Shown here in pieces: positions 1-64,000 of a DNA stretch of 64,000 nt. The notes under the pieces were generated by a model that had not been told where the DNA came from, did not search any database, and saw only the letters and a program-made list of their open reading frames with translations. The DNA lies in the NCBI GenBank assembly GCA_938005315.1, contig CALLOB010000119.1, positions 1-64,000 on the forward strand, written 5' to 3'. The translations under genes and the position numbers were made by a program. The stretch comes from an uncultured Phycisphaerae bacterium. Lineage in GTDB: Bacteria; Planctomycetota; Phycisphaerae; UBA1845; PWPN01. Every line of letters begins with the position of its first letter. Position 1 is the first letter of the stretch.

Positions 1-420
1 GACGATCTGCGCGGAGGCGTCGGCCATCGGCAGGCGCAGGGCGTCGCCGAGGACGAAGACCGCCCCTCGCGTGCGGCGGTCGGCGGCGCGACGCAACATG
101 CCGGCCGCGAAATCCACACCGGCGATCAGCCGGGGTGCCGGCCGGCCGGCCGCGAACGTCCGGACGACGTCTCCGGTGCCGCAGGCCACATCGAGCAGAA
201 CGTCCCCGGAGGCGACCTCCGCCAGTCGACGCATCTTCCGCCGCCAGGAGGCGTCCCGTCCAAGGCTGGCCAGGGTGTTGACCAGCTCGTAGGTGGGCGC
301 GATCGCGTCGAACATCTGCCGCACCCGCCAGGCCTTGTCCGGCTGGGCGTGCGGAGCCGCCAGTCCCGAGGCGTCCCAGATTTCCTGCCGTCCGTTGCCG
401 TCCGCAGGCAAGCGTTCCAT
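1..420 (-). CDS. UbiE/MenG-type SAM-dependent methyltransferase, N-terminal part
   Basis: This is the first 140 codons of a minus-strand gene that runs off the left edge. The ATG is at 420. The reading gives MFDAIAPTYELVN near residue 33, then LLDVACGTGDV (SAM-binding motif I) and VLGDALRLPMAD (motif II/III region). This order is typical of the ubiquinone/menaquinone C-methyltransferase family, which methylates the demethylmenaquinone ring in the quinone pathway. The MFD-IAP-YD-like block separates this family from generic methyltransferases. The C-terminal half is outside the window, so assignment to menaquinone rather than another quinone-like substrate is inferred. No partner quinone gene is visible beside it. 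Confidence 0.85.
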   Translation of the reverse strand, partial: MERLPADGNGRQEIWDASGLAAPHAQPDKAWRVRQMFDAIAPTYELVNTLASLGRDASWRRKMRRLAEVASGDVLLDVACGTGDVVRTFAAGRPAPRLIAGVDFAAGMLRRAADRRTRGAVFVLGDALRLPMADASAQIV

Positions 421-643
421 GAACGGCCATTCTACGCGGAACACGGTTCAACCGGCAGCAGGGCGTCGCCGTCGGATTGTGGAGGTTGAACCCGCGATCG
501 GGAGCAGCCCGCAGGCCGGCGACGGGCCTGGCCCGGCAGGGGGGGCGAGGCGGGTCGCAGCGGGGACCTGCTTTCATGCGACACGAGGCGGCGAGGGCCA
601 TCAGACCTCGCCGCCTCGCGCGGTGCAGGGAGATCCCGGACGA

Positions 644-883
644 TCAGGGTCGCGGTGACGGTGGTTCGCCCGCCCAGTCCGGGCTACAGGAGTCCGAACC
701 GCCGGCAGCGTCCAGGAGACTCTGGAGGAACTGGGAGGCATCCTGCAGTCCCCCGGGCGACGCCAATGCGCCCAGGCCGCTCAGTTCGCAGCCGGTCTCT
801 CCGGCCAGGAGGGCCAGCCCCAGGCCGGCCCGGAAAATCATGCCGAGGGTGCCGTGAGCTTCGCGGGAGAAGATGGTGTACAT
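644..883 (-). CDS. Small membrane/secreted protein, 79 aa
   Basis: The ATG at 883 gives a 79-residue protein. It has a short polar N-terminus, one hydrophobic stretch (residues about 14-29, rich in Gly, Ala and Leu), then a GC dipeptide (TGCELS) and a Gly/Ala/Leu-rich amphipathic tail ending in acidic and Pro residues. The longer in-frame ORF starting at 1039 has an unlikely His/Arg/Cys-rich N-terminus, so the internal ATG is preferred; an AGGGA lies about 8 bases upstream. It resembles the protein at 28760-29026 in size and layout (helix, Cys, Gly/Ala/Leu amphipathic segment). Function is unknown. The Cys is not in a canonical lipobox. Confidence 0.5.
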   Translation of the reverse strand: MYTIFSREAHGTLGMIFRAGLGLALLAGETGCELSGLGALASPGGLQDASQFLQSLLDAAGGSDSCSPDWAGEPPSPRP

Positions 884-1492
884 GTTTTTGTCCCTGGTCT
901 GATAACCGTTTCTCTTTTCCTCTTCGCACGACGCGAAGGGTCGCCAGTGACTCACGCATCTGCCGTGCCAGGCATGGAAACGCTGCGGGCCGGCCGCAAG
1001 TAACATATATAAGTCATATTTGGACCTGGGTATCCTCACCGTCGCCCGCTGTCGGGTGGGAAATGCCGGGTAAATCTCCCCGGCCGACCCCCGCCCGGCC
1101 GGGGTCTCTGCGGCCGGCCGGCGGGTCGTCCGGTCCCGCCAGCCGGCGGAACTGCCGACCTTACTGCCCGACGGGCGGACCGGCGAGGCAGGCCTGGGGT
1201 CCGGGGGGCGCGGCCCGGCGGGTCCGTGACAGTCTGGGCGGAGCTATTTGCCGCCTATACGGAATTTGCGACCTTCGGCGGGACGCGCTCCGTCGCGTCC
1301 GCGTCCGGCTCCGCAGAGAAGCGTCGGCTGCCCGCCGACGGCCTTTTTCGCGCCCGTTTTCGCGGCCCCGACGGAGCGGAGCCCTCCGTGTGCTGCCTCC
1401 CCGGGCGATGGAACTTCCCCGAGCCCGATGCGACTGCTGACGGCCGCCGCCACCGTCACGGACCCCTCCCCGGCCGGTGGGAAACGCACGAC
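884..1492. other. Intergenic region with hairpin repeats
   Basis: This is about 600 bases with no credible gene. The left part (about 1000-1020) holds an A/T-rich patch, including TATATAAG-like sequence, next to the small gene at 644-883. The right part carries the interspersed hairpin repeats listed separately (1281-1300 and 1364-1383). Long antisense readings across this region have repetitive Arg/Pro/Gly composition and no recognisable family. Confidence 0.6.
1281..1450. repeat. Interspersed hairpin repeat, locus A
   Basis: Two hairpins sit here. At 1281-1300 a perfect 7-bp stem (GGACGCG/CGCGTCC) encloses the loop CTCCGT. At 1364-1383 GGCCCCG and CGGAGCC (one mismatch) enclose ACGGAG, the reverse complement of the first loop. 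The segment that follows (about 1401-1450, containing CGATGGAACTTCCCCG and ending in TGACGGCCGCC) has a recognisable counterpart at about 5229-5274. The pair is arranged like an inverted REP/BIME-type unit. Confidence 0.75.
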
Positions 1493-1520
1493 TTGCATCG
1501 TCTGATAAGCCGGCTAAACT
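1493..1520 (+). promoter_or_regulatory. Probable sigma-70 promoter for the TPR/alpha-CTD gene
   Basis: TTGCAT (1493-1498), a 16-base spacer and TAAACT (1515-1520) lie about 97 bases before the ATG at 1617. The -10 hexamer and spacer length are identical to those of the promoter before rpsJ at 7607-7634, which supports the call. Confidence 0.55.
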
Positions 1521-1616
1521 GTGGCGTTCCGACGCGATGCGCCGGAGGCAGGCGCAGCGGGCGGCCAGTGCCGGCGGCCCGGAACGGCGCGGCGAGTTCC
1601 ACCAGGAAGAGAGAGC

Positions 1617-2576
1617 ATGGACACTGTCGGGACGTTGATCCGGGAGCGCAAGCTGGGCGAGGCTGAGCGGGTGCTTCAGCAGCAGGCGGACCAGAACTCC
1701 GCAGGCTGGCATTACGCGATGGGTCTGCTGGCCGACGCGCGGGGGGAGGCTGAGCGGGCGATCGGGCACTACGAGGCGGCCCTCCAGGCCGACGGCGGGC
1801 ATCAGGCGGCGGCTTTCAGGCTGGCTCGCGATCTGGACCTCTACGGCGAAGAGGCCCGGGCCGTGGCCTTGTACGAATCGCTGACCAGCCGTTCGCCCGC
1901 CAGCGTGAATGCCCTGCTCAACCTCGCCGCTCTCTACGAAGACCTCGGACGCTACGAGGATGCCTACAAGTGCGTGGACCGCGTGCTTCGCGAGCATCCC
2001 CAGCACCAGCGGGCCCGGGCCTTTCTCAAGGACATCGAAAGCTCGATGACCATGCATTACGACGAGGCCCAGGAGCGCTCTCAAGCCAGGCGCAGTGCGA
2101 TCCTGGACACGCCAATCTCCGACTTCGAGCTGTCGGTCCGCAGCCGGAACTGCCTGAAGAAGATGAACATCAACACCCTCGGCGACCTCCTGCGGATCAC
2201 GGAGGCGGAGCTGCTGGCCTACAAGAACTTCGGCGAGACGTCGCTGGCCGAGATCAAGGCGATGCTCAAGCAGAAGGGTCTGCGACTCGGCCAGCTCAAG
2301 GAGGAGGAAACCCGTGCCGCCCGCGCGCGCAGCCTGCCCGCGCGGCGCGGGGTCGCCGACGGTCCGCCCGAGGTGCTCAACAAGTACCTCTCCGAGATCG
2401 AGTTCTCCAGCCGCTCGCGCAAATGCCTGCAGCGGCTGAATCTGGTGACCATCGGCGACCTCATCATGAAGACCGAGGCCGAGCTTCTGGCCACCAAGAA
2501 CTTCGGGTTGACCTCCCTGAACGAAATCAAGCAGCGCCTGGCCGAGTACAACCTGACCCTGCGCAAGTCCGAGTGA
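1617..2576 (+). CDS. TPR protein with two RNA polymerase alpha-CTD-like domains
   Basis: The protein has 319 aa. The ATG at 1617 follows AGGAAGAGAG at good spacing; the in-frame upstream extension is compositionally odd and was rejected. Residues 1-140 are TPR-like helical repeats (W/Y/A/G pattern, for example NLAALYEDLGRYEDAYK). Residues about 170-226 and 258-316 are two copies of the RNA polymerase alpha C-terminal fold (CLKK-NINTLGDL and KNFG-TSL-EIK). In domain 1 the positions equivalent to E. coli R265 and N268, which contact UP-element DNA, are R175 and N178. In domain 2 the Arg is kept (R266) but the Asn is Lys (K269). There is no alpha N-terminal domain, so it cannot replace RpoA, which is encoded at 22371. 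A role as a DNA- or activator-binding transcription accessory protein is inferred. Confidence 0.85.
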   Translation: MDTVGTLIRERKLGEAERVLQQQADQNSAGWHYAMGLLADARGEAERAIGHYEAALQADGGHQAAAFRLARDLDLYGEEARAVALYESLTSRSPASVNALLNLAALYEDLGRYEDAYKCVDRVLREHPQHQRARAFLKDIESSMTMHYDEAQERSQARRSAILDTPISDFELSVRSRNCLKKMNINTLGDLLRITEAELLAYKNFGETSLAEIKAMLKQKGLRLGQLKEEETRAARARSLPARRGVADGPPEVLNKYLSEIEFSSRSRKCLQRLNLVTIGDLIMKTEAELLATKNFGLTSLNEIKQRLAEYNLTLRKSE

Positions 2577-2624
2577 CCCCGGCCGGCCCGAGGGCGGCCG
2601 CCGCCTGGGCAGGAGTGCCATTCG

Positions 2625-3974
2625 GTGCCCGGACTTCACGTTTTTTCGACTCTGCAGCGGTCGTGGTCGGGAAAGTGGGGCCCGCCGCTTCCGGGACCGG
2701 CCCGTGCGCAGGGCGCGCGCCGGCTGTACCGGGCACGTCTGGCGTTCGCCTGGACGGTCCTGACGTGCGGGGCCTGCGGCAGTCAGATTGAGTCGCGATC
2801 GGACGCGTCGGCATCCGGCGGGGTCCCGAACCCTGGCCCCGCGATGGAGCGGGAGATCCGCGTCCTCCTGGCCGGGGAGGTCCGGGAGGCGGAGGTGGCC
2901 TGCGACGGCCCGGTGATGCTGATCGACCCGCTCGACGGCCGGGAACTCGGGCGTGCGGGCGGGCCGGCGATGCTCGGCATCGTGTTCCTTGAGCAACACC
3001 TGCGCTGCCCGCAGATCTCCGGGACTTTCGACGTCGCGAGTCTGGATGTCGTCTCCGAGGGGCCGGCTCTCCTGACTGTCCGCCTGGGGCAGACCTGGCG
3101 CCGGTTTCGCGGACGGTTGCGCTTCCAGCGCGGTCCCGGCGAGACCGGGACAGTGATCAACGTGGTGGATATCGAGGACTATCTGGCCGCGGTGGTCGCC
3201 TCGGAGCTGCCGGCCAGGTTTCACCCGGAGACCTTCCGGGCGCAGGCCGTCGCCGCCCGCACCTACGCGTGGTTCCAGATCCGCAGCCGGCCCGCCGGTC
3301 GTGCCTGGGACGTCTGGGCGACCGAACGGTCGCAGGTATACCTGGGCGAGGAGCGTGAGCGGCTCGTGCCGCAGGCGGTCGCGGCGGTGCGGGCCACCGA
3401 GGGGCTGGTCTGCAGCTGGGAATCCCCCGAGGGGCCGCGGATCTTCTGCAGCTACTACAGCGCGCGGTGCGGCGGCACGACCCAGGCGGTGAGCAACGTC
3501 CGAAGGGAGCCCGACCTCCCGCCTCTGGCCGGCGGTGTGGTCTGCGCGTATTGCCGAGCCAACCCCGAACCGTGGGGGCCCGTCCGGCTGTCCTGCGAGG
3601 AGGTCGCCCGGCGGCTGAAGGCCCGCTACCCGGTCGCGGCTTCGCTGGGTCCGGTGGCTTCAGTCGTTGTGGTCCGATCGACGCCCGAGGGACGCGCGGT
3701 CCGCCTGGAGATCCGGGATGCCCAGGGCCTGAAGATCGAACTGGAGGCAGAGAACTTCCGCCTGGCGGTGGAGCCCACCGGACGGGAGATCCGGAGCACC
3801 TGGTGCGATATCCGAGTCGAGGAGGGAATGGTGATCTTCGATCGCGGACTCGGTTTCGGGCACGGCGTCGGACTCTGCCAGCACGGGGCGGAAGGCCTGG
3901 CTAGGGAGGGTTGGGGGGCGGCGGCCATTCTGCGACACTATTACCCGCGGTCGTCGCTGACGAGGGCTTATTGA
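2625..3974 (+). CDS. SpoIID/LytB-domain cell-wall protein
   Basis: The protein has 449 aa. The GTG start at 2625 is preceded by AGGAG about 9 bases upstream. The N-terminus has Arg residues and a hydrophobic stretch (about 38-50, followed by Cys residues), suggesting export or membrane anchoring. The SpoIID signature begins near residue 178: VVDIEDYLAAVVASELP, then a block with QAVAARTYA. E194 of the SELP motif matches the catalytic Glu of SpoIID lytic transglycosylases, which cleave denuded glycan strands. A CGG-T motif in SARCGGTTQ and the C-terminal GFGHGVGLCQHGAEGLA block are also family hallmarks. In this non-sporulating context it probably acts in cell-wall remodelling. It ends one base before the next gene, suggesting co-transcription. 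Confidence 0.9.
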   Translation: MPGLHVFSTLQRSWSGKWGPPLPGPARAQGARRLYRARLAFAWTVLTCGACGSQIESRSDASASGGVPNPGPAMEREIRVLLAGEVREAEVACDGPVMLIDPLDGRELGRAGGPAMLGIVFLEQHLRCPQISGTFDVASLDVVSEGPALLTVRLGQTWRRFRGRLRFQRGPGETGTVINVVDIEDYLAAVVASELPARFHPETFRAQAVAARTYAWFQIRSRPAGRAWDVWATERSQVYLGEERERLVPQAVAAVRATEGLVCSWESPEGPRIFCSYYSARCGGTTQAVSNVRREPDLPPLAGGVVCAYCRANPEPWGPVRLSCEEVARRLKARYPVAASLGPVASVVVVRSTPEGRAVRLEIRDAQGLKIELEAENFRLAVEPTGREIRSTWCDIRVEEGMVIFDRGLGFGHGVGLCQHGAEGLAREGWGAAAILRHYYPRSSLTRAY

Positions 3975-3975
3975 C

Positions 3976-5037
3976 GTGACCGCGGCGCCCGGACCGACAC
4001 CGCCGCTCCCCCCCGACGACCCGCCGGCTTCCGGGCGGAGGACGGCCGCCGTGGCTCGACTGATCCTGCGGTGGGGCCTCTGCGCGGTGGCCGTGGGCTG
4101 GCTGACGCACACCATCGCCTGGTCGGACCTCAAGCGGGTCTGGATGACGGCCGATCGTCCGCTCCTGGTGCTGGGCGTGCTGGCCTTCGGCCCGGCGCCG
4201 GTGCTGATCGCGGTACGGCTCCGCTGGGTGCTGGCCGTGCATGAGATCCGACTGAGCCTCTGGGACGCGATCCGGGCGACCTTCGCCGGCAACTTCGTGA
4301 TCAACGCCCTCCCGGTGGGTACGACCGGCGGGGACGCGGTCAAGGCGTTCTACATCGCCTGCGGCACGCCCCGCAAGCACGAGGCCGTGACCTGCATCTT
4401 CCTGGACCGGGCGATCGGGGTGCTGGGGCTGCTGGTGCTGGCAGGGGCGACGTCGCTGGTCAACTGGCGCAACCCGACTTTCGCGGGGGTCGGGCGCCTG
4501 GTGGCCCTGGCGGCGGGGATGCTGCTGGCCGGCATGGGGGTCTACTTCTCCGATCGTGTTAGGCGGTTGCTGCGGCTCGAGCGGCTGCTGGTCCGGCTTC
4601 CGCTGGGGCGACACATCGAGCGGGTGGACCGGGCCGTGCTGACATTCCGGGGCCGCTGGTGGCGGCTGACGGCCTGTCTGCTGTTGAGCGTGGTGCTGCA
4701 GGTGATCTGCATCGTCTCGATTTTCCTGGCGGGCCGGGGGCTGGGCGTGGGCGGAGGTCGTGTGCTGGCCGACGGATGGGTGTACCTGGCCTACACGCCC
4801 CTGTGCCTGCTGGCCGGAGCGCTGCCGATCGGGGGGATGGAGCTGTCGTTTGTGGGTCTGTTCTACGGCGTCGCGGGGCTGGGAACCGAGGCCGCCGCGG
4901 TTTCCCTGTCGCTTTTCAGCCGGATCATCCAGATGGTCTGGAGCCTTCCGGGCGGTCTGGTGGTGCTGCAGGGCGGCCTTGGCGCGGCGAAACAGTCCGG
5001 AGTGCAATCCGAGGATTCACCGACGGCAGAAGCCTGA
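3976..5037 (+). CDS. Lysylphosphatidylglycerol synthase TM-region-like (YbhN/AglD) membrane protein
   Basis: The protein has 353 aa and starts with GTG one base after the SpoIID-like stop. About eight hydrophobic segments are visible. The family signature LPVGTTGGDAVKAFY lies at residues 112-126, and GGMELSFVGLFYG near the C-terminus is also typical. This family (UPF0104, the flippase-like part of MprF) is associated with lipid or glycolipid transfer across the membrane. No catalytic aminoacyl-transferase domain follows, so it is not a full MprF. The tight link to a cell-wall enzyme suggests an envelope role, but the substrate is unknown. A Pro-rich cytoplasmic N-terminus precedes the first helix. 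Confidence 0.85.
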   Translation: MTAAPGPTPPLPPDDPPASGRRTAAVARLILRWGLCAVAVGWLTHTIAWSDLKRVWMTADRPLLVLGVLAFGPAPVLIAVRLRWVLAVHEIRLSLWDAIRATFAGNFVINALPVGTTGGDAVKAFYIACGTPRKHEAVTCIFLDRAIGVLGLLVLAGATSLVNWRNPTFAGVGRLVALAAGMLLAGMGVYFSDRVRRLLRLERLLVRLPLGRHIERVDRAVLTFRGRWWRLTACLLLSVVLQVICIVSIFLAGRGLGVGGGRVLADGWVYLAYTPLCLLAGALPIGGMELSFVGLFYGVAGLGTEAAAVSLSLFSRIIQMVWSLPGGLVVLQGGLGAAKQSGVQSEDSPTAEA

Positions 5038-5107
5038 CCGGCCGCGTGGGGTGCGCGACCGCCTGGCTCCGGCGATCGGTGCCCCCGCCCGAGCGGGCGT
5101 TCCCGGA

Positions 5108-5275
5108 GGAATGCGCTCCGTCGCATGCCGGATGACCGGCTCGATCGCGTCCGGATTTGCGGCCCCGACGGAGCGGGGCCCTCCGAAAGCTCTGCGGTCC
5201 CGACGGAGCGGGGCCCTCCATGCGGCCCGCAGGGCGAAGGAAACTCTCCGGGGCTGAGGCGATTGACGGCCGCCC
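5108..5275. repeat. Interspersed hairpin repeat, locus B
   Basis: Three hairpins occur here. GGAATGCG-CTCCGT-CGCATGCC is at 5108-5129 (one mismatch). GGCCCCG-ACGGAG-CGGGGCC is at 5161-5180 (perfect). GGTCCCG-ACGGAG-CGGGGCC is at 5196-5215 (one wobble). The last two belong to a direct repeat of about 25 bases with a 35-base period. The downstream part (about 5229-5274, ending TGACGGCCGCC) matches the tail of locus A. The whole locus fills the gap before fusA. Confidence 0.8.
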
Positions 5276-5411
5276 GACTCGGCAGGGGCCCGTCCGGTTG
5301 TCGGGTGCTGTCATGGGCTGGTCGGCGGCCAGCATTTGCGGTATCCTGACCCGTCTTCAACCGGCCCGGCAAGGCAAAGCCCGGGCCGGCCGGCGTCCTG
5401 GGAGTCCTGAC

Positions 5412-7502
5412 GTGTCCATCGACCTTCGCCGCGTGCGCAACATCGGTATCGCCGCGCACATCGACGCCGGCAAGACCACCACGACCGAACGGATCCTGTA
5501 TTACAGCGGCCGGACGCACCGGATGGGGGAGGTGGACGAGGGTACCACGGTTACCGACTTCGACCAGGAAGAGCAGCAGCGCGGTATCACCATCTACTCG
5601 GCGGCGGTGAGCTGCACCTGGCGGGAGCACACCATCAACATCATCGACACGCCCGGGCACGTAGATTTCACCGCCGAGGTGGAGCGCTGCCTGCGGGTCC
5701 TGGATGGCGCGGTGGTCGTCTTCGACGCCAAGGAGGGCGTGGAGGCCCAGTCCGAGACGGTCTGGCATCAGGCGGACCGCTACCGCGTTCCGAGGATCTG
5801 CTTCATCAACAAGATGGATAAGGTCGGTGCGGATTTCGGCGCTGCCTTCCGGTCGATCCGCGAGGAGCTCGGGGCCAACCCGGTGGCGGTGCAGATCCCC
5901 ATCGGCTCGGAGAGTTTCTTCGAGGGGCTGATCGACCTGGTGTCGATGGTGGCGGTCTACTACCTTCCGGATGCCCAGCAGGGTCGGCGTTTCGAGGAGC
6001 GGCCCATTCCGCTGGAGCTCGAGGAGGTTGCCCGGCGGGCTCGGCGGACCCTCGAGGAGCAGGCCGCGGACCATTCCGACGAGGTGCTCGAGCTCTTTCT
6101 GGCCGATCAGCCCGTGCCGGAGGCCCTGCTGCGTGCGGCTCTGCGCAAGGCCACCATCGCGAACCTGATCCAGCCGGTGTTCTGCGGGTCGGCCCTGGCC
6201 TACATGGGTGTCCGCCGGCTCCTGGACGGGGTCGTCGATTACCTGCCCTCCCCGATCGACCTGCCGCCGATCATCGGCCGGCGGCCGGCGACCCGGGCGG
6301 GCCAGGAGCCCGAGGAGGTCCGGGTGCCCTGCGACCCGGAGGGCCCGCTGACGGCCTACGCGTTCAAGGTGGTGGCCGACAAGCCCATGGACCTGTACTT
6401 CATCCGGGTGTATTCCGGCACGCTCAAGAGCGGCTCGCGGGTCTACAACCCGGTCCGCGACCGCAAGGAGAACATCAGCAGGCTGTTTCGCGTCTTCGCC
6501 AAGCGCCGCGAGCAGATCGAGAGCGCCGTCGCCGGCGAGATCGCCGCGGTACTCGGCCCGCGGGACACGCTGACCGGGGACACGCTCTGCGATCCCCGGC
6601 ACCCGGTGCTGCTGGAGGGCATCGAGTTCCCCGAGACGGTCATCAGCATGTCGGTCGAGCCGGAATCGTCCGCCGACCGCGACAGGCTGGTCGAGGCCCT
6701 GCGGCAGCTGGCCCGGGAGAATCCGACGTTCCAGATCAGGATCAACCCGGAAACCGGCCAGACGCTGATCAGCGGCATGGGCGAGCTGCACCTGGAGGTA
6801 CTGGTCAACCGCCTGCGGCGGGACATGCACGTACCGGTGCGGGTCGGCCGCCCGCGGGTCTCGTATCGCGAGACGGTCAGCGCCGCTGCGGAGCATGAGG
6901 AGGAGTTCAAGCGCCCGATCGCCGGCAAGGCCCAGTACGCCCGGGTCCGGCTGCGGGTCGAGCCGTTCGACCCGCCGGCGGGGCATCCGCACTTCTGCTT
7001 TCTCTCGGCGGTCTCCTCCGAGAACGTGCCGCGACCGTTCATCGACGCGGTGAAGGCGGCGGTGACCGAGGCCTCGACCGGCGGCGTGCTGGCGGGCTAT
7101 CCGATGATCAACATCAAGGTGACGCTGGTCGATGCCCGGGCCCACGAGGTCGAGAGCTCCGAGGCGGCTTTCGAGGCCGCAGCCCGCATGGCCTTCGACC
7201 GGGCGGCGGAAGCGGCCCGCCCGGTGCTGATGGAACCGATCATGAAGGTGCGGATCGTGGTCCCGGAGGCCTGCTTCGGGACGGTCAGCGGCGATCTGGC
7301 CCGACGCCGGGCCGTCGTGACCGACTCGGGGCAGCGGGGCGACAGGCGGGTGATCGACGCCACCGTGCCGCTGAAGGAGATGTTCGGCTACGCCACCGAC
7401 CTGAGGAGTCTGACCGGTGGGCGGGGCACCTGGACGATGGAGCCCTCCCATTACGCCGTGGTGCCGCCGCAAATCGAGGATATAATTCTCGGTTTGAAAT
7501 GA
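5412..7502 (+). CDS. fusA: Translation elongation factor G
   Basis: The protein has 696 aa, normal for EF-G. GTG at 5412 is preceded by GGGAG at about 8 bases; the upstream in-frame extension is repeat DNA. G motifs are visible: AHIDAGKTTTTE (G1), RGITI (G2), DTPGHVDF (G3), NKMD (G4) and GSAL (G5). Domains II-V follow, including GMGELHLEV and a C-terminal MFGYATDLRS-TGGRG block. EF-G drives ribosomal translocation by GTP hydrolysis and, with RRF, recycling. The switch region reads TDFDQEEQQRGIT rather than the TDW-x5-ERGIT form common elsewhere. It lies 301 bases before rpsJ with no tuf between and no rpsL-rpsG before. Whether other EF-G paralogues exist cannot be told from this window. Confidence 0.95.
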   Translation: MSIDLRRVRNIGIAAHIDAGKTTTTERILYYSGRTHRMGEVDEGTTVTDFDQEEQQRGITIYSAAVSCTWREHTINIIDTPGHVDFTAEVERCLRVLDGAVVVFDAKEGVEAQSETVWHQADRYRVPRICFINKMDKVGADFGAAFRSIREELGANPVAVQIPIGSESFFEGLIDLVSMVAVYYLPDAQQGRRFEERPIPLELEEVARRARRTLEEQAADHSDEVLELFLADQPVPEALLRAALRKATIANLIQPVFCGSALAYMGVRRLLDGVVDYLPSPIDLPPIIGRRPATRAGQEPEEVRVPCDPEGPLTAYAFKVVADKPMDLYFIRVYSGTLKSGSRVYNPVRDRKENISRLFRVFAKRREQIESAVAGEIAAVLGPRDTLTGDTLCDPRHPVLLEGIEFPETVISMSVEPESSADRDRLVEALRQLARENPTFQIRINPETGQTLISGMGELHLEVLVNRLRRDMHVPVRVGRPRVSYRETVSAAAEHEEEFKRPIAGKAQYARVRLRVEPFDPPAGHPHFCFLSAVSSENVPRPFIDAVKAAVTEASTGGVLAGYPMINIKVTLVDARAHEVESSEAAFEAAARMAFDRAAEAARPVLMEPIMKVRIVVPEACFGTVSGDLARRRAVVTDSGQRGDRRVIDATVPLKEMFGYATDLRSLTGGRGTWTMEPSHYAVVPPQIEDIILGLK

Positions 7503-7606
7503 GGTTATGAGAATGGCGGCTCGGCCGGGGCGTTTCCGGGCGATCTTGGCGGACCGGGTTTGCGCCCCGGGGTGGTGCTGAGGTGGGATTTGCCCGAGCT
7601 TGGCCC

Positions 7607-7634
7607 TTGACACGGGCAGGGCATTGAATAAACT
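7607..7634 (+). promoter_or_regulatory. Promoter of the S10 ribosomal block
   Basis: Consensus TTGACA (7607-7612), a 16-base spacer and TAAACT (7629-7634). Transcription would start near 7641, leaving a leader of about 160 bases before rpsJ. A perfect 7-bp hairpin (GGCGGGC-GGGG-GCCCGCC, 7711-7728) lies in this leader, without a following T-run. Confidence 0.75.
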
Positions 7635-7803
7635 TACGGGTCTGCGTCAAATCCAACCGGCAGACGGGGGCTGGTCTGCTCCGTTTGGCTGGATGCGGTG
7701 AAGCAGAACCGGCGGGCGGGGGCCCGCCAAGGGCATCCGTTGCCGAAATGTGCGGCGGGCAGGGTGCAATCGGGCAGCCTGGGGCGGTCAGGCGAGGCGG
7801 AGC

Positions 7804-8112
7804 ATGCAAGGCGAGCGGATCCGGATCAGGATGGAGGCGTACGACCCGCGGGCGCTGGATGCGTCGGCGCGCGAGATCGTGGACCAGGCCAAGCGCACCA
7901 ACGCGCGGGTCTGCGGACCGGTCCCGCTGCCCACCCGGATCGAGCGGTACACGGTCTTGCGTTCCCCGCACATCGACAAGAAGTCGCGTGAGCAGTTCGA
8001 GATGCGGACGCACAAGCGGCTGATCGACATCTACGAGCCGACGGCCCGGACGGTGGAGGCCCTGAACCGGCTGGTGGTTCCGGCGGGAGTGTTTGTGAAG
8101 ATCAAGGCCTGA
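7804..8112 (+). CDS. rpsJ: 30S ribosomal protein S10
   Basis: The protein has 102 aa, standard length. Family blocks are [15 protein letters not shown] ([28 protein letters not shown], read in parts) and THKRLIDI. S10 sits in the head of the small subunit and, in other bacteria, also binds NusB in antitermination. ATG 7804 is preceded by AGGCGGAG. It is the first gene of the ribosomal block, with the promoter and leader described at 7607-7634. The 186-base gap to rplC is the widest within the first half of the block and contains a T6 run (around 8207-8212). Confidence 0.97.
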
Positions 8113-8298
8113 GGCGGCGCGGCCGACACTCCCCGTCCGGCGGGCGGGGGGCGGTGCGGCAGGGTGCGGCGGGAGCCTTCGCTCTCTCGTTCGACTTCAG
8201 TCCTCTTTTTTCAACATTGCGGCCGCGTGAGCCGAATCGCGCGGCACCCGGAAGTCTCGACGACCGGCCCCCGTGGGCCGCGAAGGAAGTCTATCGAC

Positions 8299-8952
8299 AT
8301 GGTGGCGGCACTGCTGGGCAAGAAGATCGGAATGACCCGGGTCTACACCGCGGACGGCGTGATCGTGCCCGTGACTGTGATCCAGGCCGGTCCCTGCGCG
8401 GTGCTGCAGGTCAAACGGTCGGGAGGGGCCGACGGCTACGACGCCGTGCAACTGGGTTACGAGGACGTCAAGCCCCACCGCTCGACGCTGCCGATGATCG
8501 GCCACGCAGCGGCGGCGGGCACCGGTCCGAAGCGCTTCATCCGTGAGATCCGTCTGGCGTCGGCACCCGAGGCGGCGCCGGGCGACGTGTGGACGGTGGA
8601 GCGTTTCGAGGAGGCCGGGGTGCGGTTCGTGGACGTCGTGGCGACCACCAAGGGGCGAGGCTTCGCGGGCCATATGAAGCGCCACGGGTTCGGCGGGCAG
8701 CCCGCCTCCCACGGCACGGAGCGCAAGCACCGCTCGTCTGGCGGCATCGGGGCCCATGCCCCCCGCGGGCTGGGCCAGAGCGTCAAGAAGGGCAAGCGGA
8801 TGGCCGGGCATATGGGCCATGTCCGGCGGACTTCGCGCAACCAGCAGCTGGTCCGGGTGGACAAGGACAGGCATCTCCTGCTGGTCCGTGGCAGTGTGCC
8901 GGGCCCCAACGGCGGATACGTACTCGTGCGGCAGGCCAAGACCAGGCATTGA
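8299..8952 (+). CDS. rplC: 50S ribosomal protein L3
   Basis: The protein has 217 aa, starting at ATG 8299. It begins with the L3 signature LLGKKIGMTRVY and has TKGRGFAGHMKRHGF, a KKGKRMAGHMG block and the LLLVRGSVPGPNGG tail. L3 lies near the peptidyl-transferase centre and nucleates 50S assembly. At the position of E. coli Gln150, the PrmB methylation site, the sequence reads GGIGAHAPRG; an Ala replaces the Gln, so that modification is not expected. The in-frame upstream extension (from 8164) is poor and rejected. It is 43 bases from rplD. Confidence 0.97.
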   Translation: MVAALLGKKIGMTRVYTADGVIVPVTVIQAGPCAVLQVKRSGGADGYDAVQLGYEDVKPHRSTLPMIGHAAAAGTGPKRFIREIRLASAPEAAPGDVWTVERFEEAGVRFVDVVATTKGRGFAGHMKRHGFGGQPASHGTERKHRSSGGIGAHAPRGLGQSVKKGKRMAGHMGHVRRTSRNQQLVRVDKDRHLLLVRGSVPGPNGGYVLVRQAKTRH

Positions 8953-8995
8953 GCGGGCGGCCGGTGGGCGGCCCGACACGGCGGAACAGACGGCG

Positions 8996-9655
8996 ATGAT
9001 CAGCGTGCCAGTCTACAACATGAGCGGCGAACGCACCGGAGAGGTCGAGGTGGACGAAGCCGTGCTCGGCGGCAAGATCCGCTACGACCTGCTCAAGCAG
9101 GCGGTGGTCCTCTGGCAGTCGAACCGGCGGCAGGGCTCGGCCCGGACGAAGAACCGGTCGCTGGTGGAGGGCTCGACCCGCAAGCTCTACCGGCAGAAGG
9201 GCACGGGCAACGCCCGCATGGGCACGGTGCGCACCTGCCTGCGGCGCGGCGGCGGCGTGGCCCACGCCAAGCGGCACCTGGTCTTCGAGCGGAGCATGCC
9301 CCGGCGCATGCGTCAGGCGGCCCGCAACAGCGCGGTGCTGGCCAAGCTCAAGAGCGACAGCGTGGCGATCATCGAGTCGATCGCGATGGAGGTTCCCAGG
9401 ACGCGGATCTTCCATGCGATGCTCAGGAAGGTCGGCGCCGACCGTGGCTGCGTCGTCGCCCTAGGGTCGGCCGACCCGGTGGTCGTCAGGTCGGGGCGGA
9501 ACATCCCGCGGACCGAGATCGTGCCGGTGTACGATCTGAACGCGTACGAGATCCTGCGGCGACGCAAACTGCTGTTCACGCGGGAGGCCTGGGATCTGGT
9601 GGTGGGCAACCCGAGAACCTGGCGTCGGGAGGCGGCTCCGGCGGCCGGGGCGTGA
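8996..9655 (+). CDS. rplD: 50S ribosomal protein L4
   Basis: The protein has 219 aa; ATG 8996 starts VPVYNMSGERTGEVEV. The long basic loop that reaches into the exit tunnel is recognisable (RQGSARTKNRSLVEGS, KLYRQKGTGNARMG). In E. coli L4 also represses its own S10 operon; whether that applies to the leader here is unknown. The L4 start is chosen because the upstream in-frame reading overlaps rplC. It lies in S10-operon order between L3 and L23. Confidence 0.97.
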   Translation: MISVPVYNMSGERTGEVEVDEAVLGGKIRYDLLKQAVVLWQSNRRQGSARTKNRSLVEGSTRKLYRQKGTGNARMGTVRTCLRRGGGVAHAKRHLVFERSMPRRMRQAARNSAVLAKLKSDSVAIIESIAMEVPRTRIFHAMLRKVGADRGCVVALGSADPVVVRSGRNIPRTEIVPVYDLNAYEILRRRKLLFTREAWDLVVGNPRTWRREAAPAAGA

Positions 9656-9731
9656 GAACCGGCCGGCGGCGGGCGGGCGGCTTGGCCCGCCGGGATCGCC
9701 GGGGATGCCGGGCGGATGACGGAAGACGGCA

Positions 9732-10043
9732 ATGGACATCTACCACACGATCATACGTCCGCTGGTGACCGAGAAGGGGACGCACCAGAGCCAGCAGGCT
9801 CACGGCGAAACCCGCACGCGGGAAGCCCGCGGGGGGGCCTACGCCTTCGAAGTGCATCCGAAGGCGAACAAGACCCAGATCCGGCAGGCGATCGAGAAGA
9901 TCTACGGCGTGAAGGTCATGGCGGTCAGGACGTCGAACCGCTCCGGAAAGCGCCGCCGTTACCGGATGCATTACGGGACCACCCCGGCGTGGAAGAAGGC
10001 GGTCGTGGTGCTCCGTCCGGACTACCACATAGACCTGTTCTGA
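9732..10043 (+). CDS. rplW: 50S ribosomal protein L23
   Basis: The protein has 103 aa. It opens with IIRPLVTEKGT and has AFEVHPKANKTQIRQAIEKI and VMAVRTSNRSGKRRR, all L23 hallmarks. L23 lies at the tunnel exit and is the docking site for trigger factor and SRP. An extra polar stretch (about residues 18-33, QSQQAHGETRTREARGG) is inserted between the first helix and the following beta strand, longer than in E. coli. It is 39 bases from rplB. Confidence 0.96.
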   Translation: MDIYHTIIRPLVTEKGTHQSQQAHGETRTREARGGAYAFEVHPKANKTQIRQAIEKIYGVKVMAVRTSNRSGKRRRYRMHYGTTPAWKKAVVVLRPDYHIDLF

Positions 10044-10082
10044 GCGGGGCGCCGCGCCGCCGGCAAGGAAGGCGATTCGCTG

Positions 10083-10952
10083 ATGGCGATCAAGAGTTAC
10101 AAACCGACGTCTCCCGGGCGACGCGCCGGCATGATCAACCTGCGCGAGGAGCTGACCGACAAGCGCCGCCGCCCGACCAAGGCCCTGCTGGAGCCGCTGC
10201 ACAGGACCGCCGGCCGGAACCACCACGGCAAGATCACCTCCTGGTGGCGGGGCGGCGGGCACAAGCGGATGTACCGTCGCGTCGACTTCAAACGCCGCAA
10301 CGACTCCGGCCGGGCCACGGTGGTGGCCATCGAGTACGACCCCAACCGTTCCTGCCACATCGCCCTGATCGAGTATCCGGACAAGACCAGGAGCTACATT
10401 CTGGCTCCGGCCGGTCTGAAGGCCGGGGACTGGGTCGAGAGCGGTCAGCGGGTCGAGCCCAAGCCGGGCAACGCCATGCCACTGCGCAACATTCCGGTGG
10501 GCATGGACGTGCACAACGTCGAGATGACCGCCGGGCAGGGCGGCAAGCTGGCCCGCTCCGCCGGGGTGTCCGCCCGCCTGATCGCCCGCGAGGGCGACTG
10601 GGCGACGCTGCTCATGCCCTCCGGCGAGATGCGGCAGGTGAACGCCGATTGCCGGGCGACCATCGGGCAGCTGGGAAACATCGATCACCAGAACGTGCAG
10701 ATCGGCAAGGCGGGCCGCAAGCGGCACATGGGTCGCCGGCCCCATAATCGCGGGACCTCGATGAACCCCATCGCCCACCCGCTGGGCGGCGGAGAGGGTC
10801 GCAGTGGCGGCGGACGCCATCCCTGCAGCCCCTGGGGCAAGCTCGCCAAGGGCGGGCGGACGCGAAGTCCGCGCAAGAACTCCAGCAAGCGGATCCTGCG
10901 CCGTCGCCGGAGCGTCCGGTACGGGCAGCTGACCCTGAAGCGCAAGAAGTGA
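10083..10952 (+). CDS. rplB: 50S ribosomal protein L2
   Basis: The protein has 289 aa, starting at ATG 10083. It shows the N-terminal [12 protein letters not shown] block, [18 protein letters not shown] in the RNA-binding OB part, the SH3-like domain ([12 protein letters not shown]), and the C-terminal H-GGGEGR segment. The HPLGGGEGR stretch contains the conserved His linked to peptidyl-transferase function. It is slightly longer than the usual 273-277 residues. L2 binds 23S rRNA and is needed for subunit association. Confidence 0.97.
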
Positions 10953-11010
10953 CCGGCCGGTCGGTCGGGCCCACAGGCCCGCGTCCGGCCCGCGAGAGAG
11001 CGGCAGCACG

Positions 11011-11286
11011 ATGTCCAGGAGCTTGAAGAAGGGTCCATACGTCGACGAGAAGCTGTACCGCAAGGTGCAGCGGGCCAAGGAGACGGGCGATCGGTCCCCC
11101 ATCCGGACGTGGAACCGGGCCTGCACCATCGTGCCGGAGTTCATCGGCGCGAACTTCGAGGTGCACAACGGCAAGATCTTCCACAAGGTCTTCGTGACCG
11201 AGGAGATGGTGGGGCACAAGCTCGGCGAGTTCAGCCCGACCCGCACGTTCCGCGGGCACACCGCCGGGAGCAAGGCGGCCAAGTGA
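11011..11286 (+). CDS. rpsS: 30S ribosomal protein S19
   Basis: The protein has 91 aa, normal length. It begins [15 protein letters not shown] and includes the characteristic [19 protein letters not shown] region and the TRTFRGH-A C-terminus. S19 binds 16S rRNA in the head together with S13. ATG 11011 follows GAGAGAG-like purines. It is 39 bases from rplV, in normal S10-operon order. Confidence 0.97.
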
Positions 11287-11325
11287 CGCCGGGGCGGTCG
11301 GGGCACGGATGACGAGGGTACAGCG

Positions 11326-11679
11326 GTGGCAAAGGCATCGGATCAAGGGCGGCAGTGGCGGGCGGTGCACCGTTACGCGCGCGTCAGCCCGCGCAAGGCG
11401 CGGCTGGTGATCGACCTGATTCGCGGTCGGCGCGTCGCCGCGGCCCAGGATATCCTACGGTTCACGCGCAAACGGGCCAGCCGGCTGATCGACCAGGTGT
11501 TGCGTTCGGCCGTCGCCAACGCCAACGAGCAGGAGGCCGACGTCCGATCGTTGTACGTGAAGGAGGCTCGCGTCGACGGAGGGCCGCACATGCGGCGCTT
11601 CCGGCCCAAGGACCGAGGGCGGGCCCACCAGATCCTGAAGCGCACCAGCCACATCGTGATCGAGGTGGCCGAGGCCTGA
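11326..11679 (+). CDS. rplV: 50S ribosomal protein L22
   Basis: The protein has 117 aa and starts with GTG at 11326, preceded by GAGGGTA. L22 signatures are [20 protein letters not shown] near the N-terminus and the C-terminal hairpin region ([20 protein letters not shown], then [12 protein letters not shown]), which extends into the exit tunnel. Length is near the usual 110. It follows the S10-operon order before rpsC. Confidence 0.96.
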
Positions 11680-11741
11680 TCACCCGGCCGGCCGCGGGCG
11701 GCGCGGGCGGCGGATGGCACAGAGATGTCGGGGAACTGAAC

Positions 11742-12437
11742 GTGGGACAGAAAGTCAACCCGATCGGATTCCGGACCGGCGTGACCCTCGACTGGAAGAG
11801 CCGCTGGTACGCCCCCAAGGCGGCCTACGGCGAGTTTCTGGTCGAGGACTACCGCATCCGCAAGTTCATCGACGAGAAGCTCAACCGCCAGCCTCCCTAC
11901 GCGGCGGTCAGCAAGGTCGAGATCGAGCGGACCCGGAGCGACGTGCGGGTGATCCTGCACACCGCCCGCGCCGGTCTGGTCATCGGTCCGCGCGGCGCCG
12001 AGGTCGACAAGCTCCGTGAGCAGCTCGAGGAACTGGTGGACCGCAAGATCAGCCTGAGCATCGTGGAGGTTAAGCAGCCCGACCTGGATGCCCAGCTGGT
12101 GGCCGAGGCCGTCGCCGAGCAGCTCAAGAAGCGCGGCAGCTTCCGGCGGATCATGAAGATGCGTTGTGACGCGACGATGAGTGCCGGGGCCCGCGGCGTG
12201 CGCATCCTGTGCAGCGGACGGCTGGGCGGGTCGGAGATGGCCCGGGTCGAAAGCCAGCGACGGGGTTCGATCCCGCTGCAGACCCTTCAGGCCAACGTCG
12301 ATTACGGTTTTGCCATCGCCCGGACGACCTACGGAGTGATCGGCGTCAAGGTCTGGATCTACCTGGGCAGGTTCGGCGAGGAGCCGCTGCCGGAGATGGC
12401 TGGCGCGGGGGTGCGCCGCCAGCGGGGGCGGCTGTGA
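11742..12437 (+). CDS. rpsC: 30S ribosomal protein S3
   Basis: The protein has 231 aa. GTG 11742 gives [18 protein letters not shown], the classic S3 N-terminus, so the much longer upstream reading is rejected. The KH domain [20 protein letters not shown] has the expected GxxG-like motif (GPRG). The C-terminal domain includes [20 protein letters not shown] and [12 protein letters not shown]3 lines the mRNA entry channel with S4 and S5. SD: GGGAACTGAAC is weak. Spacing to rplP is 43 bases. Confidence 0.96.
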
Positions 12438-12480
12438 CCGCCGGGCCGCCGGCGCCTGAGGCCGCGAGAGGTGAACAGCC

Positions 12481-12900
12481 ATGGCGATGATGCCCAAGAG
12501 GATCAAGTTCCGCAAGAGCCAGAAGGGTCGCGTCCGTCCCCGGGCGTCCCGGGGAAACACCGTGGCCTACGGCGAGTTCGGGCTGCAGTCGCTGGGGTCC
12601 GGACATCTGACCGCCCGGCAGATCGAGGCCGGGCGCGTGACCGCCAGCCATTTCCTGCACCGCGAGGGGCGGGTGTACATCCGGGTGTTTCCGCACAAGC
12701 CGGTGTCCCGCAAGCCCCTGGAAACGCGGATGGGCAAGGGCAAGGGCGAGACGGACCACTACGCGGCGATCGTTCACGAGGGGACGGTGCTTTACGAGAT
12801 CGGCGGGGTTCCCGAGGACGTCGCGCGGCGGGCGCTGGCCCTGGTGGCCCACAAGATGCCCTTCCGCTGCCGGTTCGTGACCCGGCGGCACGCGGTCTGA
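12481..12900 (+). CDS. rplP: 50S ribosomal protein L16
   Basis: The protein has 139 aa. It shows MMPKRIKFRKSQKGR, then GEFGLQSLGSGHLTARQIEA and the RVYIRVFPHKPVSRKPLETRMG block with the GKGKGE loop. L16 contacts the A-site tRNA and organises the peptidyl-transferase centre. ATG 12481 follows GAGAGGTG. It precedes rpmC by 34 bases, as in other S10 operons. Confidence 0.97.
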   Translation: MAMMPKRIKFRKSQKGRVRPRASRGNTVAYGEFGLQSLGSGHLTARQIEAGRVTASHFLHREGRVYIRVFPHKPVSRKPLETRMGKGKGETDHYAAIVHEGTVLYEIGGVPEDVARRALALVAHKMPFRCRFVTRRHAV

Positions 12901-12934
12901 CGGGCGGCGGTCACGGGTGGACGGAGGAGCGACG

Positions 12935-13174
12935 ATGAAGATCAGCGAGATGCGGGAGATGAAGACCGAGGAGCTGCACGGCGAACTGGACCGGCTGCGC
13001 CGGCACCTGTTCGACCTTCGCAGTCAGGCGGTCACCGAGAACCTGCAGGATCCCTCGATGCTCTCCAAGGCCAAGCGGGACATCGCCCGGATCTTCACTG
13101 TCCTGCAGGAACGCGGGGAGACGGGCATCGAGCAGAAGCAGTACCACCTGGAGTCGCTCGCGCGGCGACGGTGA
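12935..13174 (+). CDS. rpmC: 50S ribosomal protein L29
   Basis: The protein has 79 aa, slightly longer than the usual 60-70 because of a C-terminal extension ending in ESLARRR. The family pattern is MKISEMREMKTEELHGEL, RLRRHLFDLRSQAVTENLQDPS and AKRDIARIFTVL. It forms a helical hairpin near the tunnel exit beside L23. ATG 12935 is preceded by GGAGGAGCGACG, an excellent SD; the alternative start at 12917 lacks one. Confidence 0.95.
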   Translation: MKISEMREMKTEELHGELDRLRRHLFDLRSQAVTENLQDPSMLSKAKRDIARIFTVLQERGETGIEQKQYHLESLARRR

Positions 13175-13234
13175 GATCGGGAGCGGGTCGGGTTCGCGCC
13201 CCGGCAGGCCCGGCGGCGGTTCACGGCGGAGAGC

Positions 13235-13522
13235 ATGATGGCATCGGTGGCAAAGGCTCAGACACGCAGGCGGCGCAGGACGGAGAGCGGGGTGGTGACG
13301 GCCGCGCATCTGACTCCCAAGACCATCAAGGTCCGGATCGAGTACCTTGTGCGTCACGCGAGGTACGACAAGTACCTGCGCCGCAGCAGGGTCCTGCACG
13401 CCCACGACGAGCGGCAAGAGGCCGGCCTGGGCGACCGGGTGCTGGTCATGGAGTGTCGCCCGATCTCCAGGACCAAGACCTGGCGGCTGGTCCGGATCCT
13501 GCAGGCGGCGCCGAAGGACTAG
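13235..13522 (+). CDS. rpsQ: 30S ribosomal protein S17
   Basis: The protein has 95 aa. After a basic N-terminus (KAQTRRRRRTESG) the S17 OB-fold is visible: GVVTAAHLTPKTIKVRIEY, YDKYLRRSRVLHAHDE and GDRVLVMECRPISRTKTWR. S17 binds 16S rRNA early in assembly. ATG 13235 (or the next codon) follows GGCGGAGAGC. It is the last gene of the S10-type part; rplN opens the spc-type part 58 bases later. Confidence 0.96.
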   Translation: MMASVAKAQTRRRRRTESGVVTAAHLTPKTIKVRIEYLVRHARYDKYLRRSRVLHAHDERQEAGLGDRVLVMECRPISRTKTWRLVRILQAAPKD

Positions 13523-13580
13523 TTCGGGAGCGGAACGGACCGGGCGTGCGGGCCGGACGGACGACTGACGGAATGCATCC

Positions 13581-13985
13581 ATGATTCAGCTGCAGACAAT
13601 GGTGGACGTGGCGGACAACACCGGGGCCAAGCAGGCCATGGTGATCCGCGTGCTTGGCGGCAGCACCTCCCGCTTCGGCAAGCCGCGGCGGAAGGTCGCC
13701 GGCGTGGGCGACGTGGTCGTCTGCACCGTGAAGAAGGCCTTGGCCAACACGGACTACATGAAACCCGGCAACCGCAAGGCCAGGGTGGTCAAGGCGGTGG
13801 TGGTCAGGACCCGGCACCCGACCCGCCGCCCGGACGGCAGCTATGTGCGTTTCGATCGCAATGCGGTGGTGCTGATCGACGACCGCAAGGAGCCCAAGGG
13901 CACTCGCATTTTCGGGGCGGTGGCCAGGGAACTCCGCGAGAAGGGCTACATGAAGATCATCTCGCTGGCGGAGGAAGTGGTCTGA
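13581..13985 (+). CDS. rplN: 50S ribosomal protein L14
   Basis: The protein has 134 aa. [18 protein letters not shown] and the C-terminal [19 protein letters not shown] are diagnostic. Two short insertions relative to E. coli (122-123 aa) account for the extra length: a basic FGKPRRK after the GGS motif and an [13 protein letters not shown] stretch in the loop before KAVVVRT. L14 lies on the intersubunit face and binds RsfS. A 93-base gap separates it from rplX. Confidence 0.96.
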
Positions 13986-14078
13986 CGCCGCGGGTAGCCC
14001 GGCCGGGACCGGGCCCGTTACCGCAGGGGCGGGCCGCCGGCCTTAAAGGCCGGACGGCCGGATCGAACGAGGCAGTTT

Positions 14079-14432
14079 ATGGCGTCGCACATTCGCAAGG
14101 ACGACCTGGTGGAGGTGATTGCCGGCGACCACAAGGGATCGCGCGGCAAGGTCCTGAAGGTGGACCCGGTCAAGGGGCTGGTTCTGGTCCAGGGCGTGAA
14201 CATGGTGTACCGGCACGTCCGCCCGAGCCGCCGGAACCCCCAGGGCGGGCGGCTCCAGAAGGAGGCCCCGATCCACATCTCCAACGTGCTGCCGGTGGAC
14301 GAAAAGACCGGCCGGGGGACCCGGGTGCGGTTCCAGACGGAGCGGGACGAGCGAGGTCGGGTGACGGCCAAGTATCGCGTGTCCCTGGCGGGCACGCGAC
14401 TGGGCGTGGTGAGCAAGCGGAGCGGCGACTGA
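14079..14432 (+). CDS. rplX: 50S ribosomal protein L24
   Basis: The protein has 117 aa. It has an N-terminal KOW motif (DLVEVIAGDHKGSRGKVLKVD) and VQGVNMVYRHVRPSRRNPQGG, followed by a basic C-terminal part. L24 is an early 23S rRNA-binding assembly initiator near the tunnel exit. ATG 14079 lacks a strong SD, only purines (GGAGG-like GAACGAGG upstream). It is followed by rplE after 38 bases. Confidence 0.96.
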   Translation: MASHIRKDDLVEVIAGDHKGSRGKVLKVDPVKGLVLVQGVNMVYRHVRPSRRNPQGGRLQKEAPIHISNVLPVDEKTGRGTRVRFQTERDERGRVTAKYRVSLAGTRLGVVSKRSGD

Positions 14433-14470
14433 GGCCCAGGCTTCGGGCCGGCGGGGCCCGCGCGGGATGA

Positions 14471-15031
14471 ATGACCATGACGCGTCTGCAGGAAAAGTAC
14501 ACCAGGGACGTCATGCCCCGGCTCATGGAGTCGCTGGGCACCACCAACCCCATGCGGGTGCCGCGTCTGCGGAAGATCGTGATCTCCATGGGCGTGGGCG
14601 CGGCCCTGCAGGACAAGAAGCGACTGGAGCTGGCCGCCCGCGACCTGTCGGTGCTCAGCGGCCAGAAGCCCCTGATCTGCAAGGCGCGCAAGAGCGTGTC
14701 CAACTTCAAGGTCCGGGCGGGGCAGGAGATCGGCGTCAAGGTGACCCTGCGGGGAGCGCGGATGTACGAGTTCCTGGACCGGCTGATCACCATCGGCATT
14801 CCCCGCGTGCGCGACTTTCGCGGCCTGGACCCGCAGAGCTTCGACGGACGGGGAAACTACTCGATGGGTGTGGCCGAGCAGTCCATCTTCCCGGAGATCG
14901 ACCCGGCCGCGATCGAGTGGGCTCAGGGCATGAACATCACCCTGGTGACCTCGGCCCGCAACGACCGCGAGGGGCGGGAGCTGCTGACCCTGCTGGGCAT
15001 GCCGTTCCGCACCGAAAAGGACCGGGCCTGA
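14471..15031 (+). CDS. rplE: 50S ribosomal protein L5
   Basis: The protein has 186 aa. L5 blocks are LQEKYTRDVMPRLMESLG, VPRLRKIVISMGVGAA, LSVLSGQKPLICKARKSVSNFKVR (read in parts), RGARMYEFLDRLI and RDFRGLDPQSFDGRGNYSMG. It binds 5S rRNA in the central protuberance. The start could be ATG 14471 or ATG 14477; both keep the family N-terminus. It is followed by the zinc-type S14 gene after 44 bases. Confidence 0.96.
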   Translation: MTMTRLQEKYTRDVMPRLMESLGTTNPMRVPRLRKIVISMGVGAALQDKKRLELAARDLSVLSGQKPLICKARKSVSNFKVRAGQEIGVKVTLRGARMYEFLDRLITIGIPRVRDFRGLDPQSFDGRGNYSMGVAEQSIFPEIDPAAIEWAQGMNITLVTSARNDREGRELLTLLGMPFRTEKDRA

Positions 15032-15075
15032 AGCCCCGGCAGCCGCCGGGCGGTTGAAGGAATGGAAGGGTACGT

Positions 15076-15261
15076 ATGGCGACGACGGCTTGGAAATACA
15101 AGGCCAACCAGCCCCCGAAGTACAAGTGCCGCGTGGTGCGCCGCTGCCAGGTGTGCGGGCGGTCGCGGGGGGTCTATCGGAAGTTCAGGCTCTGCCGCGT
15201 GTGCCTGCGCACCATGGCAAACCAGGGGCTGATTCCGGGGCTCAAGAAGGCCAGCTGGTGA
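15076..15261 (+). CDS. rpsZ: 30S ribosomal protein S14, zinc-binding type Z
   Basis: The protein has 61 aa, the normal length of the short type-Z S14. Two Cys pairs form the zinc site: CQVCG around residues 24-27 and CRVC around 40-43. The C-terminal [11 protein letters not shown] is diagnostic for this paralogue. It is the zinc-containing (C+) form rather than the 101-aa zinc-free form. ATG 15076 follows GGAAGGGTA. It lies between L5 and S8, the standard spc-operon position. Confidence 0.97.
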
Positions 15262-15301
15262 GCGTGCCCGCCGCGGTCGCGCCAGAGCGAGGAAACCGAA
15301 G

Positions 15302-15697
15302 ATGTGGAGTGACCCGATTGCCGACATGCTCACCCGGATCCGCAACGCGGTGCGGGTGCGGGCCCGGGAGGTGCGGGTTCCGGCCTCGAACGTGAAGGCC
15401 GGAATCGCGCGGGTGCTGAAGGACGAGGGCTACATCCTCGACTTCGAGCGGATCGACGACGGCCGCCAGGGCGTGCTGAGGATCCATCTGAAGTACGGCC
15501 CGACCGGCGAGCCGCTGATCACCAGCATCCGGCGGGAGTCCAAGGGCGGCTGCCGGGTCTATCGCGGCGTCGAGGACCTGCCGCGGGTGCTGGACGGGCT
15601 GGGCATCGCGATCGTGTCCACCAACCAGGGCGTGTTGAGCAGTCGGGAGTGCAAGGCGAAGCAGGTGGGCGGCGAACTGATCTGCACGGTGTGCTGA
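15302..15697 (+). CDS. rpsH: 30S ribosomal protein S8
   Basis: The protein has 131 aa, normal length. It begins MWSDPIADMLTRIRNA and ends with the STNQGVLSSRECKAKQVGGELICTVC region (read in parts), where GxLSxxxA-x-GGE is the S8 signature. S8 binds the central domain of 16S rRNA and, in E. coli, also represses the spc operon by binding L5 mRNA. Whether such control operates here is not visible. Confidence 0.96.
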   Translation: MWSDPIADMLTRIRNAVRVRAREVRVPASNVKAGIARVLKDEGYILDFERIDDGRQGVLRIHLKYGPTGEPLITSIRRESKGGCRVYRGVEDLPRVLDGLGIAIVSTNQGVLSSRECKAKQVGGELICTVC

Positions 15698-15760
15698 GCG
15701 GATCCGCCGCGGCAGGCCGGATGGGCCGCCCGGGGCCCCCGGCGAACAGGATGGATAGCG

Positions 15761-16375
15761 ATGTCTCGGATCGGCAAGAAACCCGTCCCGGTTCCGGCCG
15801 GCGTGAAGGTGGAGCTGAAGGACCACGTGGTGCATACCTCCGGGCCCAAGGGCAAGCTCTCCTGGCGGTACCCGGACGATATCCGCGTGGAACTGGCGGC
15901 CGACGGCAGTCGTGTAGAAGTGAGCCGGACGCGCGAGACCCCGCAGGTCCGGGCCCTGCACGGCCTGACGCGGGCGCTGATCAACAACATGGTGCACGGC
16001 TGCGCCCGGGGATATGAGCGCAAACTGGAGATCTACGGTACGGGTTACGGATGCAGCCTCAAGGGGCGCAAGTTGCTCCTGAACTGCGGCTACATGGGGC
16101 GGGGCGTGGACCGCGACGGGAAGCCCCGGGAAGCGCAGTTCGTGATCGACATCCCTGAGGGCCTGACCGTGACCGTGGAGGTTCCCCAGGCCCGCGGCAA
16201 CACCGAGCCGGCCCGGCTCACCGTCAGCGGCGCCGACCGGCAGGTTGTCGGGCAGTTTGCCGCCGAGCTGAGAAAGATTCGCCCGCCCGAGCCGTATCAG
16301 GGAAAGGGAATCCGCTATGCCGGCGAGGTGGTCAAGCGCAAGCAGGGCAAGGCCTTCGCCGGCGGCGGCGGATGA
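15761..16375 (+). CDS. rplF: 50S ribosomal protein L6
   Basis: The protein has 204 aa, longer than the usual 175-180. MSRIGKKPVPVPAGV opens the protein, and the second-domain signature EPYQGKGIRYAGEVVKRKQGKA closes it. The extra length comes from an internal extension in domain 2 (around ARGNTEPARLTVSG) and a Gly-rich C-terminus. L6 lies near the sarcin-ricin loop. A 115-base gap precedes rplR, wider than its neighbours. Confidence 0.96.
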   Translation: MSRIGKKPVPVPAGVKVELKDHVVHTSGPKGKLSWRYPDDIRVELAADGSRVEVSRTRETPQVRALHGLTRALINNMVHGCARGYERKLEIYGTGYGCSLKGRKLLLNCGYMGRGVDRDGKPREAQFVIDIPEGLTVTVEVPQARGNTEPARLTVSGADRQVVGQFAAELRKIRPPEPYQGKGIRYAGEVVKRKQGKAFAGGGG

Positions 16376-16490
16376 TAGTGGTGGATCGGGCACCAGCGGT
16401 GCCGGCCCCGAGGGCTGCACCCCGCCGGCGAGGCGACCGGCGGGGCGCGTCGCCGCTGAGCTCCGGGTCGCCTGAGATCGTGGTGAGAGC

Positions 16491-16859
16491 ATGAGTGAAA
16501 CCGCAATCAAGACCGAACGGCGCCGACGACGCAAGCGACGGGTCCGGGGCCGGATCTTCGGCACCCCCGAGTGCCCCCGGTTGACCGTGTTCCGCAGCCT
16601 CAAGCACATTTACGCCCAGGTCATCGACGACCAGGCCGGGACGACGTTGGTCTCGGCCGGCTCGACCGACAAGGATTTCCGGGCCCGGTCTCCCCACGGG
16701 GGTAACCGGGCCATGGCGGCGGCCATTGGAAAGATCCTCGGCGAGAAAGCCCGGGCCAAAGGCATCGAGCGGGTCGCTTTCGACCGCAACGGCTACCGCT
16801 ATCACGGACGGATCAAGGCTTTGGCCGACGCGGCTCGAGAGGCGGGATTGAAGTTCTGA
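16491..16859 (+). CDS. rplR: 50S ribosomal protein L18
   Basis: The protein has 122 aa. After a very basic start ([14 protein letters not shown]) it shows the L18 core [22 protein letters not shown] and the C-terminal [26 protein letters not shown] (read in parts). L18 binds 5S rRNA with L5 in the central protuberance. ATG 16491 follows GGTGAGAGC. It is in normal order, L6-L18-S5. Confidence 0.96.
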
Positions 16860-16915
16860 GCGGTGGCGGAAGACGCGGCGAGCCGGCCGCGGTCTGCTGG
16901 ATATTCGAGGTGCGT

Positions 16916-17614
16916 ATGACCGACGAAAGCATTCATCCGACGCAGGGCGAGTCGCCGGCTCCCGAGACTCCGGCGCCGGAGTCCGCCGCGGCCGAGCAGT
17001 CGTCGGCCCAGGCGTCGTCCGCCGGCGGTCGCCGCGATGCGGGCGATCGTGGGGGCCGGCCCGGCTGGGGACGCAGGCAGGCAGGGCGAGGCCCCGGAGG
17101 TCGGGGCGGACGTCGGAGCCAGGGAGAGCCCGAGCCCGAGGCCGACGCCGGCGGGTTCGAGGAGACCGTGGTCCGGGTCTACCGCTGTGCGACCGTGGTC
17201 AAGGGCGGTCGCCGCTTCAGTTTCGGCGCCCTGGTGGTGGTCGGCGATCGCAACGGCCAGGTGGGCGTCGGCTACGGCAAGGCCAACGAGGTTCCCGCGG
17301 CGGTCGAGAAGGCCGTCAAGGCGGCGCGTCGCAACGTTGAGCGGGTCTGCCTCCATGGCACCACCGTGCCGCACCGGGTCATGGCCAAGTACCGGGCCAG
17401 CAAGGTGCTGCTGCAGCCGGCCAACAGGGGCACCGGCGTGATCGCCGGGGCCAGCGTCCGGGCGGTGATGGAAATGGCGGGCGTCAAGGACGTGTTGACC
17501 AAGGTTCACGGATCGACCAGCCCCAAGAACCTGGTGAAGGCCGCCCTGGCGGGGCTCAGGCAGATGCGGTCGCGCGAGCAGATCGAAAAGCTGCGGCAAG
17601 TAGCCCCGGGCTGA
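16916..17614 (+). CDS. rpsE: 30S ribosomal protein S5 with disordered N-terminal extension
   Basis: The protein has 232 aa against about 165 for typical S5. ATG 16916 is preferred over an upstream GTG at 16910 because CGAGG lies at SD distance. The S5 core begins near residue 80: VVRVYRCATVVKGGRRFSF, GYGKANEVPAAVEKA, then GTGVIAGASVRAVMEMAGVKD. Before it, about 75 residues are low complexity: first acidic Pro/Glu/Ala/Ser, then Arg/Gly rich with GRGPGGRGGRR-like repeats. S5 functions at the mRNA entry and in decoding accuracy. The tail could bind RNA, but this is inferred. It is directly followed by rplO; rpmD (L30) is absent from the 27-base gap. Confidence 0.95.
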   Translation: MTDESIHPTQGESPAPETPAPESAAAEQSSAQASSAGGRRDAGDRGGRPGWGRRQAGRGPGGRGGRRSQGEPEPEADAGGFEETVVRVYRCATVVKGGRRFSFGALVVVGDRNGQVGVGYGKANEVPAAVEKAVKAARRNVERVCLHGTTVPHRVMAKYRASKVLLQPANRGTGVIAGASVRAVMEMAGVKDVLTKVHGSTSPKNLVKAALAGLRQMRSREQIEKLRQVAPG

Positions 17615-17641
17615 CGGCGCGGCCGGTGGAGAGCATCGTCG

Positions 17642-18091
17642 ATGATGATTTCAGATGTGACCGCTCGGGGATGCAGGAACCGCCCGCGTAAGCGCGTTGG
17701 ACGCGGCATCGGCTCGGGTAACGGCAAGACCGCCGGTCGCGGGCACAAGGGCATGGGCCAGCACGGCTCGAACTTCCCCAGCCATCTTCGGGAAGGCGGG
17801 CAGATGCCCCTGTTCCGCAGGCTGCCGAAGCGCGGTTTCAGCAACGCCGGCTTCCGGACCGAGTATCAGGTGGTCAACGTCGCCGCCCTGGACGCGGCGT
17901 TCAAGGACGGCGACCGGGTGACCCCGGCGGCGCTGGCCGCCGCGGGGCTGATCCGCAGCGCCGTCGGGCCGGTCAAAATCCTGGGCGACGGGGAGCTGAC
18001 CAGGAGGCTGATCGTGGAGGCGACGCGGTTCAGCGCGACTGCGGCCCGGAAGATCGAGGCCGCCGGGGGACAGATCAAGGCCACCGACTGA
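17642..18091 (+). CDS. rplO: 50S ribosomal protein L15
   Basis: The protein has 149 aa. Signatures are KRVGRGIGSGNGKTAGRGHKG, REGGQMPLFRRLPKRGFSN and a C-terminal part with VKILGDGELTRRLIVEATRFS. L15 is a late-assembly 23S rRNA binder. The start could be ATG 17642 or 17645. It is followed by secY after 65 bases, the conserved spc-operon junction. Confidence 0.96.
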   Translation: MMISDVTARGCRNRPRKRVGRGIGSGNGKTAGRGHKGMGQHGSNFPSHLREGGQMPLFRRLPKRGFSNAGFRTEYQVVNVAALDAAFKDGDRVTPAALAAAGLIRSAVGPVKILGDGELTRRLIVEATRFSATAARKIEAAGGQIKATD

Positions 18092-18156
18092 GCCGGAGAG
18101 CGACGCGCGGCCTGCGCCGCGGGCGGCAGGGCCCACAGGGGCCGGGGACCAGTGCG

Positions 18157-19512
18157 ATGTTCAGCACGCTTGCCAATATTTTCCGGATCCCGGAGCTGCG
18201 CAAGAAGATCTTCTTCACGCTGTTCCTCCTGGTGATCTACCGGCTGGGCTTCCACCTGCCGCTGCCGGGCATCGACCAGACCGGCATGGCCGACGCGATC
18301 AAGCGGCAGGGCAGCTCCGGCGGCTTCGGCCAGCTGGCGGCGGCCTTTTCGCTGTTCACCGGCGGAGACCTGCAGCAGAGCACCATCTTCGGCCTGGGCA
18401 TCATGCCGTATATCTCCGCATCGATCATCTTCCAGCTGCTGGCCACGGTCTGGCCGGCACTGGAGAAGCTCCAGCGCGAGGGGGAGAGCGGCCGCAAGAA
18501 GATCCAGGAGTACACCCGGTACGCGACCGTGGGGCTCTGCCTCATCCAGGGGGTCTTCTGGATCAAATACATGGTCGATCAGCATTATGTCTACCCGGAC
18601 TTCCGCGACAGCGCCGCCTTCTGGATGATGGGCATCATGGCCCTGACCACCGGGACCATCTTCCTGATGTGGCTGGGCGAGCAGATCGACGAGTACGGCA
18701 TCGGCAACGGCATCAGCCTGATCATCATGGCCGGCATCGTCGCGCGGATGCCCAACGCGGTCCTCGACGTGATCAACCGGGCGGACTTCCAGGGCGGGGC
18801 CTCCGCTTCGGGCGCGACCCTGGGGGCGGCGGAGATCCTCTTCCTGATCGTCGCCTTCGTGGGCGTGGTTGCCGGGACGATCCTGATCACCCAGGCCCAG
18901 CGGCGGATCCCGATCCAGCAGGCCAAGCACACCCGCGGGCGGCGCGTGCTCGGCGGCCAGCGGCAGTACCTGCCCCTGCGGGTGAACCACGGCGGCGTGA
19001 TGCCGATCATCTTCGCCAGCTCGCTGCTGATCTTCCCGAGCATCATCTTCAGCTACCTGGCCAGCGGGTTTGGCATGACCCGGGTCGGGGGGTTCTTCAA
19101 GTTCCTGGAGAACGCCTTCCACCACGACAGCTACATCTACGTGGTCTGTTACGTGGGCATGGTGTACTTCTTCGCCTACTTCTGGACGGCGGTGCAGTTC
19201 CAGCCGAAGGAGATGGCCAACAACCTGCGGGATTACGGCAGCTTCATTCCCGGCTTGAGACCGGGCAAGCGGACGGCCGACTACCTGGAGCGGGTCATGA
19301 CGCGCATCACCTACGTCGGTGCGTCGTTCCTGGCGCTGATCGCGATCATTCCGACGGTGGTGGCGACCAAGATGAACATCCCGTACAGCATCTCGTCCTT
19401 CCTGGGAGGGACGGGCCTGCTGATCGTGGTGAGCGTGGCTCTGGATCTGGTCCAGCGGATCGAGGCCAATCTCGTGATGCGGAACTACAAGGGCTTCCTG
19501 GGCAATCAGTAG
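18157..19512 (+). CDS. secY: Preprotein translocase subunit SecY
   Basis: The protein has 451 aa. It shows the N-terminal RIPELRKKIFFTL, TM1 with YRLGFHLPLPGID, a plug region with FSLFTGGDLQQSTIFGLGIMPYISASII (read in parts), and about ten TM helices. The conserved cytosolic loop with RKKIQEYTRY and the C-terminal GTGLLIVVSVALD-QRIEA block are typical. SecY forms the protein-conducting channel with SecE and SecG in the inner membrane. It lies between rplO and adk as in many bacteria. Confidence 0.97.
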   Translation: MFSTLANIFRIPELRKKIFFTLFLLVIYRLGFHLPLPGIDQTGMADAIKRQGSSGGFGQLAAAFSLFTGGDLQQSTIFGLGIMPYISASIIFQLLATVWPALEKLQREGESGRKKIQEYTRYATVGLCLIQGVFWIKYMVDQHYVYPDFRDSAAFWMMGIMALTTGTIFLMWLGEQIDEYGIGNGISLIIMAGIVARMPNAVLDVINRADFQGGASASGATLGAAEILFLIVAFVGVVAGTILITQAQRRIPIQQAKHTRGRRVLGGQRQYLPLRVNHGGVMPIIFASSLLIFPSIIFSYLASGFGMTRVGGFFKFLENAFHHDSYIYVVCYVGMVYFFAYFWTAVQFQPKEMANNLRDYGSFIPGLRPGKRTADYLERVMTRITYVGASFLALIAIIPTVVATKMNIPYSISSFLGGTGLLIVVSVALDLVQRIEANLVMRNYKGFLGNQ

Positions 19513-19553
19513 CGGACGGACGCTGCTGCGGGTGCGGCACGAGGGACGAGTCG

Positions 19554-20207
19554 ATGATCCTGATCCTTCTGGGACCGCCCGGAGCCGGCAAGGGCACGCA
19601 GGCCGTGCGGCTGGCCGAGGCCTTCGGGCTGCAGCACCTGTCCAGCGGCGACCTGCTCCGGGCGGAGCGCAAGAGCGGGACGGAACTGGGTCGGCGGGTG
19701 GCCGGGTACATGGACGCCGGCGCGCTGGTGCCCGACGAGATCATCGTCCAGGTCGTCCTGGGTCGGATCCTGCAGCCGGCCAGGCCCGCCGGCGTGCTGC
19801 TGGATGGCTTCCCCCGGACCCAGCCCCAGGCCGAGGCCCTGGACGCCGCCCTGCGGCGGGCTGGCAAGAAGGTGGACCTGGTGGTGTCCCTGGTCGTGCC
19901 GGACGAGTCGATCGTGGACCGCATCACCGGGCGGCGCTCGTGCCCGGCCTGCGGGGCGGTGTATCATGTGGTCACCATGCCCCCGAAGGTGGAGGGCGTC
20001 TGCGACCGCGACGGCGCGGCGCTGGCCCACCGGACCGACGACACCGCCGAGGTGGTCAGCCAGCGGCTGGCGGCCTATCACGCCCAGACCCGGCCCCTGG
20101 AGGAGTATTACCGTGCCCGGGGCCTGATGACGGAGGTCGACGGGACGCTGGACGTGGACGCGGTCTTCGAGCGATGCCGCGACGTGGTTCGCGCCCGCGT
20201 CGGCTGA
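19554..20207 (+). CDS. adk: Adenylate kinase
   Basis: The protein has 217 aa. ATG 19554 gives MILILLGPPGAGKGTQA, the P-loop; HLSSGDLLRAE is the AMP-binding part and DGFPRT the conserved core motif. The LID carries CPACGAVYHV and a later CDRDG, so three Cys plus an Asp could form the zinc-type LID seen in many Gram-positive enzymes. It catalyses ATP + AMP = 2 ADP. It is located between secY and map, as in other spc-type operons. Confidence 0.96.
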   Translation: MILILLGPPGAGKGTQAVRLAEAFGLQHLSSGDLLRAERKSGTELGRRVAGYMDAGALVPDEIIVQVVLGRILQPARPAGVLLDGFPRTQPQAEALDAALRRAGKKVDLVVSLVVPDESIVDRITGRRSCPACGAVYHVVTMPPKVEGVCDRDGAALAHRTDDTAEVVSQRLAAYHAQTRPLEEYYRARGLMTEVDGTLDVDAVFERCRDVVRARVG

Positions 20208-20226
20208 CGGCCCTTGCGCGGCGGAC

Positions 20227-21015
20227 ATGATGCGAAGACCACGGACCGCCAGGCTGAAGAGCCCAGAGGAGGTCGAGAAGATCCGTCGGGCGGGTCGCGT
20301 CGTATACGCCGTGCTCCGGCGGGTGGCCCAGATGGCAGAGCCGGGCGTGAGCACGGCCGAGATGAACGCCGTGGCCGAGGCCATGATCCGGGAAGCCGGG
20401 GCCGAGCCGCTGTTCAAGGGCGTGCAGACGCGGCAGACCGCATTCCCGTTTCCGGCGGCGCTGTGCACGAGCGTGAACGATGTGGTGGTGCACGGCATTC
20501 CGTCGGAGCGGACGCTGCAGAGCGGCGACGTGGTCAGCGTGGACTGCGGCGTCCGCCTGGACGGCTACTGCGGCGACAGCGCGACCACGTTGTGCGTCGG
20601 GACGGTCGCTCCGGAGGTGCGCCGGCTGCTGGAGGTGACCGAGGAGGCCCTGTGGATCGCGGTGGAGGGCATACGGCCCCGGCGCTGGTGGAGCGAGATC
20701 GCCGGGGCGATGCAGGCCCACGTCGAGGCTGCGGGCTTTTCCGTAGTCCGCGAGTTTGTGGGGCACGGGATCGGACGGGAGATGCACGAGGAGCCGAAGA
20801 TCCCCAACTATGTGGATCGTCGGCAGGATTTCATGCTCCAGGCCGGCATGGTGCTGGCCGTGGAGCCGATGGTCAACATGGGCTCGGCCGGCGTCCAGTA
20901 CGCCGACGGGACCAACTGGCCCGTGGTGACCGCCGACGGACGGTACGCCGCCCATTTCGAGCACACCATCGCGGTGACGGATGCCGGTGCCGACGTCCTC
21001 ACCGACGGGCGCTGA
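20227..21015 (+). CDS. map: Methionine aminopeptidase, type I
   Basis: The protein has 262 aa. The metal ligands can be followed: DCGVRLDGYCGDSATT (two Asp), GHGIGREMHEEPKIPNY (His), AVEPMVNMG (Glu) and FEHTIAVTDAG (Glu). The CTSVNDVVVHGIPS motif carries the substrate-positioning His. It removes the initiator Met from nascent proteins. The start is ATG 20227 or 20230, 19 bases after adk. No infA follows; rpmJ is next after 97 bases. Confidence 0.96.
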   Translation: MMRRPRTARLKSPEEVEKIRRAGRVVYAVLRRVAQMAEPGVSTAEMNAVAEAMIREAGAEPLFKGVQTRQTAFPFPAALCTSVNDVVVHGIPSERTLQSGDVVSVDCGVRLDGYCGDSATTLCVGTVAPEVRRLLEVTEEALWIAVEGIRPRRWWSEIAGAMQAHVEAAGFSVVREFVGHGIGREMHEEPKIPNYVDRRQDFMLQAGMVLAVEPMVNMGSAGVQYADGTNWPVVTADGRYAAHFEHTIAVTDAGADVLTDGR

Positions 21016-21112
21016 GGGGGCAAGGCGGGCCGGGCGGAGCGGATGATCGTTCGCGGCGAGGCCGGCGACCTGCCGGTCCGGCCGGGCGGCGGCTTCGGGC
21101 GAGGACGGTGTC

Positions 21113-21226
21113 ATGAAAGTGCGCAGCAGTGTTCGACGGATCTGCGAGAACTGCAAGATCATCCGTCGCAGGGGCGTGATCCGGGTGATCTGCACCAACC
21201 CGCGGCACAAGCAGCGCCAGGGCTGA
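21113..21226 (+). CDS. rpmJ: 50S ribosomal protein L36, zinc-binding form
   Basis: The protein has 37 aa, the normal length. It reads [20 protein letters not shown], then [17 protein letters not shown]. The zinc ligands are Cys11, Cys14, Cys27 and His32, so this is the C+ form. It binds 23S rRNA domain V. ATG 21113 is preceded by GAGGACGGTGTC. It is followed by rpsM after 134 bases. Confidence 0.96.
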
Positions 21227-21360
21227 TCGCCGTCCGGGCCGGCTGGAGGACGCACGGGACCGGGGGCTCAGGATAGTCACAAGGGCTGGCGGGCGGACAA
21301 CGGGGGCATGGGACCGGAGAGCCGCCCCCGGGGCCGCCATACGCGGAAAGGAGTGGCGAA

Positions 21361-21750
21361 GTGCCACGCATCGCGGGTGTCGACGTTCCCAACGACAAGC
21401 GCATCGAGTATGCGCTGCGCTATATTTACGGCATCGGGCCGTACATCGCCTCCCAGGTGCTCAAGGAGGCGGGGATCGACGGCGGCGTGAAGGCCAAGGA
21501 CCTGACCGAGGACGAGGTCGCCCGGATCGCGAACATCATCAGTCGCAGCTATACCGTCGAGGGCCAGTTGCGGCGGATGGTACAGCAGAATATCGCCCGC
21601 CTGCGCGACATCGGCTGCTACCGGGGTCTCCGGCATCGGCGCGGCCTGCCGGTCCGCGGACAGCGCACCCGGTCCAACGCCCGGACGCGCAAGGGCCCCA
21701 AGAAGACCGTGGCCGGCAAGAAGGGCGTGAAGGAGATGCACCGTGGCTAA
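21361..21750 (+). CDS. rpsM: 30S ribosomal protein S13
   Basis: The protein has 129 aa. GTG 21361 follows GGAAAGGAGTGGCGAA, a very strong SD. It begins [26 protein letters not shown] (read in parts) and ends with the basic [25 protein letters not shown] region. S13 contacts the P-site tRNA and bridges the subunits. Its last 8 bases overlap the start of rpsK, so the two are translationally coupled. Confidence 0.97.
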
Positions 21751-22123
21751 GAGCGGCAAGAAGAAGGTCCGGCGCAGCGTCACCCGGGGGATCGCCCACA
21801 TCAAGGCGACCTTCAACAACACCCTGATCACCATCACCGATACGGGGGGCGAGGTGCTGACCTGGGCGTCGGCGGGAACCGTGGGCTTCAAGGGCACGCG
21901 CAAGAGCACCCCGTTCGCCGCGACCCGGGCGGCCGAGCGGGCCGCCCAGGCGGCCAGGAAATTCGGTTTGCGGGAGATCGAGATCCGCGTTAAGGGCCCC
22001 GGCCCCGGGCGGGAGTCGGCGGTGACCGCCCTGCAGGCCGCGGGATTGAGAGTGCAGTCCATCGAGGACGTGACGCCGCTGCCGCATAACGGCTGCCGGC
22101 CGCCCAAGAAGCGGCGTGTGTGA
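21743..22123 (+). CDS. rpsK: 30S ribosomal protein S11
   Basis: The protein has 126 aa. GTG 21743 overlaps rpsM by 8 bases, with GAAGGAGATG upstream. The S11 pattern is [40 protein letters not shown] and [20 protein letters not shown], ending in PPKKRRV. S11 lies on the platform near the mRNA exit. In E. coli rpsD would follow; here 247 bases lead straight to rpoA and no rpsD is present. Confidence 0.97.
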
Positions 22124-22370
22124 GACGTGCGGGATCCTGACGGCCCCCGGGGTTCCGCGGAGGTCCGCCGGGCGATCCGGATCGGCGGGCCCGAGAGGAA
22201 CGAATGCCCGCGCGGCGGCGGCGGCCGGACCCGTGCGGTGAACACAGCTGGAAGGCGAGCCCGCGTGCCCGGCGACGCGCGGAGGTCGCGGAACCCCGAT
22301 GAAACGGGGTCCGTCCGGCCTTGACGACGCCCCCTGCGTGCGCGGGTGCATGCCAAGTGGAGGAATGCCG

Positions 22371-23471
22371 ATGCGAGTCAGGTGGCGCGGCCTCGAATTG
22401 CCGACCCAGGTTGAGCGGGACGACACGATCAGCACGGGAACCTACGGGCGGTTCATCATCGAGCCGTTCGAGCGCGGCTTCGGGACGACGATCGGAAACA
22501 GCCTCCGCCGCGTGCTGCTGTCCAGCCTCGAGGGGGCGGCGGTGACCAAGGTGCGCATCGCCGGCGCCTCCCACGAGTTCATGAGCCTGCCGGGCGTCCA
22601 GGAGGACGTCGCCGACATCATCCTCAACATCAAGAGCCTCATCCTCCGCGTCGACGGCGAGGGCGAGCGGACCATGCGGCTGGTCAAACGCGGTCCTTGC
22701 GAGGTTTTCGCCAGGGACATCGAGGCCGAGGCGGCCGTGACCATCATCAACCCCGGACAACTCATTGCCACGCTGACTTCGGAGGTCGAACTGGCCATCG
22801 ATTTCTGGGTCGGTACCGGCCGCGGCTACCGCACCAGCGAAGAGAATCAGTCCGCCACCGACGAACTGGGCATCATCGCGGTCGATTCGGTGTTCTCGCC
22901 GGTCACCCGCGTTCGCTACAAGACCGAGGAGACCCGCGTCGGGCAGCGCACCAACTACGACCGGCTGATTCTCGAAATCTGGACCAAGGGCACCATCGAG
23001 CCCCAGGAGGCCCTGGTCGAGGCGGCCAAGATTCTGCGCAAGCACCTGAACCCCTTCATCCAGTACCAGGAACTCGGCGAGCAGGTGGTCAGTGAAACCT
23101 CGGCGGCTGCCGAAACCGGCGAGTCCATGCTCGACAAGGACCTGCAGGCCCGCCTGTCCATGCCGATCGCCCAGCTGGACCTCTCCGTCCGGGCCAGCAA
23201 CTGCCTCGAGTCGGCCAAGGTCCAGTCCGTCGGCGACCTGGTCCGCATGACCGAGAGCGACCTGCTGAAGGTTCGCAGCTTCGGCCGGACCTCTCTGCGG
23301 GAGGTGAAGCGCAAGCTCGCGGACCTGGGCCTGAGCCTGGGAATGACCTTCGGCGAGGGCGAGCCGCCCGCCGCCGAGACCCAGGTCTCCGCGGGCGGAT
23401 CGACCGAGGATTCCAGCCGCGCCGGCGTCGGCGGGGCGGACGCGATGCCGGCCGACGCGAGCCTCGGCTGA
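22371..23471 (+). CDS. rpoA: RNA polymerase alpha subunit
   Basis: The protein has 366 aa from ATG 22371; GTGGAGG lies 7 bases upstream, whereas the overlapping ATG 22365 is too close to it. The N-terminal assembly domain shows GRFIIEPFERGFGTTIGNSLRRVLL, and DLSVRASNCL opens the C-terminal domain, with the Arg and Asn that contact UP-element DNA (E. coli R265, N268) kept, followed by SFGRTSLREVKRKLADLGLSLG. An acidic/Ser tail of about 35 residues ends the protein. It assembles core RNA polymerase and receives activators. The 247-base leader from rpsK has no recognised gene. Confidence 0.96.
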   Translation: MRVRWRGLELPTQVERDDTISTGTYGRFIIEPFERGFGTTIGNSLRRVLLSSLEGAAVTKVRIAGASHEFMSLPGVQEDVADIILNIKSLILRVDGEGERTMRLVKRGPCEVFARDIEAEAAVTIINPGQLIATLTSEVELAIDFWVGTGRGYRTSEENQSATDELGIIAVDSVFSPVTRVRYKTEETRVGQRTNYDRLILEIWTKGTIEPQEALVEAAKILRKHLNPFIQYQELGEQVVSETSAAAETGESMLDKDLQARLSMPIAQLDLSVRASNCLESAKVQSVGDLVRMTESDLLKVRSFGRTSLREVKRKLADLGLSLGMTFGEGEPPAAETQVSAGGSTEDSSRAGVGGADAMPADASLG

Positions 23472-23555
23472 GGAGGCGGTCCCGGCGGACCGCACGGCAG
23501 AGCATGTGGACGGGTCGGGTGTACAGCCGCGGCCCGGTGATCATGGAGCGTTGAG

Positions 23556-24224
23556 ATGAGGCACCTTGTCGCACATCGCAAGTTGAACCGTACCCGCGAG
23601 CACCGCCTCGCGCTGCGCCGGAACATGGCTCAGAGCCTTTTCGAACACGGCCAGATCCGCACGACCCTGGCCAAGGCCAAGGACGTGCGCCCGTTCGTCG
23701 AGCGGCTGATCACGCTGGCCCGCGTGGCCCGCGGAGGCAGCCTCGCGGCCCGCCAGCGCCTGATCGCGCTGATGGGCGACCGGGCGATCATCCCCGCCGA
23801 GTTCCAGGAGCAGTACGAAGACATGTCCGACGCGGCCCGACGGCGCGTCCGCCGGTCCCGCAGCGGGAGGCGCTATCGCCACGGTCAGGCTCGCGGCGGC
23901 CAGAAGTTCACCACGCTGTCCGTGGTTCACCAGCTGATCGACAACGTCGCGGCTCGCTTCGAGTCCCGACCCGGAGGCTACACCCGGGTCATCAAACTCA
24001 ACCCGCGAAAGGCCTGCGACAGCGCCCCGATGGCCGTGCTGCAGCTGGTCGGGGAGGAAGAGTCGCCCGGCACGGTTGTCAGGCCCGGGAAGACCGCCCG
24101 GCAGCGGCGCGTCGAGCGACGTTACGCCTTCGCGGCCAAGGCCATCAAGAAAGCCGCGGCGCGACGCTCCGCTGGAGGGGCCGCGGCCGGGACCGAAGCG
24201 CCCGCGGCCGATGCGGAATCATGA
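23556..24224 (+). CDS. rplQ: 50S ribosomal protein L17, extended
   Basis: The protein has 222 aa against about 120-130 in E. coli. The N-terminal half is standard: MRHLVAHRKLNRTREHRLAL, MAQSLFEHGQIRTTLAKAKD and PFVERLITLAR. A roughly 50-residue basic insertion (around [21 protein letters not shown]) follows, then VIKLNPRKACDSAPMAVLQLV. A basic/Ala-rich tail of about 50 residues closes the protein. L17 lies near the tunnel exit. It is the last gene of the ribosomal block. Confidence 0.94.
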   Translation: MRHLVAHRKLNRTREHRLALRRNMAQSLFEHGQIRTTLAKAKDVRPFVERLITLARVARGGSLAARQRLIALMGDRAIIPAEFQEQYEDMSDAARRRVRRSRSGRRYRHGQARGGQKFTTLSVVHQLIDNVAARFESRPGGYTRVIKLNPRKACDSAPMAVLQLVGEEESPGTVVRPGKTARQRRVERRYAFAAKAIKKAAARRSAGGAAAGTEAPAADAES

Positions 24225-24291
24225 TGCCCTGCGCGGGGCCGTCCCGGCGCGCCGGCCCCGGTCCCGCGGGCCTGCAGGAGGCCGCAAGACC

Positions 24292-24726
24292 ATGCAGACG
24301 GACCCGGATTGCGTGTTCTGCAGGATCGTGGCCGGCGCGATTCCCGCCGCGCGGGTCTTCGAGAACGACCGCGTTCTGGCCTTCCTGGATATCGGACCGC
24401 TGGCCGAGGGTCACCTCCTGGTCATCCCGCGCGAGCATTACGCCCGCCTGGAGCAGATGCCGCCGGACCTGGCAGGCGATCTGGCCCGATGCCTCCCGGA
24501 CCTGGCCCGCGCCGTGCTCCGCGTCACCGGCGCGCCCGGCTACAATCTCCTGCAGAACAACGACCGCACGGCCGGCCAGGTGGTCGGGCACGTCCATTTC
24601 CATATCATTCCCCGCCATGACGGCGACGGCCTGGGCTATCGCTGGAACGCCTCCAGTTATCCTCCGGGCCGGGCCGAGGAGCTGCAGCGGCGTATTCGCG
24701 ACGCTCTGGCGACGTCGCCGGCTTGA
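24292..24726 (+). CDS. HIT family hydrolase
   Basis: The protein has 144 aa. ATG 24292 follows AGGAGG. CVFCRIVAGAIPAARVFEND and the C-terminal GHVHFHIIPR are diagnostic, the latter being the HxHxH histidine triad. HIT proteins hydrolyse or transfer nucleotidyl groups from purine nucleotide-conjugated phosphates (HINT-type). The two Cys of the N-terminal CxxC may bind zinc. It follows rplQ after 67 bases and may be read through from the ribosomal block. Confidence 0.93.
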   Translation: MQTDPDCVFCRIVAGAIPAARVFENDRVLAFLDIGPLAEGHLLVIPREHYARLEQMPPDLAGDLARCLPDLARAVLRVTGAPGYNLLQNNDRTAGQVVGHVHFHIIPRHDGDGLGYRWNASSYPPGRAEELQRRIRDALATSPA

Positions 24727-24783
24727 CTTGGCCGCCCGCAGTCGGGATGATCCAGGCTTCGGGAACAGGAGCCGATCAAGGCG

Positions 24784-26487
24784 ATGTCCAGTCTCGTGCA
24801 GCCCGGAATGATCGCCCAGGCCGCCGGATCGCCCATATTCGAGGCCCACTCGGCCCCGGTCTGGGGCTTCTTGGGCTTCTACTTCTCGATCATCCTGCTG
24901 GTGAGCTTCTACGGCCTGCACCGCTACACGCTGGTGCATCTCTATTACAAGTATCGCCGCAACGTCCCGGAGGTGAAAGCCTGCTTCCTGAACCTGCCGC
25001 GCGTCACCATCCAGCTGCCGATGTACAACGAGTCGGCGGTCGCGCGAAGGCTCATCGAGGCCACCTGCCGGATCGATTACCCGCGGGACCTGCTGGACAT
25101 CCAGGTGCTCGACGACTCCACCGACCGGACCACGGCCATCGTTGCCGAGGCCGTCCGGGAGTGGAGCGAACGCGGCGTGGACATCGTGCTGATCCACCGC
25201 GAGGACCGCAGCGGCTACAAGGCCGGAGCCCTGGCCAACGGCCTGCGGACCGCGCGCGGCGAGTTCATCCTCATTTTCGACGCCGATTTCATTCCGCCGC
25301 GGGATATCCTGATGCGCGCGATCCACCATTTCACCGATCCTGCGGTCGGCATGGTGCAGGCCCGCTGGGAACACCTCAACCGCGACCAGTCCCTGCTCAC
25401 CCGCACCCAGGCGATCCTCCTGGACGGTCATTTCGTCATTGAGCACGCGGCCCGCAACCGCTCCGGGCGGTTCATGAGCTTCAACGGCACCGCCGGCATC
25501 TGGCGACGCCGCTGCATCGAGGACGCCGGCGGCTGGCAGCACGATACGCTCACCGAGGACCTGGATCTGTCCTACCGCGCGCAGATGAAGGGCTGGCGGT
25601 TCGTCTTCCTGCCCGACACGACCACTCCGGCCGAGCTGCCCCCCGACATGGAGGCCTTCAAGCAGCAGCAGTACCGCTGGGCCAAGGGCGGGGCTCAGAC
25701 CTGCCGCAAGCTCCTGCCCAGCATTCTGAGGTCGAACCTTCCCGGACGGATCAAGATCGAGGCTTTCTTCCACCTGACCAGCTGCACCGTCTACATCTAT
25801 GTCGTGCTTCTGACGATCATGCTCTATCCGGTGGTCTACATCAAGCTCCACGTCTTCGGCGAGGGGCCGCTGCGCTATCTGCTGGACCTGTCCATCTTGC
25901 TGGCCGCCACCTGCTCGGCGGCCACGTTCTACATTGCCAGTCAGCGCGAGCTGTTTCGCAGCTGGCGCGACAGCCTCAAGTACGTGCCCTTTCTCATGTC
26001 GCTGGGCATCGGCATCGCCCTCAACAACGCGCGGGCGGTGCTCGACGGCTTCTTCGGATCCGGCGGCGAATTCGTACGCACCCCCAAGTTCGGCGTGACG
26101 GATGCCCAGACCGCCTGGCGACCCGAACGGCCGCGACGCCGTCGACCGCGCATCCAGCCGTTCATCGAGTTCGGCGTCGGGCTCTACCTTCTCAGCTGCC
26201 TGGTTCTGTGCCTGCTGAGCCGCAAGATCACCATCGGCCTGCCCTTCCTGTGCCTGTTCATGGTGGGCTACTTCTACGTCTCGCTGACCACCTGGCTGGG
26301 GCACCGCTTGGGCGGGACGGCCGCCGAGGACGAGGGTGTCAACCGGATCATGCCCGCCCCGGTCGAGATGCCCCCGGGCCGGTTGCACGACGCGGACCGC
26401 CGAAGCGACCCGGCGGTCGTGACTGCCCCCGTTGCCCACCTTCCGCCGGCCACCGATCGCCGCAAACAGCTCGAGTCGCGCCCCTGA
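24784..26487 (+). CDS. Membrane family-2 glycosyltransferase (cellulose/mannan synthase type)
   Basis: The protein has 567 aa. After an N-terminal TM helix (about 27-48) the GT2 catalytic core shows LPMYNESAVARRLI, LDDSTDRT (first Asp pair), FDADFIPP (DxD), TEDLDLSYR and the processive QQQYRWAKG motif (Q-x-x-R-W). Several TM helices follow (about residues 335-480), then a Pro-rich cytoplasmic tail. This is the architecture of processive beta-glycan synthases such as CslA-like mannan or cellulose synthases. No PilZ domain or bcs partner is seen, so the product polysaccharide is unknown. It ends convergently to the minus-strand gene at 26618. Confidence 0.9.
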   Translation: MSSLVQPGMIAQAAGSPIFEAHSAPVWGFLGFYFSIILLVSFYGLHRYTLVHLYYKYRRNVPEVKACFLNLPRVTIQLPMYNESAVARRLIEATCRIDYPRDLLDIQVLDDSTDRTTAIVAEAVREWSERGVDIVLIHREDRSGYKAGALANGLRTARGEFILIFDADFIPPRDILMRAIHHFTDPAVGMVQARWEHLNRDQSLLTRTQAILLDGHFVIEHAARNRSGRFMSFNGTAGIWRRRCIEDAGGWQHDTLTEDLDLSYRAQMKGWRFVFLPDTTTPAELPPDMEAFKQQQYRWAKGGAQTCRKLLPSILRSNLPGRIKIEAFFHLTSCTVYIYVVLLTIMLYPVVYIKLHVFGEGPLRYLLDLSILLAATCSAATFYIASQRELFRSWRDSLKYVPFLMSLGIGIALNNARAVLDGFFGSGGEFVRTPKFGVTDAQTAWRPERPRRRRPRIQPFIEFGVGLYLLSCLVLCLLSRKITIGLPFLCLFMVGYFYVSLTTWLGHRLGGTAAEDEGVNRIMPAPVEMPPGRLHDADRRSDPAVVTAPVAHLPPATDRRKQLESRP

Positions 26488-26617
26488 CCCCCATGTGCGG
26501 CGAAACACCGCGGGAAGCATCAGCCCGGTCGGCCGGCCGCGGGCGCCGGCATCCGCACGGCTCGTGCGTCTGATCGCGCCGGTGCCCCGAGCCGCGCGGA
26601 CGGGGTCCGCCGCGGCC

Positions 26618-27496
26618 TCAGGCGAACAGCCGCCGCACAAACGCCAGGTTCGCGGCCGTGTCGGCGACCCTGTCGCCCGTCGGGCACGGCGTTTCCAGAA
26701 CGATCCAGCCCCGGTATCCGATATCGCGGAGGGCCCGGGACACTTTCGGCCAGTCGACCTTGCCGTCGCCGGCCTCCAGCCGCGGATAGTCCTTGAAGTG
26801 GATCTGGCAGATGCGATCGACGCCCAGGGCGCGGATCTCGGCGGCCGGGTCGTGGCCGGCGTTGGCGGCGTTGTAGGCGTCGTAGTAGACCTTGACCGCC
26901 GGCGACTTCACCGCGTCCAGGATCTCCATGTGCGCTTCAGCCGAAAGATAACTCTCCAGCCCCAGCGTCACACCCGCTTTCACGGCTCGCGGGGCCAGCT
27001 CGACCAGAACCTCGGTCACGCGGCGCATGTCTTCGCGGTTTTCGCGCTTGAGCTCGCCCTGATGAAAGAACGGCACCAGGATCACCGGGATCTTCATCTC
27101 GCCGGCGGCCTCGATGGTGTCCAGCAGCCACATCGCCGCCCGGGGCTCGGACATCAGCGCGACGTTGTTCAGCTCGATACAGGCCATCGAGGGGATCTGC
27201 ACGCCCGCCTCGCGTGCGGCGCGCAGGTACTGCTCCCGGACGTCGGGCCGGCGCAGCCACAGGTTGTTCTCCTGCGTCCCCATGCTGATCTCAAGGCCGT
27301 TCAGGCCGGCCCGGCCGGCGACCTCCAGCGCCGAAGGGTCCTGAAGCCCCAAAGCCCAGTCGCAGATGCCGACGCGCAATCCGGCGGTCGACGGCCGGGT
27401 GGTCTGCGGAAACGCCGAAGGGCCCAACGCCAGGCCTGCGGCCGTCGCTGTTCCGGCAGCCAGCAGTTCCCGTCTTCTCGAGCGGATCTCGGGCAT
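26618..27496 (-). CDS. Tat-exported TIM-barrel sugar isomerase/epimerase-like protein
   Basis: The protein has 292 aa. It begins with a twin-arginine signal (IRSRRRELLAAGTATAAGLALG), so it is probably exported folded. The rest is an AP-endonuclease-2/xylose-isomerase-like barrel: GICDWALGLQ, NGLEISMG, GLESYLSAEAHMEIL (metal Glu), YYDAYNAANAG (Asp), CQIHFKDYP (His) and IVLETPCPTG (Glu). These match the family's metal ligands. The upstream GAGGGAGGT gives a strong SD. The substrate is unknown; planctomycetes have many such exported or periplasmic proteins, often near sugar-catabolic genes. Confidence 0.85.
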   Translation of the reverse strand: MPEIRSRRRELLAAGTATAAGLALGPSAFPQTTRPSTAGLRVGICDWALGLQDPSALEVAGRAGLNGLEISMGTQENNLWLRRPDVREQYLRAAREAGVQIPSMACIELNNVALMSEPRAAMWLLDTIEAAGEMKIPVILVPFFHQGELKRENREDMRRVTEVLVELAPRAVKAGVTLGLESYLSAEAHMEILDAVKSPAVKVYYDAYNAANAGHDPAAEIRALGVDRICQIHFKDYPRLEAGDGKVDWPKVSRALRDIGYRGWIVLETPCPTGDRVADTAANLAFVRRLFA

Positions 27497-27795
27497 GTCA
27501 ACCTCCCTCGGGACGACGATGGGTGGCGTCCCGGTCCATAGCGTACCCGCCGGCGGGCCGGGTGCAATGAGCGTCGCCGGCGGCCTTGGGCAGGCTGATG
27601 CCCGCGCGGGGGCACAGCCCCCTGGGCGACGGCCTTTTGCCTGGATGTCCGGGAGCGGTATTCTTGGCCCGCGGGCTCCGGCGCCGGCGGCGGTTTCGGC
27701 GGCCCCCAGCCGCTCCGGCGATCCGGGGCCGGGGTCGCCCGTCCCGGTGCCGGGGTATCCGGCGATCGCCGGAGCACCCTGGGAGGGACAATCCG
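27497..27795. other. Divergent intergenic region
   Basis: It separates the minus-strand isomerase from the plus-strand TauE/SafE gene. A perfect 6-bp hairpin, GGGGGC-ACA-GCCCCC (27608-27622), is the only structure seen; it is not followed by a clear T-run. No convincing promoter pair was found. Confidence 0.4.
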
Positions 27796-28716
27796 TTGGA
27801 GTACCTCGCGCTGGTTCTGACAGGCCTGGCGGCCGGGCTTCTGGGCGGCTGCCTGGGCATCGGCGGCAGCGTGATCATGATCCCGGCGATGCACATCCTG
27901 CTGGGGCCTGCCCAGCACATCTACCAGGGCGCGGCGATGATCGTGAACCTCTTCGTGGTGGTGCCGTCGGTGGTCCAGCATCGGCGCGCCGGGGTGATCC
28001 TCCGGCCGGTGGTGCGGGCGACGATTCCGGCGGCGCTGCTGGGGGTGCTGCTGGGCGTGTGGATCAGCGACAGCCGCTGGTTTCATGGGGCCGACGAGAT
28101 CCGGTTAGCGCGGGCCTTCGGCGTGTTCCTGCTCTACGAGGCGGCTTACAACCTGTACCGGCTGGGCAGCGGGCGGGTGCTGCCGGAGATGCGCGAGGAC
28201 GTCGCCGCCGGGCTGCCGTGGTGGCGCACGACCCTGCTGGTCGGCCTGCCCACGGGGCTGATTGCCGGCCTGCTGGGCGTGGGCGGGGGGGTACTGGCCG
28301 TGCCGCTGCAGCAGCTGGTGCTGCGGATTCCGCTGCGGCGGGCGATCGCCAACTCGGCCGCCACGATCATTGTCGTCAGCCTGGTCGGCGCGATCTACAA
28401 GAACCTCGCCAACGCCCGGGCGGGGCTGGAGGTCATGCGTTCGTTGCAGCTGGCGTGCGTTCTGATCCCCACGGCCATGGTCGGGGGCTACTGGGGGGCG
28501 CGGCTGACCCATGTGCTTCCGCGCCGGGCCTTGCGGGGCGTGCTGGTGGTGCTGCTGCTATACTGCGGGATGAGTCTGCTGAAGCGCTGCGAGCGGGTCG
28601 CCGCCGGGGACCCGCGCGGCGCAAGTCCTGCGCCCTCCTCGGCGATCTCCGCCGGAGTGTCCGTAGGTTCGGCCGCCCTGCTTGAACCGGCCGGGCGGGT
28701 CCTGCCGATATGCTGA
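27796..28716 (+). CDS. TauE/SafE family permease (DUF81)
   Basis: The protein has 306 aa. TTG at 27796 follows GGGAGGGACA, the best SD in the region; the longer upstream readings are Arg/Pro-rich and rejected. It starts LEYLALVLTGLAAGLLGGCLG and has the duplicated four-helix layout with GxxGGxxxxPxL-like motifs: GGCLGIGGSVIMIP and, in the second half, GLLGVGGGVLAVPL. About eight TM helices are visible. The family transports sulfite, sulfonates or other small organic acids; the substrate cannot be told. The C-terminal part is a short Ser/Ala tail. Confidence 0.88.
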   Translation: MEYLALVLTGLAAGLLGGCLGIGGSVIMIPAMHILLGPAQHIYQGAAMIVNLFVVVPSVVQHRRAGVILRPVVRATIPAALLGVLLGVWISDSRWFHGADEIRLARAFGVFLLYEAAYNLYRLGSGRVLPEMREDVAAGLPWWRTTLLVGLPTGLIAGLLGVGGGVLAVPLQQLVLRIPLRRAIANSAATIIVVSLVGAIYKNLANARAGLEVMRSLQLACVLIPTAMVGGYWGARLTHVLPRRALRGVLVVLLLYCGMSLLKRCERVAAGDPRGASPAPSSAISAGVSVGSAALLEPAGRVLPIC

Positions 28717-28759
28717 CGGGGCTGGGCGGTTCACCGGCCCGGACGGGAGTGCCGCGAAT

Positions 28760-29026
28760 ATGAACGGGGTCAGAGCCACCATCACGGACCGGGCGGCGAG
28801 GCGGCGGGTGGCCGCTGTACTGGTCGCCGGGCTGTCGGTTTGCAGCATGGGCCTGAGCTGCGACAGCAATGCCCAGGCCGCGTTTCGAGCCGAGGCCACC
28901 AGCGCGATCGGCAGCGGGGTCAAGACGATCCTCGGCGGCGTCATCGACGGGCTGGTCGCGGCCATCGAGCAGGCCGGCGACGGGAAGCAGACTTCCAGCG
29001 GTTCCTCCGGCTCGACCAGGCGGTAG
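28760..29026 (+). CDS. Small membrane/secreted protein, 88 aa
   Basis: The protein has 88 aa. ATG 28760 gives a basic N-terminus (RAARRR), a hydrophobic segment (residues about 18-33), a GLSCD motif and then a Gly/Ala/Ile-rich amphipathic helix with GSGVKTILGGVIDGLVAAIEQ, ending in a Ser/Gly/Arg tail. The layout matches the protein at 644-883, suggesting a paralogous family of small Cys-containing envelope proteins; sequence identity is low. The Cys context is not a canonical lipobox. It starts 43 bases after the permease stop. Function unknown. Confidence 0.6.
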   Translation: MNGVRATITDRAARRRVAAVLVAGLSVCSMGLSCDSNAQAAFRAEATSAIGSGVKTILGGVIDGLVAAIEQAGDGKQTSSGSSGSTRR

Positions 29027-29145
29027 GCGCCTGCCGATCGGCGGCGAGAACGGAATCGGCAGAAAATGCGCCTTCTACGGCGGAATCCGCGCAGGCGGGG
29101 ATGATCGCCCGGCGATGAATCCCTACGACCGGCCTTCGGGGGCGT

Positions 29146-29733
29146 TCAATGGTCCGGTCGGCGGATGGGGTCCGGCTGGGCCGTGCGTTGCCCGAACGCG
29201 GTCCTGTCGATGGTCATTTCAAGCATCACATGCCGGCGGCCGGTGGTGTGGAAGTATTTCACCTGGTTACGCACGTCCACGAAGCCGACGTTCCGGTAGC
29301 AGCACACGGCGGCGGTATTCTCGGGAAACACCACCAGGCTGATACGGTCCGCCCGGCGGCGATCGAACGCGAACTGCAGCGCCAGACGGACCATCCGTTG
29401 CCCCAGGCCGATGCCGCGATGGTCGGGATTCAGCAGGCAGTGCCCCAGCCACAGGTGGCCGGGCTCCAGCGGCATGGGGTTCACTTCCAGGTACCCCAGC
29501 GGGCCGTCGGTTCCGTCGCGCATGAACAGGCAGGGCGTGCCGTCGGCGCCCGCCCAGGCGACGACCTTCGCGGCGGTGAGCGGCGGGAACGTCTTGGGAG
29601 CCAGCCAGAACAGTTCGGCGTCGTGGGCGACCCAGCCGCAGATGCGCGGGGCCCAGAGCCGGTCGAAGGTCTGCAGATAGTAGGGCCCTTCGCGGGCCAG
29701 GTCGGCGCTGGCGTAGGGGAGGTTGAGGCTCAT
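29146..29733 (-). CDS. GNAT family N-acetyltransferase
   Basis: The start at 29733 (MSLNLPYASADLAREG) is chosen because CCAGGGT lies at SD distance; in-frame ATGs at 29754 and 29802 are possible. That gives about 195 aa. The acetyl-CoA-binding motif A is seen in HRGIGLGQRMVRLAL, and motif B in ENTAAVCCYRNVGF. LGYLEVNPMPLEPGHLWLGHCLLN (read in parts) is the central beta strand. The family transfers acetyl from acetyl-CoA to amines of small molecules or proteins; substrate unknown. It is divergent to the methyltransferase at 29853, and convergent to the small gene on its left. Confidence 0.85.
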   Translation of the reverse strand: MSLNLPYASADLAREGPYYLQTFDRLWAPRICGWVAHDAELFWLAPKTFPPLTAAKVVAWAGADGTPCLFMRDGTDGPLGYLEVNPMPLEPGHLWLGHCLLNPDHRGIGLGQRMVRLALQFAFDRRRADRISLVVFPENTAAVCCYRNVGFVDVRNQVKYFHTTGRRHVMLEMTIDRTAFGQRTAQPDPIRRPDH

Positions 29734-29852
29734 GGCACCCTGGAACGCTATCATATCGGCTCGCCGGGCGATCCCACAGATGCCCGGCACGCAGGCCCGC
29801 ATCAGGACGATCCGGGTCGGCGGTCGAAAGCGGCCCGGGCGGAGGCGGCCAC

Positions 29853-30554
29853 ATGTCCGGCAACGGCGATCGAGCAGTGTTCCGCGGCTACTCTCTGCGG
29901 CGTGAAACCTGGCACATCGCCGGGCACGCCTTCGTGCTCGAGTGGCCCGACAACATCGACGCGATTCTGGACCTGCCGATCACCGCCGAGCGATTCGCCC
30001 GCGACGAGTCTATGCCGTATTGGGCTCAGCCCTGGCCTTCCTCGGCCATGCTGGCCGAGGAGATCCTCAATTCCGGGCCCGGGGGCGGTCGGGCGGCCGT
30101 CGAACTGGGCTGCGGGCTGGGACTGGTGTCGCTGGCCGCGGCCGCGCGGGGCTGGTCGGTGACCGCCGGGGACTACGACGCCGATGCCCTGGCCTTCGCG
30201 GCACGCAACGCGGCTTTGAACGGCCTCCGTCTGCGGCAGACGCAGCGGATCGATTACCGCGAGCCGGCTCCGCAGGCGGCTTATGACGCCGTGTTCGCCG
30301 CGGATCTGCTCTACGAGCGGCGCAAGGTCGAGCCGGTCGCCGGCTGGATCGCCGCGGCGCTGCGCCCCCGCGGAGTGGCCCTGGTAGCCGACCCCAACCG
30401 CTCGGCGGCCGACGGTTTTCCCGAGGCGGCCGCTGCCCTCGGGCTCGCTGTTTCCGTCAAGGACGTGCAGACCACCGTGCCGGCAGGTCTTGTCGCCCGC
30501 GGGCGGATCTGGTCGGTCCGGCAGGCCGGCCACGGCTCCACGACCGCGGCCTGA
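29853..30554 (+). CDS. Class I SAM-dependent methyltransferase
   Basis: The protein has 233 aa. Motif I is AVELGCGLGLVSLAAAARG; the acidic motif II residue is in AGDYDADALAFAARNAALN, and AADLLYERR is motif IV. The pattern with PYWAQPWPSSAMLAEEIL before motif I is typical of the METTL/PrmA-like protein-lysine methyltransferase group (Nnt1 family). The substrate is unknown. ATG 29853 is preceded by GGAGGCGGCCAC. The gene faces the minus-strand PhnD-like gene, with 122 bases between. Confidence 0.88.
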   Translation: MSGNGDRAVFRGYSLRRETWHIAGHAFVLEWPDNIDAILDLPITAERFARDESMPYWAQPWPSSAMLAEEILNSGPGGGRAAVELGCGLGLVSLAAAARGWSVTAGDYDADALAFAARNAALNGLRLRQTQRIDYREPAPQAAYDAVFAADLLYERRKVEPVAGWIAAALRPRGVALVADPNRSAADGFPEAAAALGLAVSVKDVQTTVPAGLVARGRIWSVRQAGHGSTTAA

Positions 30555-30676
30555 CGGGGCCGGCAGGCTCAGGGCGATCGGTCCATCACAGCTGGCAGGA
30601 GGGCGTCGTCGAGCCGAGGCACGGCACGGCCGGACACGGTGCCGGTCCGTCGGCGGATGGAAACAGGAAAAAGAGA

Positions 30677-31711
30677 TCAGATAGCCGACAGGGTCGCCGG
30701 CTCGCTCTCGGAGGGCGGCTCGTCCTGCTCCGGCTGCGATGCGGCCTCCGGGTGCAGGCGGCGATAAGCGGCGAAGTACGGCTCGTATTCCTCGACCGGG
30801 ATTGGCTCGGCAAAGCCGGTGCAGTCCATGGCCTCCAGCACGAACTTGTTGCGGGCCGCGACATTGAACAAGTAGTCGCGGACCTTGTTGGTGGTCTCCT
30901 CGGGCGTGTGGACCGAGACCACGAAGGGACCCGACGGCACGCGCACCGTGGTGGCGATGACCCGCACCTGATCCTGGGAGGGCAGCAGCAGAATCAGGCT
31001 GCCGCCGGTTTTGGGCCAGGCGTTGTAGTCGTGCTCATCGATGACGCCCACCGCGCCGTCGGCGGCTTCCATCGCCACGCTCTTGGCCACTTCCAGCGAG
31101 CTGATGTGCGAGGTGTCGAGTTCCAGGCCGAGGATACCCTTGTCCAGGTCCGCGACGGTCACGCCGGCCTCGATCAGCGCGGCCAGGGCGGCATCGTTGA
31201 GGTCGTCACCCGCGGGCATACGGTGGAAACGTCGCTTGCGAGCGTCGGACAGCTGCTGAACCGGCGAGTTCTTCGCGGTGATGATCAGCCCGCGACGGAA
31301 TACGTCGCCATGGCGGTTCTTCGGAACGGCCAGGATCCTCGAAGTGCCCGCCGGCGCGATGTGCATGTAGTCGGCCGGCGTCAGCATCGCGAACTTGACC
31401 CGCCCCGTGCCCAGGTGAACCCGGACCTGCCGGGCGGTGAGCAGTTCGAACGCCACCGGTTCGTCCAGGTGAAAGGCCAGATCCTGCTGGAACAACGTGC
31501 GTTTGGGCAACATGAGCGGCGGCGGGGCCAGATCCAGCGTGGTCACCCCGATCCGCACGGGCGGGCGGGCGAGCCCCAGCACGTTGAAGGGATCGACGAC
31601 CTCTCCGACGCCCGAACAGCCGCAGATCGCCAGAACCGCCGCAATCCACAGCCGTGGAACCGACAGGATCGTGCGGACCCGGGAAACCTGCCTGGGTGGG
31701 GCGTCGTGCAT
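30677..31711 (-). CDS. Phosphate/phosphonate (PhnD-type) substrate-binding-like lipoprotein
   Basis: The protein has 344 aa. The N-terminus ends in AVLAICGCSG, a lipobox-like I-C-G-C. The mature part resembles PhnD-type periplasmic binding proteins: VRIGVTTLDLAPPP, FAMLTPADYMHIAP, and a late DEHDYNAWPKTGG (the effector-domain pattern). PhnD binds phosphonate or phosphate-like ligands for an ABC importer, but no permease or ATPase gene is near. It may be an orphan sensor or binding protein. A near-consensus promoter (31721-31748) places the start site a few bases before the ATG at 31711, so the mRNA may be almost leaderless. The tail is acidic and Pro/Ser-rich. Confidence 0.75.
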   Translation of the reverse strand: MHDAPPRQVSRVRTILSVPRLWIAAVLAICGCSGVGEVVDPFNVLGLARPPVRIGVTTLDLAPPPLMLPKRTLFQQDLAFHLDEPVAFELLTARQVRVHLGTGRVKFAMLTPADYMHIAPAGTSRILAVPKNRHGDVFRRGLIITAKNSPVQQLSDARKRRFHRMPAGDDLNDAALAALIEAGVTVADLDKGILGLELDTSHISSLEVAKSVAMEAADGAVGVIDEHDYNAWPKTGGSLILLLPSQDQVRVIATTVRVPSGPFVVSVHTPEETTNKVRDYLFNVAARNKFVLEAMDCTGFAEPIPVEEYEPYFAAYRRLHPEAASQPEQDEPPSESEPATLSAI

Positions 31712-31720
31712 GCCGGCAGC

Positions 31721-31748
31721 AGTATATATACCGGCCCGGGGATCGCAA
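31721..31748 (-). promoter_or_regulatory. Promoter of the PhnD-like gene
   Basis: On the minus strand: TTGCGA (31748-31743), a 16-base spacer and TATACT (31726-31721). The expected start point near 31714 is only about three bases before the ATG at 31711, implying a leaderless or very short leader. Confidence 0.55.
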
Positions 31749-31814
31749 AAAGTCGCCCGCGGGCGTGCGGCCGGGGGGACGCGGCCACCCCGTTCCAGAA
31801 CACGTGAACGACGA

Positions 31815-32075
31815 TCAGGCCCTGATGCGGACGGTGTTGTGAAACTCGTTGACCAGCGGGCGGAACTCGTTGACCAGAGCCTCCGCCCAGCGGCGACGCA
31901 CCGTCATGTCCTGGAGAACCATGGGCCGGCCCGGCACGGCCTGGAAATCGACGACATCGCCGCCCTGGAGATCCAGATCGTCCCTGCTGAGAAGGAAGAG
32001 CAGGTCATGTCCGTCTTCCGTCTGCACTATCCCCTGGCGGGTCTTCGGCAGGTAGAATCGAATGGTGCCCGTCAC
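31815..32075 (-). CDS. Cold-shock-domain protein with helical C-terminal tail
   Basis: The protein is about 86 aa. GTG at 32075 is preferred over the upstream in-frame GTG at 32090 because AGGAG is positioned 6 bases before it, and it leaves the family-like start MTGTIRFYLPKTRQGIV. The CSD pattern follows: a G-x-I-x-T-EDGHD-LLF strand (RNP-like) and GGDVVDFQ-VPGRPM. Cold-shock domains bind single-stranded RNA or DNA. The C-terminal 30 residues form an unusual helix-rich tail with two VNEF repeats (EALVNEFRPLVNEFHNTV). RNP1 (KGFGFI) is replaced by RQGIVQT, so RNA affinity may differ. It lies upstream of, and in the same direction as, the PhnD-like gene. Confidence 0.7.
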   Translation of the reverse strand: MTGTIRFYLPKTRQGIVQTEDGHDLLFLLSRDDLDLQGGDVVDFQAVPGRPMVLQDMTVRRRWAEALVNEFRPLVNEFHNTVRIRA

Positions 32076-32634
32076 GCCTTTCTCCTGCACGCTTGTGCGG
32101 ATGGCAGGCTGCGCGGCTCGCGTCGAGTTGTCTGCCGCAAGCGGCTGGATTCCTCACTCCGCTCTCGTTGGACCGATTTATCCCCCTGAGTATGCCTGAA
32201 AATGCCTCGCCAGGCAACAGCTTTTACTCCAGATTCACAGTCACGTGGCGTGCGGCAGGATGTGAGGTCCCGACCGACATCGCGACGGGGTCGCCGGGCA
32301 TTGTTTGGGCATCGCCCGTGCTTCGGATCACGAACGTTCTCAAGTTTCTTTCTTATAAAACTTTGCGGAAGGCCCGCTGTCGCCGGCGGTACACCACCAG
32401 GACGAATACCGGGCTGTTGCTTTATTACCGCCGTTCGTTCTCGCTTTCAATCCAGGGCGACAAGATGGCGTAAAAGTGGATAAGCCGCAAACCATCGCCG
32501 GGCCGAGAACCACGCCCAGGGCTTAAGCGTTTTCGGGTATCCGCTCAGAAGTTCAGGATTGACGAAGACTTGGCGAAACCCGCCGAACGGGTCGGCCAAC
32601 GGTCGTCCTACCGATAGAGGGGGTTATCAGCGGT
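32076..32634. other. Lower-G+C intergenic island
   Basis: About 560 bases are visibly less G+C-rich than the rest of the window, with runs such as TTTCTTTCTTATAAAACTTT near 32345-32364. A GTGGATAA near-DnaA-box (8 of 9 to the consensus, on the opposite strand TTATCCACT) is at 32476-32483. The open frame across 32093-32473 shows no known family. No tRNA or CRISPR was seen. It could be an acquired segment or a regulatory RNA region, but nothing here proves either. Confidence 0.5.
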
Positions 32635-32811
32635 TTACTTGAGCTTGGGGGCCGGCGCCTCGGCAGGGCCTTTGGTGGCGGGGGTCTTGGGGGCGGGAAC
32701 CATGAAGTCCCGGCCGCAGCGGCTGCAGCGGACTTTCTTGCCGCGCGTGGAGTCCGGCACTTGAAGGATGGTGCGGCACTTGAGGTTCGGACAGATGAGC
32801 GTGACGGACAT
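32635..32811 (-). CDS. MJ0042-type mini zinc-ribbon protein
   Basis: This is a 58-aa protein. ATG 32811 is preceded by GAGG. It reads MSVTLICPNLKCRTILQVPD, then STRGKKVRCSRCGRDFMVPA and a Lys/Pro/Ala tail. The four Cys (7, 12, 29, 32) form a zinc ribbon of the MJ0042 type, with the usual spacing between the pairs; the first knuckle is CX4C instead of the typical CX2C. Such proteins are common in planctomycetes, often as N-terminal modules of longer proteins; here it stands alone. Function unknown. Confidence 0.75.
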   Translation of the reverse strand: MSVTLICPNLKCRTILQVPDSTRGKKVRCSRCGRDFMVPAPKTPATKGPAEAPAPKLK

Positions 32812-32964
32812 TGTACCTCGCCCGGTTGCGGACAGACTGCTGTTCTTCGATACATAGCACGCATCGGGTCGAGCCGCCGGTCGGGATGAGAAAAAACCTT
32901 CCCGGATCGGCCGAGAGGGCGTTGGTCGGCGTCAACGTCCCAGAATCTCGGCATTTCCGGTCGG

Positions 32965-32992
32965 TTGACAGCCGGTCCGGCAGGACTAGAAT
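32965..32992 (+). promoter_or_regulatory. Strong promoter upstream of ispE
   Basis: TTGACA (32965-32970), 16-base spacer, TAGAAT (32987-32992). It points to ispE but would create a leader of about 300 bases. The leader (about 32999-33299) contains G/C-rich stems such as CCGGG-CTCC-CCCGG near 33080-33094. Confidence 0.65.
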
Positions 32993-33299
32993 GCATTCGG
33001 ACCACGGATGCGTTGTCACGACTGACTCCATTGGCCGATCCGATGCGATGCACCTGTGGCTTTGCGGCCGCTCAGCTCTTCCGGGCTCCCCCGGAGACAC
33101 ACGCCGGAGGGGGGCCTGCGGTAGTCTCACCCTCTCACCATTCCAGCTGCCTGACGGCGTGGCGAGCCGGTTCGAGGCCGAAAGGTCGGCTCGGCCGTCG
33201 CCAAGGCCGCGTCATGCGCCTGGGCGGCCTGGGGGGCAGTCCGGCGTATTCAGGCGGCAGCCGAAAGAGCGGGACGGCATCGGTCCGGCGGGCCGAGCG

Positions 33300-34187
33300 A
33301 TGCCTATGGATCAGACAGGATGGGTGATCGCCGCGCCGGCCAAGGTCAACTGGACCCTGCGGGTGGTTGGCCGACGGAGCGACGGTTACCACGACATCGA
33401 GTCGCTGGTTTCCAAGCTGGACCTGGCCGACGCGCTCTGGTTCGAGGACCGCGGCTCAGGGCAACTGGAACTGCATTGTGACAACGACGGCCTGCCCGGG
33501 GGTCAGGACAACCTGGTTCTGAGGGCTGCCCAGGCCCTGCGACGGACGACCGGCGTAGGCCGGGGCATGTCATGCCGGCTGTGCAAGCGGATCCCGGTGG
33601 GCGGGGGCCTGGGCGGGGGGAGCGCGGATGCGGCGGCGACGCTGGTGGCCCTCAACGCGATCTGGAGTCTGGGGCTGACACAGGAACGCCTGGCTGCGGT
33701 GGGGGCGGAGGTCGGCAGCGATGTTCCCCTGTTCATGGCCCCCGGCAGCGTGGTCATGCGCGGGCGGGGCGAGATCGTGGCTCCAGTACCGGCCCGGTGG
33801 AGCGGTACGGTAGTGCTGCTGCTGCCGGGAATTGAGGTCTCCACTGCCCGGGTGTACGCGGCCTGGCGGCCTCCTTCGGAAAAGCAGGCAAACCCGGTCC
33901 TGCCGGAACCGTGCCCGGACGCCCGGGAGTGGATGTCGCGGACGTTCAACATGCTCGAAGAGCCGGCTTTCAGGATATGGCCCGTGCTGGGCGAGATTCA
34001 GCGGGCGGCCGGATCCCTGGCCGGCAGGGAGGTCCGGATGTCGGGCAGCGGCTCGACGTTCATGACCGCCTTTGACGACCCCGAGGAGGCCGATCGATTT
34101 GCCGCAGCGGCACGCGCGGCCTTGAATCTCAGGACCCAGGTCGTCCGCACGATTGAGCAGGGGCTCACGATCCGCCGCCTCCTGTGA
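33300..34187 (+). CDS. ispE: 4-diphosphocytidyl-2-C-methyl-D-erythritol kinase
   Basis: The protein has 295 aa. ATG 33300 (or 33306). The GHMP fold is seen: AAPAKVNWTLRVVGRRSDGYH near the N-terminus (catalytic Lys15), the glycine-rich PVGGGLGGGSADAAATL (residues 99-115) for ATP, Asp141 in GSDVPLF, and a C-terminal MSGSGSTFM. It phosphorylates CDP-ME in the MEP pathway for isoprenoids. The spacing to spoVG is 92 bases; an ispE-spoVG neighbourhood is also known in Bacillus. Confidence 0.95.
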   Translation: MPMDQTGWVIAAPAKVNWTLRVVGRRSDGYHDIESLVSKLDLADALWFEDRGSGQLELHCDNDGLPGGQDNLVLRAAQALRRTTGVGRGMSCRLCKRIPVGGGLGGGSADAAATLVALNAIWSLGLTQERLAAVGAEVGSDVPLFMAPGSVVMRGRGEIVAPVPARWSGTVVLLLPGIEVSTARVYAAWRPPSEKQANPVLPEPCPDAREWMSRTFNMLEEPAFRIWPVLGEIQRAAGSLAGREVRMSGSGSTFMTAFDDPEEADRFAAAARAALNLRTQVVRTIEQGLTIRRLL

Positions 34188-34279
34188 GCCGGTCGCGGGC
34201 GGTCGCCGGTCACGGGGGCGGGGTCGGCCTTGAGCAGCCTTGAGCAGGGCGTGGGTCAGTGTCATCGGGAGGTGCACCT

Positions 34280-35149
34280 ATGGAGATCACGGAAATCCGG
34301 ATCAGGCTGGTCAACAACCCGCGTGAGAAGCTGCGAGCCTTCGCCAGTGTGACCTTCGATGGCGAGCTGGCGATTCGCGACATCAAGATCATCGAGGGGA
34401 CCGATGGCCTGTTCGTGGCGATGCCGTCTCGCAAGCTGGCCGATCGCTGTCCGCGCTGCGGGGGCAAGAACCATTTGCGGGCCAGGTTCTGCAATGACTG
34501 CGGGGCGAGGTTGGCCGAGCAGCGGATCGTCGCCGAAGGCCGGAGTCGGGTGAAACTCCACGCGGACATTGCCCACCCGGTCAATGCCCGTTGCCGCGAA
34601 CGCCTCCAACAGGCCCTCGTCGAGGCTTTCCACCGGGAGCTCGAGCAGGCCAGACTGCCGGGTTACAAGCCGGCAACCTTCGAGGACCTGGACGAGATGA
34701 ACGCATCCGGGGAAGAGCAGGGCCTGTCGCCGGCGGTCCAGAGGCCCGCGCGTGCGAAAGACACCGGCCCGAGCCTGCAGGCGGACGGTTCGCAGGCCGG
34801 AAGCAAGGGCGGTTTCACGGCGGATGTCGAGGCCATGAACGCCAGCTTCAGTGACTACGACGCGCTGATCGCGGATCTGAAGCGCAGCGCCCGGGGACGT
34901 GGCGACCGGCGCGAGCCGGAGCGGGCCGACAGGCCGTCAGTCGAGCGCAGAGCCGCTCCTGCCGGCAGGCCGCATCGGCGGCGAAGGGGGCATGCGGCGG
35001 AAGGCCGTCCGCGGGCGGCGAGCTCCGGTGGTCAGGCCGTTCCGCCGCCTGAGCCGGCACGGCCACAGGAGCCTGCCGTCCAGTCGCCCAAGCCTGCCGA
35101 AGCCCGAGCCGGCCAGGAAGATCAGGAGTTCGGAGCGGGGCTGTTCTGA
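34280..35149 (+). CDS. spoVG: SpoVG-family protein with inserted zinc ribbon and disordered tail
   Basis: The protein has 289 aa, against about 95 for ordinary SpoVG. ATG 34280 is preceded by GGGAGGTG. The SpoVG N-terminus (EITEIRIRLVNNPREKLRA, ASVTFDGELAIRDIKIIEG, DGLFVAMPSRK) is followed by an insertion of about 40 residues with CPRCGGKNHLRARFCNDCG (Cys57, Cys60, Cys71, Cys74), then the SpoVG continuation ADIAHPVNARCRERLQ. After residue 125 the tail is low complexity (Glu/Arg/Pro/Ala) to the stop. SpoVG binds DNA and RNA in Firmicutes and spirochaetes. The zinc ribbon probably modifies nucleic-acid binding; this is inferred. Confidence 0.9.
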   Translation: MEITEIRIRLVNNPREKLRAFASVTFDGELAIRDIKIIEGTDGLFVAMPSRKLADRCPRCGGKNHLRARFCNDCGARLAEQRIVAEGRSRVKLHADIAHPVNARCRERLQQALVEAFHRELEQARLPGYKPATFEDLDEMNASGEEQGLSPAVQRPARAKDTGPSLQADGSQAGSKGGFTADVEAMNASFSDYDALIADLKRSARGRGDRREPERADRPSVERRAAPAGRPHRRRRGHAAEGRPRAASSGGQAVPPPEPARPQEPAVQSPKPAEARAGQEDQEFGAGLF

Positions 35150-35165
35150 CCTGCCGGCGGCAGGT
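35149..35165 (+). terminator. Hairpin after spoVG
   Basis: A perfect 7-bp stem, ACCTGCC-GGC-GGCAGGT, starts at the last base of the spoVG stop codon. There is no T-run, so it may act as a weak or factor-dependent terminator. Confidence 0.35.
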
Positions 35166-35400
35166 GCACGCATCGCCGGGGGGCATCCGGTTGCCATCAG
35201 GCTCCGCCGCCGGCGGGAACGGGGGCCTCACTTTCGACCTGCCGGGCAAGGCCCGCGTGGTCGGATGTCCGTTCCGCCACTCATGAGTCACGGCGACGCA
35301 CCGGTGCCGCTGTGTCGCGCCGGTGTCGGACGCGGCGGGTCTTCGCGCTGGCGGACGCCATGGTGTCCGAGGTCGTCGGCCGGAACGGCGGGGTGGGCGT

Positions 35401-36435
35401 TCAGCTCGCGGTGGTGCGCTTCTGCTGAATGACCTCGGCATCGGCCTTGAAGCCGGCCCGCAGACGCAGGGCTTCCATCCGCTGGTTGACCTCCTGGGCC
35501 ATGCGGCTGTTGGGGAACTCCTGCACGATCAGCACGCCGGTCTCCAGGGCGTCGCGCCAGCGGTTTTCCGAGACGGCGAGACTGAACCTCACGCCGAGGT
35601 TGAGGAGGCGGGCCTTGAAGACGTCGCGGGCCGAGTCCTGCAGAGCCTGAGCCTCCTCGCGGCTCAGATAGGGGTCCAGTTCGGCCAGGATGGCGATGCC
35701 CTCGTCGATGGCGCTGCGTTCCAGGGCCTGCTTCCAGAGGTTCAGCAGTTCCTGCTTGCGCTCCTCGCGCCGGCGGTTCCAGAGCTCCGGCAGCGCGGCA
35801 ACGCGCTCGTGGCGGCTGAACAGCCGCAGCATCCGGTCGATCTCGACGCGGGCCCGCTCCCAGCGGTGCTCGTTCATGAGCTTCTCGATGTGGGCGACGG
35901 CCTCGTTGATCTTCTCCTCGATGGTCATTTCCCGCAGGCCGGCAAGCTCTTTGCGCAGCGTTTCGGCCTCCTCGCGATAGCCGAAGCGCCGCTCGATCTC
36001 GTTGATCAGGTAGTTGGCCGCCTCCCACTCGCCGCGGTACATCTCCTCGCGGATGGCCTGTCGCAGCGCGTCGCGCTCGGTCTCGCGGTGAGTGATGGCC
36101 CGGACCGCATCAGAGATCTGGCTGTTCTCGGCCGTGGTCCTGACCAGCGGCTCGATACGGCGCAGCGAATCGTGGATGTCCAGGGAGATCTGGTGAATCC
36201 GGTTGATGTTGCCCTCGGCCTTCAGCAGCACGCCGAAGATGCCGTAAGCCAGACCGCCGCCGACCATCAGCAGGAGGGCCGCGGCGATGACCAGGGTTGC
36301 CTGGCCGGCGGCATCGGGCTGAGTCGCCAGATAGATCCCGCAGCCCAGCAGGATCGGCCCGCCGGCGAGGGCGGCGACCAGGGCCGCGACGGACAACTGA
36401 TACTGGAAACGGTTTCGAACCGGGGCGTCGGCCAC
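35401..36435 (-). CDS. Membrane-anchored helical-repeat protein
   Basis: The protein has 344 aa. GTG 36435 follows GGAG by 8 bases. Two TM helices (residues about 14-36 and 46-69) are near the N-terminus. From about residue 75 it is Glu/Arg-rich and helical: a coiled-coil-like IHDSLRRIEPLVRTTAEN, then TPR-like helical repeats such as GEWEAANYLINEIERRFGYREEAETL and AIDEGIAILAELDPYLSREEAQ. No catalytic motif is seen. It may be a scaffold or envelope organiser. It has its own promoter (36502-36530). Similar proteins are common in planctomycetes; function unknown. Confidence 0.65.
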   Translation of the reverse strand: MADAPVRNRFQYQLSVAALVAALAGGPILLGCGIYLATQPDAAGQATLVIAAALLLMVGGGLAYGIFGVLLKAEGNINRIHQISLDIHDSLRRIEPLVRTTAENSQISDAVRAITHRETERDALRQAIREEMYRGEWEAANYLINEIERRFGYREEAETLRKELAGLREMTIEEKINEAVAHIEKLMNEHRWERARVEIDRMLRLFSRHERVAALPELWNRRREERKQELLNLWKQALERSAIDEGIAILAELDPYLSREEAQALQDSARDVFKARLLNLGVRFSLAVSENRWRDALETGVLIVQEFPNSRMAQEVNQRMEALRLRAGFKADAEVIQQKRTTAS

Positions 36436-36501
36436 GTCTGGAGCTCCATGGGGAACGGGGACGTCCGGGGTCCGGGCATCGGACCCACGCCGGTAGCGGG
36501 T

Positions 36502-36530
36502 ACTGTAGGTCCCGCAGACCGGGGCGTCAA
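36502..36530 (-). promoter_or_regulatory. Promoter of the membrane helical-repeat gene
   Basis: Minus strand: TTGACG (36530-36525), 17-base spacer, TACAGT (36507-36502). It is about 67 bases upstream of the GTG at 36435. Confidence 0.6.
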
Positions 36531-36556
36531 CGCCGCCGTACCGGCCGGAGAACAGA

Positions 36557-37577
<1,021 letters not shown>

Positions 37578-37605
37578 AGAGCCGTTTGTCGGCCGGGGGC
37601 GGCGG

Positions 37606-38847
37606 TCACTGGCATTCGCCGACCATGATGCAGGCGTTGTGACCTCCGAAGCCAAAGGAATTGCTCATGGCCCGGCGGATCCGCATGTCGCGGGGCTGGT
37701 TGGGGACGTAATCGAGGTCGCACTGGGGGTCGGGAGTGCAGTAGTTGATCGTGGGGGTGGCGGTGCGGTGAAGGATCGAAAGCACGGTGGCCACCAGCTC
37801 GACGGCGCCGCTGGCCCCCAGCAGGTGCCCGATCGAGGACTTGGTGCTGGTGACCGGCACCCGGCCGGCCCGGCCGCCCAGGACCCGCTTGATGGCCCGG
37901 GTTTCGGCGACGTCGCCCAGGGGCGTGCTGGTGCCGTGGGCGTTGATGTACTCCACATCCTCGGGCGACAGGCCCGCGTCGGCCAGGCATTTCTGCATGG
38001 CCATGGCGGCGCAGGTTCCGTTTTCGTCGGGCTGGGTGATGTGTCCGCCGTCGGAGCTGCACCCGAACCCCAGGACCTCGGCCAGGATCCGGGCCCCGCG
38101 GCGCCGGGCGTGCTCGAGCTCCTCGAACACCAGGACGGCGGCACCCTCGCTGAGCACGAAGCCGTCGCGGTCGCGATCGAAGGGCCGGCTGGCCCGGGCG
38201 GGGTCGTCGTTGCGCACGCTGAGGGCGTGCATGGCGTTGAACGCGGCCACGCTGATGGCCACGACGGCCGCCTCGCTGCCGCCGGTGATCATGATGTCGG
38301 CCTCGTCACGCTGGATGCAGCGCAGGGCGTCGCCCATGGCGTTGGTGGCCGAGGCGCAGGCGGTGGCCACAGCGCTGCTGGGACCGCGCAGGCCGAAGTG
38401 GATGCAGATGTTGCCGCTGGCGGCGTTGACCATCAGCTTGGGGATGGTGAAGGCCGAGACCTTCGACGGGCCCTTCTCCCAGAGCCGGCCGTGCTGCGTT
38501 TCCAGCTCCTTGAGCCCGCCGATGCCCGAGCCGATGATGACCCCCGCCCGGAAGGGGTCCTCCCGAGCAAACGTCAGGCCGCTGTCGGCGACGGCGTCGA
38601 TGGCCGCGGCCAGGGCGAACTGGGCGAAACGGTCGAGCCGCTTGACCAGCTTGAAGTCGATCCACCTGGCCGGGTCGAAGGCCAGGCACTGGCCGGCGAT
38701 GCGGGTTTCGAAGTTCGAGCAGTCGAACAGCGAGATGGGCTGGATGCCGCTCCGCCCGTTCACCAGGCCGTCCCAGAGCTCGGCGGTCGAATTGCCCAGG
38801 GGCGTGATGGCCCCCATGCCGGTAATGACAACGCGTCTTCTGGCCAT
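37606..38847 (-). CDS. fabF: 3-oxoacyl-ACP synthase II
   Basis: The protein has 413 aa. ATG 38847 gives MARRRVVITGMGAITPLG; a TTG two codons upstream is possible. The active site is ATACASATNAMG (Cys), with the two His in YINAHGTSTPLGD and SSIGHLLGASG. This is the elongating condensing enzyme of type II fatty-acid synthesis, acting on acyl-ACP and malonyl-ACP. It is last in the seven-gene operon that starts with rpmF. Confidence 0.96.
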   Translation of the reverse strand: MARRRVVITGMGAITPLGNSTAELWDGLVNGRSGIQPISLFDCSNFETRIAGQCLAFDPARWIDFKLVKRLDRFAQFALAAAIDAVADSGLTFAREDPFRAGVIIGSGIGGLKELETQHGRLWEKGPSKVSAFTIPKLMVNAASGNICIHFGLRGPSSAVATACASATNAMGDALRCIQRDEADIMITGGSEAAVVAISVAAFNAMHALSVRNDDPARASRPFDRDRDGFVLSEGAAVLVFEELEHARRRGARILAEVLGFGCSSDGGHITQPDENGTCAAMAMQKCLADAGLSPEDVEYINAHGTSTPLGDVAETRAIKRVLGGRAGRVPVTSTKSSIGHLLGASGAVELVATVLSILHRTATPTINYCTPDPQCDLDYVPNQPRDMRIRRAMSNSFGFGGHNACIMVGECQ

Positions 38848-38965
38848 ACCCAACGGTTTCCAGGTTCAGCCGCCGTGCACCCCCGGTGCCGGCCCGCGGT
38901 CGCGGTGCGGCGCGCAGCCGGCCCGGGCGGGACGGCGCGACGCATCCCGCGTCCGGCGGTCGCGG

Positions 38966-39220
38966 TCAGGCGCCCTTGTTGCCCTGATTCTTGACGATGA
39001 AATCCACCACTTGGCCGACGGTCTTGATCTTCTCGGCCTCCTCGTCCGGGATGTTCATGTTGAAATTGTCTTCGAAGACCATGACCAGCTCGACGATGTC
39101 GAGGGAATCGGCGTTGAGATCGTTGACGAACGACGTCTCGCGGGTGATCTCCGCCTTGTTCACCCCCATCTGCTCGCTGACGATGGTGAAGACCTTGTCT
39201 TCGATTTCTGTAAGAGTCAC
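38966..39220 (-). CDS. acpP: Acyl carrier protein
   Basis: The protein has 84 aa. The GTG at 39220 is chosen because AGGAGG lies exactly 8 bases upstream; it gives [20 protein letters not shown]. Ser39 in NADSLDIVE carries the 4'-phosphopantetheine. The acidic helix II region [18 protein letters not shown] is typical. It carries the growing acyl chain for the neighbouring Fab enzymes. 118 bases separate it from fabF. Confidence 0.97.
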
Positions 39221-39330
39221 CAGGCATTCCTCCTGTCGTGAAACACGGATGACCAGATCCCGCTCAGCCTTTCCGGCGTCCTCCGGAAGGCACCGGTGCC
39301 GGACCGCGGCCCGCGCCGCGCGATCCGGGC

Positions 39331-40077
39331 TCACATGCTCAGTCCCCCGTCCACGGCGAGCACCTGGCCGGTCACGTAGCGCGCCTGCGGCGAGGCCAGG
39401 TACAGCACGGCCTCGGCGACGTCGGCCGGCTCGCCGAACTGCTGGCAGGGGATGAGCTGACGATAGCGCTCCTTGATATTCTCGGGCAGCACGTCGGTCA
39501 TGTCGGTGGTGATGAAACCCGGCGCCACCACGTTGCAGGTGATGTTCCGCCGGGCCAGCTCCTTGGCCACCGATTTGCTGAAGCCGATCACGCCGGCCTT
39601 GCTGGCCGCGTAGTTGCACTGACCCGCATTCCCCATGATCCCCGAGACGCTGCTGATGTTGATGATCCGTCCGGAGCGGGCCCGGACCATGTACCGGCTG
39701 GCCGCACGCGTCAGCCAGAAGACCGAGCGCAGGTTGGCCGTCAGGACGTCCTCGAACTGCGCGTCGTCCATGTTCATCAGCATGCCGTCACGGGTGATGC
39801 CCGCGTTGTTGACCAGGATGTCGATGCGCGAGAACTCCTGCGCGACCGACTCGACGAGCTCCTCGCAGGCGGAACGGCTGGTGACGTCCACCGCTCGCGG
39901 GACGACACGGCCCGGAAGCCCCTGGGCGCGGGCCTCCTCGGCCAGCGCGGCCAGCTGTTCCTGCGAGCGGGCCGACGCGACAACCGTGGCCGCGGCCCGG
40001 GCCAGCACCAGACAGATCGCGCGGCCGATGCCACGCGAACCCCCGGTGACCAGGGCGACCTGATTGGCGAGCTGCAT
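39331..40077 (-). CDS. fabG: 3-oxoacyl-ACP reductase
   Basis: The protein has 248 aa. It is an SDR with [13 protein letters not shown] (NADPH binding), [12 protein letters not shown], the Ser in [13 protein letters not shown] and YAASK (catalytic Tyr and Lys). It reduces 3-oxoacyl-ACP in fatty-acid elongation. The C-terminal [15 protein letters not shown] is standard. It lies between fabD and acpP in the operon. Confidence 0.97.
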
Positions 40078-40133
40078 GGGATACCTTCCTCCAGCGCGGG
40101 TCGCCCGACCCGTCGCGCGTCCGCGATGCCGGC

Positions 40134-41072
40134 TCAGGCGGTCAGGCCGATGGGCCGGGCCAGAGTCTCGGCGGCGCCGATACTCACGACCGGGACCTTA
40201 CGGTCGATTTTCTTCATCAGGCCGCTCAGGATGCGGCCGGGGCCGATCTCGATGAACTCATGGACGCCCTCGGCCAGCAGCCTCTCCATGGACGCCTGCC
40301 ACCGGACCGGGCTGGTCAACTGCTCGGCCAGCCAGCGGCGGATAGTATCCGGATCCCGGTGCGGCTGGCAATTCACGTTGGCGATCACGGGTACCGCAGG
40401 GGGCTCCAGAGGGACCGACTCCAGCATCCGGGCCAGCCCCTCGGCCGCCGGCGCCATCAGGGGCGAGTGAAACGCCCCGGCCACCTTGAGGGGCACTGCC
40501 CGCCCTCCGGCTGCCTCCACCAAGGCCGTTATCGCCTCGCATGCGGCTCGGGCGCCGGAAACCACCACCTGGCCGGGGCAGTTGAAGTTGGCCGGCTGGA
40601 TCGGTCCACGCTCGGAGGCCTGACGGCAGACCGTCTCGACCTGCTCGACATCCAGACCCATCACACTGACCATGCCGCCGGGGTTGGCCTCGGCGGCCGC
40701 CTGCATCAGTTGACCGCGCCGTTGGACCAGTCGCAGGGCATCCTGGAAGCTCAGGCTCCCGGCCGCGTAGAGGGCAGTGTACTCGCCCAAGCTCAAACCT
40801 GCCATGGCGACGACCCCGGGGTCCAGGCGCCGGTCCCCGCGGACCGCCTCCCAGATGGCCGCGCTGGTGGTAAAGATAGCCGGCTGCTGGATGTCCGTCT
40901 GCTCGAGCCTTTCGGCGGGCCCCTGGAAACAGACCCCGGCCACGTCCCACCCGAGGATCTCGCCGGCCCGCCGGAAGACTTCCGCGGCTCGCGGCGAAGC
41001 CTCAACGAAATCCCGCCCCATGCCGACGGACTGGGCGCCCTGCCCGGTGAACAGCACCGCCTTGCGTGTCAT
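40134..41072 (-). CDS. fabD: Malonyl-CoA:ACP transacylase
   Basis: The protein has 312 aa. It starts KAVLFTGQGAQSVGMG. The nucleophile is the Ser in AGLSLGEYTALYAAG, and the His of the pair is in VAGAFHSPLMAPA. QPANFNCPGQVVVSG is also conserved. It loads malonyl groups onto ACP. The gene starts 13 bases after fabH, so the two are tightly linked. Confidence 0.97.
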   Translation of the reverse strand: MTRKAVLFTGQGAQSVGMGRDFVEASPRAAEVFRRAGEILGWDVAGVCFQGPAERLEQTDIQQPAIFTTSAAIWEAVRGDRRLDPGVVAMAGLSLGEYTALYAAGSLSFQDALRLVQRRGQLMQAAAEANPGGMVSVMGLDVEQVETVCRQASERGPIQPANFNCPGQVVVSGARAACEAITALVEAAGGRAVPLKVAGAFHSPLMAPAAEGLARMLESVPLEPPAVPVIANVNCQPHRDPDTIRRWLAEQLTSPVRWQASMERLLAEGVHEFIEIGPGRILSGLMKKIDRKVPVVSIGAAETLARPIGLTA

Positions 41073-41085
41073 CCGCGTCTGGTCC

Positions 41086-42078
41086 TCACAGCCTCATCAG
41101 GATGGATCCCCAGGTCAGCCCGGCGCCGAACCCGGCCATCAGCACCCAGTCTCCCGACCGGATACGGCCCTGCTCCCAGGCCTCGGCCAGGGCCAGCGGG
41201 ATCGAGGCCGCCGAGGTGTTCCCGTAGCGGTCGATGTTGACCGCGACCTTGGACATCGGCACGCCGAGCCGCTCGGCGGCCGACTCGATGATCCGCAGGT
41301 TGGACTGGTGGGGGATGATCAGGGCCAGGTCCTCCGGGGCGATGCCCGTCTGTCGCACCGCCTCGAGAATCACTTCCTGCATTTTGGTCACGGCGAAGCG
41401 GTACACCTCCCGACCCTTCATCCGCATGTAGTGCAGCCGCTCGTTGACCGTCCTTGCGGACGCGGGCTCGGCTGAGCCGCCGGCGGGCACCCAGATCAGC
41501 CGTGCGCCGGAGCCGTCGGCGCCGAGCTGCTGGTGGTAGATGCCCGAGATATCGTTTGTCGCTGGCCCGACGACCACCGCCCCGGCCCCGTCGCCCAGAA
41601 GGACGCAGACGGAGCGGTCCTGGAAGTCGGTGATGCTCGAGAGCGTCTCGGCCCCGACCACCAGGGCGTTGCGGCAGCCGCCACCGGTCACCATCCGGGA
41701 GGCGATCGAGAGTGCGTAGACGAACCCGCTGCAGGCGGCGGCCAGGTCGAAGGCCGCGACCTGGCGGCAGCCCAGTTCCTGCTGGAGGAAGCAGGCCGTG
41801 GCCGGCAGCGGCATGTAGGGCGTGCAGGTGGCCACGACGATCAGGTCGATCTCATCGGGCCCGACGCGCGCGGAGGCCATGGCCCGGCGAGAGGCGGCGG
41901 TGGCCAGCGTCAGCGTGTTCTCGCCCGGGCCGGCGATGCGCCGCTCGCGAATGCCGGAACGCGTCCGGATCCACTCGTCGGAGGTGTCGAGGGTCCGGGC
42001 GAACTCGTCGTTGGTCACGACCCGTCCGGGCACGGCGCAACCGACGCCTCGTATGGTGATCGGAAGTCTGTCGAGCAT
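41086..42078 (-). CDS. fabH: 3-oxoacyl-ACP synthase III
   Basis: The protein has 330 aa. The catalytic triad can be followed: Cys116 in DLAAACSGFV, His in IIPHQSNLRII, Asn in VNIDRYGNTSAASIP. It starts chain synthesis from acetyl-CoA and malonyl-ACP. The N-terminus ITIRGVGCAVPGRVVTN is typical. It is 12 bases from plsX. Confidence 0.97.
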   Translation of the reverse strand: MLDRLPITIRGVGCAVPGRVVTNDEFARTLDTSDEWIRTRSGIRERRIAGPGENTLTLATAASRRAMASARVGPDEIDLIVVATCTPYMPLPATACFLQQELGCRQVAAFDLAAACSGFVYALSIASRMVTGGGCRNALVVGAETLSSITDFQDRSVCVLLGDGAGAVVVGPATNDISGIYHQQLGADGSGARLIWVPAGGSAEPASARTVNERLHYMRMKGREVYRFAVTKMQEVILEAVRQTGIAPEDLALIIPHQSNLRIIESAAERLGVPMSKVAVNIDRYGNTSAASIPLALAEAWEQGRIRSGDWVLMAGFGAGLTWGSILMRL

Positions 42079-42090
42079 GGGGGTGCAGAT

Positions 42091-43107
42091 TCAATGATTG
42101 GCGTGGTTGGCGACGGGCCCCATGGTCGCCAGATCCTCGGCAATGATGGAGTTCAGGTTTCTCTCGAGGTACGCGGTGGCCACCCGGACCGCATTGCGGA
42201 TGGCCACATGGTTACTGCTGCCGTGGCAGATGATGCAGGCCCCGTCCACGCCAAGCAGCGGCGCGCCGCCGTACTCCGCGTAGTCATGGTTGGCCCAGAC
42301 CCGCTTGACGACCGGCTGGAAACTCTCGGCCAGCTGCGGACTGGCCAGGGCGATCTCCTTGGAGATCGTCTTGAGCAGGCCCTCGGCAAGCCCCTCGGTC
42401 AGTTTGAGGCAGATGTTGCCCACGAAACCGTCGCAGATCACCACGTCGCAAGTGCCGCGGAACAGGTCCCGACCCTCGACATTGCCGACGAAGGTGAGCC
42501 GCTCGCAGCCGCGCATGAGCTCGTGGGCGGTCTTGACCAGCGCCGTGCCCTTGAGGTCCTCCTCGCCGACCGACAGCAGGCCGACGCGGGGCCTCTCCAC
42601 CTTGAGCACGTTGCGGGCGTAGGCCCCGGCCATGATCGCGTACTGCAGCAGGTGGTGCGGCTTGGGGGTGATGTTCGCGCCGACGTCGCACATCACGATC
42701 GGACCGGTGAACGAGGGAATCACCACCGCGATGCCCGGCCTCGACACGCCGGGCAGGGCCCGCATCCGCAGCTGGGCCGCGGCTACGAAAGCTCCGGTAT
42801 TTCCAGCGCTGATGATCCCGTCCAGTTCGCGTTTGGCCGCCATGGCGGCCATCCGGCAGATGGAGGAATCCTTCTTCTGGCGGACGGCCTCCACCGGGAC
42901 TTCGTCCATCCCGATGACCTGGCTGGTGTGTACCAAGTGCACCGGCGCATCAGGCCGCCCGCAGCGTTCCAGCTCCGGGCGGACCAGGGCCTCGTCGCCG
43001 AACAGCACGAGCTCGTGCCCGTTCAGCATCCCGGCCGCCTCCACCGCGCCCCGGACGATCTCCCGGGGCGCGTGGTCCCCGCCCATCGCGTCAATGCCGA
43101 TCCGCAT
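42091..43107 (-). CDS. plsX: Phosphate acyltransferase PlsX
   Basis: The protein has 338 aa. ATG 43107 gives MRIGIDAMGGDHAPREIVRG, the family start, so the longer upstream reading is rejected. KKDSSICRMAA, DGIISAGNTGAFVAA, VMCDVGANITPKP, and the C-terminal AEYGGAPLLGVDGACIICHGSS (read in parts) are signatures. It makes acyl-phosphate from acyl-ACP for phospholipid synthesis. It begins only five bases after the rpmF stop. Confidence 0.97.
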   Translation of the reverse strand: MRIGIDAMGGDHAPREIVRGAVEAAGMLNGHELVLFGDEALVRPELERCGRPDAPVHLVHTSQVIGMDEVPVEAVRQKKDSSICRMAAMAAKRELDGIISAGNTGAFVAAAQLRMRALPGVSRPGIAVVIPSFTGPIVMCDVGANITPKPHHLLQYAIMAGAYARNVLKVERPRVGLLSVGEEDLKGTALVKTAHELMRGCERLTFVGNVEGRDLFRGTCDVVICDGFVGNICLKLTEGLAEGLLKTISKEIALASPQLAESFQPVVKRVWANHDYAEYGGAPLLGVDGACIICHGSSNHVAIRNAVRVATAYLERNLNSIIAEDLATMGPVANHANH

Positions 43108-43112
43108 CCCGG

Positions 43113-43298
43113 TCAGCTCTCCTCGGACTTCTGCGGCAGCGCGACGGTGCTGCTGACGTAACCGCAGTTTTCGCACGCGGCGTGTGGCTGCTTGGCGACG
43201 CTGCACTTGGGGCAGGCCACCAGGTTCGGCTGGCTCAGGGCGTGATGCGATCGCCGCATCCGCTTGCGCGACTTGGATGACTTGAATACTGGAACCAT
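43113..43298 (-). CDS. rpmF: 50S ribosomal protein L32, zinc-binding
   Basis: The protein has 61 aa. It begins MVPVFKSSKSRKRMRRSHHA and carries two Cys pairs (CPKC at 29-32 and CENCG at 42-45), so it is the zinc form. It is the first gene of the rpmF-plsX-fab operon, an arrangement conserved in many bacteria, linking ribosome and membrane synthesis. A long leader (about 235 bases) precedes it. Confidence 0.95.
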   Translation of the reverse strand: MVPVFKSSKSRKRMRRSHHALSQPNLVACPKCSVAKQPHAACENCGYVSSTVALPQKSEES

Positions 43299-43542
43299 CT
43301 TTGCGTCCTGCCTCGCATTCCGAAGCCCGGCGCCCGCTCCCGGATCGGGTCCGGCCGCCGGCTTCCATGGGTTTGAGTCTGTTCGGGAGGCCGGCCGGCG
43401 CCTGCCCCCGAATCTCCGGGGCGCCGAGCCTGGGCTCTGCCCCACGGTGGGGCCTGCCGGCCGTCGGTCCGGGACCCGCAAGCATGCGGCCTGAAGCCGT
43501 GCGGCGGGCCGACCGCGACCGGGTCCCGAGCGTAAAATCGCA
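43299..43542 (-). other. Leader of the rpmF-fab operon
   Basis: About 240 transcribed but untranslated bases lie between the promoter and rpmF. A perfect 7-bp hairpin (GCCCCAC-G-GTGGGGC) is at 43439-43453. It is not followed by a T-run in either direction. A role in operon control is possible but unproven. Confidence 0.4.
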
Positions 43543-43571
43543 AAAATACCGGTGTTAGAGCGCTGTGTCAA
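43543..43571 (-). promoter_or_regulatory. Promoter of the rpmF-plsX-fab operon
   Basis: Minus strand: consensus TTGACA (43571-43566), 17-base spacer, TATTTT (43548-43543). This is the best sigma-70-type match in the window. Confidence 0.75.
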
Positions 43572-43874
43572 GCGCGGCCGATCCGGCAGTTCCAGTCCTC
43601 TGAGGCGGGCCTGGACCTGACGGCCTCGTCCGACCGCAAAAAAGCCCCGAAAACTCGTAACAGGCTTCCGCAGAGGGATTTATCCCGGCAGGGGCTCTCG
43701 GGCAGCGTTCCTCGACGGGGTCGCCTGGACCCCACTCCTGCGGAGGCCCGGGTGGGGCTGAGAGGCGCTCCAGATTGGCACCGTTGGAGTGGCCGCCATT
43801 ATGATGGCCGACCCCGGGCGGCCGGACGTGCGACTCGCCGCGGCACGGTTTCATCAAGCCAAGGAGTTATCAGA
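43572..43874. other. Intergenic region between the divergent rpmF operon and the DUF1080 gene
   Basis: About 300 bases with no gene seen. It contains an A6 stretch (43638-43644 region) and runs up to the AAGGAGTTATCAGA SD of the next gene. Confidence 0.4.
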
Positions 43875-44657
43875 ATGCCCAGACACGCATGGACCACACT
43901 GATATCGGTTGTTCTGGCCTCGCAGGCACTTGCGGCCGAGGAGAACAGGCCCCAGACCCGGACCGGCCCGGCCGGGGCCGAAGATCCGCAGGCCTGCAAT
44001 GCCGTTCCCCTTGCCGGATTCCTGGACAAGGAGCACGCTCCCACCGGCGAGGGCTGGATACGGTTGTTCGACGGCAGGACGCTGGAGGGGTGGAAGGCCC
44101 TCCACGAGGATCGCAAGCATACCTGGAAGGTCGTGGACGGAGTCCTGGAAGCCGACTTCCCCGAGGGCCAGCACGGCACGAACATCTATACCGACCGCAA
44201 GTTCGAGGATTTCGAGATCTACTACGAGTACCTGGTGCCGCCCAACGGCAACAGCGGAGTCTTTCTCCGCGGGCAGTATGAAATCCAGATTCAGGACGAC
44301 CACGGGGTGCCGGTCGACAAGCCCAAGGACTGGGGCAACGGCGGCATGTACGGGCAGAAGGCGCCGTCCAGGAACGTCAGCAAGCCGCAGGGCCAGTGGC
44401 AGAGCGTGTATGCCACCATCCAGGGCAGGAAGATCAACGTGTGGCTCAACGGCCAGAGGATCATCGAGGACTACGAGCCGCCGAAGGCCACACACATCTA
44501 CCGCGAATCGGGAGTCAAGGACGGCGACCCGACCGGTCCGATCATCCTTCAGGGTGATCACAAGCCGATCAAATTCCGGCACGTGATGCTCCGTCCGCTG
44601 CCCAGGCCGCAGGCTGATCGGCGCACGCCCGCTGCCCCCGCGACCCAGGGGATGTGA
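43875..44657 (+). CDS. DUF1080 (3-keto-disaccharide hydrolase-like) exported protein
   Basis: The protein has 260 aa. ATG 43875 follows AAGGAG. A signal peptide (TTLISVVLASQALAAEE) precedes the domain. The concanavalin-like DUF1080 core is clear: GWIRLFDGRTLEGWKA, TWKVVDGVLEADF, DFEIYYEYLVPPNGNSGVFLRG (read in parts), YEIQIQDDHG and GQWQSVYATIQGRKINVWLNG. The family is abundant in planctomycetes and acts on glycosidic or 3-keto-glycoside substrates outside the cytoplasm. The Arg/Pro/Ala tail is not conserved. It is likely monocistronic with its neighbour at 44754 close behind. Confidence 0.9.
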   Translation: MPRHAWTTLISVVLASQALAAEENRPQTRTGPAGAEDPQACNAVPLAGFLDKEHAPTGEGWIRLFDGRTLEGWKALHEDRKHTWKVVDGVLEADFPEGQHGTNIYTDRKFEDFEIYYEYLVPPNGNSGVFLRGQYEIQIQDDHGVPVDKPKDWGNGGMYGQKAPSRNVSKPQGQWQSVYATIQGRKINVWLNGQRIIEDYEPPKATHIYRESGVKDGDPTGPIILQGDHKPIKFRHVMLRPLPRPQADRRTPAAPATQGM

Positions 44658-44753
44658 ACCGGCGCGTGGGTCCGCACCGGCAATAGTTGTCCGACGGGGG
44701 CCGTGAAGCCATGTTGAACGGCCTGCGGCGGGCTCGACCCGACCCCGGAGGTT

Positions 44754-45098
44754 ATGCGGCGCGACCGCGTGCAGGTGATTCTCGGTGGCACGGCCAGCAT
44801 CGATCCTGAAGGCGGGATTCTAAACCCCGGCGACATGCCGCGCCAGCCGGACCGCACGCTGGAGAATATCGCCGCGCTGCTGGATCGGACAGGCGCTTCG
44901 CCCGGCAACATGGGCCTGCTGATCGCCTGCGTTCGCGATCCGGCCGACGCGGAGCCGGCCCGGCACTTGGTCCAGACCCGATTCCCCGGGGCGCCCGTCC
45001 AGATGGTCATCGCCGCGGTCTGCCGGCCCGGATGGCTGATCGAGATCGAGGGCCCGGCGACGATTCCCGCCGGTCGGCCCGGGCTGCCGCAATTCTGA
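44754..45098 (+). CDS. RidA-like (YjgF/UK114) protein, short N-terminus
   Basis: The protein has 114 aa. It shows the RidA core: VQVILGGTASIDPEG, QPDRTLENIAALLDRTGASP, LIACVRDPADAEPAR, and the C-terminal MVIAAVCRPGWLIEIEGPATIP (read in parts). RidA deaminates reactive enamine/imine intermediates. Compared with the about 128-residue norm, the first strand with the GPYSQ motif is missing. The ATG at 44754 sits only two bases after a GGAGG, which is too close, so the true start is uncertain. The gene may be truncated or a C-terminal-type Rid variant. The Arg that binds the substrate in many RidA proteins is also not in its usual VARLP-like context. Confidence 0.6.
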   Translation: MRRDRVQVILGGTASIDPEGGILNPGDMPRQPDRTLENIAALLDRTGASPGNMGLLIACVRDPADAEPARHLVQTRFPGAPVQMVIAAVCRPGWLIEIEGPATIPAGRPGLPQF

Positions 45099-45332
45099 CC
45101 GGCGGGCGGGATCCGTGACAAGTCAGGCGGCGACAAAAAGCCTCCGCAGGCCGGCAGGATGGCCTTCAACCCGATGGCCGAGCTGAGGGCAACGCTCTTT
45201 CGGTGCCGCAGGAATGGACGCAGGAAAGCCCCCGATGGCGGACGCGACGGAGCGCGTCCCTTCGAGAGAACCCCTCCGTCGGGTCCGCAGATGACGTTGC
45301 CCAGGCTGTCACGCACCGGCGGGCGCGCCGTC
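45099..45332. other. Intergenic region with hairpin repeats
   Basis: It holds repeat locus C (45240-45286). A stretch at about 45109-45130 (GGCGGGATCCGTGACAAGTC) resembles 1216-1236 before locus A, so the repeat may have a longer shared arm. No gene is seen. Confidence 0.45.
45240..45286. repeat. Interspersed hairpin repeat, locus C
   Basis: GGACGCG-ACGGAG-CGCGTCC at 45240-45259 is a perfect stem; it is the same sequence as the hairpin at 1281-1300 but with the loop reversed. A degenerate copy with loop CTCCGT follows at 45267-45286. Confidence 0.7.
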
Positions 45333-45361
45333 TTGCCGGTCGGGCAGCGGCTCGCTATAGT
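45333..45361 (+). promoter_or_regulatory. Possible promoter of the radical SAM gene
   Basis: TTGCCG (45333-45338), 17-base spacer, TATAGT (45356-45361), about 105 bases before the ATG at 45466. Confidence 0.5.
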
Positions 45362-45465
45362 AACAGATGGCGCGGCAACCACCCGGGGTGTGCTCCCCGC
45401 GGTCGGTTGGAATCCGGAGCCACTGGTGCCCCGCTCCTGCCCGCAAGCCGCGCAAAGAGGTTCCG

Positions 45466-46938
45466 ATGAGAATACTGCTGGTATCGGCCGCGACGCCGGA
45501 TACTTTCTGGAGCTACAAACACGTTCTGCCGCTGGTGTCCAAGAAGGCGGTTTTCCCGCCGCTGGGGCTGTTGACCGTCGCGGCCATGCTGCCCCGCGAA
45601 TGGGAGCTCGAGCTGGTCGATCTCAATGTGAGGAAACTGTCCGACGAGCAGATCCGGCAGGCCGATTATGTGATGGTCTCGGCGATGATCGTCCAGGCCG
45701 ACTCCGCCCGGCGGGTGATCGAGCGGTGCGGCCGGCTCGGCCGTCCGGTGATCGCCGGCGGGCCGCTGTTCACCACCGGACACGAACGCTTCGGCGACTC
45801 GGCACATTTCGTGCTGGGCGAGGCCGAGGATGTCATGCCGGCGCTGGTGGCCGACATGCGGGCCGGCACTCTGCGGCCGCTGTACCGCGCCGAGGGCCGG
45901 CCGGACGTCCGCCGGACGCCCCGGCCGCGCTGGGATCTGGTGGACCTGCGGCACTATGCCCTGATGCCGCTGCAGTTTTCGCGCGGCTGTCCGTTCGACT
46001 GCGAATTCTGCGACGTCATCGTGATGAACGGCCGGGTGCCGCGGGTCAAGGATGTCGGACAGATGATCGGCGAACTGGACGGCCTGCTGGAGGCCGGCTG
46101 GCGGGGCCCGGTCTTCATCGTGGACGACAACTTCATCGGCAACCGGGCGAAGGTCAGGGAACTGCTGGTGGCGCTGATCGATTGGCGCCGGCGCCGGGGC
46201 GTCGCGATGCAGTTCACCACCGAGGCCTCGCTGAACCTGGCCGACGAGCCGGAGCTGCTGGCTCTGATGGTCCAGGCGGGTTTCAAGAAGGTCTTCGTCG
46301 GGCTGGAGACGCCGCAGACCGAGAGCCTCATCGAGTGCGCCAAGGTCCAGAACGTGCGGCGGGACATGCTCGAGGCGGTGCGGACCATCCAGCGATCCGG
46401 ACTGGAGGTGATGGGGGGGTTCATCGTCGGCTTCGACAACGACGAGCCCGGCATCTTCGAACGGCAGATCCGCTTCGTCCAGGAGGCCGGGGTGGTCACG
46501 GCGATGGTCGGTCTGCTGACCGCGCTGCCGGGGACGCGACTGTTCTCGCGGCTGCAGCGGGAGGGCCGGATCCTGCACGAGGCCACCGGCAACAACATGG
46601 ACGGCGTGCTGAACTTCGTTCCCAGACTCGACCGCCAGATGCTTCTGGACGGCTATCGCTCGCTGGTCAAGCAGCTTTACGCGCCCCGGATTTATTACCG
46701 CCGCATTCTGACCTTCCTGCGCGAGTACCGGCCCAGCGGTCCGCGGTTCCAGATCTCGCGCAGCGACATCGTGGCCCTGATCAAGTCCTTCTGGGTCCTC
46801 GGCCTGCGGGGCTCCGGGCGGCGGGAGTACTGGAAGTTCCTGGCCCGGATCCTGCTGTTCCACCGCCGGGCCTTCTCTGAGGCGATGTCCCTGGCCATAT
46901 GCGGCTATCATTACCGGCGCATCGCCGCGACGCTCTGA
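45466..46938 (+). CDS. B12-binding-domain radical SAM protein (DUF4070 type)
   Basis: The protein has 490 aa. ATG 45466 follows AAAGAGG. The N-terminal 150 residues are a B12-binding-like domain (LPLVSKKAVFPPLGLLTVAAMLP, GGPLFTTGHERFG) but lack the DxHxxG cobalamin motif. The radical SAM cluster is CPFDCEFCD (Cys175, Cys179, Cys182). VFIVDDNFIGN and VGLETPQTESL are conserved core strands. The C-terminal DUF4070-type domain (around YKQLYAPRIYYRRI) is present. The family is related to hopanoid and lipid methylases such as HpnP, but the substrate here is unknown. Its 3' end faces the minus-strand ClC gene. Confidence 0.88.
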   Translation: MRILLVSAATPDTFWSYKHVLPLVSKKAVFPPLGLLTVAAMLPREWELELVDLNVRKLSDEQIRQADYVMVSAMIVQADSARRVIERCGRLGRPVIAGGPLFTTGHERFGDSAHFVLGEAEDVMPALVADMRAGTLRPLYRAEGRPDVRRTPRPRWDLVDLRHYALMPLQFSRGCPFDCEFCDVIVMNGRVPRVKDVGQMIGELDGLLEAGWRGPVFIVDDNFIGNRAKVRELLVALIDWRRRRGVAMQFTTEASLNLADEPELLALMVQAGFKKVFVGLETPQTESLIECAKVQNVRRDMLEAVRTIQRSGLEVMGGFIVGFDNDEPGIFERQIRFVQEAGVVTAMVGLLTALPGTRLFSRLQREGRILHEATGNNMDGVLNFVPRLDRQMLLDGYRSLVKQLYAPRIYYRRILTFLREYRPSGPRFQISRSDIVALIKSFWVLGLRGSGRREYWKFLARILLFHRRAFSEAMSLAICGYHYRRIAATL

Positions 46939-46983
46939 GGCGACGGGCGGAGTGCACCGTCCGGTTTCGCGGGTTGCAGCCTT

Positions 46984-49107
46984 TCACGACCTGATCACCA
47001 GCAGCGTCTCATCGCCGGCCAGGGGGACGTCGATGTCGGGCGGACAGCGGAGGGTACCGTCTGGTTGCTGTACCGCGATGATCTGCGCGCCGTAGCGCCG
47101 GCGGAAGTCGGCCTGGCGGATGGAACGGCCAGCGACCTCCGCAGGGACGGTCATCCGCTGGACCACGTCCGCCCGCGGGGCGGAGATGCCCAGCACGAGC
47201 TGGCAGAACTGGTCGTCCTGCTCGAGCGCCGCGAGGCCCTCGTGCTCGCGGTGAACATGGGTTCTGAGGCGATCGACATGCTCGCGGATGCGGCGGTGGA
47301 TGGTCTGCCGGGCGAGGACGCCGATGTATCTGTCCGAGCCGTCCTCGGCAAGCACCGGCAGGACGTTGTCGTTGGTCCTGCGGAACTTGTCGAGCACGCC
47401 GTAGAGCCGGTCGTTCGGCCTTGTGACCGGATGGCGGGAGGTCATGATATCGGCGGCGATGACCAGTTCGGAGATCCCCGGCTCGGAGATCACCCGGCTG
47501 ATCTCGGTCAGCGAGACCACCCCCAGCAGGCGGCCCTCCTCCACGACGATGAAGAGCGGCCGGGTGCCCGCAGGCATACTGCGAACCATCTCTCCGAGGG
47601 TCGCGTGCGGTGAAACGACGTGCGGCCAGTCGGCGGCCATCAGATCCCGCACCCGCCAGGACCGCAGGGCGTGGACCAGTGCGTCCCCGGCGTGAGCGGG
47701 CGACTCCACGCTGGATCCCAGCTGGGCGTCGTTGAGGCCCCACCGCTTTCCCGCGACGTAGGACACCACGCAGACCAGCATCAGCGGAACGATCAGGCCG
47801 TAGGCCCCGGTCATCTCGGTGACCATGACGATCGCCGCCAGCGGGGCGCGCATCGAGGCGGAGATCACGCCGGCCATGCCCACGGTGGTCAATGCGGCCC
47901 TCAGGTCGGGGGTCAGCATGCCGGGGAACACTGCTTCGGCGGTGGCGCCCAGCGCCGCTCCGGCCGCGCCGCCGATGAACACGCTGGGGCCCAGCAGACC
48001 GCCGGCGCCGCTGGTGCCGACCGTCAGAGCGCTGGCCGCACATTTGGCCACGGCCACCAGGCCGAACACCGCAGCCCAGGCCCAGGCCGACCGGCCCGCG
48101 GCGGCCGCTTCCTCGAACAGCGTGCCGCTGATCGCGGCCTGGATGAACCGGTAGCGGGCATCCATGATCTGCGGCAGCAGGCATGCGATCGTTCCCACGA
48201 TCAGTCCTCCGATCCCGGCCGACAACCACCGCGGCAGCCGCAGGCGTGCCGCCGACCGGGACTCCACCAGTCGGACGCACGCGCCCAGCAGGATGGCCAG
48301 GCCGCCGCACAGGATGCCCAGCAGGGCATACGGGCCCAGCTCCAACGGCGACGAAAAGGTCAACCGGTCCGCTCCGAGGATCAGGTGCCGGCCGTAGCCG
48401 CGGAAGGCCATGAAGGTGGAGTAACTCAGCACCGACGAGACGAACGCCGGCACGATGCTCTCGGCCTCGAACTCCGGCTCGCGGTAAGGAATGCCGGTGG
48501 CGAACAGGGCGCCGCCCAGCGGGCACTGGAAGACGGCTCCGACCCCGCCGGCGCAACCCGCGATCAGGCATACCCGTCGCAGGCGGGGCGGCAGGCCCAG
48601 CCGTCCGCCCACCGCCGAGCCGATGCCCGCGCCCAGCGCCGAGATCGGCCCCTCCGGGCCGGCCGATCCTCCGCACGAGATCAGCCCCACCGCGGCCAGG
48701 GCCCGGATCGCGGGAGATGCCAGCGGCAGAGCACCGCCGTGGTTGTGAAAAACGGCGACGACCTGGTTGGTTCCGTGGATCGCCTCGCCGCCGCAGAACC
48801 ACTGCACCAGTGCGCCGGCCGCCAGCCCGCCCACGGCCGGAAGCAGCAGGACCGGCCAACGCGGCACGACCACCGCAGCCCCGGCCAGATCGGTCAGACG
48901 CCCGATGGCGGCCTCCGCCCCGAAGTCCAGCGCCGCGTCCAGAGCCACCGCCGCCAGCCCGGAAAGCACCCCGATCACTCCGCTGAGGAGGAACACGCCG
49001 CTCCAACGCCAGGCCGGCTCCGAGAGGTCCCAGCCGGGGGGCTGAGCGGCGGCGTCCTCGCCGCGGCGCGAGCCCGTGGACAAAGATCCGGATGTCGAGG
49101 GGATCAT
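46984..49107 (-). CDS. ClC chloride channel/antiporter with CBS and RCK_C domains
   Basis: The protein has 707 aa. The ATG at 49107 overlaps the TGA of the upstream gene (ATGA). Residues about 35-455 form the ClC core: CGGSAGPEGPISALG (gating-type Glu152), GVGAVFQCPLGGALFATG, and TSGAGGLLGPSVFIGG. Residues about 485-610 hold a CBS pair (VRDLMAADWP, VIAADIMTSRHPVT). Residues about 640-707 look like a TrkA-C/RCK_C domain (IRQADFRRRYGAQIIAVQQPDG). ClC proteins move chloride or fluoride, or exchange them for protons; this one may be gated by nucleotide binding. A gene product with both regulatory domains is unusual for a bacterial ClC but known in planctomycetes and cyanobacteria. Confidence 0.9.
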   Translation of the reverse strand: MIPSTSGSLSTGSRRGEDAAAQPPGWDLSEPAWRWSGVFLLSGVIGVLSGLAAVALDAALDFGAEAAIGRLTDLAGAAVVVPRWPVLLLPAVGGLAAGALVQWFCGGEAIHGTNQVVAVFHNHGGALPLASPAIRALAAVGLISCGGSAGPEGPISALGAGIGSAVGGRLGLPPRLRRVCLIAGCAGGVGAVFQCPLGGALFATGIPYREPEFEAESIVPAFVSSVLSYSTFMAFRGYGRHLILGADRLTFSSPLELGPYALLGILCGGLAILLGACVRLVESRSAARLRLPRWLSAGIGGLIVGTIACLLPQIMDARYRFIQAAISGTLFEEAAAAGRSAWAWAAVFGLVAVAKCAASALTVGTSGAGGLLGPSVFIGGAAGAALGATAEAVFPGMLTPDLRAALTTVGMAGVISASMRAPLAAIVMVTEMTGAYGLIVPLMLVCVVSYVAGKRWGLNDAQLGSSVESPAHAGDALVHALRSWRVRDLMAADWPHVVSPHATLGEMVRSMPAGTRPLFIVVEEGRLLGVVSLTEISRVISEPGISELVIAADIMTSRHPVTRPNDRLYGVLDKFRRTNDNVLPVLAEDGSDRYIGVLARQTIHRRIREHVDRLRTHVHREHEGLAALEQDDQFCQLVLGISAPRADVVQRMTVPAEVAGRSIRQADFRRRYGAQIIAVQQPDGTLRCPPDIDVPLAGDETLLVIRS

Positions 49108-49658
49108 GGCCATTCCAGAGCGGCGATAGCGGCCTCCAGATCGCTGAGGTCGCCGGTCGCCCCACGGACCTCGCCGAGCATGCCGTCCCGATGTCGCTGT
49201 TGCTCGATGATTTCCTCGGCCACCCGCACCAGCCGTATGACCTGCTCGGGTTTCCCGGCCGACCGCAGCCTGTCGCGAAACGTTGGGCTGGACAGGAGCC
49301 GGCTGGCGTTGGCCAGAATGCGCAAGTGGTCCGAGACGGCGCTCGCGGGTCCGGCGATCATCAGGACCAGATCGACAAGATGGCCCCGGGCATCCCAGGT
49401 GATGGGCGGATCGGCGGTCAGGAGGGCGACGCCGAAACGGTCGATGCCCGCCAGACGACAGTGGGGGATGGCGGAGCCGTCGGTCACCGCGGTGCTGCGG
49501 ACCCGTTCGCGGGCCGTTACCGCGTTGCGAACGAGAGATTCCTCCAGTCCCAGGCTGGGGGCCAGCGCCGCGGCCATGCGGGCCAGGACCGCGTTCACGT
49601 CGGATAGCGACTCCTTCAGCAGGATCGTCTGCGGGGTGAGCCCCTTGTGGATCAGCAT
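49104..49658 (-). CDS. PTS EIIA-type (PtsN/fructose) regulatory protein
   Basis: The protein has 184 aa. ATG 49658 follows GGCGGAG; an upstream in-frame start at 49778 adds an Arg-rich segment and is rejected. The EIIA-fructose/nitrogen fold shows VTDGSAIPHCRLAGIDRFGVAL, where His66 is the phosphoryl-accepting site. The gene ends in a 4-base ATGA overlap with the ClC gene, so the two are translationally coupled. In proteobacteria PtsN regulates potassium transport; here it may sense phosphotransfer state and modulate the ClC, but this is inferred. Confidence 0.8.
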   Translation of the reverse strand: MLIHKGLTPQTILLKESLSDVNAVLARMAAALAPSLGLEESLVRNAVTARERVRSTAVTDGSAIPHCRLAGIDRFGVALLTADPPITWDARGHLVDLVLMIAGPASAVSDHLRILANASRLLSSPTFRDRLRSAGKPEQVIRLVRVAEEIIEQQRHRDGMLGEVRGATGDLSDLEAAIAALEWP

Positions 49659-49835
49659 CACGCGCGCTCCGCCGGGCAGCCCCGCGAACCAATCGGGCGG
49701 TCGCGACGTCGGCGTCCGGGCCCGGTCCGGCCGGGGAACGGTGCATGCCAGCTTACGCGCCCCGGGTTGCGGGCACAAGACGCTTGAAACACGATTGCCC
49801 GGAGGCTATGTTCCCGCCGGAAGGAGCGCCGGAGC

Positions 49836-50993
49836 ATGGGCAAGATCGAACTGCCGAAGAGGTTCGTAAGCAAGTATCCCCACAAGTTCGCGAAGGGCAA
49901 GCAGCGTTTTTTGTGCGGAAAGCGCATCCTGCCGGCGCCGATCACGGGTCGGGAGAAGCTGCCCGACCTGATCGACCGGGTGTTCCTCGCCTACAATGCC
50001 GCCCGGCTGCACGAGGCCTGCCGACTGTTCACCGAGAAGATGCTCGAGCCGGACGTGACGGTGGGCCTGAGCCTGGCCGGGGCGATGACTCCCGGCGGGC
50101 TGGGAGCCTCGTCGCTGATCCCGCTGATCAAGGCCGGCTTCGTGGACTGGATCGTGTCGACCGGTGCGAATCTCTACCACGACATGCATCACGCGCTGAA
50201 CCTCCCCCTGTACCGCGGCTCGCCGCATGTCCGCGACCCGGAATTGCGTGCCCTGGGGGTCGTGCGGATCTACGACATCCTTCTGGATTACAACGACGTG
50301 CTGATGCAGACCGACCACATCCTGCGCCAGATCCTGATGCAGCCGGAGTTCCAGAAGGAGATGGGCACCGCCGAGCTGCACTGGCTGCTGGGCAGATACT
50401 GCGCGAGGTTCGAGCGGCAGACGGGGCTCAAGGACGCCTCGCTGCTGGCCGCGGCCTACCGGGCGGGCGTGCCCTGCTTCTGCCCGTCGCCCGGCGATTC
50501 GACCATCGGCATGAACGTCGCCGGCCTGGAGCTCCGCGGGAGCAAGCTGCGGATCAACCCCTCGCGCGACGTCAACGAGAGCACCGGCATCGTGCTGGAC
50601 GCCAAGCGAACCGGGCGGCGCACCGGCGTGCTGCTGGTCGGCGGCGGTTCGCCCAAGAATTTCACCCTTCAGACCGAGCCGCAGATCCAGGAGGTGCTGC
50701 GGATCAAGGAGGCCGGCCACGACTACTTCATCCAGTTCACCGATGCCCGCCCGGATACCGGAGGGCTGTCGGGGGCGACCCCGCACGAGGCCGTGAGCTG
50801 GGGCAAGGTCGATCCGAACAGGTTGCCCGATGCGGTGGTCTGCTACCTGGACTCGACCGTGGCCCTGCCCCTGCTGACCCACTACGCCCTGGCCCGGCAC
50901 AAGGCCCGCCCGCTGAAGCGGCTTTATGACGAGCTGCCGCGGATCCACCGGATGGTCGAGCGGGAGTACTGGAAGCGCAACAGGACGCTCTGA
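49836..50993 (+). CDS. Deoxyhypusine-synthase-like polyamine enzyme
   Basis: The protein has 385 aa. The ATG at 49836 follows AAGGAGC. It shows [48 protein letters not shown], and the conserved catalytic block [12 protein letters not shown] (Lys274, at the position of the DHS catalytic Lys), then [12 protein letters not shown]. Archaeal and eukaryotic DHS transfers the aminobutyl group of spermidine to IF5A, which bacteria lack. Bacterial homologues are instead polyamine (homospermidine- or spermidine-type) synthases. The next gene encodes ornithine decarboxylase, supplying putrescine, which supports a polyamine role. The product is unproven. Confidence 0.85.
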
Positions 50994-51109
50994 GATGCCG
51001 GGCGTCTGAAGTCCGGAACGGGAGATTCCGGGTTCCCGGCTCCCGGGTGGGGCCGGGCCCGCCCGGGACGCACGCCGGGACATCCGGCCGGCGACGGGGA
51101 ATCGGGCGT

Positions 51110-52246
51110 ATGACGGGGGTTGCTGATCTCAGATCGCTGGCCCGGCGGCACGGCACGCCGCTGTTCGTAGTCGATCACGACGTGCTCCGCCGCAACTTCG
51201 CGGAGTTCCGCCGGCGTCTGCCGCGGGTGCAGGCCTACTACGCGGTGAAGGCCAACCCGCTGCCGGAGGTCGTGCGGACGCTGTACGAGGCGGGGGCCAG
51301 CTTCGACGTGGCCTCCATCGGCGAGTTCCGTCTGGTCTACGAGAACATCCGCCATCTTCCCCCGCGCCGGCGGCAGGACTTCATCTGGGACAAGATCATC
51401 TACGCCAATCCGATCAAGGACCGCTCGACGCTGGAGGAGCTGGATCGCTACCGCCCGCTGGTCACCTATGACAACCTCGAGGAGATCCGCAAGATCCGCT
51501 GCCACGCCCCGCACGCCGGGCTGGCCCTGCGTATCCGCGTGCCCAACACCGGCTCGATGGTCGAACTGTCCAGCAAGTTCGGCTGCGCTCCGGGCGAGGC
51601 CGCGGACCTGATCGCCGCGGCCTTCGACGCCGGACTGACGGTCGAGGGGCTCTGCTTCCACGTCGGCAGCCAGTGCACCAATTTCGACAACTTCGTGCAG
51701 GCCCTGAACATGTCGGCCCGGGTGCTGGAGGAGTCGGAAGGCCGCGGACACCGGCTGCGGCTGCTGGATATCGGCGGCGGATTTCCGGCCCCTTACGACG
51801 GCAGCACGAAGCGCTTCCGTGAGCTGGCCCGGATCCTCAATGCCGAGTTTCGCCGGCTGTTCCCTGCGGACCTGGAAATCATCGCCGAGCCCGGACGCTT
51901 CATGGTCGCCACCGCCGCCTGGCTGGTGGCCGAGGTCATCGGCAAGGCCGACCGTGACGGCAAGCGGTGCTACTACATCAACGACGGCATCTATCACACG
52001 TATTCAGGCGTACTGTTCGACCACTGCCAGTACCGTATCCGGGCGATGCGCAAGGGCCCCGAGCAGCTTTCGGCCGTGTTCGGACCGACCTGCGACGCCC
52101 TGGACACCATCAGCCAGGCCGAACCCCTCCCGGACCTGCGGCTGGGCGACCTGGTCTACAGCGCCAACATCGGAGCTTATACCCACGCCTCGGCGACGTG
52201 GTTCAACGGCTTCCCCCCCGCCAAGGTCGTGCATGTCAACCTCTGA
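51110..52246 (+). CDS. Ornithine decarboxylase-like (fold type III PLP)
   Basis: The protein has 378 aa. ATG 51110 is preceded by GGGGAATC. Fold-type III PLP motifs are present: Lys47 in YYAVKANPLP (the PLP Schiff base), CFHVGSQC, LLDIGGGFPAPYD and EPGRFMVA. The C-terminal FGPTCDALDTI contains the Cys and Asp typical of ornithine decarboxylase and separates it from diaminopimelate decarboxylase (usually GPICES). It forms putrescine from ornithine; some relatives also accept lysine. It follows the DHS-like gene by 116 bases. Confidence 0.88.
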   Translation: MTGVADLRSLARRHGTPLFVVDHDVLRRNFAEFRRRLPRVQAYYAVKANPLPEVVRTLYEAGASFDVASIGEFRLVYENIRHLPPRRRQDFIWDKIIYANPIKDRSTLEELDRYRPLVTYDNLEEIRKIRCHAPHAGLALRIRVPNTGSMVELSSKFGCAPGEAADLIAAAFDAGLTVEGLCFHVGSQCTNFDNFVQALNMSARVLEESEGRGHRLRLLDIGGGFPAPYDGSTKRFRELARILNAEFRRLFPADLEIIAEPGRFMVATAAWLVAEVIGKADRDGKRCYYINDGIYHTYSGVLFDHCQYRIRAMRKGPEQLSAVFGPTCDALDTISQAEPLPDLRLGDLVYSANIGAYTHASATWFNGFPPAKVVHVNL

Positions 52247-52439
52247 GGCCCGGCGTGCGTCCCGCAGGGCTCGGCGGGCCGGGTCCGTACGGGTCGGGCT
52301 CCCGGCCGTAACGGTTGCCTGCTCCGGAAGTGCACGGGGGCTCCCTGACGCGACAGTGAGCGCACCGGGGTGGTCGCGCCCGGGTGGGGGCGGGATCCCG
52401 GCCCGAGGCGGCCTGTCCGCGGGGGATCGTGGTCGCCGA

Positions 52440-52784
52440 TCAGCGATGTGGTCGCTGTTGACCTGTTTGTTCGCCGGACACGTAGGGATTGGCGCCATGC
52501 CGCGGCATCCAGGCGAGGTTGGAAAGCCTGTTGTTCATCGGATTGCCGTCCAGGTGCACGGCGCGGTGGCCGTCAGGGCAGGGGCCGACGAATGCGGCCA
52601 GCACCAGGCAGGCGACGGAGGGCTCGTACGTCCGGCCGTCGCGTTTGATGCGGACATACCGCCCTCCCTTGTGCAGGCGGGTTTTCCGCGGACGCAGGCC
52701 CTCGGCGCCGCGGCGAAGAATGGTGCCGTCCGCGCGGGCGAACAGATCCGGATAGCCGGGGACGGGGCGGGCGTTGGCAGTCAT
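52440..52784 (-). CDS. NUMOD4/HNH endonuclease-like protein
   Basis: The protein has 114 aa. The N-terminus VPGYPDLFARADGTILRR is NUMOD4-like; GRYVRIKRDGRTYEPSVACLVLAAFVG follows; RAVHLDGNPMNNRLSNLAWM is an HNH motif (His77, Asp79, Asn85). Such domains occur in homing endonucleases and phage-encoded HNH proteins. It stands alone with no intron or inteliked neighbour, suggesting a mobile or phage-derived remnant. Its activity is unproven. ATG 52784 is chosen; a longer in-frame start adds an unrelated Pro/Arg-rich N-terminus. Confidence 0.75.
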   Translation of the reverse strand: MTANARPVPGYPDLFARADGTILRRGAEGLRPRKTRLHKGGRYVRIKRDGRTYEPSVACLVLAAFVGPCPDGHRAVHLDGNPMNNRLSNLAWMPRHGANPYVSGEQTGQQRPHR

Positions 52785-53080
52785 GAGTCGGCATCCGCAG
52801 AGGTTCGAGGCCGCCGGGCCGGGTTGCCGCGCCGGGCATCCGCGGGCGGTGCCACCACGAGGCATCATGTTACGCCCCTGCTTCCGCCGGGTCCAGCCCG
52901 GCCGTGGAGGACACTGGCGAGGAGATGCCGGGCCATGGGATGTCGCCGCGACCGGCGGTTCGTGATAGGATGCCGGCGTCCAAAACCGTTTCTCCCCGGC
53001 TCCGGGTCTCGCGTGCACCGACCGGCGGCATCTGTCGGCTCGTGCCGGGGAGCGGCGGCGATCTCACAGGAGCGAACACC

Positions 53081-54418
53081 ATGTCCGGATCCGATCAGGA
53101 CCACGCCGCTCACCGTCCGACCCGCCGGGGATTCCTGAAACGCGCCGCGGCCGGGGCGGCGGCCCTGAGCGTGGCTCGAGCCGCACACGCCGCCGGCACC
53201 GACGTCATCAGAGTGGGCATGATCGGCTGCGGCGGACGGGGCACCGACGCCGGCGGGCAGGCGCTGCTGGCCGGGCGCGACGTGCGGTTGGTCGCGATGG
53301 CCGATGTCTTTCGCGACCGGCTCGAGAGCTCCCGTGAGAAGCTTGCCGCCCGGTTCCCCGAACAGGTCGCGGTGGACGAGGATCACCGCTTCATCGGACT
53401 GGACGGCTACCGTCACGTGATCGAATCCTGCGACGTCGTGCTGATCGCCTGTGCCTCGAAGTTTCATCCGATGTACGCCGAGGAGGCGGTGCGCGCCGGC
53501 CGGCACGTGTTCGTGGAGAAGCCCCACGGCATCGATCCGGCGGGTGTCCGGCGCATGAAGGCGGCCTGCGATCTGGCGGCCGAACGGAAGCTCAGCGTCG
53601 TGTCCGGCCTGCACAGCCGGTTCGACGCCGGATACCGCGAGACGATCCGGCGGATTCATGACGGAGCGATCGGCGAGATCGTGGCCGTCCAGTGTCTTTT
53701 CCTGCGGGCTCCTTACGCGGTGGTGCTGCCCGACCCCGCGTGGAGCGAAATGGAGTACCAGTTCCGCAACTGGTATCACTTCTGCTGGCTCTCCGGTGAC
53801 GACGTGAGCCAGTCGCTGGTCCACAACCTCGACCGGGCATCCTGGGTCCTGCGCGAGGAGCAGCCGGTGTGGGCGTTCGGGCTGGGCGGACGGGCGGCTT
53901 CCTTCGGTCGGCCGTTCGGGGACATGTTCGACAACCACACCGTGGTCTACGAGTACGCCGGGGGGCGGCGCCTGTACGCGATGTGCCGGACGCAGGGCGA
54001 AACCTACCACAGCTACACCGACGTGATCATGGGTACCCGGGGGATCTGCCACCTTTTCGATATGCGCATCGAGGGCGAGAACCCCTGGAAGTACGAGGGC
54101 CAGGTACCCGATCCCCGCGAGGCCGAGCAGCGGGCCCTCATCGAGTCGGTCCGCCAGGGCCGGCCGATCAACAGCGGCTATCACATGTGCGACAGCACCA
54201 TGATCGCTGTGCTCGGGCAGATCGCCTGCTACAGCGGCAAGTACACCACGCTGAAGGAGTGCTGGGAGTCGGATTTCATGTTCGGGCCCGCGCCGGAGGC
54301 CGTCCGCATGGACATGGCCCCGCCCGTCCTGCCCGACGAAACCGGAAACTACCCGCTGCCGCGGCCGGGCATCACCCGCCTGCCGCTCAAGCCGCCGACG
54401 GCCACGGCGAACGCCTGA
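53081..54418 (+). CDS. Tat-exported Gfo/Idh/MocA-family oxidoreductase
   Basis: The protein has 445 aa. ATG 53081 follows AGGAGCGAAC. It begins with a Tat signal, PTRRGFLKRAAAGAAALSVA. The NAD-binding motif is VGMIGCGGRGTDAG, and the EKP motif is HVFVEKPHGID. The C-terminal half has WYHFCWLSGDDVSQSLVHNLD, typical of exported planctomycete dehydrogenases. The family oxidises or reduces sugars and inositols with NAD(P). The substrate is unknown. A Pro-rich tail ends the protein. Confidence 0.9.
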   Translation: MSGSDQDHAAHRPTRRGFLKRAAAGAAALSVARAAHAAGTDVIRVGMIGCGGRGTDAGGQALLAGRDVRLVAMADVFRDRLESSREKLAARFPEQVAVDEDHRFIGLDGYRHVIESCDVVLIACASKFHPMYAEEAVRAGRHVFVEKPHGIDPAGVRRMKAACDLAAERKLSVVSGLHSRFDAGYRETIRRIHDGAIGEIVAVQCLFLRAPYAVVLPDPAWSEMEYQFRNWYHFCWLSGDDVSQSLVHNLDRASWVLREEQPVWAFGLGGRAASFGRPFGDMFDNHTVVYEYAGGRRLYAMCRTQGETYHSYTDVIMGTRGICHLFDMRIEGENPWKYEGQVPDPREAEQRALIESVRQGRPINSGYHMCDSTMIAVLGQIACYSGKYTTLKECWESDFMFGPAPEAVRMDMAPPVLPDETGNYPLPRPGITRLPLKPPTATANA

Positions 54419-54622
54419 TCGCGCTGCCGGGCCGACGTCTCGCGTCAACGGCCGAAGGAGCCATCTTCGGGACAGGCCGTGTTCCCGATATGCCGGCCAG
54501 GGGGCACCGAGGCACGGTTTACGCCGGAGGCGTAATCGGATACTGTGACGGCGCGTTGGAGGCACCGGCGGCGCGGCCGAAGAGCCGCCAGCGGTCGCCT
54601 GAGGGGCAGGTGCGGTCAGGCT

Positions 54623-55189
54623 ATGTCCACTGACTGGGAATTGCAGCGTCGCACCGGCCGGTGTGCGGCCACGGGCCGGCCGTTCCGGGAAGGCGAATCC
54701 TACTACACGGTCCTTTTCGAGGACCCCGGGGGGTTCCGCAGGCTCGACTTCGCCGAGGAGGGCTGGAACGGACCGCCGGAGGGCTGCTTCTGCTGCTGGA
54801 AAGCCCGGGTGCCGGTCAAGGACCGTCCGCGGGCGGCCGAAGCCGTGGACTCCGCGACGCTGGTCAACCTGTTCGTGTCGCTGGAGGACGAGACTTCCGA
54901 GGCCCGGCAGGAGTTCCGCTTCGTGCTGGGTCTGCTGCTGATGCGCAAGCGCCTGGTGAGGTTCGAAGGTGCCCGGACCGAGGCCGACCGGGAATGGTGG
55001 CATCTCCGGCTGGTCGCCGACGGCAGCATTCACCGCGTGCTCAACCCCCGCCTGACGCCGGAGCGGACCGCCGAACTGAATCGCCAGCTCACGGCACTGC
55101 TGAGCGGTGAACCGGAGCCGCAGGAAGGGCCCGCCCCGGGGCGGCAGGACCGGGCGGTCGCCGCCGGCGACGCGGGCGGGGAGTCCTGA
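54623..55189 (+). CDS. Cys-rich conserved hypothetical protein
   Basis: The protein has 188 aa. It shows CAATGRPFREGESYYTVLFED near the N-terminus and GCFCCWKARVPVKD, four Cys that may bind a metal. A Leu-rich helical part (LVNLFVSLEDETSEARQEFRFVLGLLLMRKRLVRFEG, read in parts) follows. The acidic/Gly tail is variable. It lies immediately before the lipoprotein and RDD genes (the next start is 7 bases after its stop) and forms an operon with them. No family is recognised beyond a planctomycete-type layout. Confidence 0.7.
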   Translation: MSTDWELQRRTGRCAATGRPFREGESYYTVLFEDPGGFRRLDFAEEGWNGPPEGCFCCWKARVPVKDRPRAAEAVDSATLVNLFVSLEDETSEARQEFRFVLGLLLMRKRLVRFEGARTEADREWWHLRLVADGSIHRVLNPRLTPERTAELNRQLTALLSGEPEPQEGPAPGRQDRAVAAGDAGGES

Positions 55190-55196
55190 ATTGCCC

Positions 55197-56135
55197 ATGA
55201 GCGGCAACGGATTGAACTCGGGCCGCGTCCGTGCGGTCCTGTCGGTACTGACGGTTGGACTGGAGGCCGTCGCCGGCTGCGGCCGGCCGGCCGGCGGCTT
55301 CGACGTGCCGCAACCGGTCGACGACCGTCCGATGAGCGCGGTCATCGCCCGCGTCAACGCCAACGCCGCCGGGGCCGACTTCCCGATTCGCATCGGCGGG
55401 GTTCTGGCGACCGGCGAGATGCCCGAGCCCGGCGGCGGGAATCGTCGCTTCGAGGCCCGGGGGGTGGCCCTGTTCCACAAGCCCCGCAACCTCTACCTGC
55501 GGTTGCAGCCGACATGGGGCACGCTGACCGCCGGATCGAACGACGAGGCCTTCTGGGTCTGGGAGCAGTTCCAGGAATCGCGTTACTACTGGGGACTGCA
55601 CGACGAGGTGGACGAGACCGATGACCTGGACATCCCCCTGCGGCCCGACCACCTGGTGGAGGTCCTGGGTCTGGGCGACCTTCCGACCGACACGACCGGC
55701 CCTCTGGGGCCGGTGTTCTGGGTCGGAACGACGCGCTACGCGCTGCTTTTCATGGCCGAGGATGCCGCCGGTCAGCGTTACCTGACCAAGAAGATCGCCA
55801 TCGACCGGTTGGCGCCTCACCTGGTCCGATCGGTGGTCTACTTCGCTCCCGACGGGCATCCGCTGGTGATCGCCGAACTCTCGGATTACCGACCGATCGA
55901 AGGGGCGGCGGCCCTGGCTCCGCACCGCATCCGTTTCGAGTGGCCGGCCCGTCGCAGTCGGGTCGAACTGACCTTTTCAGGCATGCAGCGCTTCGACAAG
56001 CCCGAGGCCCGCGAGCGGTTCGTGCCTCCGCACGCCTCGGGGCGAGACCTGGGCGAGGTGATCCGCCTGGGAACGGCGCGGCCGACATCGTTCCCCTCCG
56101 TTCCGCCGGAAGAGACCTTCCAGGAGACGCCATGA
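55197..56135 (+). CDS. Outer-envelope lipoprotein
   Basis: The protein has 312 aa. The lipobox is VAGC (Cys28) after a hydrophobic stretch, so it is a lipoprotein. The mature part has LFHKPRNLYLRLQPTWGTLTAGSNDEAFWVW (read in parts) and later beta strands with ARRSRVELTFSGMQRFD, resembling LolA/LolB-like or DUF4292-type carrier folds; this is only a suggestion. Its TGA overlaps the ATG of the RDD gene (ATGA), so they are translationally coupled. Function unknown. Confidence 0.75.
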   Translation: MSGNGLNSGRVRAVLSVLTVGLEAVAGCGRPAGGFDVPQPVDDRPMSAVIARVNANAAGADFPIRIGGVLATGEMPEPGGGNRRFEARGVALFHKPRNLYLRLQPTWGTLTAGSNDEAFWVWEQFQESRYYWGLHDEVDETDDLDIPLRPDHLVEVLGLGDLPTDTTGPLGPVFWVGTTRYALLFMAEDAAGQRYLTKKIAIDRLAPHLVRSVVYFAPDGHPLVIAELSDYRPIEGAAALAPHRIRFEWPARRSRVELTFSGMQRFDKPEARERFVPPHASGRDLGEVIRLGTARPTSFPSVPPEETFQETP

Positions 56136-57898
56136 GGGTGCCGGCGCTGACCATCCTGGCAGCGGGGGTGCTGGGCTACGCCATGACCTCGGCGCGCGCC
56201 CTGGAGCTCACGGCCGCCGCGCCCCGGTTCAGGCTGGCCGTCGCGGGCGACGAAGAGCGGGTGTGGATCATCGCGGGCGAGGAGGATCCCCAGGTCGGCG
56301 CGGTGGTCAACTGGCTCGCCTGGCGCGAGGCGGCCGGCATGCTGTTCCGCCCGGCGTCCCTGGCGGCGCCGCCGACAGGCGTGGTCCGTCGCTGGGCGGC
56401 GGCGGGCGGGCGACTGCATGTGTTCTTCGACAATGGCGCGCACTTCTCCTACGCCGGTGCTTCCGACAGCCGTTCCAACCTCGTCCGGGCCCGGCGCGAG
56501 GCCCATCTGCCCGGACGCGTCTTGCCGGCGGCCCTGGCCGGCAGCGTGCTGCACAACCGGGGCAGGCTCGTTGCGGTGACGGATCCTGCGACCGCCGAGG
56601 CTGTGTGGGCCCGCCATGAGGAGGCTCGCCGGGCGGCGGCCAGCCGGGCGGCCGGCGCCGAGCCGTCGGCGGGAAACCCGGATCGTCCGGAGGCCGAAGC
56701 GGTGGTCGAGCCCCTGCGGCCCGGATCGTTTCACATCGTGGCCTACGACGGACTGAATTGGATTCCCGACGGCCCCTGCCCGGGCGTGGCGTCACAGGCC
56801 GCCCGGTTCTGGCTGTGTGTCACCGAGGCCCGGTATCACCTCTTCTGGCAGTCCGAGCCCACCGACCCGATGCTGAGTTACGCGGTTCGCGCCGACGGAC
56901 GCTGGCAGCAGGGCACGCCCGTGCAACTGCCGGAGGGCACCAGGCTGGTGGACGGATTCGCCGCGGTGATCAACACCCGCCTGGTCGCGGCCCTGATCTG
57001 TGAGCAGGATGAGACCGGGCCGCGGCGCTGTGCGCTGTGGGATCGCAGCGGGGCGGCCTCGCCCGGTGAACCGTGGACCCGCCTTCCGGACCTGCTGGGT
57101 GACGACGGCCAGCAGCTGACCCTGGGGAAGGAGGCTGCGATCGGGCGGTTCGCCGACCGGCTGGTGGTGGTTCGCCAGGCCGGCGGTATCTCCCAGGCGG
57201 GCCTGTATGTGCCGGCAGAGGGCGGAAAACCGGACGCCCCGTTTGCGGCGGTGCCGCTGGAGAAGGACTATCGGACCCCTGGGGTCGGGGACGGCATGCG
57301 CGACCTGCTGGCCACGATCGCCCTGGGGGCGGTCCTGCTGATGCTGGTCTGGCGGAGACAGGAGGCAGCCGGCAGACCTGTGGCACTGCCGGTGGGGCTT
57401 GCCGTGGCCGGCCTGGGGCGGCGGATGGCCGCGGCGCTGATCGATATGGCCCCGGCGGCGCTGATCGTCGGCTACCTGTGGAGCGAGCCGCTGGTCGCGT
57501 TCTACGACCAGGTTCGCGAAGCCGGCCAGATCGGTCAGACGCCGCGGTGGCCGTTGACCGTGACCTGGGCCTGGGCGTGGTTCCGGGCCGGCTATGTGGC
57601 CTACACGGTCGTCACGGAACTGTGGATGGGGGCTTCGCCGGGCAAGCGGCTCCTGGGGATCCGCGTGGCCTCGGAGTCGCTGGAGCGGCCGACAACCGGG
57701 CAGACCGTGGTCCGCAACCTCAGCAAGCTGGTCGAGCTCGAGCCGCTGCTGAAGTTCTGGCCGTTCCTGCTGGTTCTGCTGTTCACCCGCAACCGCCAGC
57801 GGGCCGGCGACCTGCTGGCCCGGACGTTGTTGATCGAGCGGCAGACGACATTCGCGTCCGGCGGGGGGCATGATCGGCCGGACGAAAGGGACCAGTGA
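56132..57898 (+). CDS. RDD-domain membrane protein with exported N-terminal domain
   Basis: The protein has 588 aa. A signal peptide (ILAAGVLGYAMTSARALEL) is followed by a roughly 350-residue extracytoplasmic part of beta-propeller-like character. A TM helix (about 393-410, LLATIALGAVLLMLVW) and then an RDD domain follow: GRRMAAALIDMAPAALIVGYLW (Arg and Asp kept), WMGASPGKRLLGIRV and NRQRAGDLLARTLLIERQT. RDD proteins are membrane proteins with proposed ion-transport or stress roles. It is coupled to the lipoprotein gene and likely works with it in the envelope. Confidence 0.82.
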   Translation: MRVPALTILAAGVLGYAMTSARALELTAAAPRFRLAVAGDEERVWIIAGEEDPQVGAVVNWLAWREAAGMLFRPASLAAPPTGVVRRWAAAGGRLHVFFDNGAHFSYAGASDSRSNLVRARREAHLPGRVLPAALAGSVLHNRGRLVAVTDPATAEAVWARHEEARRAAASRAAGAEPSAGNPDRPEAEAVVEPLRPGSFHIVAYDGLNWIPDGPCPGVASQAARFWLCVTEARYHLFWQSEPTDPMLSYAVRADGRWQQGTPVQLPEGTRLVDGFAAVINTRLVAALICEQDETGPRRCALWDRSGAASPGEPWTRLPDLLGDDGQQLTLGKEAAIGRFADRLVVVRQAGGISQAGLYVPAEGGKPDAPFAAVPLEKDYRTPGVGDGMRDLLATIALGAVLLMLVWRRQEAAGRPVALPVGLAVAGLGRRMAAALIDMAPAALIVGYLWSEPLVAFYDQVREAGQIGQTPRWPLTVTWAWAWFRAGYVAYTVVTELWMGASPGKRLLGIRVASESLERPTTGQTVVRNLSKLVELEPLLKFWPFLLVLLFTRNRQRAGDLLARTLLIERQTTFASGGGHDRPDERDQ

Positions 57899-57972
57899 GC
57901 CCCCATGGCCGAGGTCGCCGCGTCGGTTGGCCGGGCGGCCTCGGGAATCGGGGCCGGGAAGCGTGAATGGTC

Positions 57973-58001
57973 TTTAGTGCGGCGTGTTGAACCGGTACAA
58001 T
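57973..58001 (+). promoter_or_regulatory. Possible promoter of the prepilin-like gene
   Basis: TACAAT (57996-58001) with a weak -35 TTTAGT (57973-57978), spacer 17, about 144 bases before the ATG at 58145. Confidence 0.4.
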
Positions 58002-58144
58002 GAAAACGGGTCTGAGCAGTTCGGCCGGTCCGGGCCGCGAGGCGATCAGAAGGGGCGATCACAGGAATCCAGCCGGATGCGCGGCGCGGTCCGGGGGTCC
58101 GGGTCGGGCGGGTCCGGCTCACGAGCCGTGCCGGAGGTCGAAGG

Positions 58145-59083
58145 ATGCGACGGCGCGTCGGTTTCACGCTGATTGAAGTGCTGGTGGTGGCCGCGATCAT
58201 CGCGCTGCTGGTGGCCATCCTGCTGCCGGCGCTGTCCGCGGCGCGGTCCCAGGCGCGCAGCGCCGCCTGCCTGGCCAACGAACGTCAGTTCGGCGTGGCG
58301 GCCAACGCCTTCGCGGTACAGACCAGGGGCTACATCCCGCGGGGGGGCAACTACCGGACACTGCACTGGACGCAGCTGGTGGCCCGGATGCTGGGCGACC
58401 GCACCAGCTACCGGATGCCGAACGGCCAGCGCAACGTCAACCTCACGCCGGTGGAGCGCATGCCGGTCTTCCACTGCCCGGAGCGGAGGTCGATCAACCG
58501 GGCCGCTTTCCTGGATTACGTGGTCAACGCCCTGGACTCGCAGGGAACGCGCGTGGACGGCCGGTGCCGCGTGGATCCGCGCAGCGGCGTCTGGCACGAG
58601 GTACAGGGTGCCAGCCGCATCGACCTGTGGGACTTTCCCGCGGAAACGGTGTACGTGCTGGACGCCGCCACCGAGCGTCAGGCCCCGGTTCTGCAGAACG
58701 CCCGGGAGCACATCGGCGAGCTGCGCGCCGGCACCGGCCTGGGAGCCTACGCGGGCATCGACGGCTATGACGTTTATGCCGGGGGGCAGGTGCCGGCCTG
58801 GCCCGGAGCCCCGATCTTCAGGCCGCGGGCGGCGATCGACATGCACCAGGGGCGGTTCAGCAACGCGGTGTTCGTGGACGGCCACGCCGGCCGGGTGACG
58901 GCGTTCGCTCCCCGCCCCAGGACATCGGAAGACTGGAACGCGCATTACCGGTACTATCTGAAGCTCTTCGGGGTGAACCGCAGACTGATCGGACAGATGG
59001 ACGTCAGCCGGGCGATGGAACTGTCCACCAGCCCGATGTCCCCGGACTGCGAGAGCCGCGACCTGACCGATCAGTTCTTCTGA
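58145..59083 (+). CDS. Prepilin-like protein with H-Xn-DG domain
   Basis: The protein has 312 aa. The N-terminus is [20 protein letters not shown], a type IV prepilin cleavage/methylation motif with Glu5. Near the C-terminus, [17 protein letters not shown] is the 'H-Xn-DG' processing-associated motif common in planctomycetes; it has ten residues between His and Asp instead of the usual nine. Such proteins are abundant, short-pseudopilin-like, and probably exported through a type II-like system. A second TM or binding domain is not seen. No pilin machinery gene is nearby. Confidence 0.85.
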
Positions 59084-59141
59084 GTCGCCGGCGCGGCCCG
59101 ATCAGCCGGAGCGCCGCCGAGGCCGGATCACGGAACAGCCC

Positions 59142-59903
59142 ATGCCCGCGCCGCCCGTCGTCAGCATCGTGATCGCGACCTACAATCGCGTCACGCGGCT
59201 GCAGCGCTGCATCGACCGGATCCGCGCGAACGTCTCGCTTCCACGCGAGATCGTCGTCGTCGGCGGGGCCTCGCCCGACGGCACCGCCGAGTGGGCGGCG
59301 GCCCAGCCGGACATCCGCTTCATTCGCGAATACCGCCGCCAGGGCGCCTGCAAGGCCTACAACCGCGGCTTCCACGAGGCCCGCGGCACCTACGTGATGT
59401 GGCTCAACGACGACTCGTATCCTCTGCCCGGATCGGTCGAGGCGGCGGTGGCGACCATCGAACGCCCGGACCTGGCGGACGTGGGCATGGTGGCCTTCTA
59501 CCATAACTTCGACCGGACCCGCAACCGCCTGGATTCCGTCGAGCATGAAGGCGTCGTGTACAGCGTGTTCAACGTCCGCGGCGTGCCTTACGCCAACTTC
59601 GGCCTCCTGCGGCGATCGCTCCTCGAGCGGCTGGGATGGCTCGACGAGGGCTACTACTTCTGTGCCTGGGATCCGGACCTCTCGCTCAAGGTGCAGCGCG
59701 AGGCCGGGCTGCTGGTGGTCGGCTGCCGGCAGGCCCTGGTCTACCACGAGGAGCTGATCGACGATCGCAAAAGCGAAGACCTGGCGGTCTGGGACGCCGA
59801 TAACGCCCGGTTGTTCGCCAAGTGGAACCTGCCGCCCAAAGACAGCTACCCCGACCCCGCGCCGGCCTACCGGCGGCTGCTGAAGGAGCGAGGTCTCGCC
59901 TGA
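59142..59903 (+). CDS. Family-2 glycosyltransferase
   Basis: The protein has 253 aa. GT2 motifs: VSIVIATYNRVTRLQRCIDRI, VVVGGASPDGT, MWLNDDSYPLPGSVEAA (metal-binding Asp pair) and DEGYYFCAWDPDLSLKVQREA. It is soluble (no TM) and probably adds a sugar to a polysaccharide or glycolipid. Donor and acceptor are unknown. It ends 88 bases before the 3' end of the minus-strand enolase-superfamily remnant. Confidence 0.85.
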   Translation: MPAPPVVSIVIATYNRVTRLQRCIDRIRANVSLPREIVVVGGASPDGTAEWAAAQPDIRFIREYRRQGACKAYNRGFHEARGTYVMWLNDDSYPLPGSVEAAVATIERPDLADVGMVAFYHNFDRTRNRLDSVEHEGVVYSVFNVRGVPYANFGLLRRSLLERLGWLDEGYYFCAWDPDLSLKVQREAGLLVVGCRQALVYHEELIDDRKSEDLAVWDADNARLFAKWNLPPKDSYPDPAPAYRRLLKERGLA

Positions 59904-59991
59904 CGCCGCGGCGGGTCGCCGGCCCGGAGGGGCGCCTTCGGGGAGATGAGGCCGGAAGAACGGCCTTCCCGACCGGCCCACGGAGCGGTAC

Positions 59992-60708
59992 CTACGGCGC
60001 GTGCTGGCGGGACGTGGCGACGGACGGCTTCAGCTCGCGGCGCATCTCTTCCGGCCGGTAGCCGAAGCCCGGCCGCGCGACGCTCGACCAGTCGACCAGG
60101 CCGTTTCGCCAGCGGTACAGCCCGGGGTGTAGCGCCTCTTTCGGCCGCGAAGCCTCGGGGCAGAACTGCATGCCGTTGGTCTCCACGCCCATGATCTCGC
60201 CGACGCGGGCGGCTCAGGTGGTCCGGGTCGTGGTGTCGTAGACGCCCGCGCCGTGGAGCCGGCCGTACGCATCGTGCAGGGCGATGGCGAACGGCGAGCC
60301 GCAGACCAGCCCGGCTGGCCTGGGCATGGGCCCGCCGGCCATGCGGCAGCGGTTGAGCTCGTCGATGAGCCCGCCGAGCCGTTGCCGCTGGAAGTGGTGA
60401 CCGACCTCCAGCGGGTACCCGGAGTCGTCGAAGTCCGCCCACGCGCGGGCCGGCAGGCGGCAGAACTCCCGGAGGGCCTCGTGCCGCTGCTCGTAGGGCA
60501 GGTTGCCCGGCCAGACCCATTGCACGCTCAGGGGCGTCTCGCCCCATCCGCAGGCCGTGCGGCCGGACCGGTCGCGCACCGTCACCCGGACTCGGGCGCA
60601 GGTGACATGCGTCAGCGTCTCGGGTCCGAACTTCAGCGGTACGCGTGTCTGCACCGGCAGCAGGTCAAGCGCCGCGCCGATCGGCCGGATGTCGGTCAGT
60701 TTGCTCAT
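59992..60708 (-). pseudogene. Enolase-superfamily (mandelate racemase type) gene with internal deletion
   Basis: Reading from ATG 60708, 164 codons give a family N-terminus: VPLKFGPETLTHVTCARVRV, GWGETPLSVQWVWPGNLPYE and SPFAIALHDAYGRLHGAGVYDTT. An in-frame TGA at 60216-60214 then ends the reading. The same frame continues past it with AARVGEIMGVETNGMQFCPEA, LHPGLYRWRNGLVDWSS and PGFGYRPEEMRRELK, the typical C-terminus of this family, to a TAG at 59994-59992. The central barrel strands with the metal-binding Asp/Glu and catalytic Lys/His residues are absent. The simplest reading is an internal deletion that joined the ends. The product should be inactive. It lies 32 bases after the MFS gene in the operon. 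Confidence 0.8.
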
Positions 60709-60740
60709 GGTCGTGTCCGCCTTCCCCGGATCCGGCCTGT

Positions 60741-62132
60741 TCAGGCCGGGTCTTCCCTCATCTTGCCGCCGGTGTGGGGGGCGAACCAGATCACCACCAG
60801 CCCCAGCAGGTACACGCTGGCCGTGACCATCACGCCCTTGCGGTAGTCGCCGTGGAAGGCGGCCACCAGGGCCCCGGTGCCCAGCACGCCGAATCCCGCC
60901 AGGATCCGGCCGATATTGAACGAGAAGCCCTGCCCCGTGGCCCGGATGCGCGTGGGATACAGCTCCGGCAGGAACTTGGGCAGCCAGCCGAAGAAGGCGG
61001 TCACGAAGAAGGCCGCGACCATGGCCATGATGACCAGTTGCATGTCGAACGTGCTGTTGAGTCCGAAGACCGCCAGCACCGTGCCCCAGGCCATCAGGCA
61101 AAGCAGGATGTACGAACGGCGGTTGCCCAGCAACCCGGCCAGCACGCCGCCCATGAAGCCCCCGGCGATCTGGCCGGCCGACTGCCACTGGCTGATGATC
61201 GCCTTGCCGGTGTCGGCGTAGCGGGTGTTTTCGGTGATCTGATCCACGTAGGTCGCCAGCCACAGAAACGCCCCCCAGGTGCCCAGCAGCCCCACGGTGG
61301 ACAGCAGGCTCCCGACGATCGTGGCCCGTCGAAACTGCGGCGAAAACAGCTCGCTGATGGAGACCTTCTCGCGTTTCTGGCGGGAGAGACGCCATTTGGT
61401 GGGCTCGGGAACCAGGAAGATGAACGGCAGACTGCTCATGCCGATGATAAAGCCCATGCCGATGACCCAGCGCCAGCTGAAGTCCAGGGTGAGCATGTAG
61501 CGCGAGTAGGTGCCCGCGATGAGGTAGCCGACGTTGGCCGCGGCGCCGATCGACCCGGCCAGCACCGCCCGGTAGCGGTCCGGCCAGGTCTCGACCACCA
61601 GGGCCACGCACAGCGGCCAGGTGCCCCCAAGCCCCAGGGCCCCGAAGAAACGTGCCGCCAGCAGGTGGCCGTAGTGGGTGCTGAAGGCCGAGACCCCGGT
61701 GAACACCGAATAGGTGACCACCGCCAGCATCAGGCAGCGCACCCGCCCGTAGCGGTCGCCCAGCCACCCGAAAAACACGCCCCCGGCGGCGGCGCCCCAC
61801 AGCCACATGGCCAGCGACCAGCTGAACATCGGCCCGACATGCCGGTCGATGTCCCTGGTGAGCTGTTTATGCCGGGCGTGGAGCTCGTCGTTCCCGGCGG
61901 CCCCGTTCTCCATCTGCCCGATCTCAGCGGCAAGTCTGGCACGTTGATCGACCAGGGGGCGGACCTCGGGCATGATGTCGCTGAGCGCCTGGCGGGTCAT
62001 GATGGCGTAGACGCCCTGCTCCACGCCGTCGAAGCCCCAGGCCAGGACGGCGGCCAGAAGCGCCAGCCAGCGCATCGCCGGCTTGCGTTCGTAGATGTCG
62101 TCGATGGCCGGCAGGGGCGGGTTGTCGGTCAT
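60741..62132 (-). CDS. MFS transporter
   Basis: The protein has 463 aa. ATG 62132 is chosen; 62195 is also possible. Twelve TM-like helices are visible. MFS motif A appears as FGWLGDRYGRVRCL; ETWPDRYRAVLAG and TRIRATGQGFSFNIGR are typical sugar-acid/sugar transporter loops. A long soluble loop with RARLAAEIGQMENGAAGNDEL (read in parts) lies between the first two helices, which is unusual. It probably imports the substrate degraded by its operon neighbours. The substrate is unknown. Confidence 0.88.
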   Translation of the reverse strand: MTDNPPLPAIDDIYERKPAMRWLALLAAVLAWGFDGVEQGVYAIMTRQALSDIMPEVRPLVDQRARLAAEIGQMENGAAGNDELHARHKQLTRDIDRHVGPMFSWSLAMWLWGAAAGGVFFGWLGDRYGRVRCLMLAVVTYSVFTGVSAFSTHYGHLLAARFFGALGLGGTWPLCVALVVETWPDRYRAVLAGSIGAAANVGYLIAGTYSRYMLTLDFSWRWVIGMGFIIGMSSLPFIFLVPEPTKWRLSRQKREKVSISELFSPQFRRATIVGSLLSTVGLLGTWGAFLWLATYVDQITENTRYADTGKAIISQWQSAGQIAGGFMGGVLAGLLGNRRSYILLCLMAWGTVLAVFGLNSTFDMQLVIMAMVAAFFVTAFFGWLPKFLPELYPTRIRATGQGFSFNIGRILAGFGVLGTGALVAAFHGDYRKGVMVTASVYLLGLVVIWFAPHTGGKMREDPA

Positions 62133-62286
62133 GGGGTCGTCTGCTCCGGGACGTTCGTGAATCGGTCCGCCCGAAGGCGGGGCCGGGGTTGTCACTCACA
62201 TCTACACGAAAGGGGCCGGCGGGGAAAGGCCTCCGGATTGAGCGGGCAACGTGATGCCCGGGGAGTGCGCGCGGGGCGTCCGGCGG

Positions 62287-62952
62287 TCAAACGAGCTCGT
62301 TCAGAATCCTGTCCAGATCGTCGCCGCTCAAGTCCGCGGCTCTGGGATGGACGCCGGGCAGACTCTCTTCGGTGCCGATGCCCAGGAACGCCATGCCTGC
62401 CCGGCGCGCGGCCTCGATGCCGGCCGGCGCGTCCTCGACCACCAGACACGATTCGGGGGGCAAGCCCAGCCGCGAGGCGGCGATCAGCAGAATCTGCGGA
62501 TCGGGTTTGGAAGCGGTGATATCACGGCCATCGACCACGACCTCAAACGCCCGCTCCAGGCCGACGCGCTCCAGCGTCCGCCGGGCGTTGCGGCTGGCCG
62601 AAGCCAGGGCAGCGCGAACGCCCCGGATCCGGAGTCGACTGAGGGTCGCGGCCGCGCCGGGCAGCAGGTCGCCGGGGCCCAGCGATTCGATCATCGCGCG
62701 GTACAGAGCGTTCTTTTCGTCGGCCAGACGGGCCTTTTCGGCCGGCGGGTATGGCCGCCGGGCCTCCCGGAGGATGATCGCCAGACTTTCCATGCGCCCG
62801 ACACCGCGCAGGAGGTGGTTGACCCGGCGGTCGAACGGGATGCCCTCCCGGTCGGCGATGGTCTGCCACGCCCGGTAGTGCAGCTCGTCCGTGGAAACCA
62901 GGACACCGTCGAGGTCGAAGATCACCGCCTGGATCGGCCGGTCACGGGGCAT
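62287..62952 (-). CDS. HAD-family beta-phosphoglucomutase-like hydrolase
   Basis: The protein has 221 aa. ATG 62952 is chosen because it gives the HAD motif I, IFDLDGVLVSTDELHYRAW. Motif II is LASASRNARRT (Ser), motif III is SKPDPQILLIAA (Lys), and motif IV is VVEDAPAGIEAARRAGM. The pattern LHYxAWxxIADxEGIPFDRR is typical of beta-phosphoglucomutase. It acts on phosphorylated sugars. The gene lies 23 bases after the Gfo/Idh gene in the same operon. Confidence 0.9.
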   Translation of the reverse strand: MPRDRPIQAVIFDLDGVLVSTDELHYRAWQTIADREGIPFDRRVNHLLRGVGRMESLAIILREARRPYPPAEKARLADEKNALYRAMIESLGPGDLLPGAAATLSRLRIRGVRAALASASRNARRTLERVGLERAFEVVVDGRDITASKPDPQILLIAASRLGLPPESCLVVEDAPAGIEAARRAGMAFLGIGTEESLPGVHPRAADLSGDDLDRILNELV

Positions 62953-62975
62953 GGCCCCTCCGCGAGCGGCGGTCG

Positions 62976-64000
62976 TCAGAAGGTCCAGCCCTCGCGGTAC
63001 TCCCGCTTGAGGTACTGGTTGGCCTCTTCGATATTGGTGACCTTCATGTTCGGCCCGTCCCACTCGACCTTGCGGCCCGGGAAGCGCATGGCCACGCAGC
63101 CCAGCACCACCGTCTCGGTCAGCGGACCGGCGTAGGAGAAGTTCGACATCGCGATCTCGGGCTTTCCTTCCCGGATGGCCTGGAACCACTCCTCCTTGTG
63201 GGCCCCGTGGACTCGCGGGAGAGTCGGCTCGGGGGGCTTGTAGCCGGCGAAGTCGGCCTCGGGCAGCAGCTTGTAGCTGGCCCCGTAGTCATTGGGCGAG
63301 AACAGCGTGCCCTTGTCGCCGATGATCAGCGAGCCGCTGTCGGGGATGTCCATCCCGTGAGCCAGCTCCCTGAGCTTGCGGTTCACCCAGGCGGGCTTGT
63401 CGGCTCCGCCGTCGTACCAGGTCCATTTCACCGGCGGCAGGCCCTCGCGCTCGGGGAATTCATAGCGGATGACGCTCCACATCGGGAACGTCTCGGGGTT
63501 GTACTCGGACACCTCCGCCTCGATGCTGGTCGGGTAGCCCAGCTTGCAGGCCCGAAAGGCCATGTTGGCGGTGTGACAGGCCATGTCGCCCAAGGCCCCG
63601 GTGCCGAAATCCCACCAGCCGCGCCACTTGAATCCGTGGTAGACGTCGGGGATGAATTCGCGGTAGGGGGCGGTGCCCAGCCAGAGATCCCAGTGCAGGC
63701 TCTTGGGCGGTGGCGGCGGGGGGGCGACTTCGCCGCGTTTGTGCAGGAACGCGTTGATGCCGGGGATCCGCAACAGGGCCCCGACGCCCTGCGGCCAAAC
63801 CGGCCGGTTGGTCCAGACGTGCACCTCGCGGACCGGCCCGATCGCACCGGACCAGATGACCTCGACGGCCTCGCGCATGCCGTCCTCGGCCGTGCCCTGG
63901 TTGCCCATCTGGGTGCAGACCTTGTACTGGCGGGCGGCCTGGGTCAGCGTGCGGGCTTCCCACACGTCGTGGCACAGCGGCTTCTGGACGAAGGCGTGCT
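62976..64000 (-). CDS. Gfo/Idh/MocA-family oxidoreductase, C-terminal part
   Basis: The gene enters from the right edge; its start is outside the window. The first visible residues are HAFVQKPLCHDVWEART, the conserved (E/Q)KP motif region, so only the Rossmann part is missing. GNQGTAEDGMREAVEVIWSG and the C-terminal WWDFGTGALGDMACHTANMAF (read in parts) with a catalytic-type His are typical. It likely oxidises a sugar or inositol as part of the MFS/HAD/enolase operon. The Glu of EKP is Gln here. Confidence 0.9.
   Translation of the reverse strand, partial: HAFVQKPLCHDVWEARTLTQAARQYKVCTQMGNQGTAEDGMREAVEVIWSGAIGPVREVHVWTNRPVWPQGVGALLRIPGINAFLHKRGEVAPPPPPPKSLHWDLWLGTAPYREFIPDVYHGFKWRGWWDFGTGALGDMACHTANMAFRACKLGYPTSIEAEVSEYNPETFPMWSVIRYEFPEREGLPPVKWTWYDGGADKPAWVNRKLRELAHGMDIPDSGSLIIGDKGTLFSPNDYGASYKLLPEADFAGYKPPEPTLPRVHGAHKEEWFQAIREGKPEIAMSNFSYAGPLTETVVLGCVAMRFPGRKVEWDGPNMKVTNIEEANQYLKREYREGWTF

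Follow-up and report, generated by a model that had tools for sequence, protein, structure and literature searches.

A TPR protein with two RNA polymerase alpha-CTD-type domains, separate from RpoA, in Planctomycetota

In RNA polymerase, the N-terminal domain of the alpha subunit (alpha-NTD) serves for dimerisation and for binding of beta and beta', and the two C-terminal domains (alpha-CTDs) grip neighbouring A/T-rich minor grooves at UP elements. What is the task of a protein in which two alpha-CTDs stand behind TPR repeats, apart from the polymerase? This question is raised by the gene at positions 1617-2576 of the window, a stretch of 64,000 nucleotides from an uncultured Phycisphaerae bacterium. 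To our knowledge, transcription has been little studied in Planctomycetota.

The gene, its domains and their predicted fold

The gene (1617-2576, plus strand) is an open frame of 319 amino acids with an ATG start. The start is supported by close relatives, whose frames open at this methionine or only a few codons away from it, and a candidate ribosome-binding site read from the sequence, the purine-rich AGGAAGAGA, lies a few bases 5' of the ATG (1604-1612, plus strand). An open frame of 687 amino acids runs antisense to the gene (1161-3224, minus strand). Since orthologs of the plus frame occur throughout the phylum, the reading of 1617-2576 as a chance or antisense frame was dropped, and the minus frame is probably a shadow of the high G+C content. 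A sigma-70 promoter scan upstream of the gene gave no match. A terminator-like hairpin with a T run was seen at 1322-1340, about 280 bp upstream, and is consistent with a separate transcription unit; such matches number 3 in the stretch against 1.4 expected. The G+C-rich dispersed repeat GCGGCCCCGACGGAGCGG occurs at 1362-1379, 5159-5176 and 5194-5211; the genome contains 67 exact copies of it, against 0 of the reversed control. Copies are often grouped in small clusters with spacings of about 35 or 100 bp, sometimes near contig ends, and the repeat looks like a REP-type intergenic family.

Residues 1-145 (1617-2051, plus strand) form the TPR region, made up of three helix-pair repeats with a further helical pair on their N-terminal side and a cap helix on their C-terminal side; Pfam TPR_19 was matched at E=1.3e-12. 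The TPR domains of consensus TPR proteins, OGT and MamA have a like fold but do not share the architecture of the whole protein, and this similarity is generic. A hinge of the form M-x-YDE...R (residues 146-165; 2052-2111, plus strand) follows, recognised by its conservation, with M146 invariant and D149 and E150 kept in at least 90%. The first alpha-CTD (residues 166-225; 2112-2291, plus strand) and the second (residues 257-319; 2385-2573, plus strand), each recognised by Pfam, fold and conservation, are separated by a poorly conserved linker of low model confidence (residues 226-256; 2292-2384, plus strand). Pfam RNA_pol_A_CTD (PF03118) was found in these two stretches with E=8.7e-42 and 141 bits against a cut-off of 23.8, and both copies exceed the curated cut-off. 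In phmmer against the PDB, the matches were alpha-CTDs or alpha subunits and TPR proteins.

Exactly three PF03118 domains are present in the genome itself, namely the one of RpoA and the two of the TPR protein. RpoA, used here as the comparison protein, is complete at 22371-23471 on the plus strand, as the preliminary description had placed it, and its proposal of two alpha-CTDs fused behind TPRs and separate from RpoA is thus borne out by Pfam, by the fold and by this count. The protein was not taken for RpoA itself, as it has no alpha-NTD family in Pfam and reaches 137 bits with TIGR02027 (cut-off 227.8), the best stretch covering model positions 208-297 only. In contrast to RpoA, TPRs replace the polymerase-binding part and both CTDs lie in one chain. 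The lack of an alpha-NTD is also a caution against annotating TPR-alpha-CTD genes as rpoA paralogs.

The whole chain was modelled by AlphaFold2 with 70 sequences (mean pLDDT 93); the pTM of 0.59 leaves the mutual placement of the domains uncertain. Because the whole chain drew TPR-type proteins among the Foldseek matches listed, residues 150-319 were folded separately (pLDDT 80, pTM 0.41). This fragment drew RNA polymerase alpha subunits throughout among the matches listed, including the alpha-CTDs of E. coli, Vibrio, Bacillus and Streptomyces, with the best at about 0.7-1.0 A over 65-66 columns. At the top stood 9zum, an alpha-CTD of Caulobacter bound to A/T-rich DNA (E=2.6e-6, 1.0 A over 66 columns). 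The predicted helices (174-182, 188-192, 196-201 and 207-219 in domain 1; 265-273, 279-283, 287-291 and 298-309 in domain 2) match, element by element, the positions that we take to be those of the four helices of the E. coli alpha-CTD (PF03118, residues about 250-329), with which both domains have sequence, fold and helix boundaries in common. Structure prediction and superposition, the check suggested at the outset, hence returned the helical alpha-CTD fold for both domains at about 1 A.

DNA-contact residues and conservation

Residues were counted in 70 orthologs and are given in E. coli alpha numbering. In domain 1, R175 (R265) and N178 (N268) are kept in all 70, N204, G206 and E212 are invariant and S209 is found in 68. 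In domain 2, R266 (R265) is likewise present in 70 of 70, and N295, G297, S300 and E303 are invariant; the N268 position holds Lys in 52 and Arg in 16. The residues named in the first reading, Arg and Asn in domain 1 and Arg with Lys for Asn in domain 2, are confirmed; across the phylum the Asn of domain 2 is Lys/Arg, and it is domain 1 that has the full R265 and N268 pair. Compared with the CTD of RpoA, both domains retain R265, N294, G296, S299 and E302, and domain 1 alone N268 and C269. Position 298, Lys in E. coli, is Thr in both domains, as it is in the phylum's own RpoA. Several positions set the protein apart from RpoA. Position 267 is a nearly fixed Arg/Lys in both domains, most often Arg; position 297, which adjoins the DNA face, is almost fixed as Glu/Asp in domain 1, against mostly Lys/Arg in the phylum's RpoA; and domain 2 has Lys/Arg for N268. 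At position 261, the presumed site of sigma contact in E. coli alpha, domain 1 has an acidic residue (E or D) in 69 of the 70 orthologs.

For a quantitative comparison, positions 265, 268, 269, 294, 296, 298, 299 and 302 were scored as DNA contacts, with face and core positions assigned as we presume them from the E. coli domain. Conservation was measured as the frequency of the commonest residue, with 20,000 permutations of positions. In both domains, the surface is most conserved at the DNA-contact face, with 0.989 against 0.758 for the other surface in domain 1 (0 of 20,000 permutations) and 0.923 against 0.635 in domain 2 (p=0.0005). On these sequence grounds, we read both domains as working, slightly different minor-groove binders, and it is likely that the protein binds DNA.

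Mean pairwise identity was calculated for the same 31 genomes in every domain; the genome pairs are not independent and the figures are descriptive. It was 71.3% for domain 1, 51.9% for domain 2 and 37.5% for the TPRs, with 54.1% for the RpoA CTD and 55.5% for the RpoA NTD. In 93% of the genome pairs, domain 1 was more alike than the RpoA CTD. That it is better conserved than the CTD of the polymerase itself makes an important DNA-binding job probable. Between the proteins, the RpoA CTD is on average 47% identical to domain 1 and 43.5% to domain 2 over these 31 genomes. As a separate observation, N268, C269 and the N294/G296 loop have apparently disappeared from the RpoA CTD of one genome (L245, G109) but are kept in domain 1 of its TPR protein, and this raises the question of a takeover by the TPR protein.

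Distribution, origin and gene neighbourhood

The phylogenetic profile proposed earlier was run on 294 genomes spread over Planctomycetota, 293 of which gave a match. With an ortholog threshold of E<1e-25 (the RpoA CTD alone scores about 1e-10 to 1e-16), orthologs were found in about 277 of 294. Among the 155 genomes of good quality (at least 90% complete, at most 5% contaminated), all except two (G031 and G143) have one. The presence of the protein is near-universal, and the suggestion of a factor specific to one class is refuted. A scan of contigs gave 239 relatives; the best 80 of them are Planctomycetota where named, two being labelled only 'uncultured bacterium'. In plasmid and phage collections there were alpha-CTD-type matches, none spanning 80% of the TPR protein.

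Most orthologs have about 430-500 amino acids, with some 120-150 extra TPR residues at the N-terminus. The family of the window has a shortened form, which we consider real and not the product of a misplaced start, as several stop-to-stop frames extend only a few codons beyond 319 amino acids. A few very long frames (613 and 1202 amino acids), in which Pfam shows TPRs and alpha-CTDs and nothing else, may result from starts placed too far upstream in G+C-rich DNA. A tree was built from 31 domain-1, 31 domain-2 and 31 RpoA-CTD sequences of the same genomes, together with four outside RpoAs, over 60 columns. Domain 1 formed one group (100/94) and domain 2 another (94/92), and the two together made a single group (97/91) that excluded every RpoA CTD; many forks in this short alignment are unresolved. 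The best fit to these sequences is a single origin followed by an early duplication in tandem.

Downstream of the gene in the window come a SpoIID-domain gene (2625-3974, plus strand, Pfam), a membrane protein of the LPG_synthase_TM family and EF-G, the last read from the sequence. The SpoIID gene is the most conserved neighbour in loci of the Phycisphaerae type, the window included, being next in 64 of 81; tgt, yajC and secDF lie further downstream in some 23-30 of the 81. In 39 loci, mostly from other lineages, ruvA is the commonest next gene (18 of 39). The conserved neighbourhood thus points to ruvA/ruvB rather than to genes of transcription, and from it comes the main rival explanation, which we find rather doubtful. 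In this, the protein would be an accessory of homologous recombination or branch migration, with its alpha-CTDs docked on DNA and its TPRs bound to RuvA, RuvB or RuvC. It is supported by ruvA being the next gene downstream, on the same strand, for 51 of 66 genomes and in 28 families (gap mostly 14-140 bp), but these 66 are a non-random set, being the genomes in the best-match lists of both the TPR protein and RuvA. In one genome (L231, G206) the TPR gene is followed by ruvC, ruvA, ruvB and queH, and in L234 the Pfam order after it is ruvA-ruvB-queH-spoIID-tgt. The ruvC gene also lies directly 3' of it in G138 (contig C21), a genome of this family; in most of the phylum ruvC has a place elsewhere. 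For many lineages, the linkage to ruvA speaks for co-expression with Ruv. As evidence of function it is weak, since the Phycisphaerae keep the gene with spoIID-tgt-yajC and without ruvAB beside it; furthermore, the RuvA_N model found no ruvA in several genomes of good quality in which the protein is present (e.g. G012, G152, G167). The gene often stands first in a cluster of old bacterial housekeeping genes, ruvA-ruvB-tgt-yajC-secDF, so that its place there may be inherited and not functional. The idea that it fills the position of an absent ruvC in front of the ruv genes was ruled out, as 130 of 149 genomes have ruvC, usually elsewhere.

Function and significance

Our preferred reading, to which we give a probability of about 0.5, is a cytoplasmic DNA-binding adaptor that sets its twin alpha-CTDs on A/T-rich DNA, holds a partner by its TPRs and is used in transcription. 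Both domains would grip neighbouring A/T-rich minor grooves, as the polymerase's own pair does, and the TPRs would hold a partner protein. An alpha-CTD pair outside the polymerase could in this manner occupy UP-like DNA for use at promoters, where the adaptor may recruit an activator, a sigma factor or the polymerase, or alternatively compete with the CTDs of RpoA for DNA and activators. In favour of the adaptor we count the PF03118 scores, the fold match including a structure on A/T-rich DNA, the conserved DNA face, the acidic position 261, the identity of domain 1, the spread over about 277 of 294 genomes and the joint group in the tree. Against it stand the Glu/Asp at 297 in domain 1, the absence of N268 from domain 2, and conserved neighbours (ruvA/ruvB and spoIID/tgt) that are not transcription genes. 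More tentatively, the protein is possibly a second, non-subunit source of alpha-CTDs, a general promoter factor of the whole phylum that acts in trans, reads UP-like DNA with its TPR-tethered pair and is, unlike the CTDs of RpoA, delivered by its TPR-bound partner to promoters or to Ruv-processed DNA.

Less probable than the Ruv accessory is a decoy or sink for regulators, in which the alpha-CTDs would mainly titrate alpha's partners (activators, sigma region 4, NusA), DNA binding being secondary. In its favour, the alpha-CTD is known to act as a hub for proteins (PMC13374769), and in domain 1 conservation extends to much of the surface, with acidic residues 261, 286 and 288 kept; against it, both domains have their excess of conservation on the DNA face, and domain 2 varies elsewhere. 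A nucleoid or DNA-architecture protein, with twin minor-groove binders that clamp or bridge DNA and TPRs that oligomerise, agrees with the paired minor-groove faces predicted on a flexible linker and is very unlikely.

It is already known that alpha-CTDs exist outside RpoA. The BREX type 2 kinase PglW, a protein other than RpoA, also contains a domain like the alpha-CTD (PMC12839542), but it has about 1400 amino acids with a kinase and winged helices. A defence protein of the PglW kind was dropped as identity, since only the alpha-CTD part matched (47.7 bits, cut-off 990) and a kinase is lacking. The small family NCBIfam PRK07758 and viral alpha-CTD frames resemble the TPR protein in having the domain outside RNA polymerase, but they carry it singly and without TPRs, and in the matches here they are sporadic and not phylum-wide. 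On the viral contigs (L247, L249 and L251-L257), a single alpha-CTD is part of a small or fused protein, and in L252 and L256 it lies behind seemingly sigma-like or helix-turn-helix regions; for phages, such proteins are a possible route to UP elements or to alpha's partners. Our search of the open-licence literature found no study of a protein with TPRs and two alpha-CTDs in Planctomycetota and no described function; domain databases may well list this architecture already. For Planctopirus limnophila, a published essential-gene screen exists (PMC10632474).

A near-universal protein whose alpha-CTD is under tighter selection than that of the polymerase is a lead to a lineage-wide factor of transcription or of DNA transactions. 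If the preferred reading is true, alpha-CTDs would be usable as a separate DNA-reading module.
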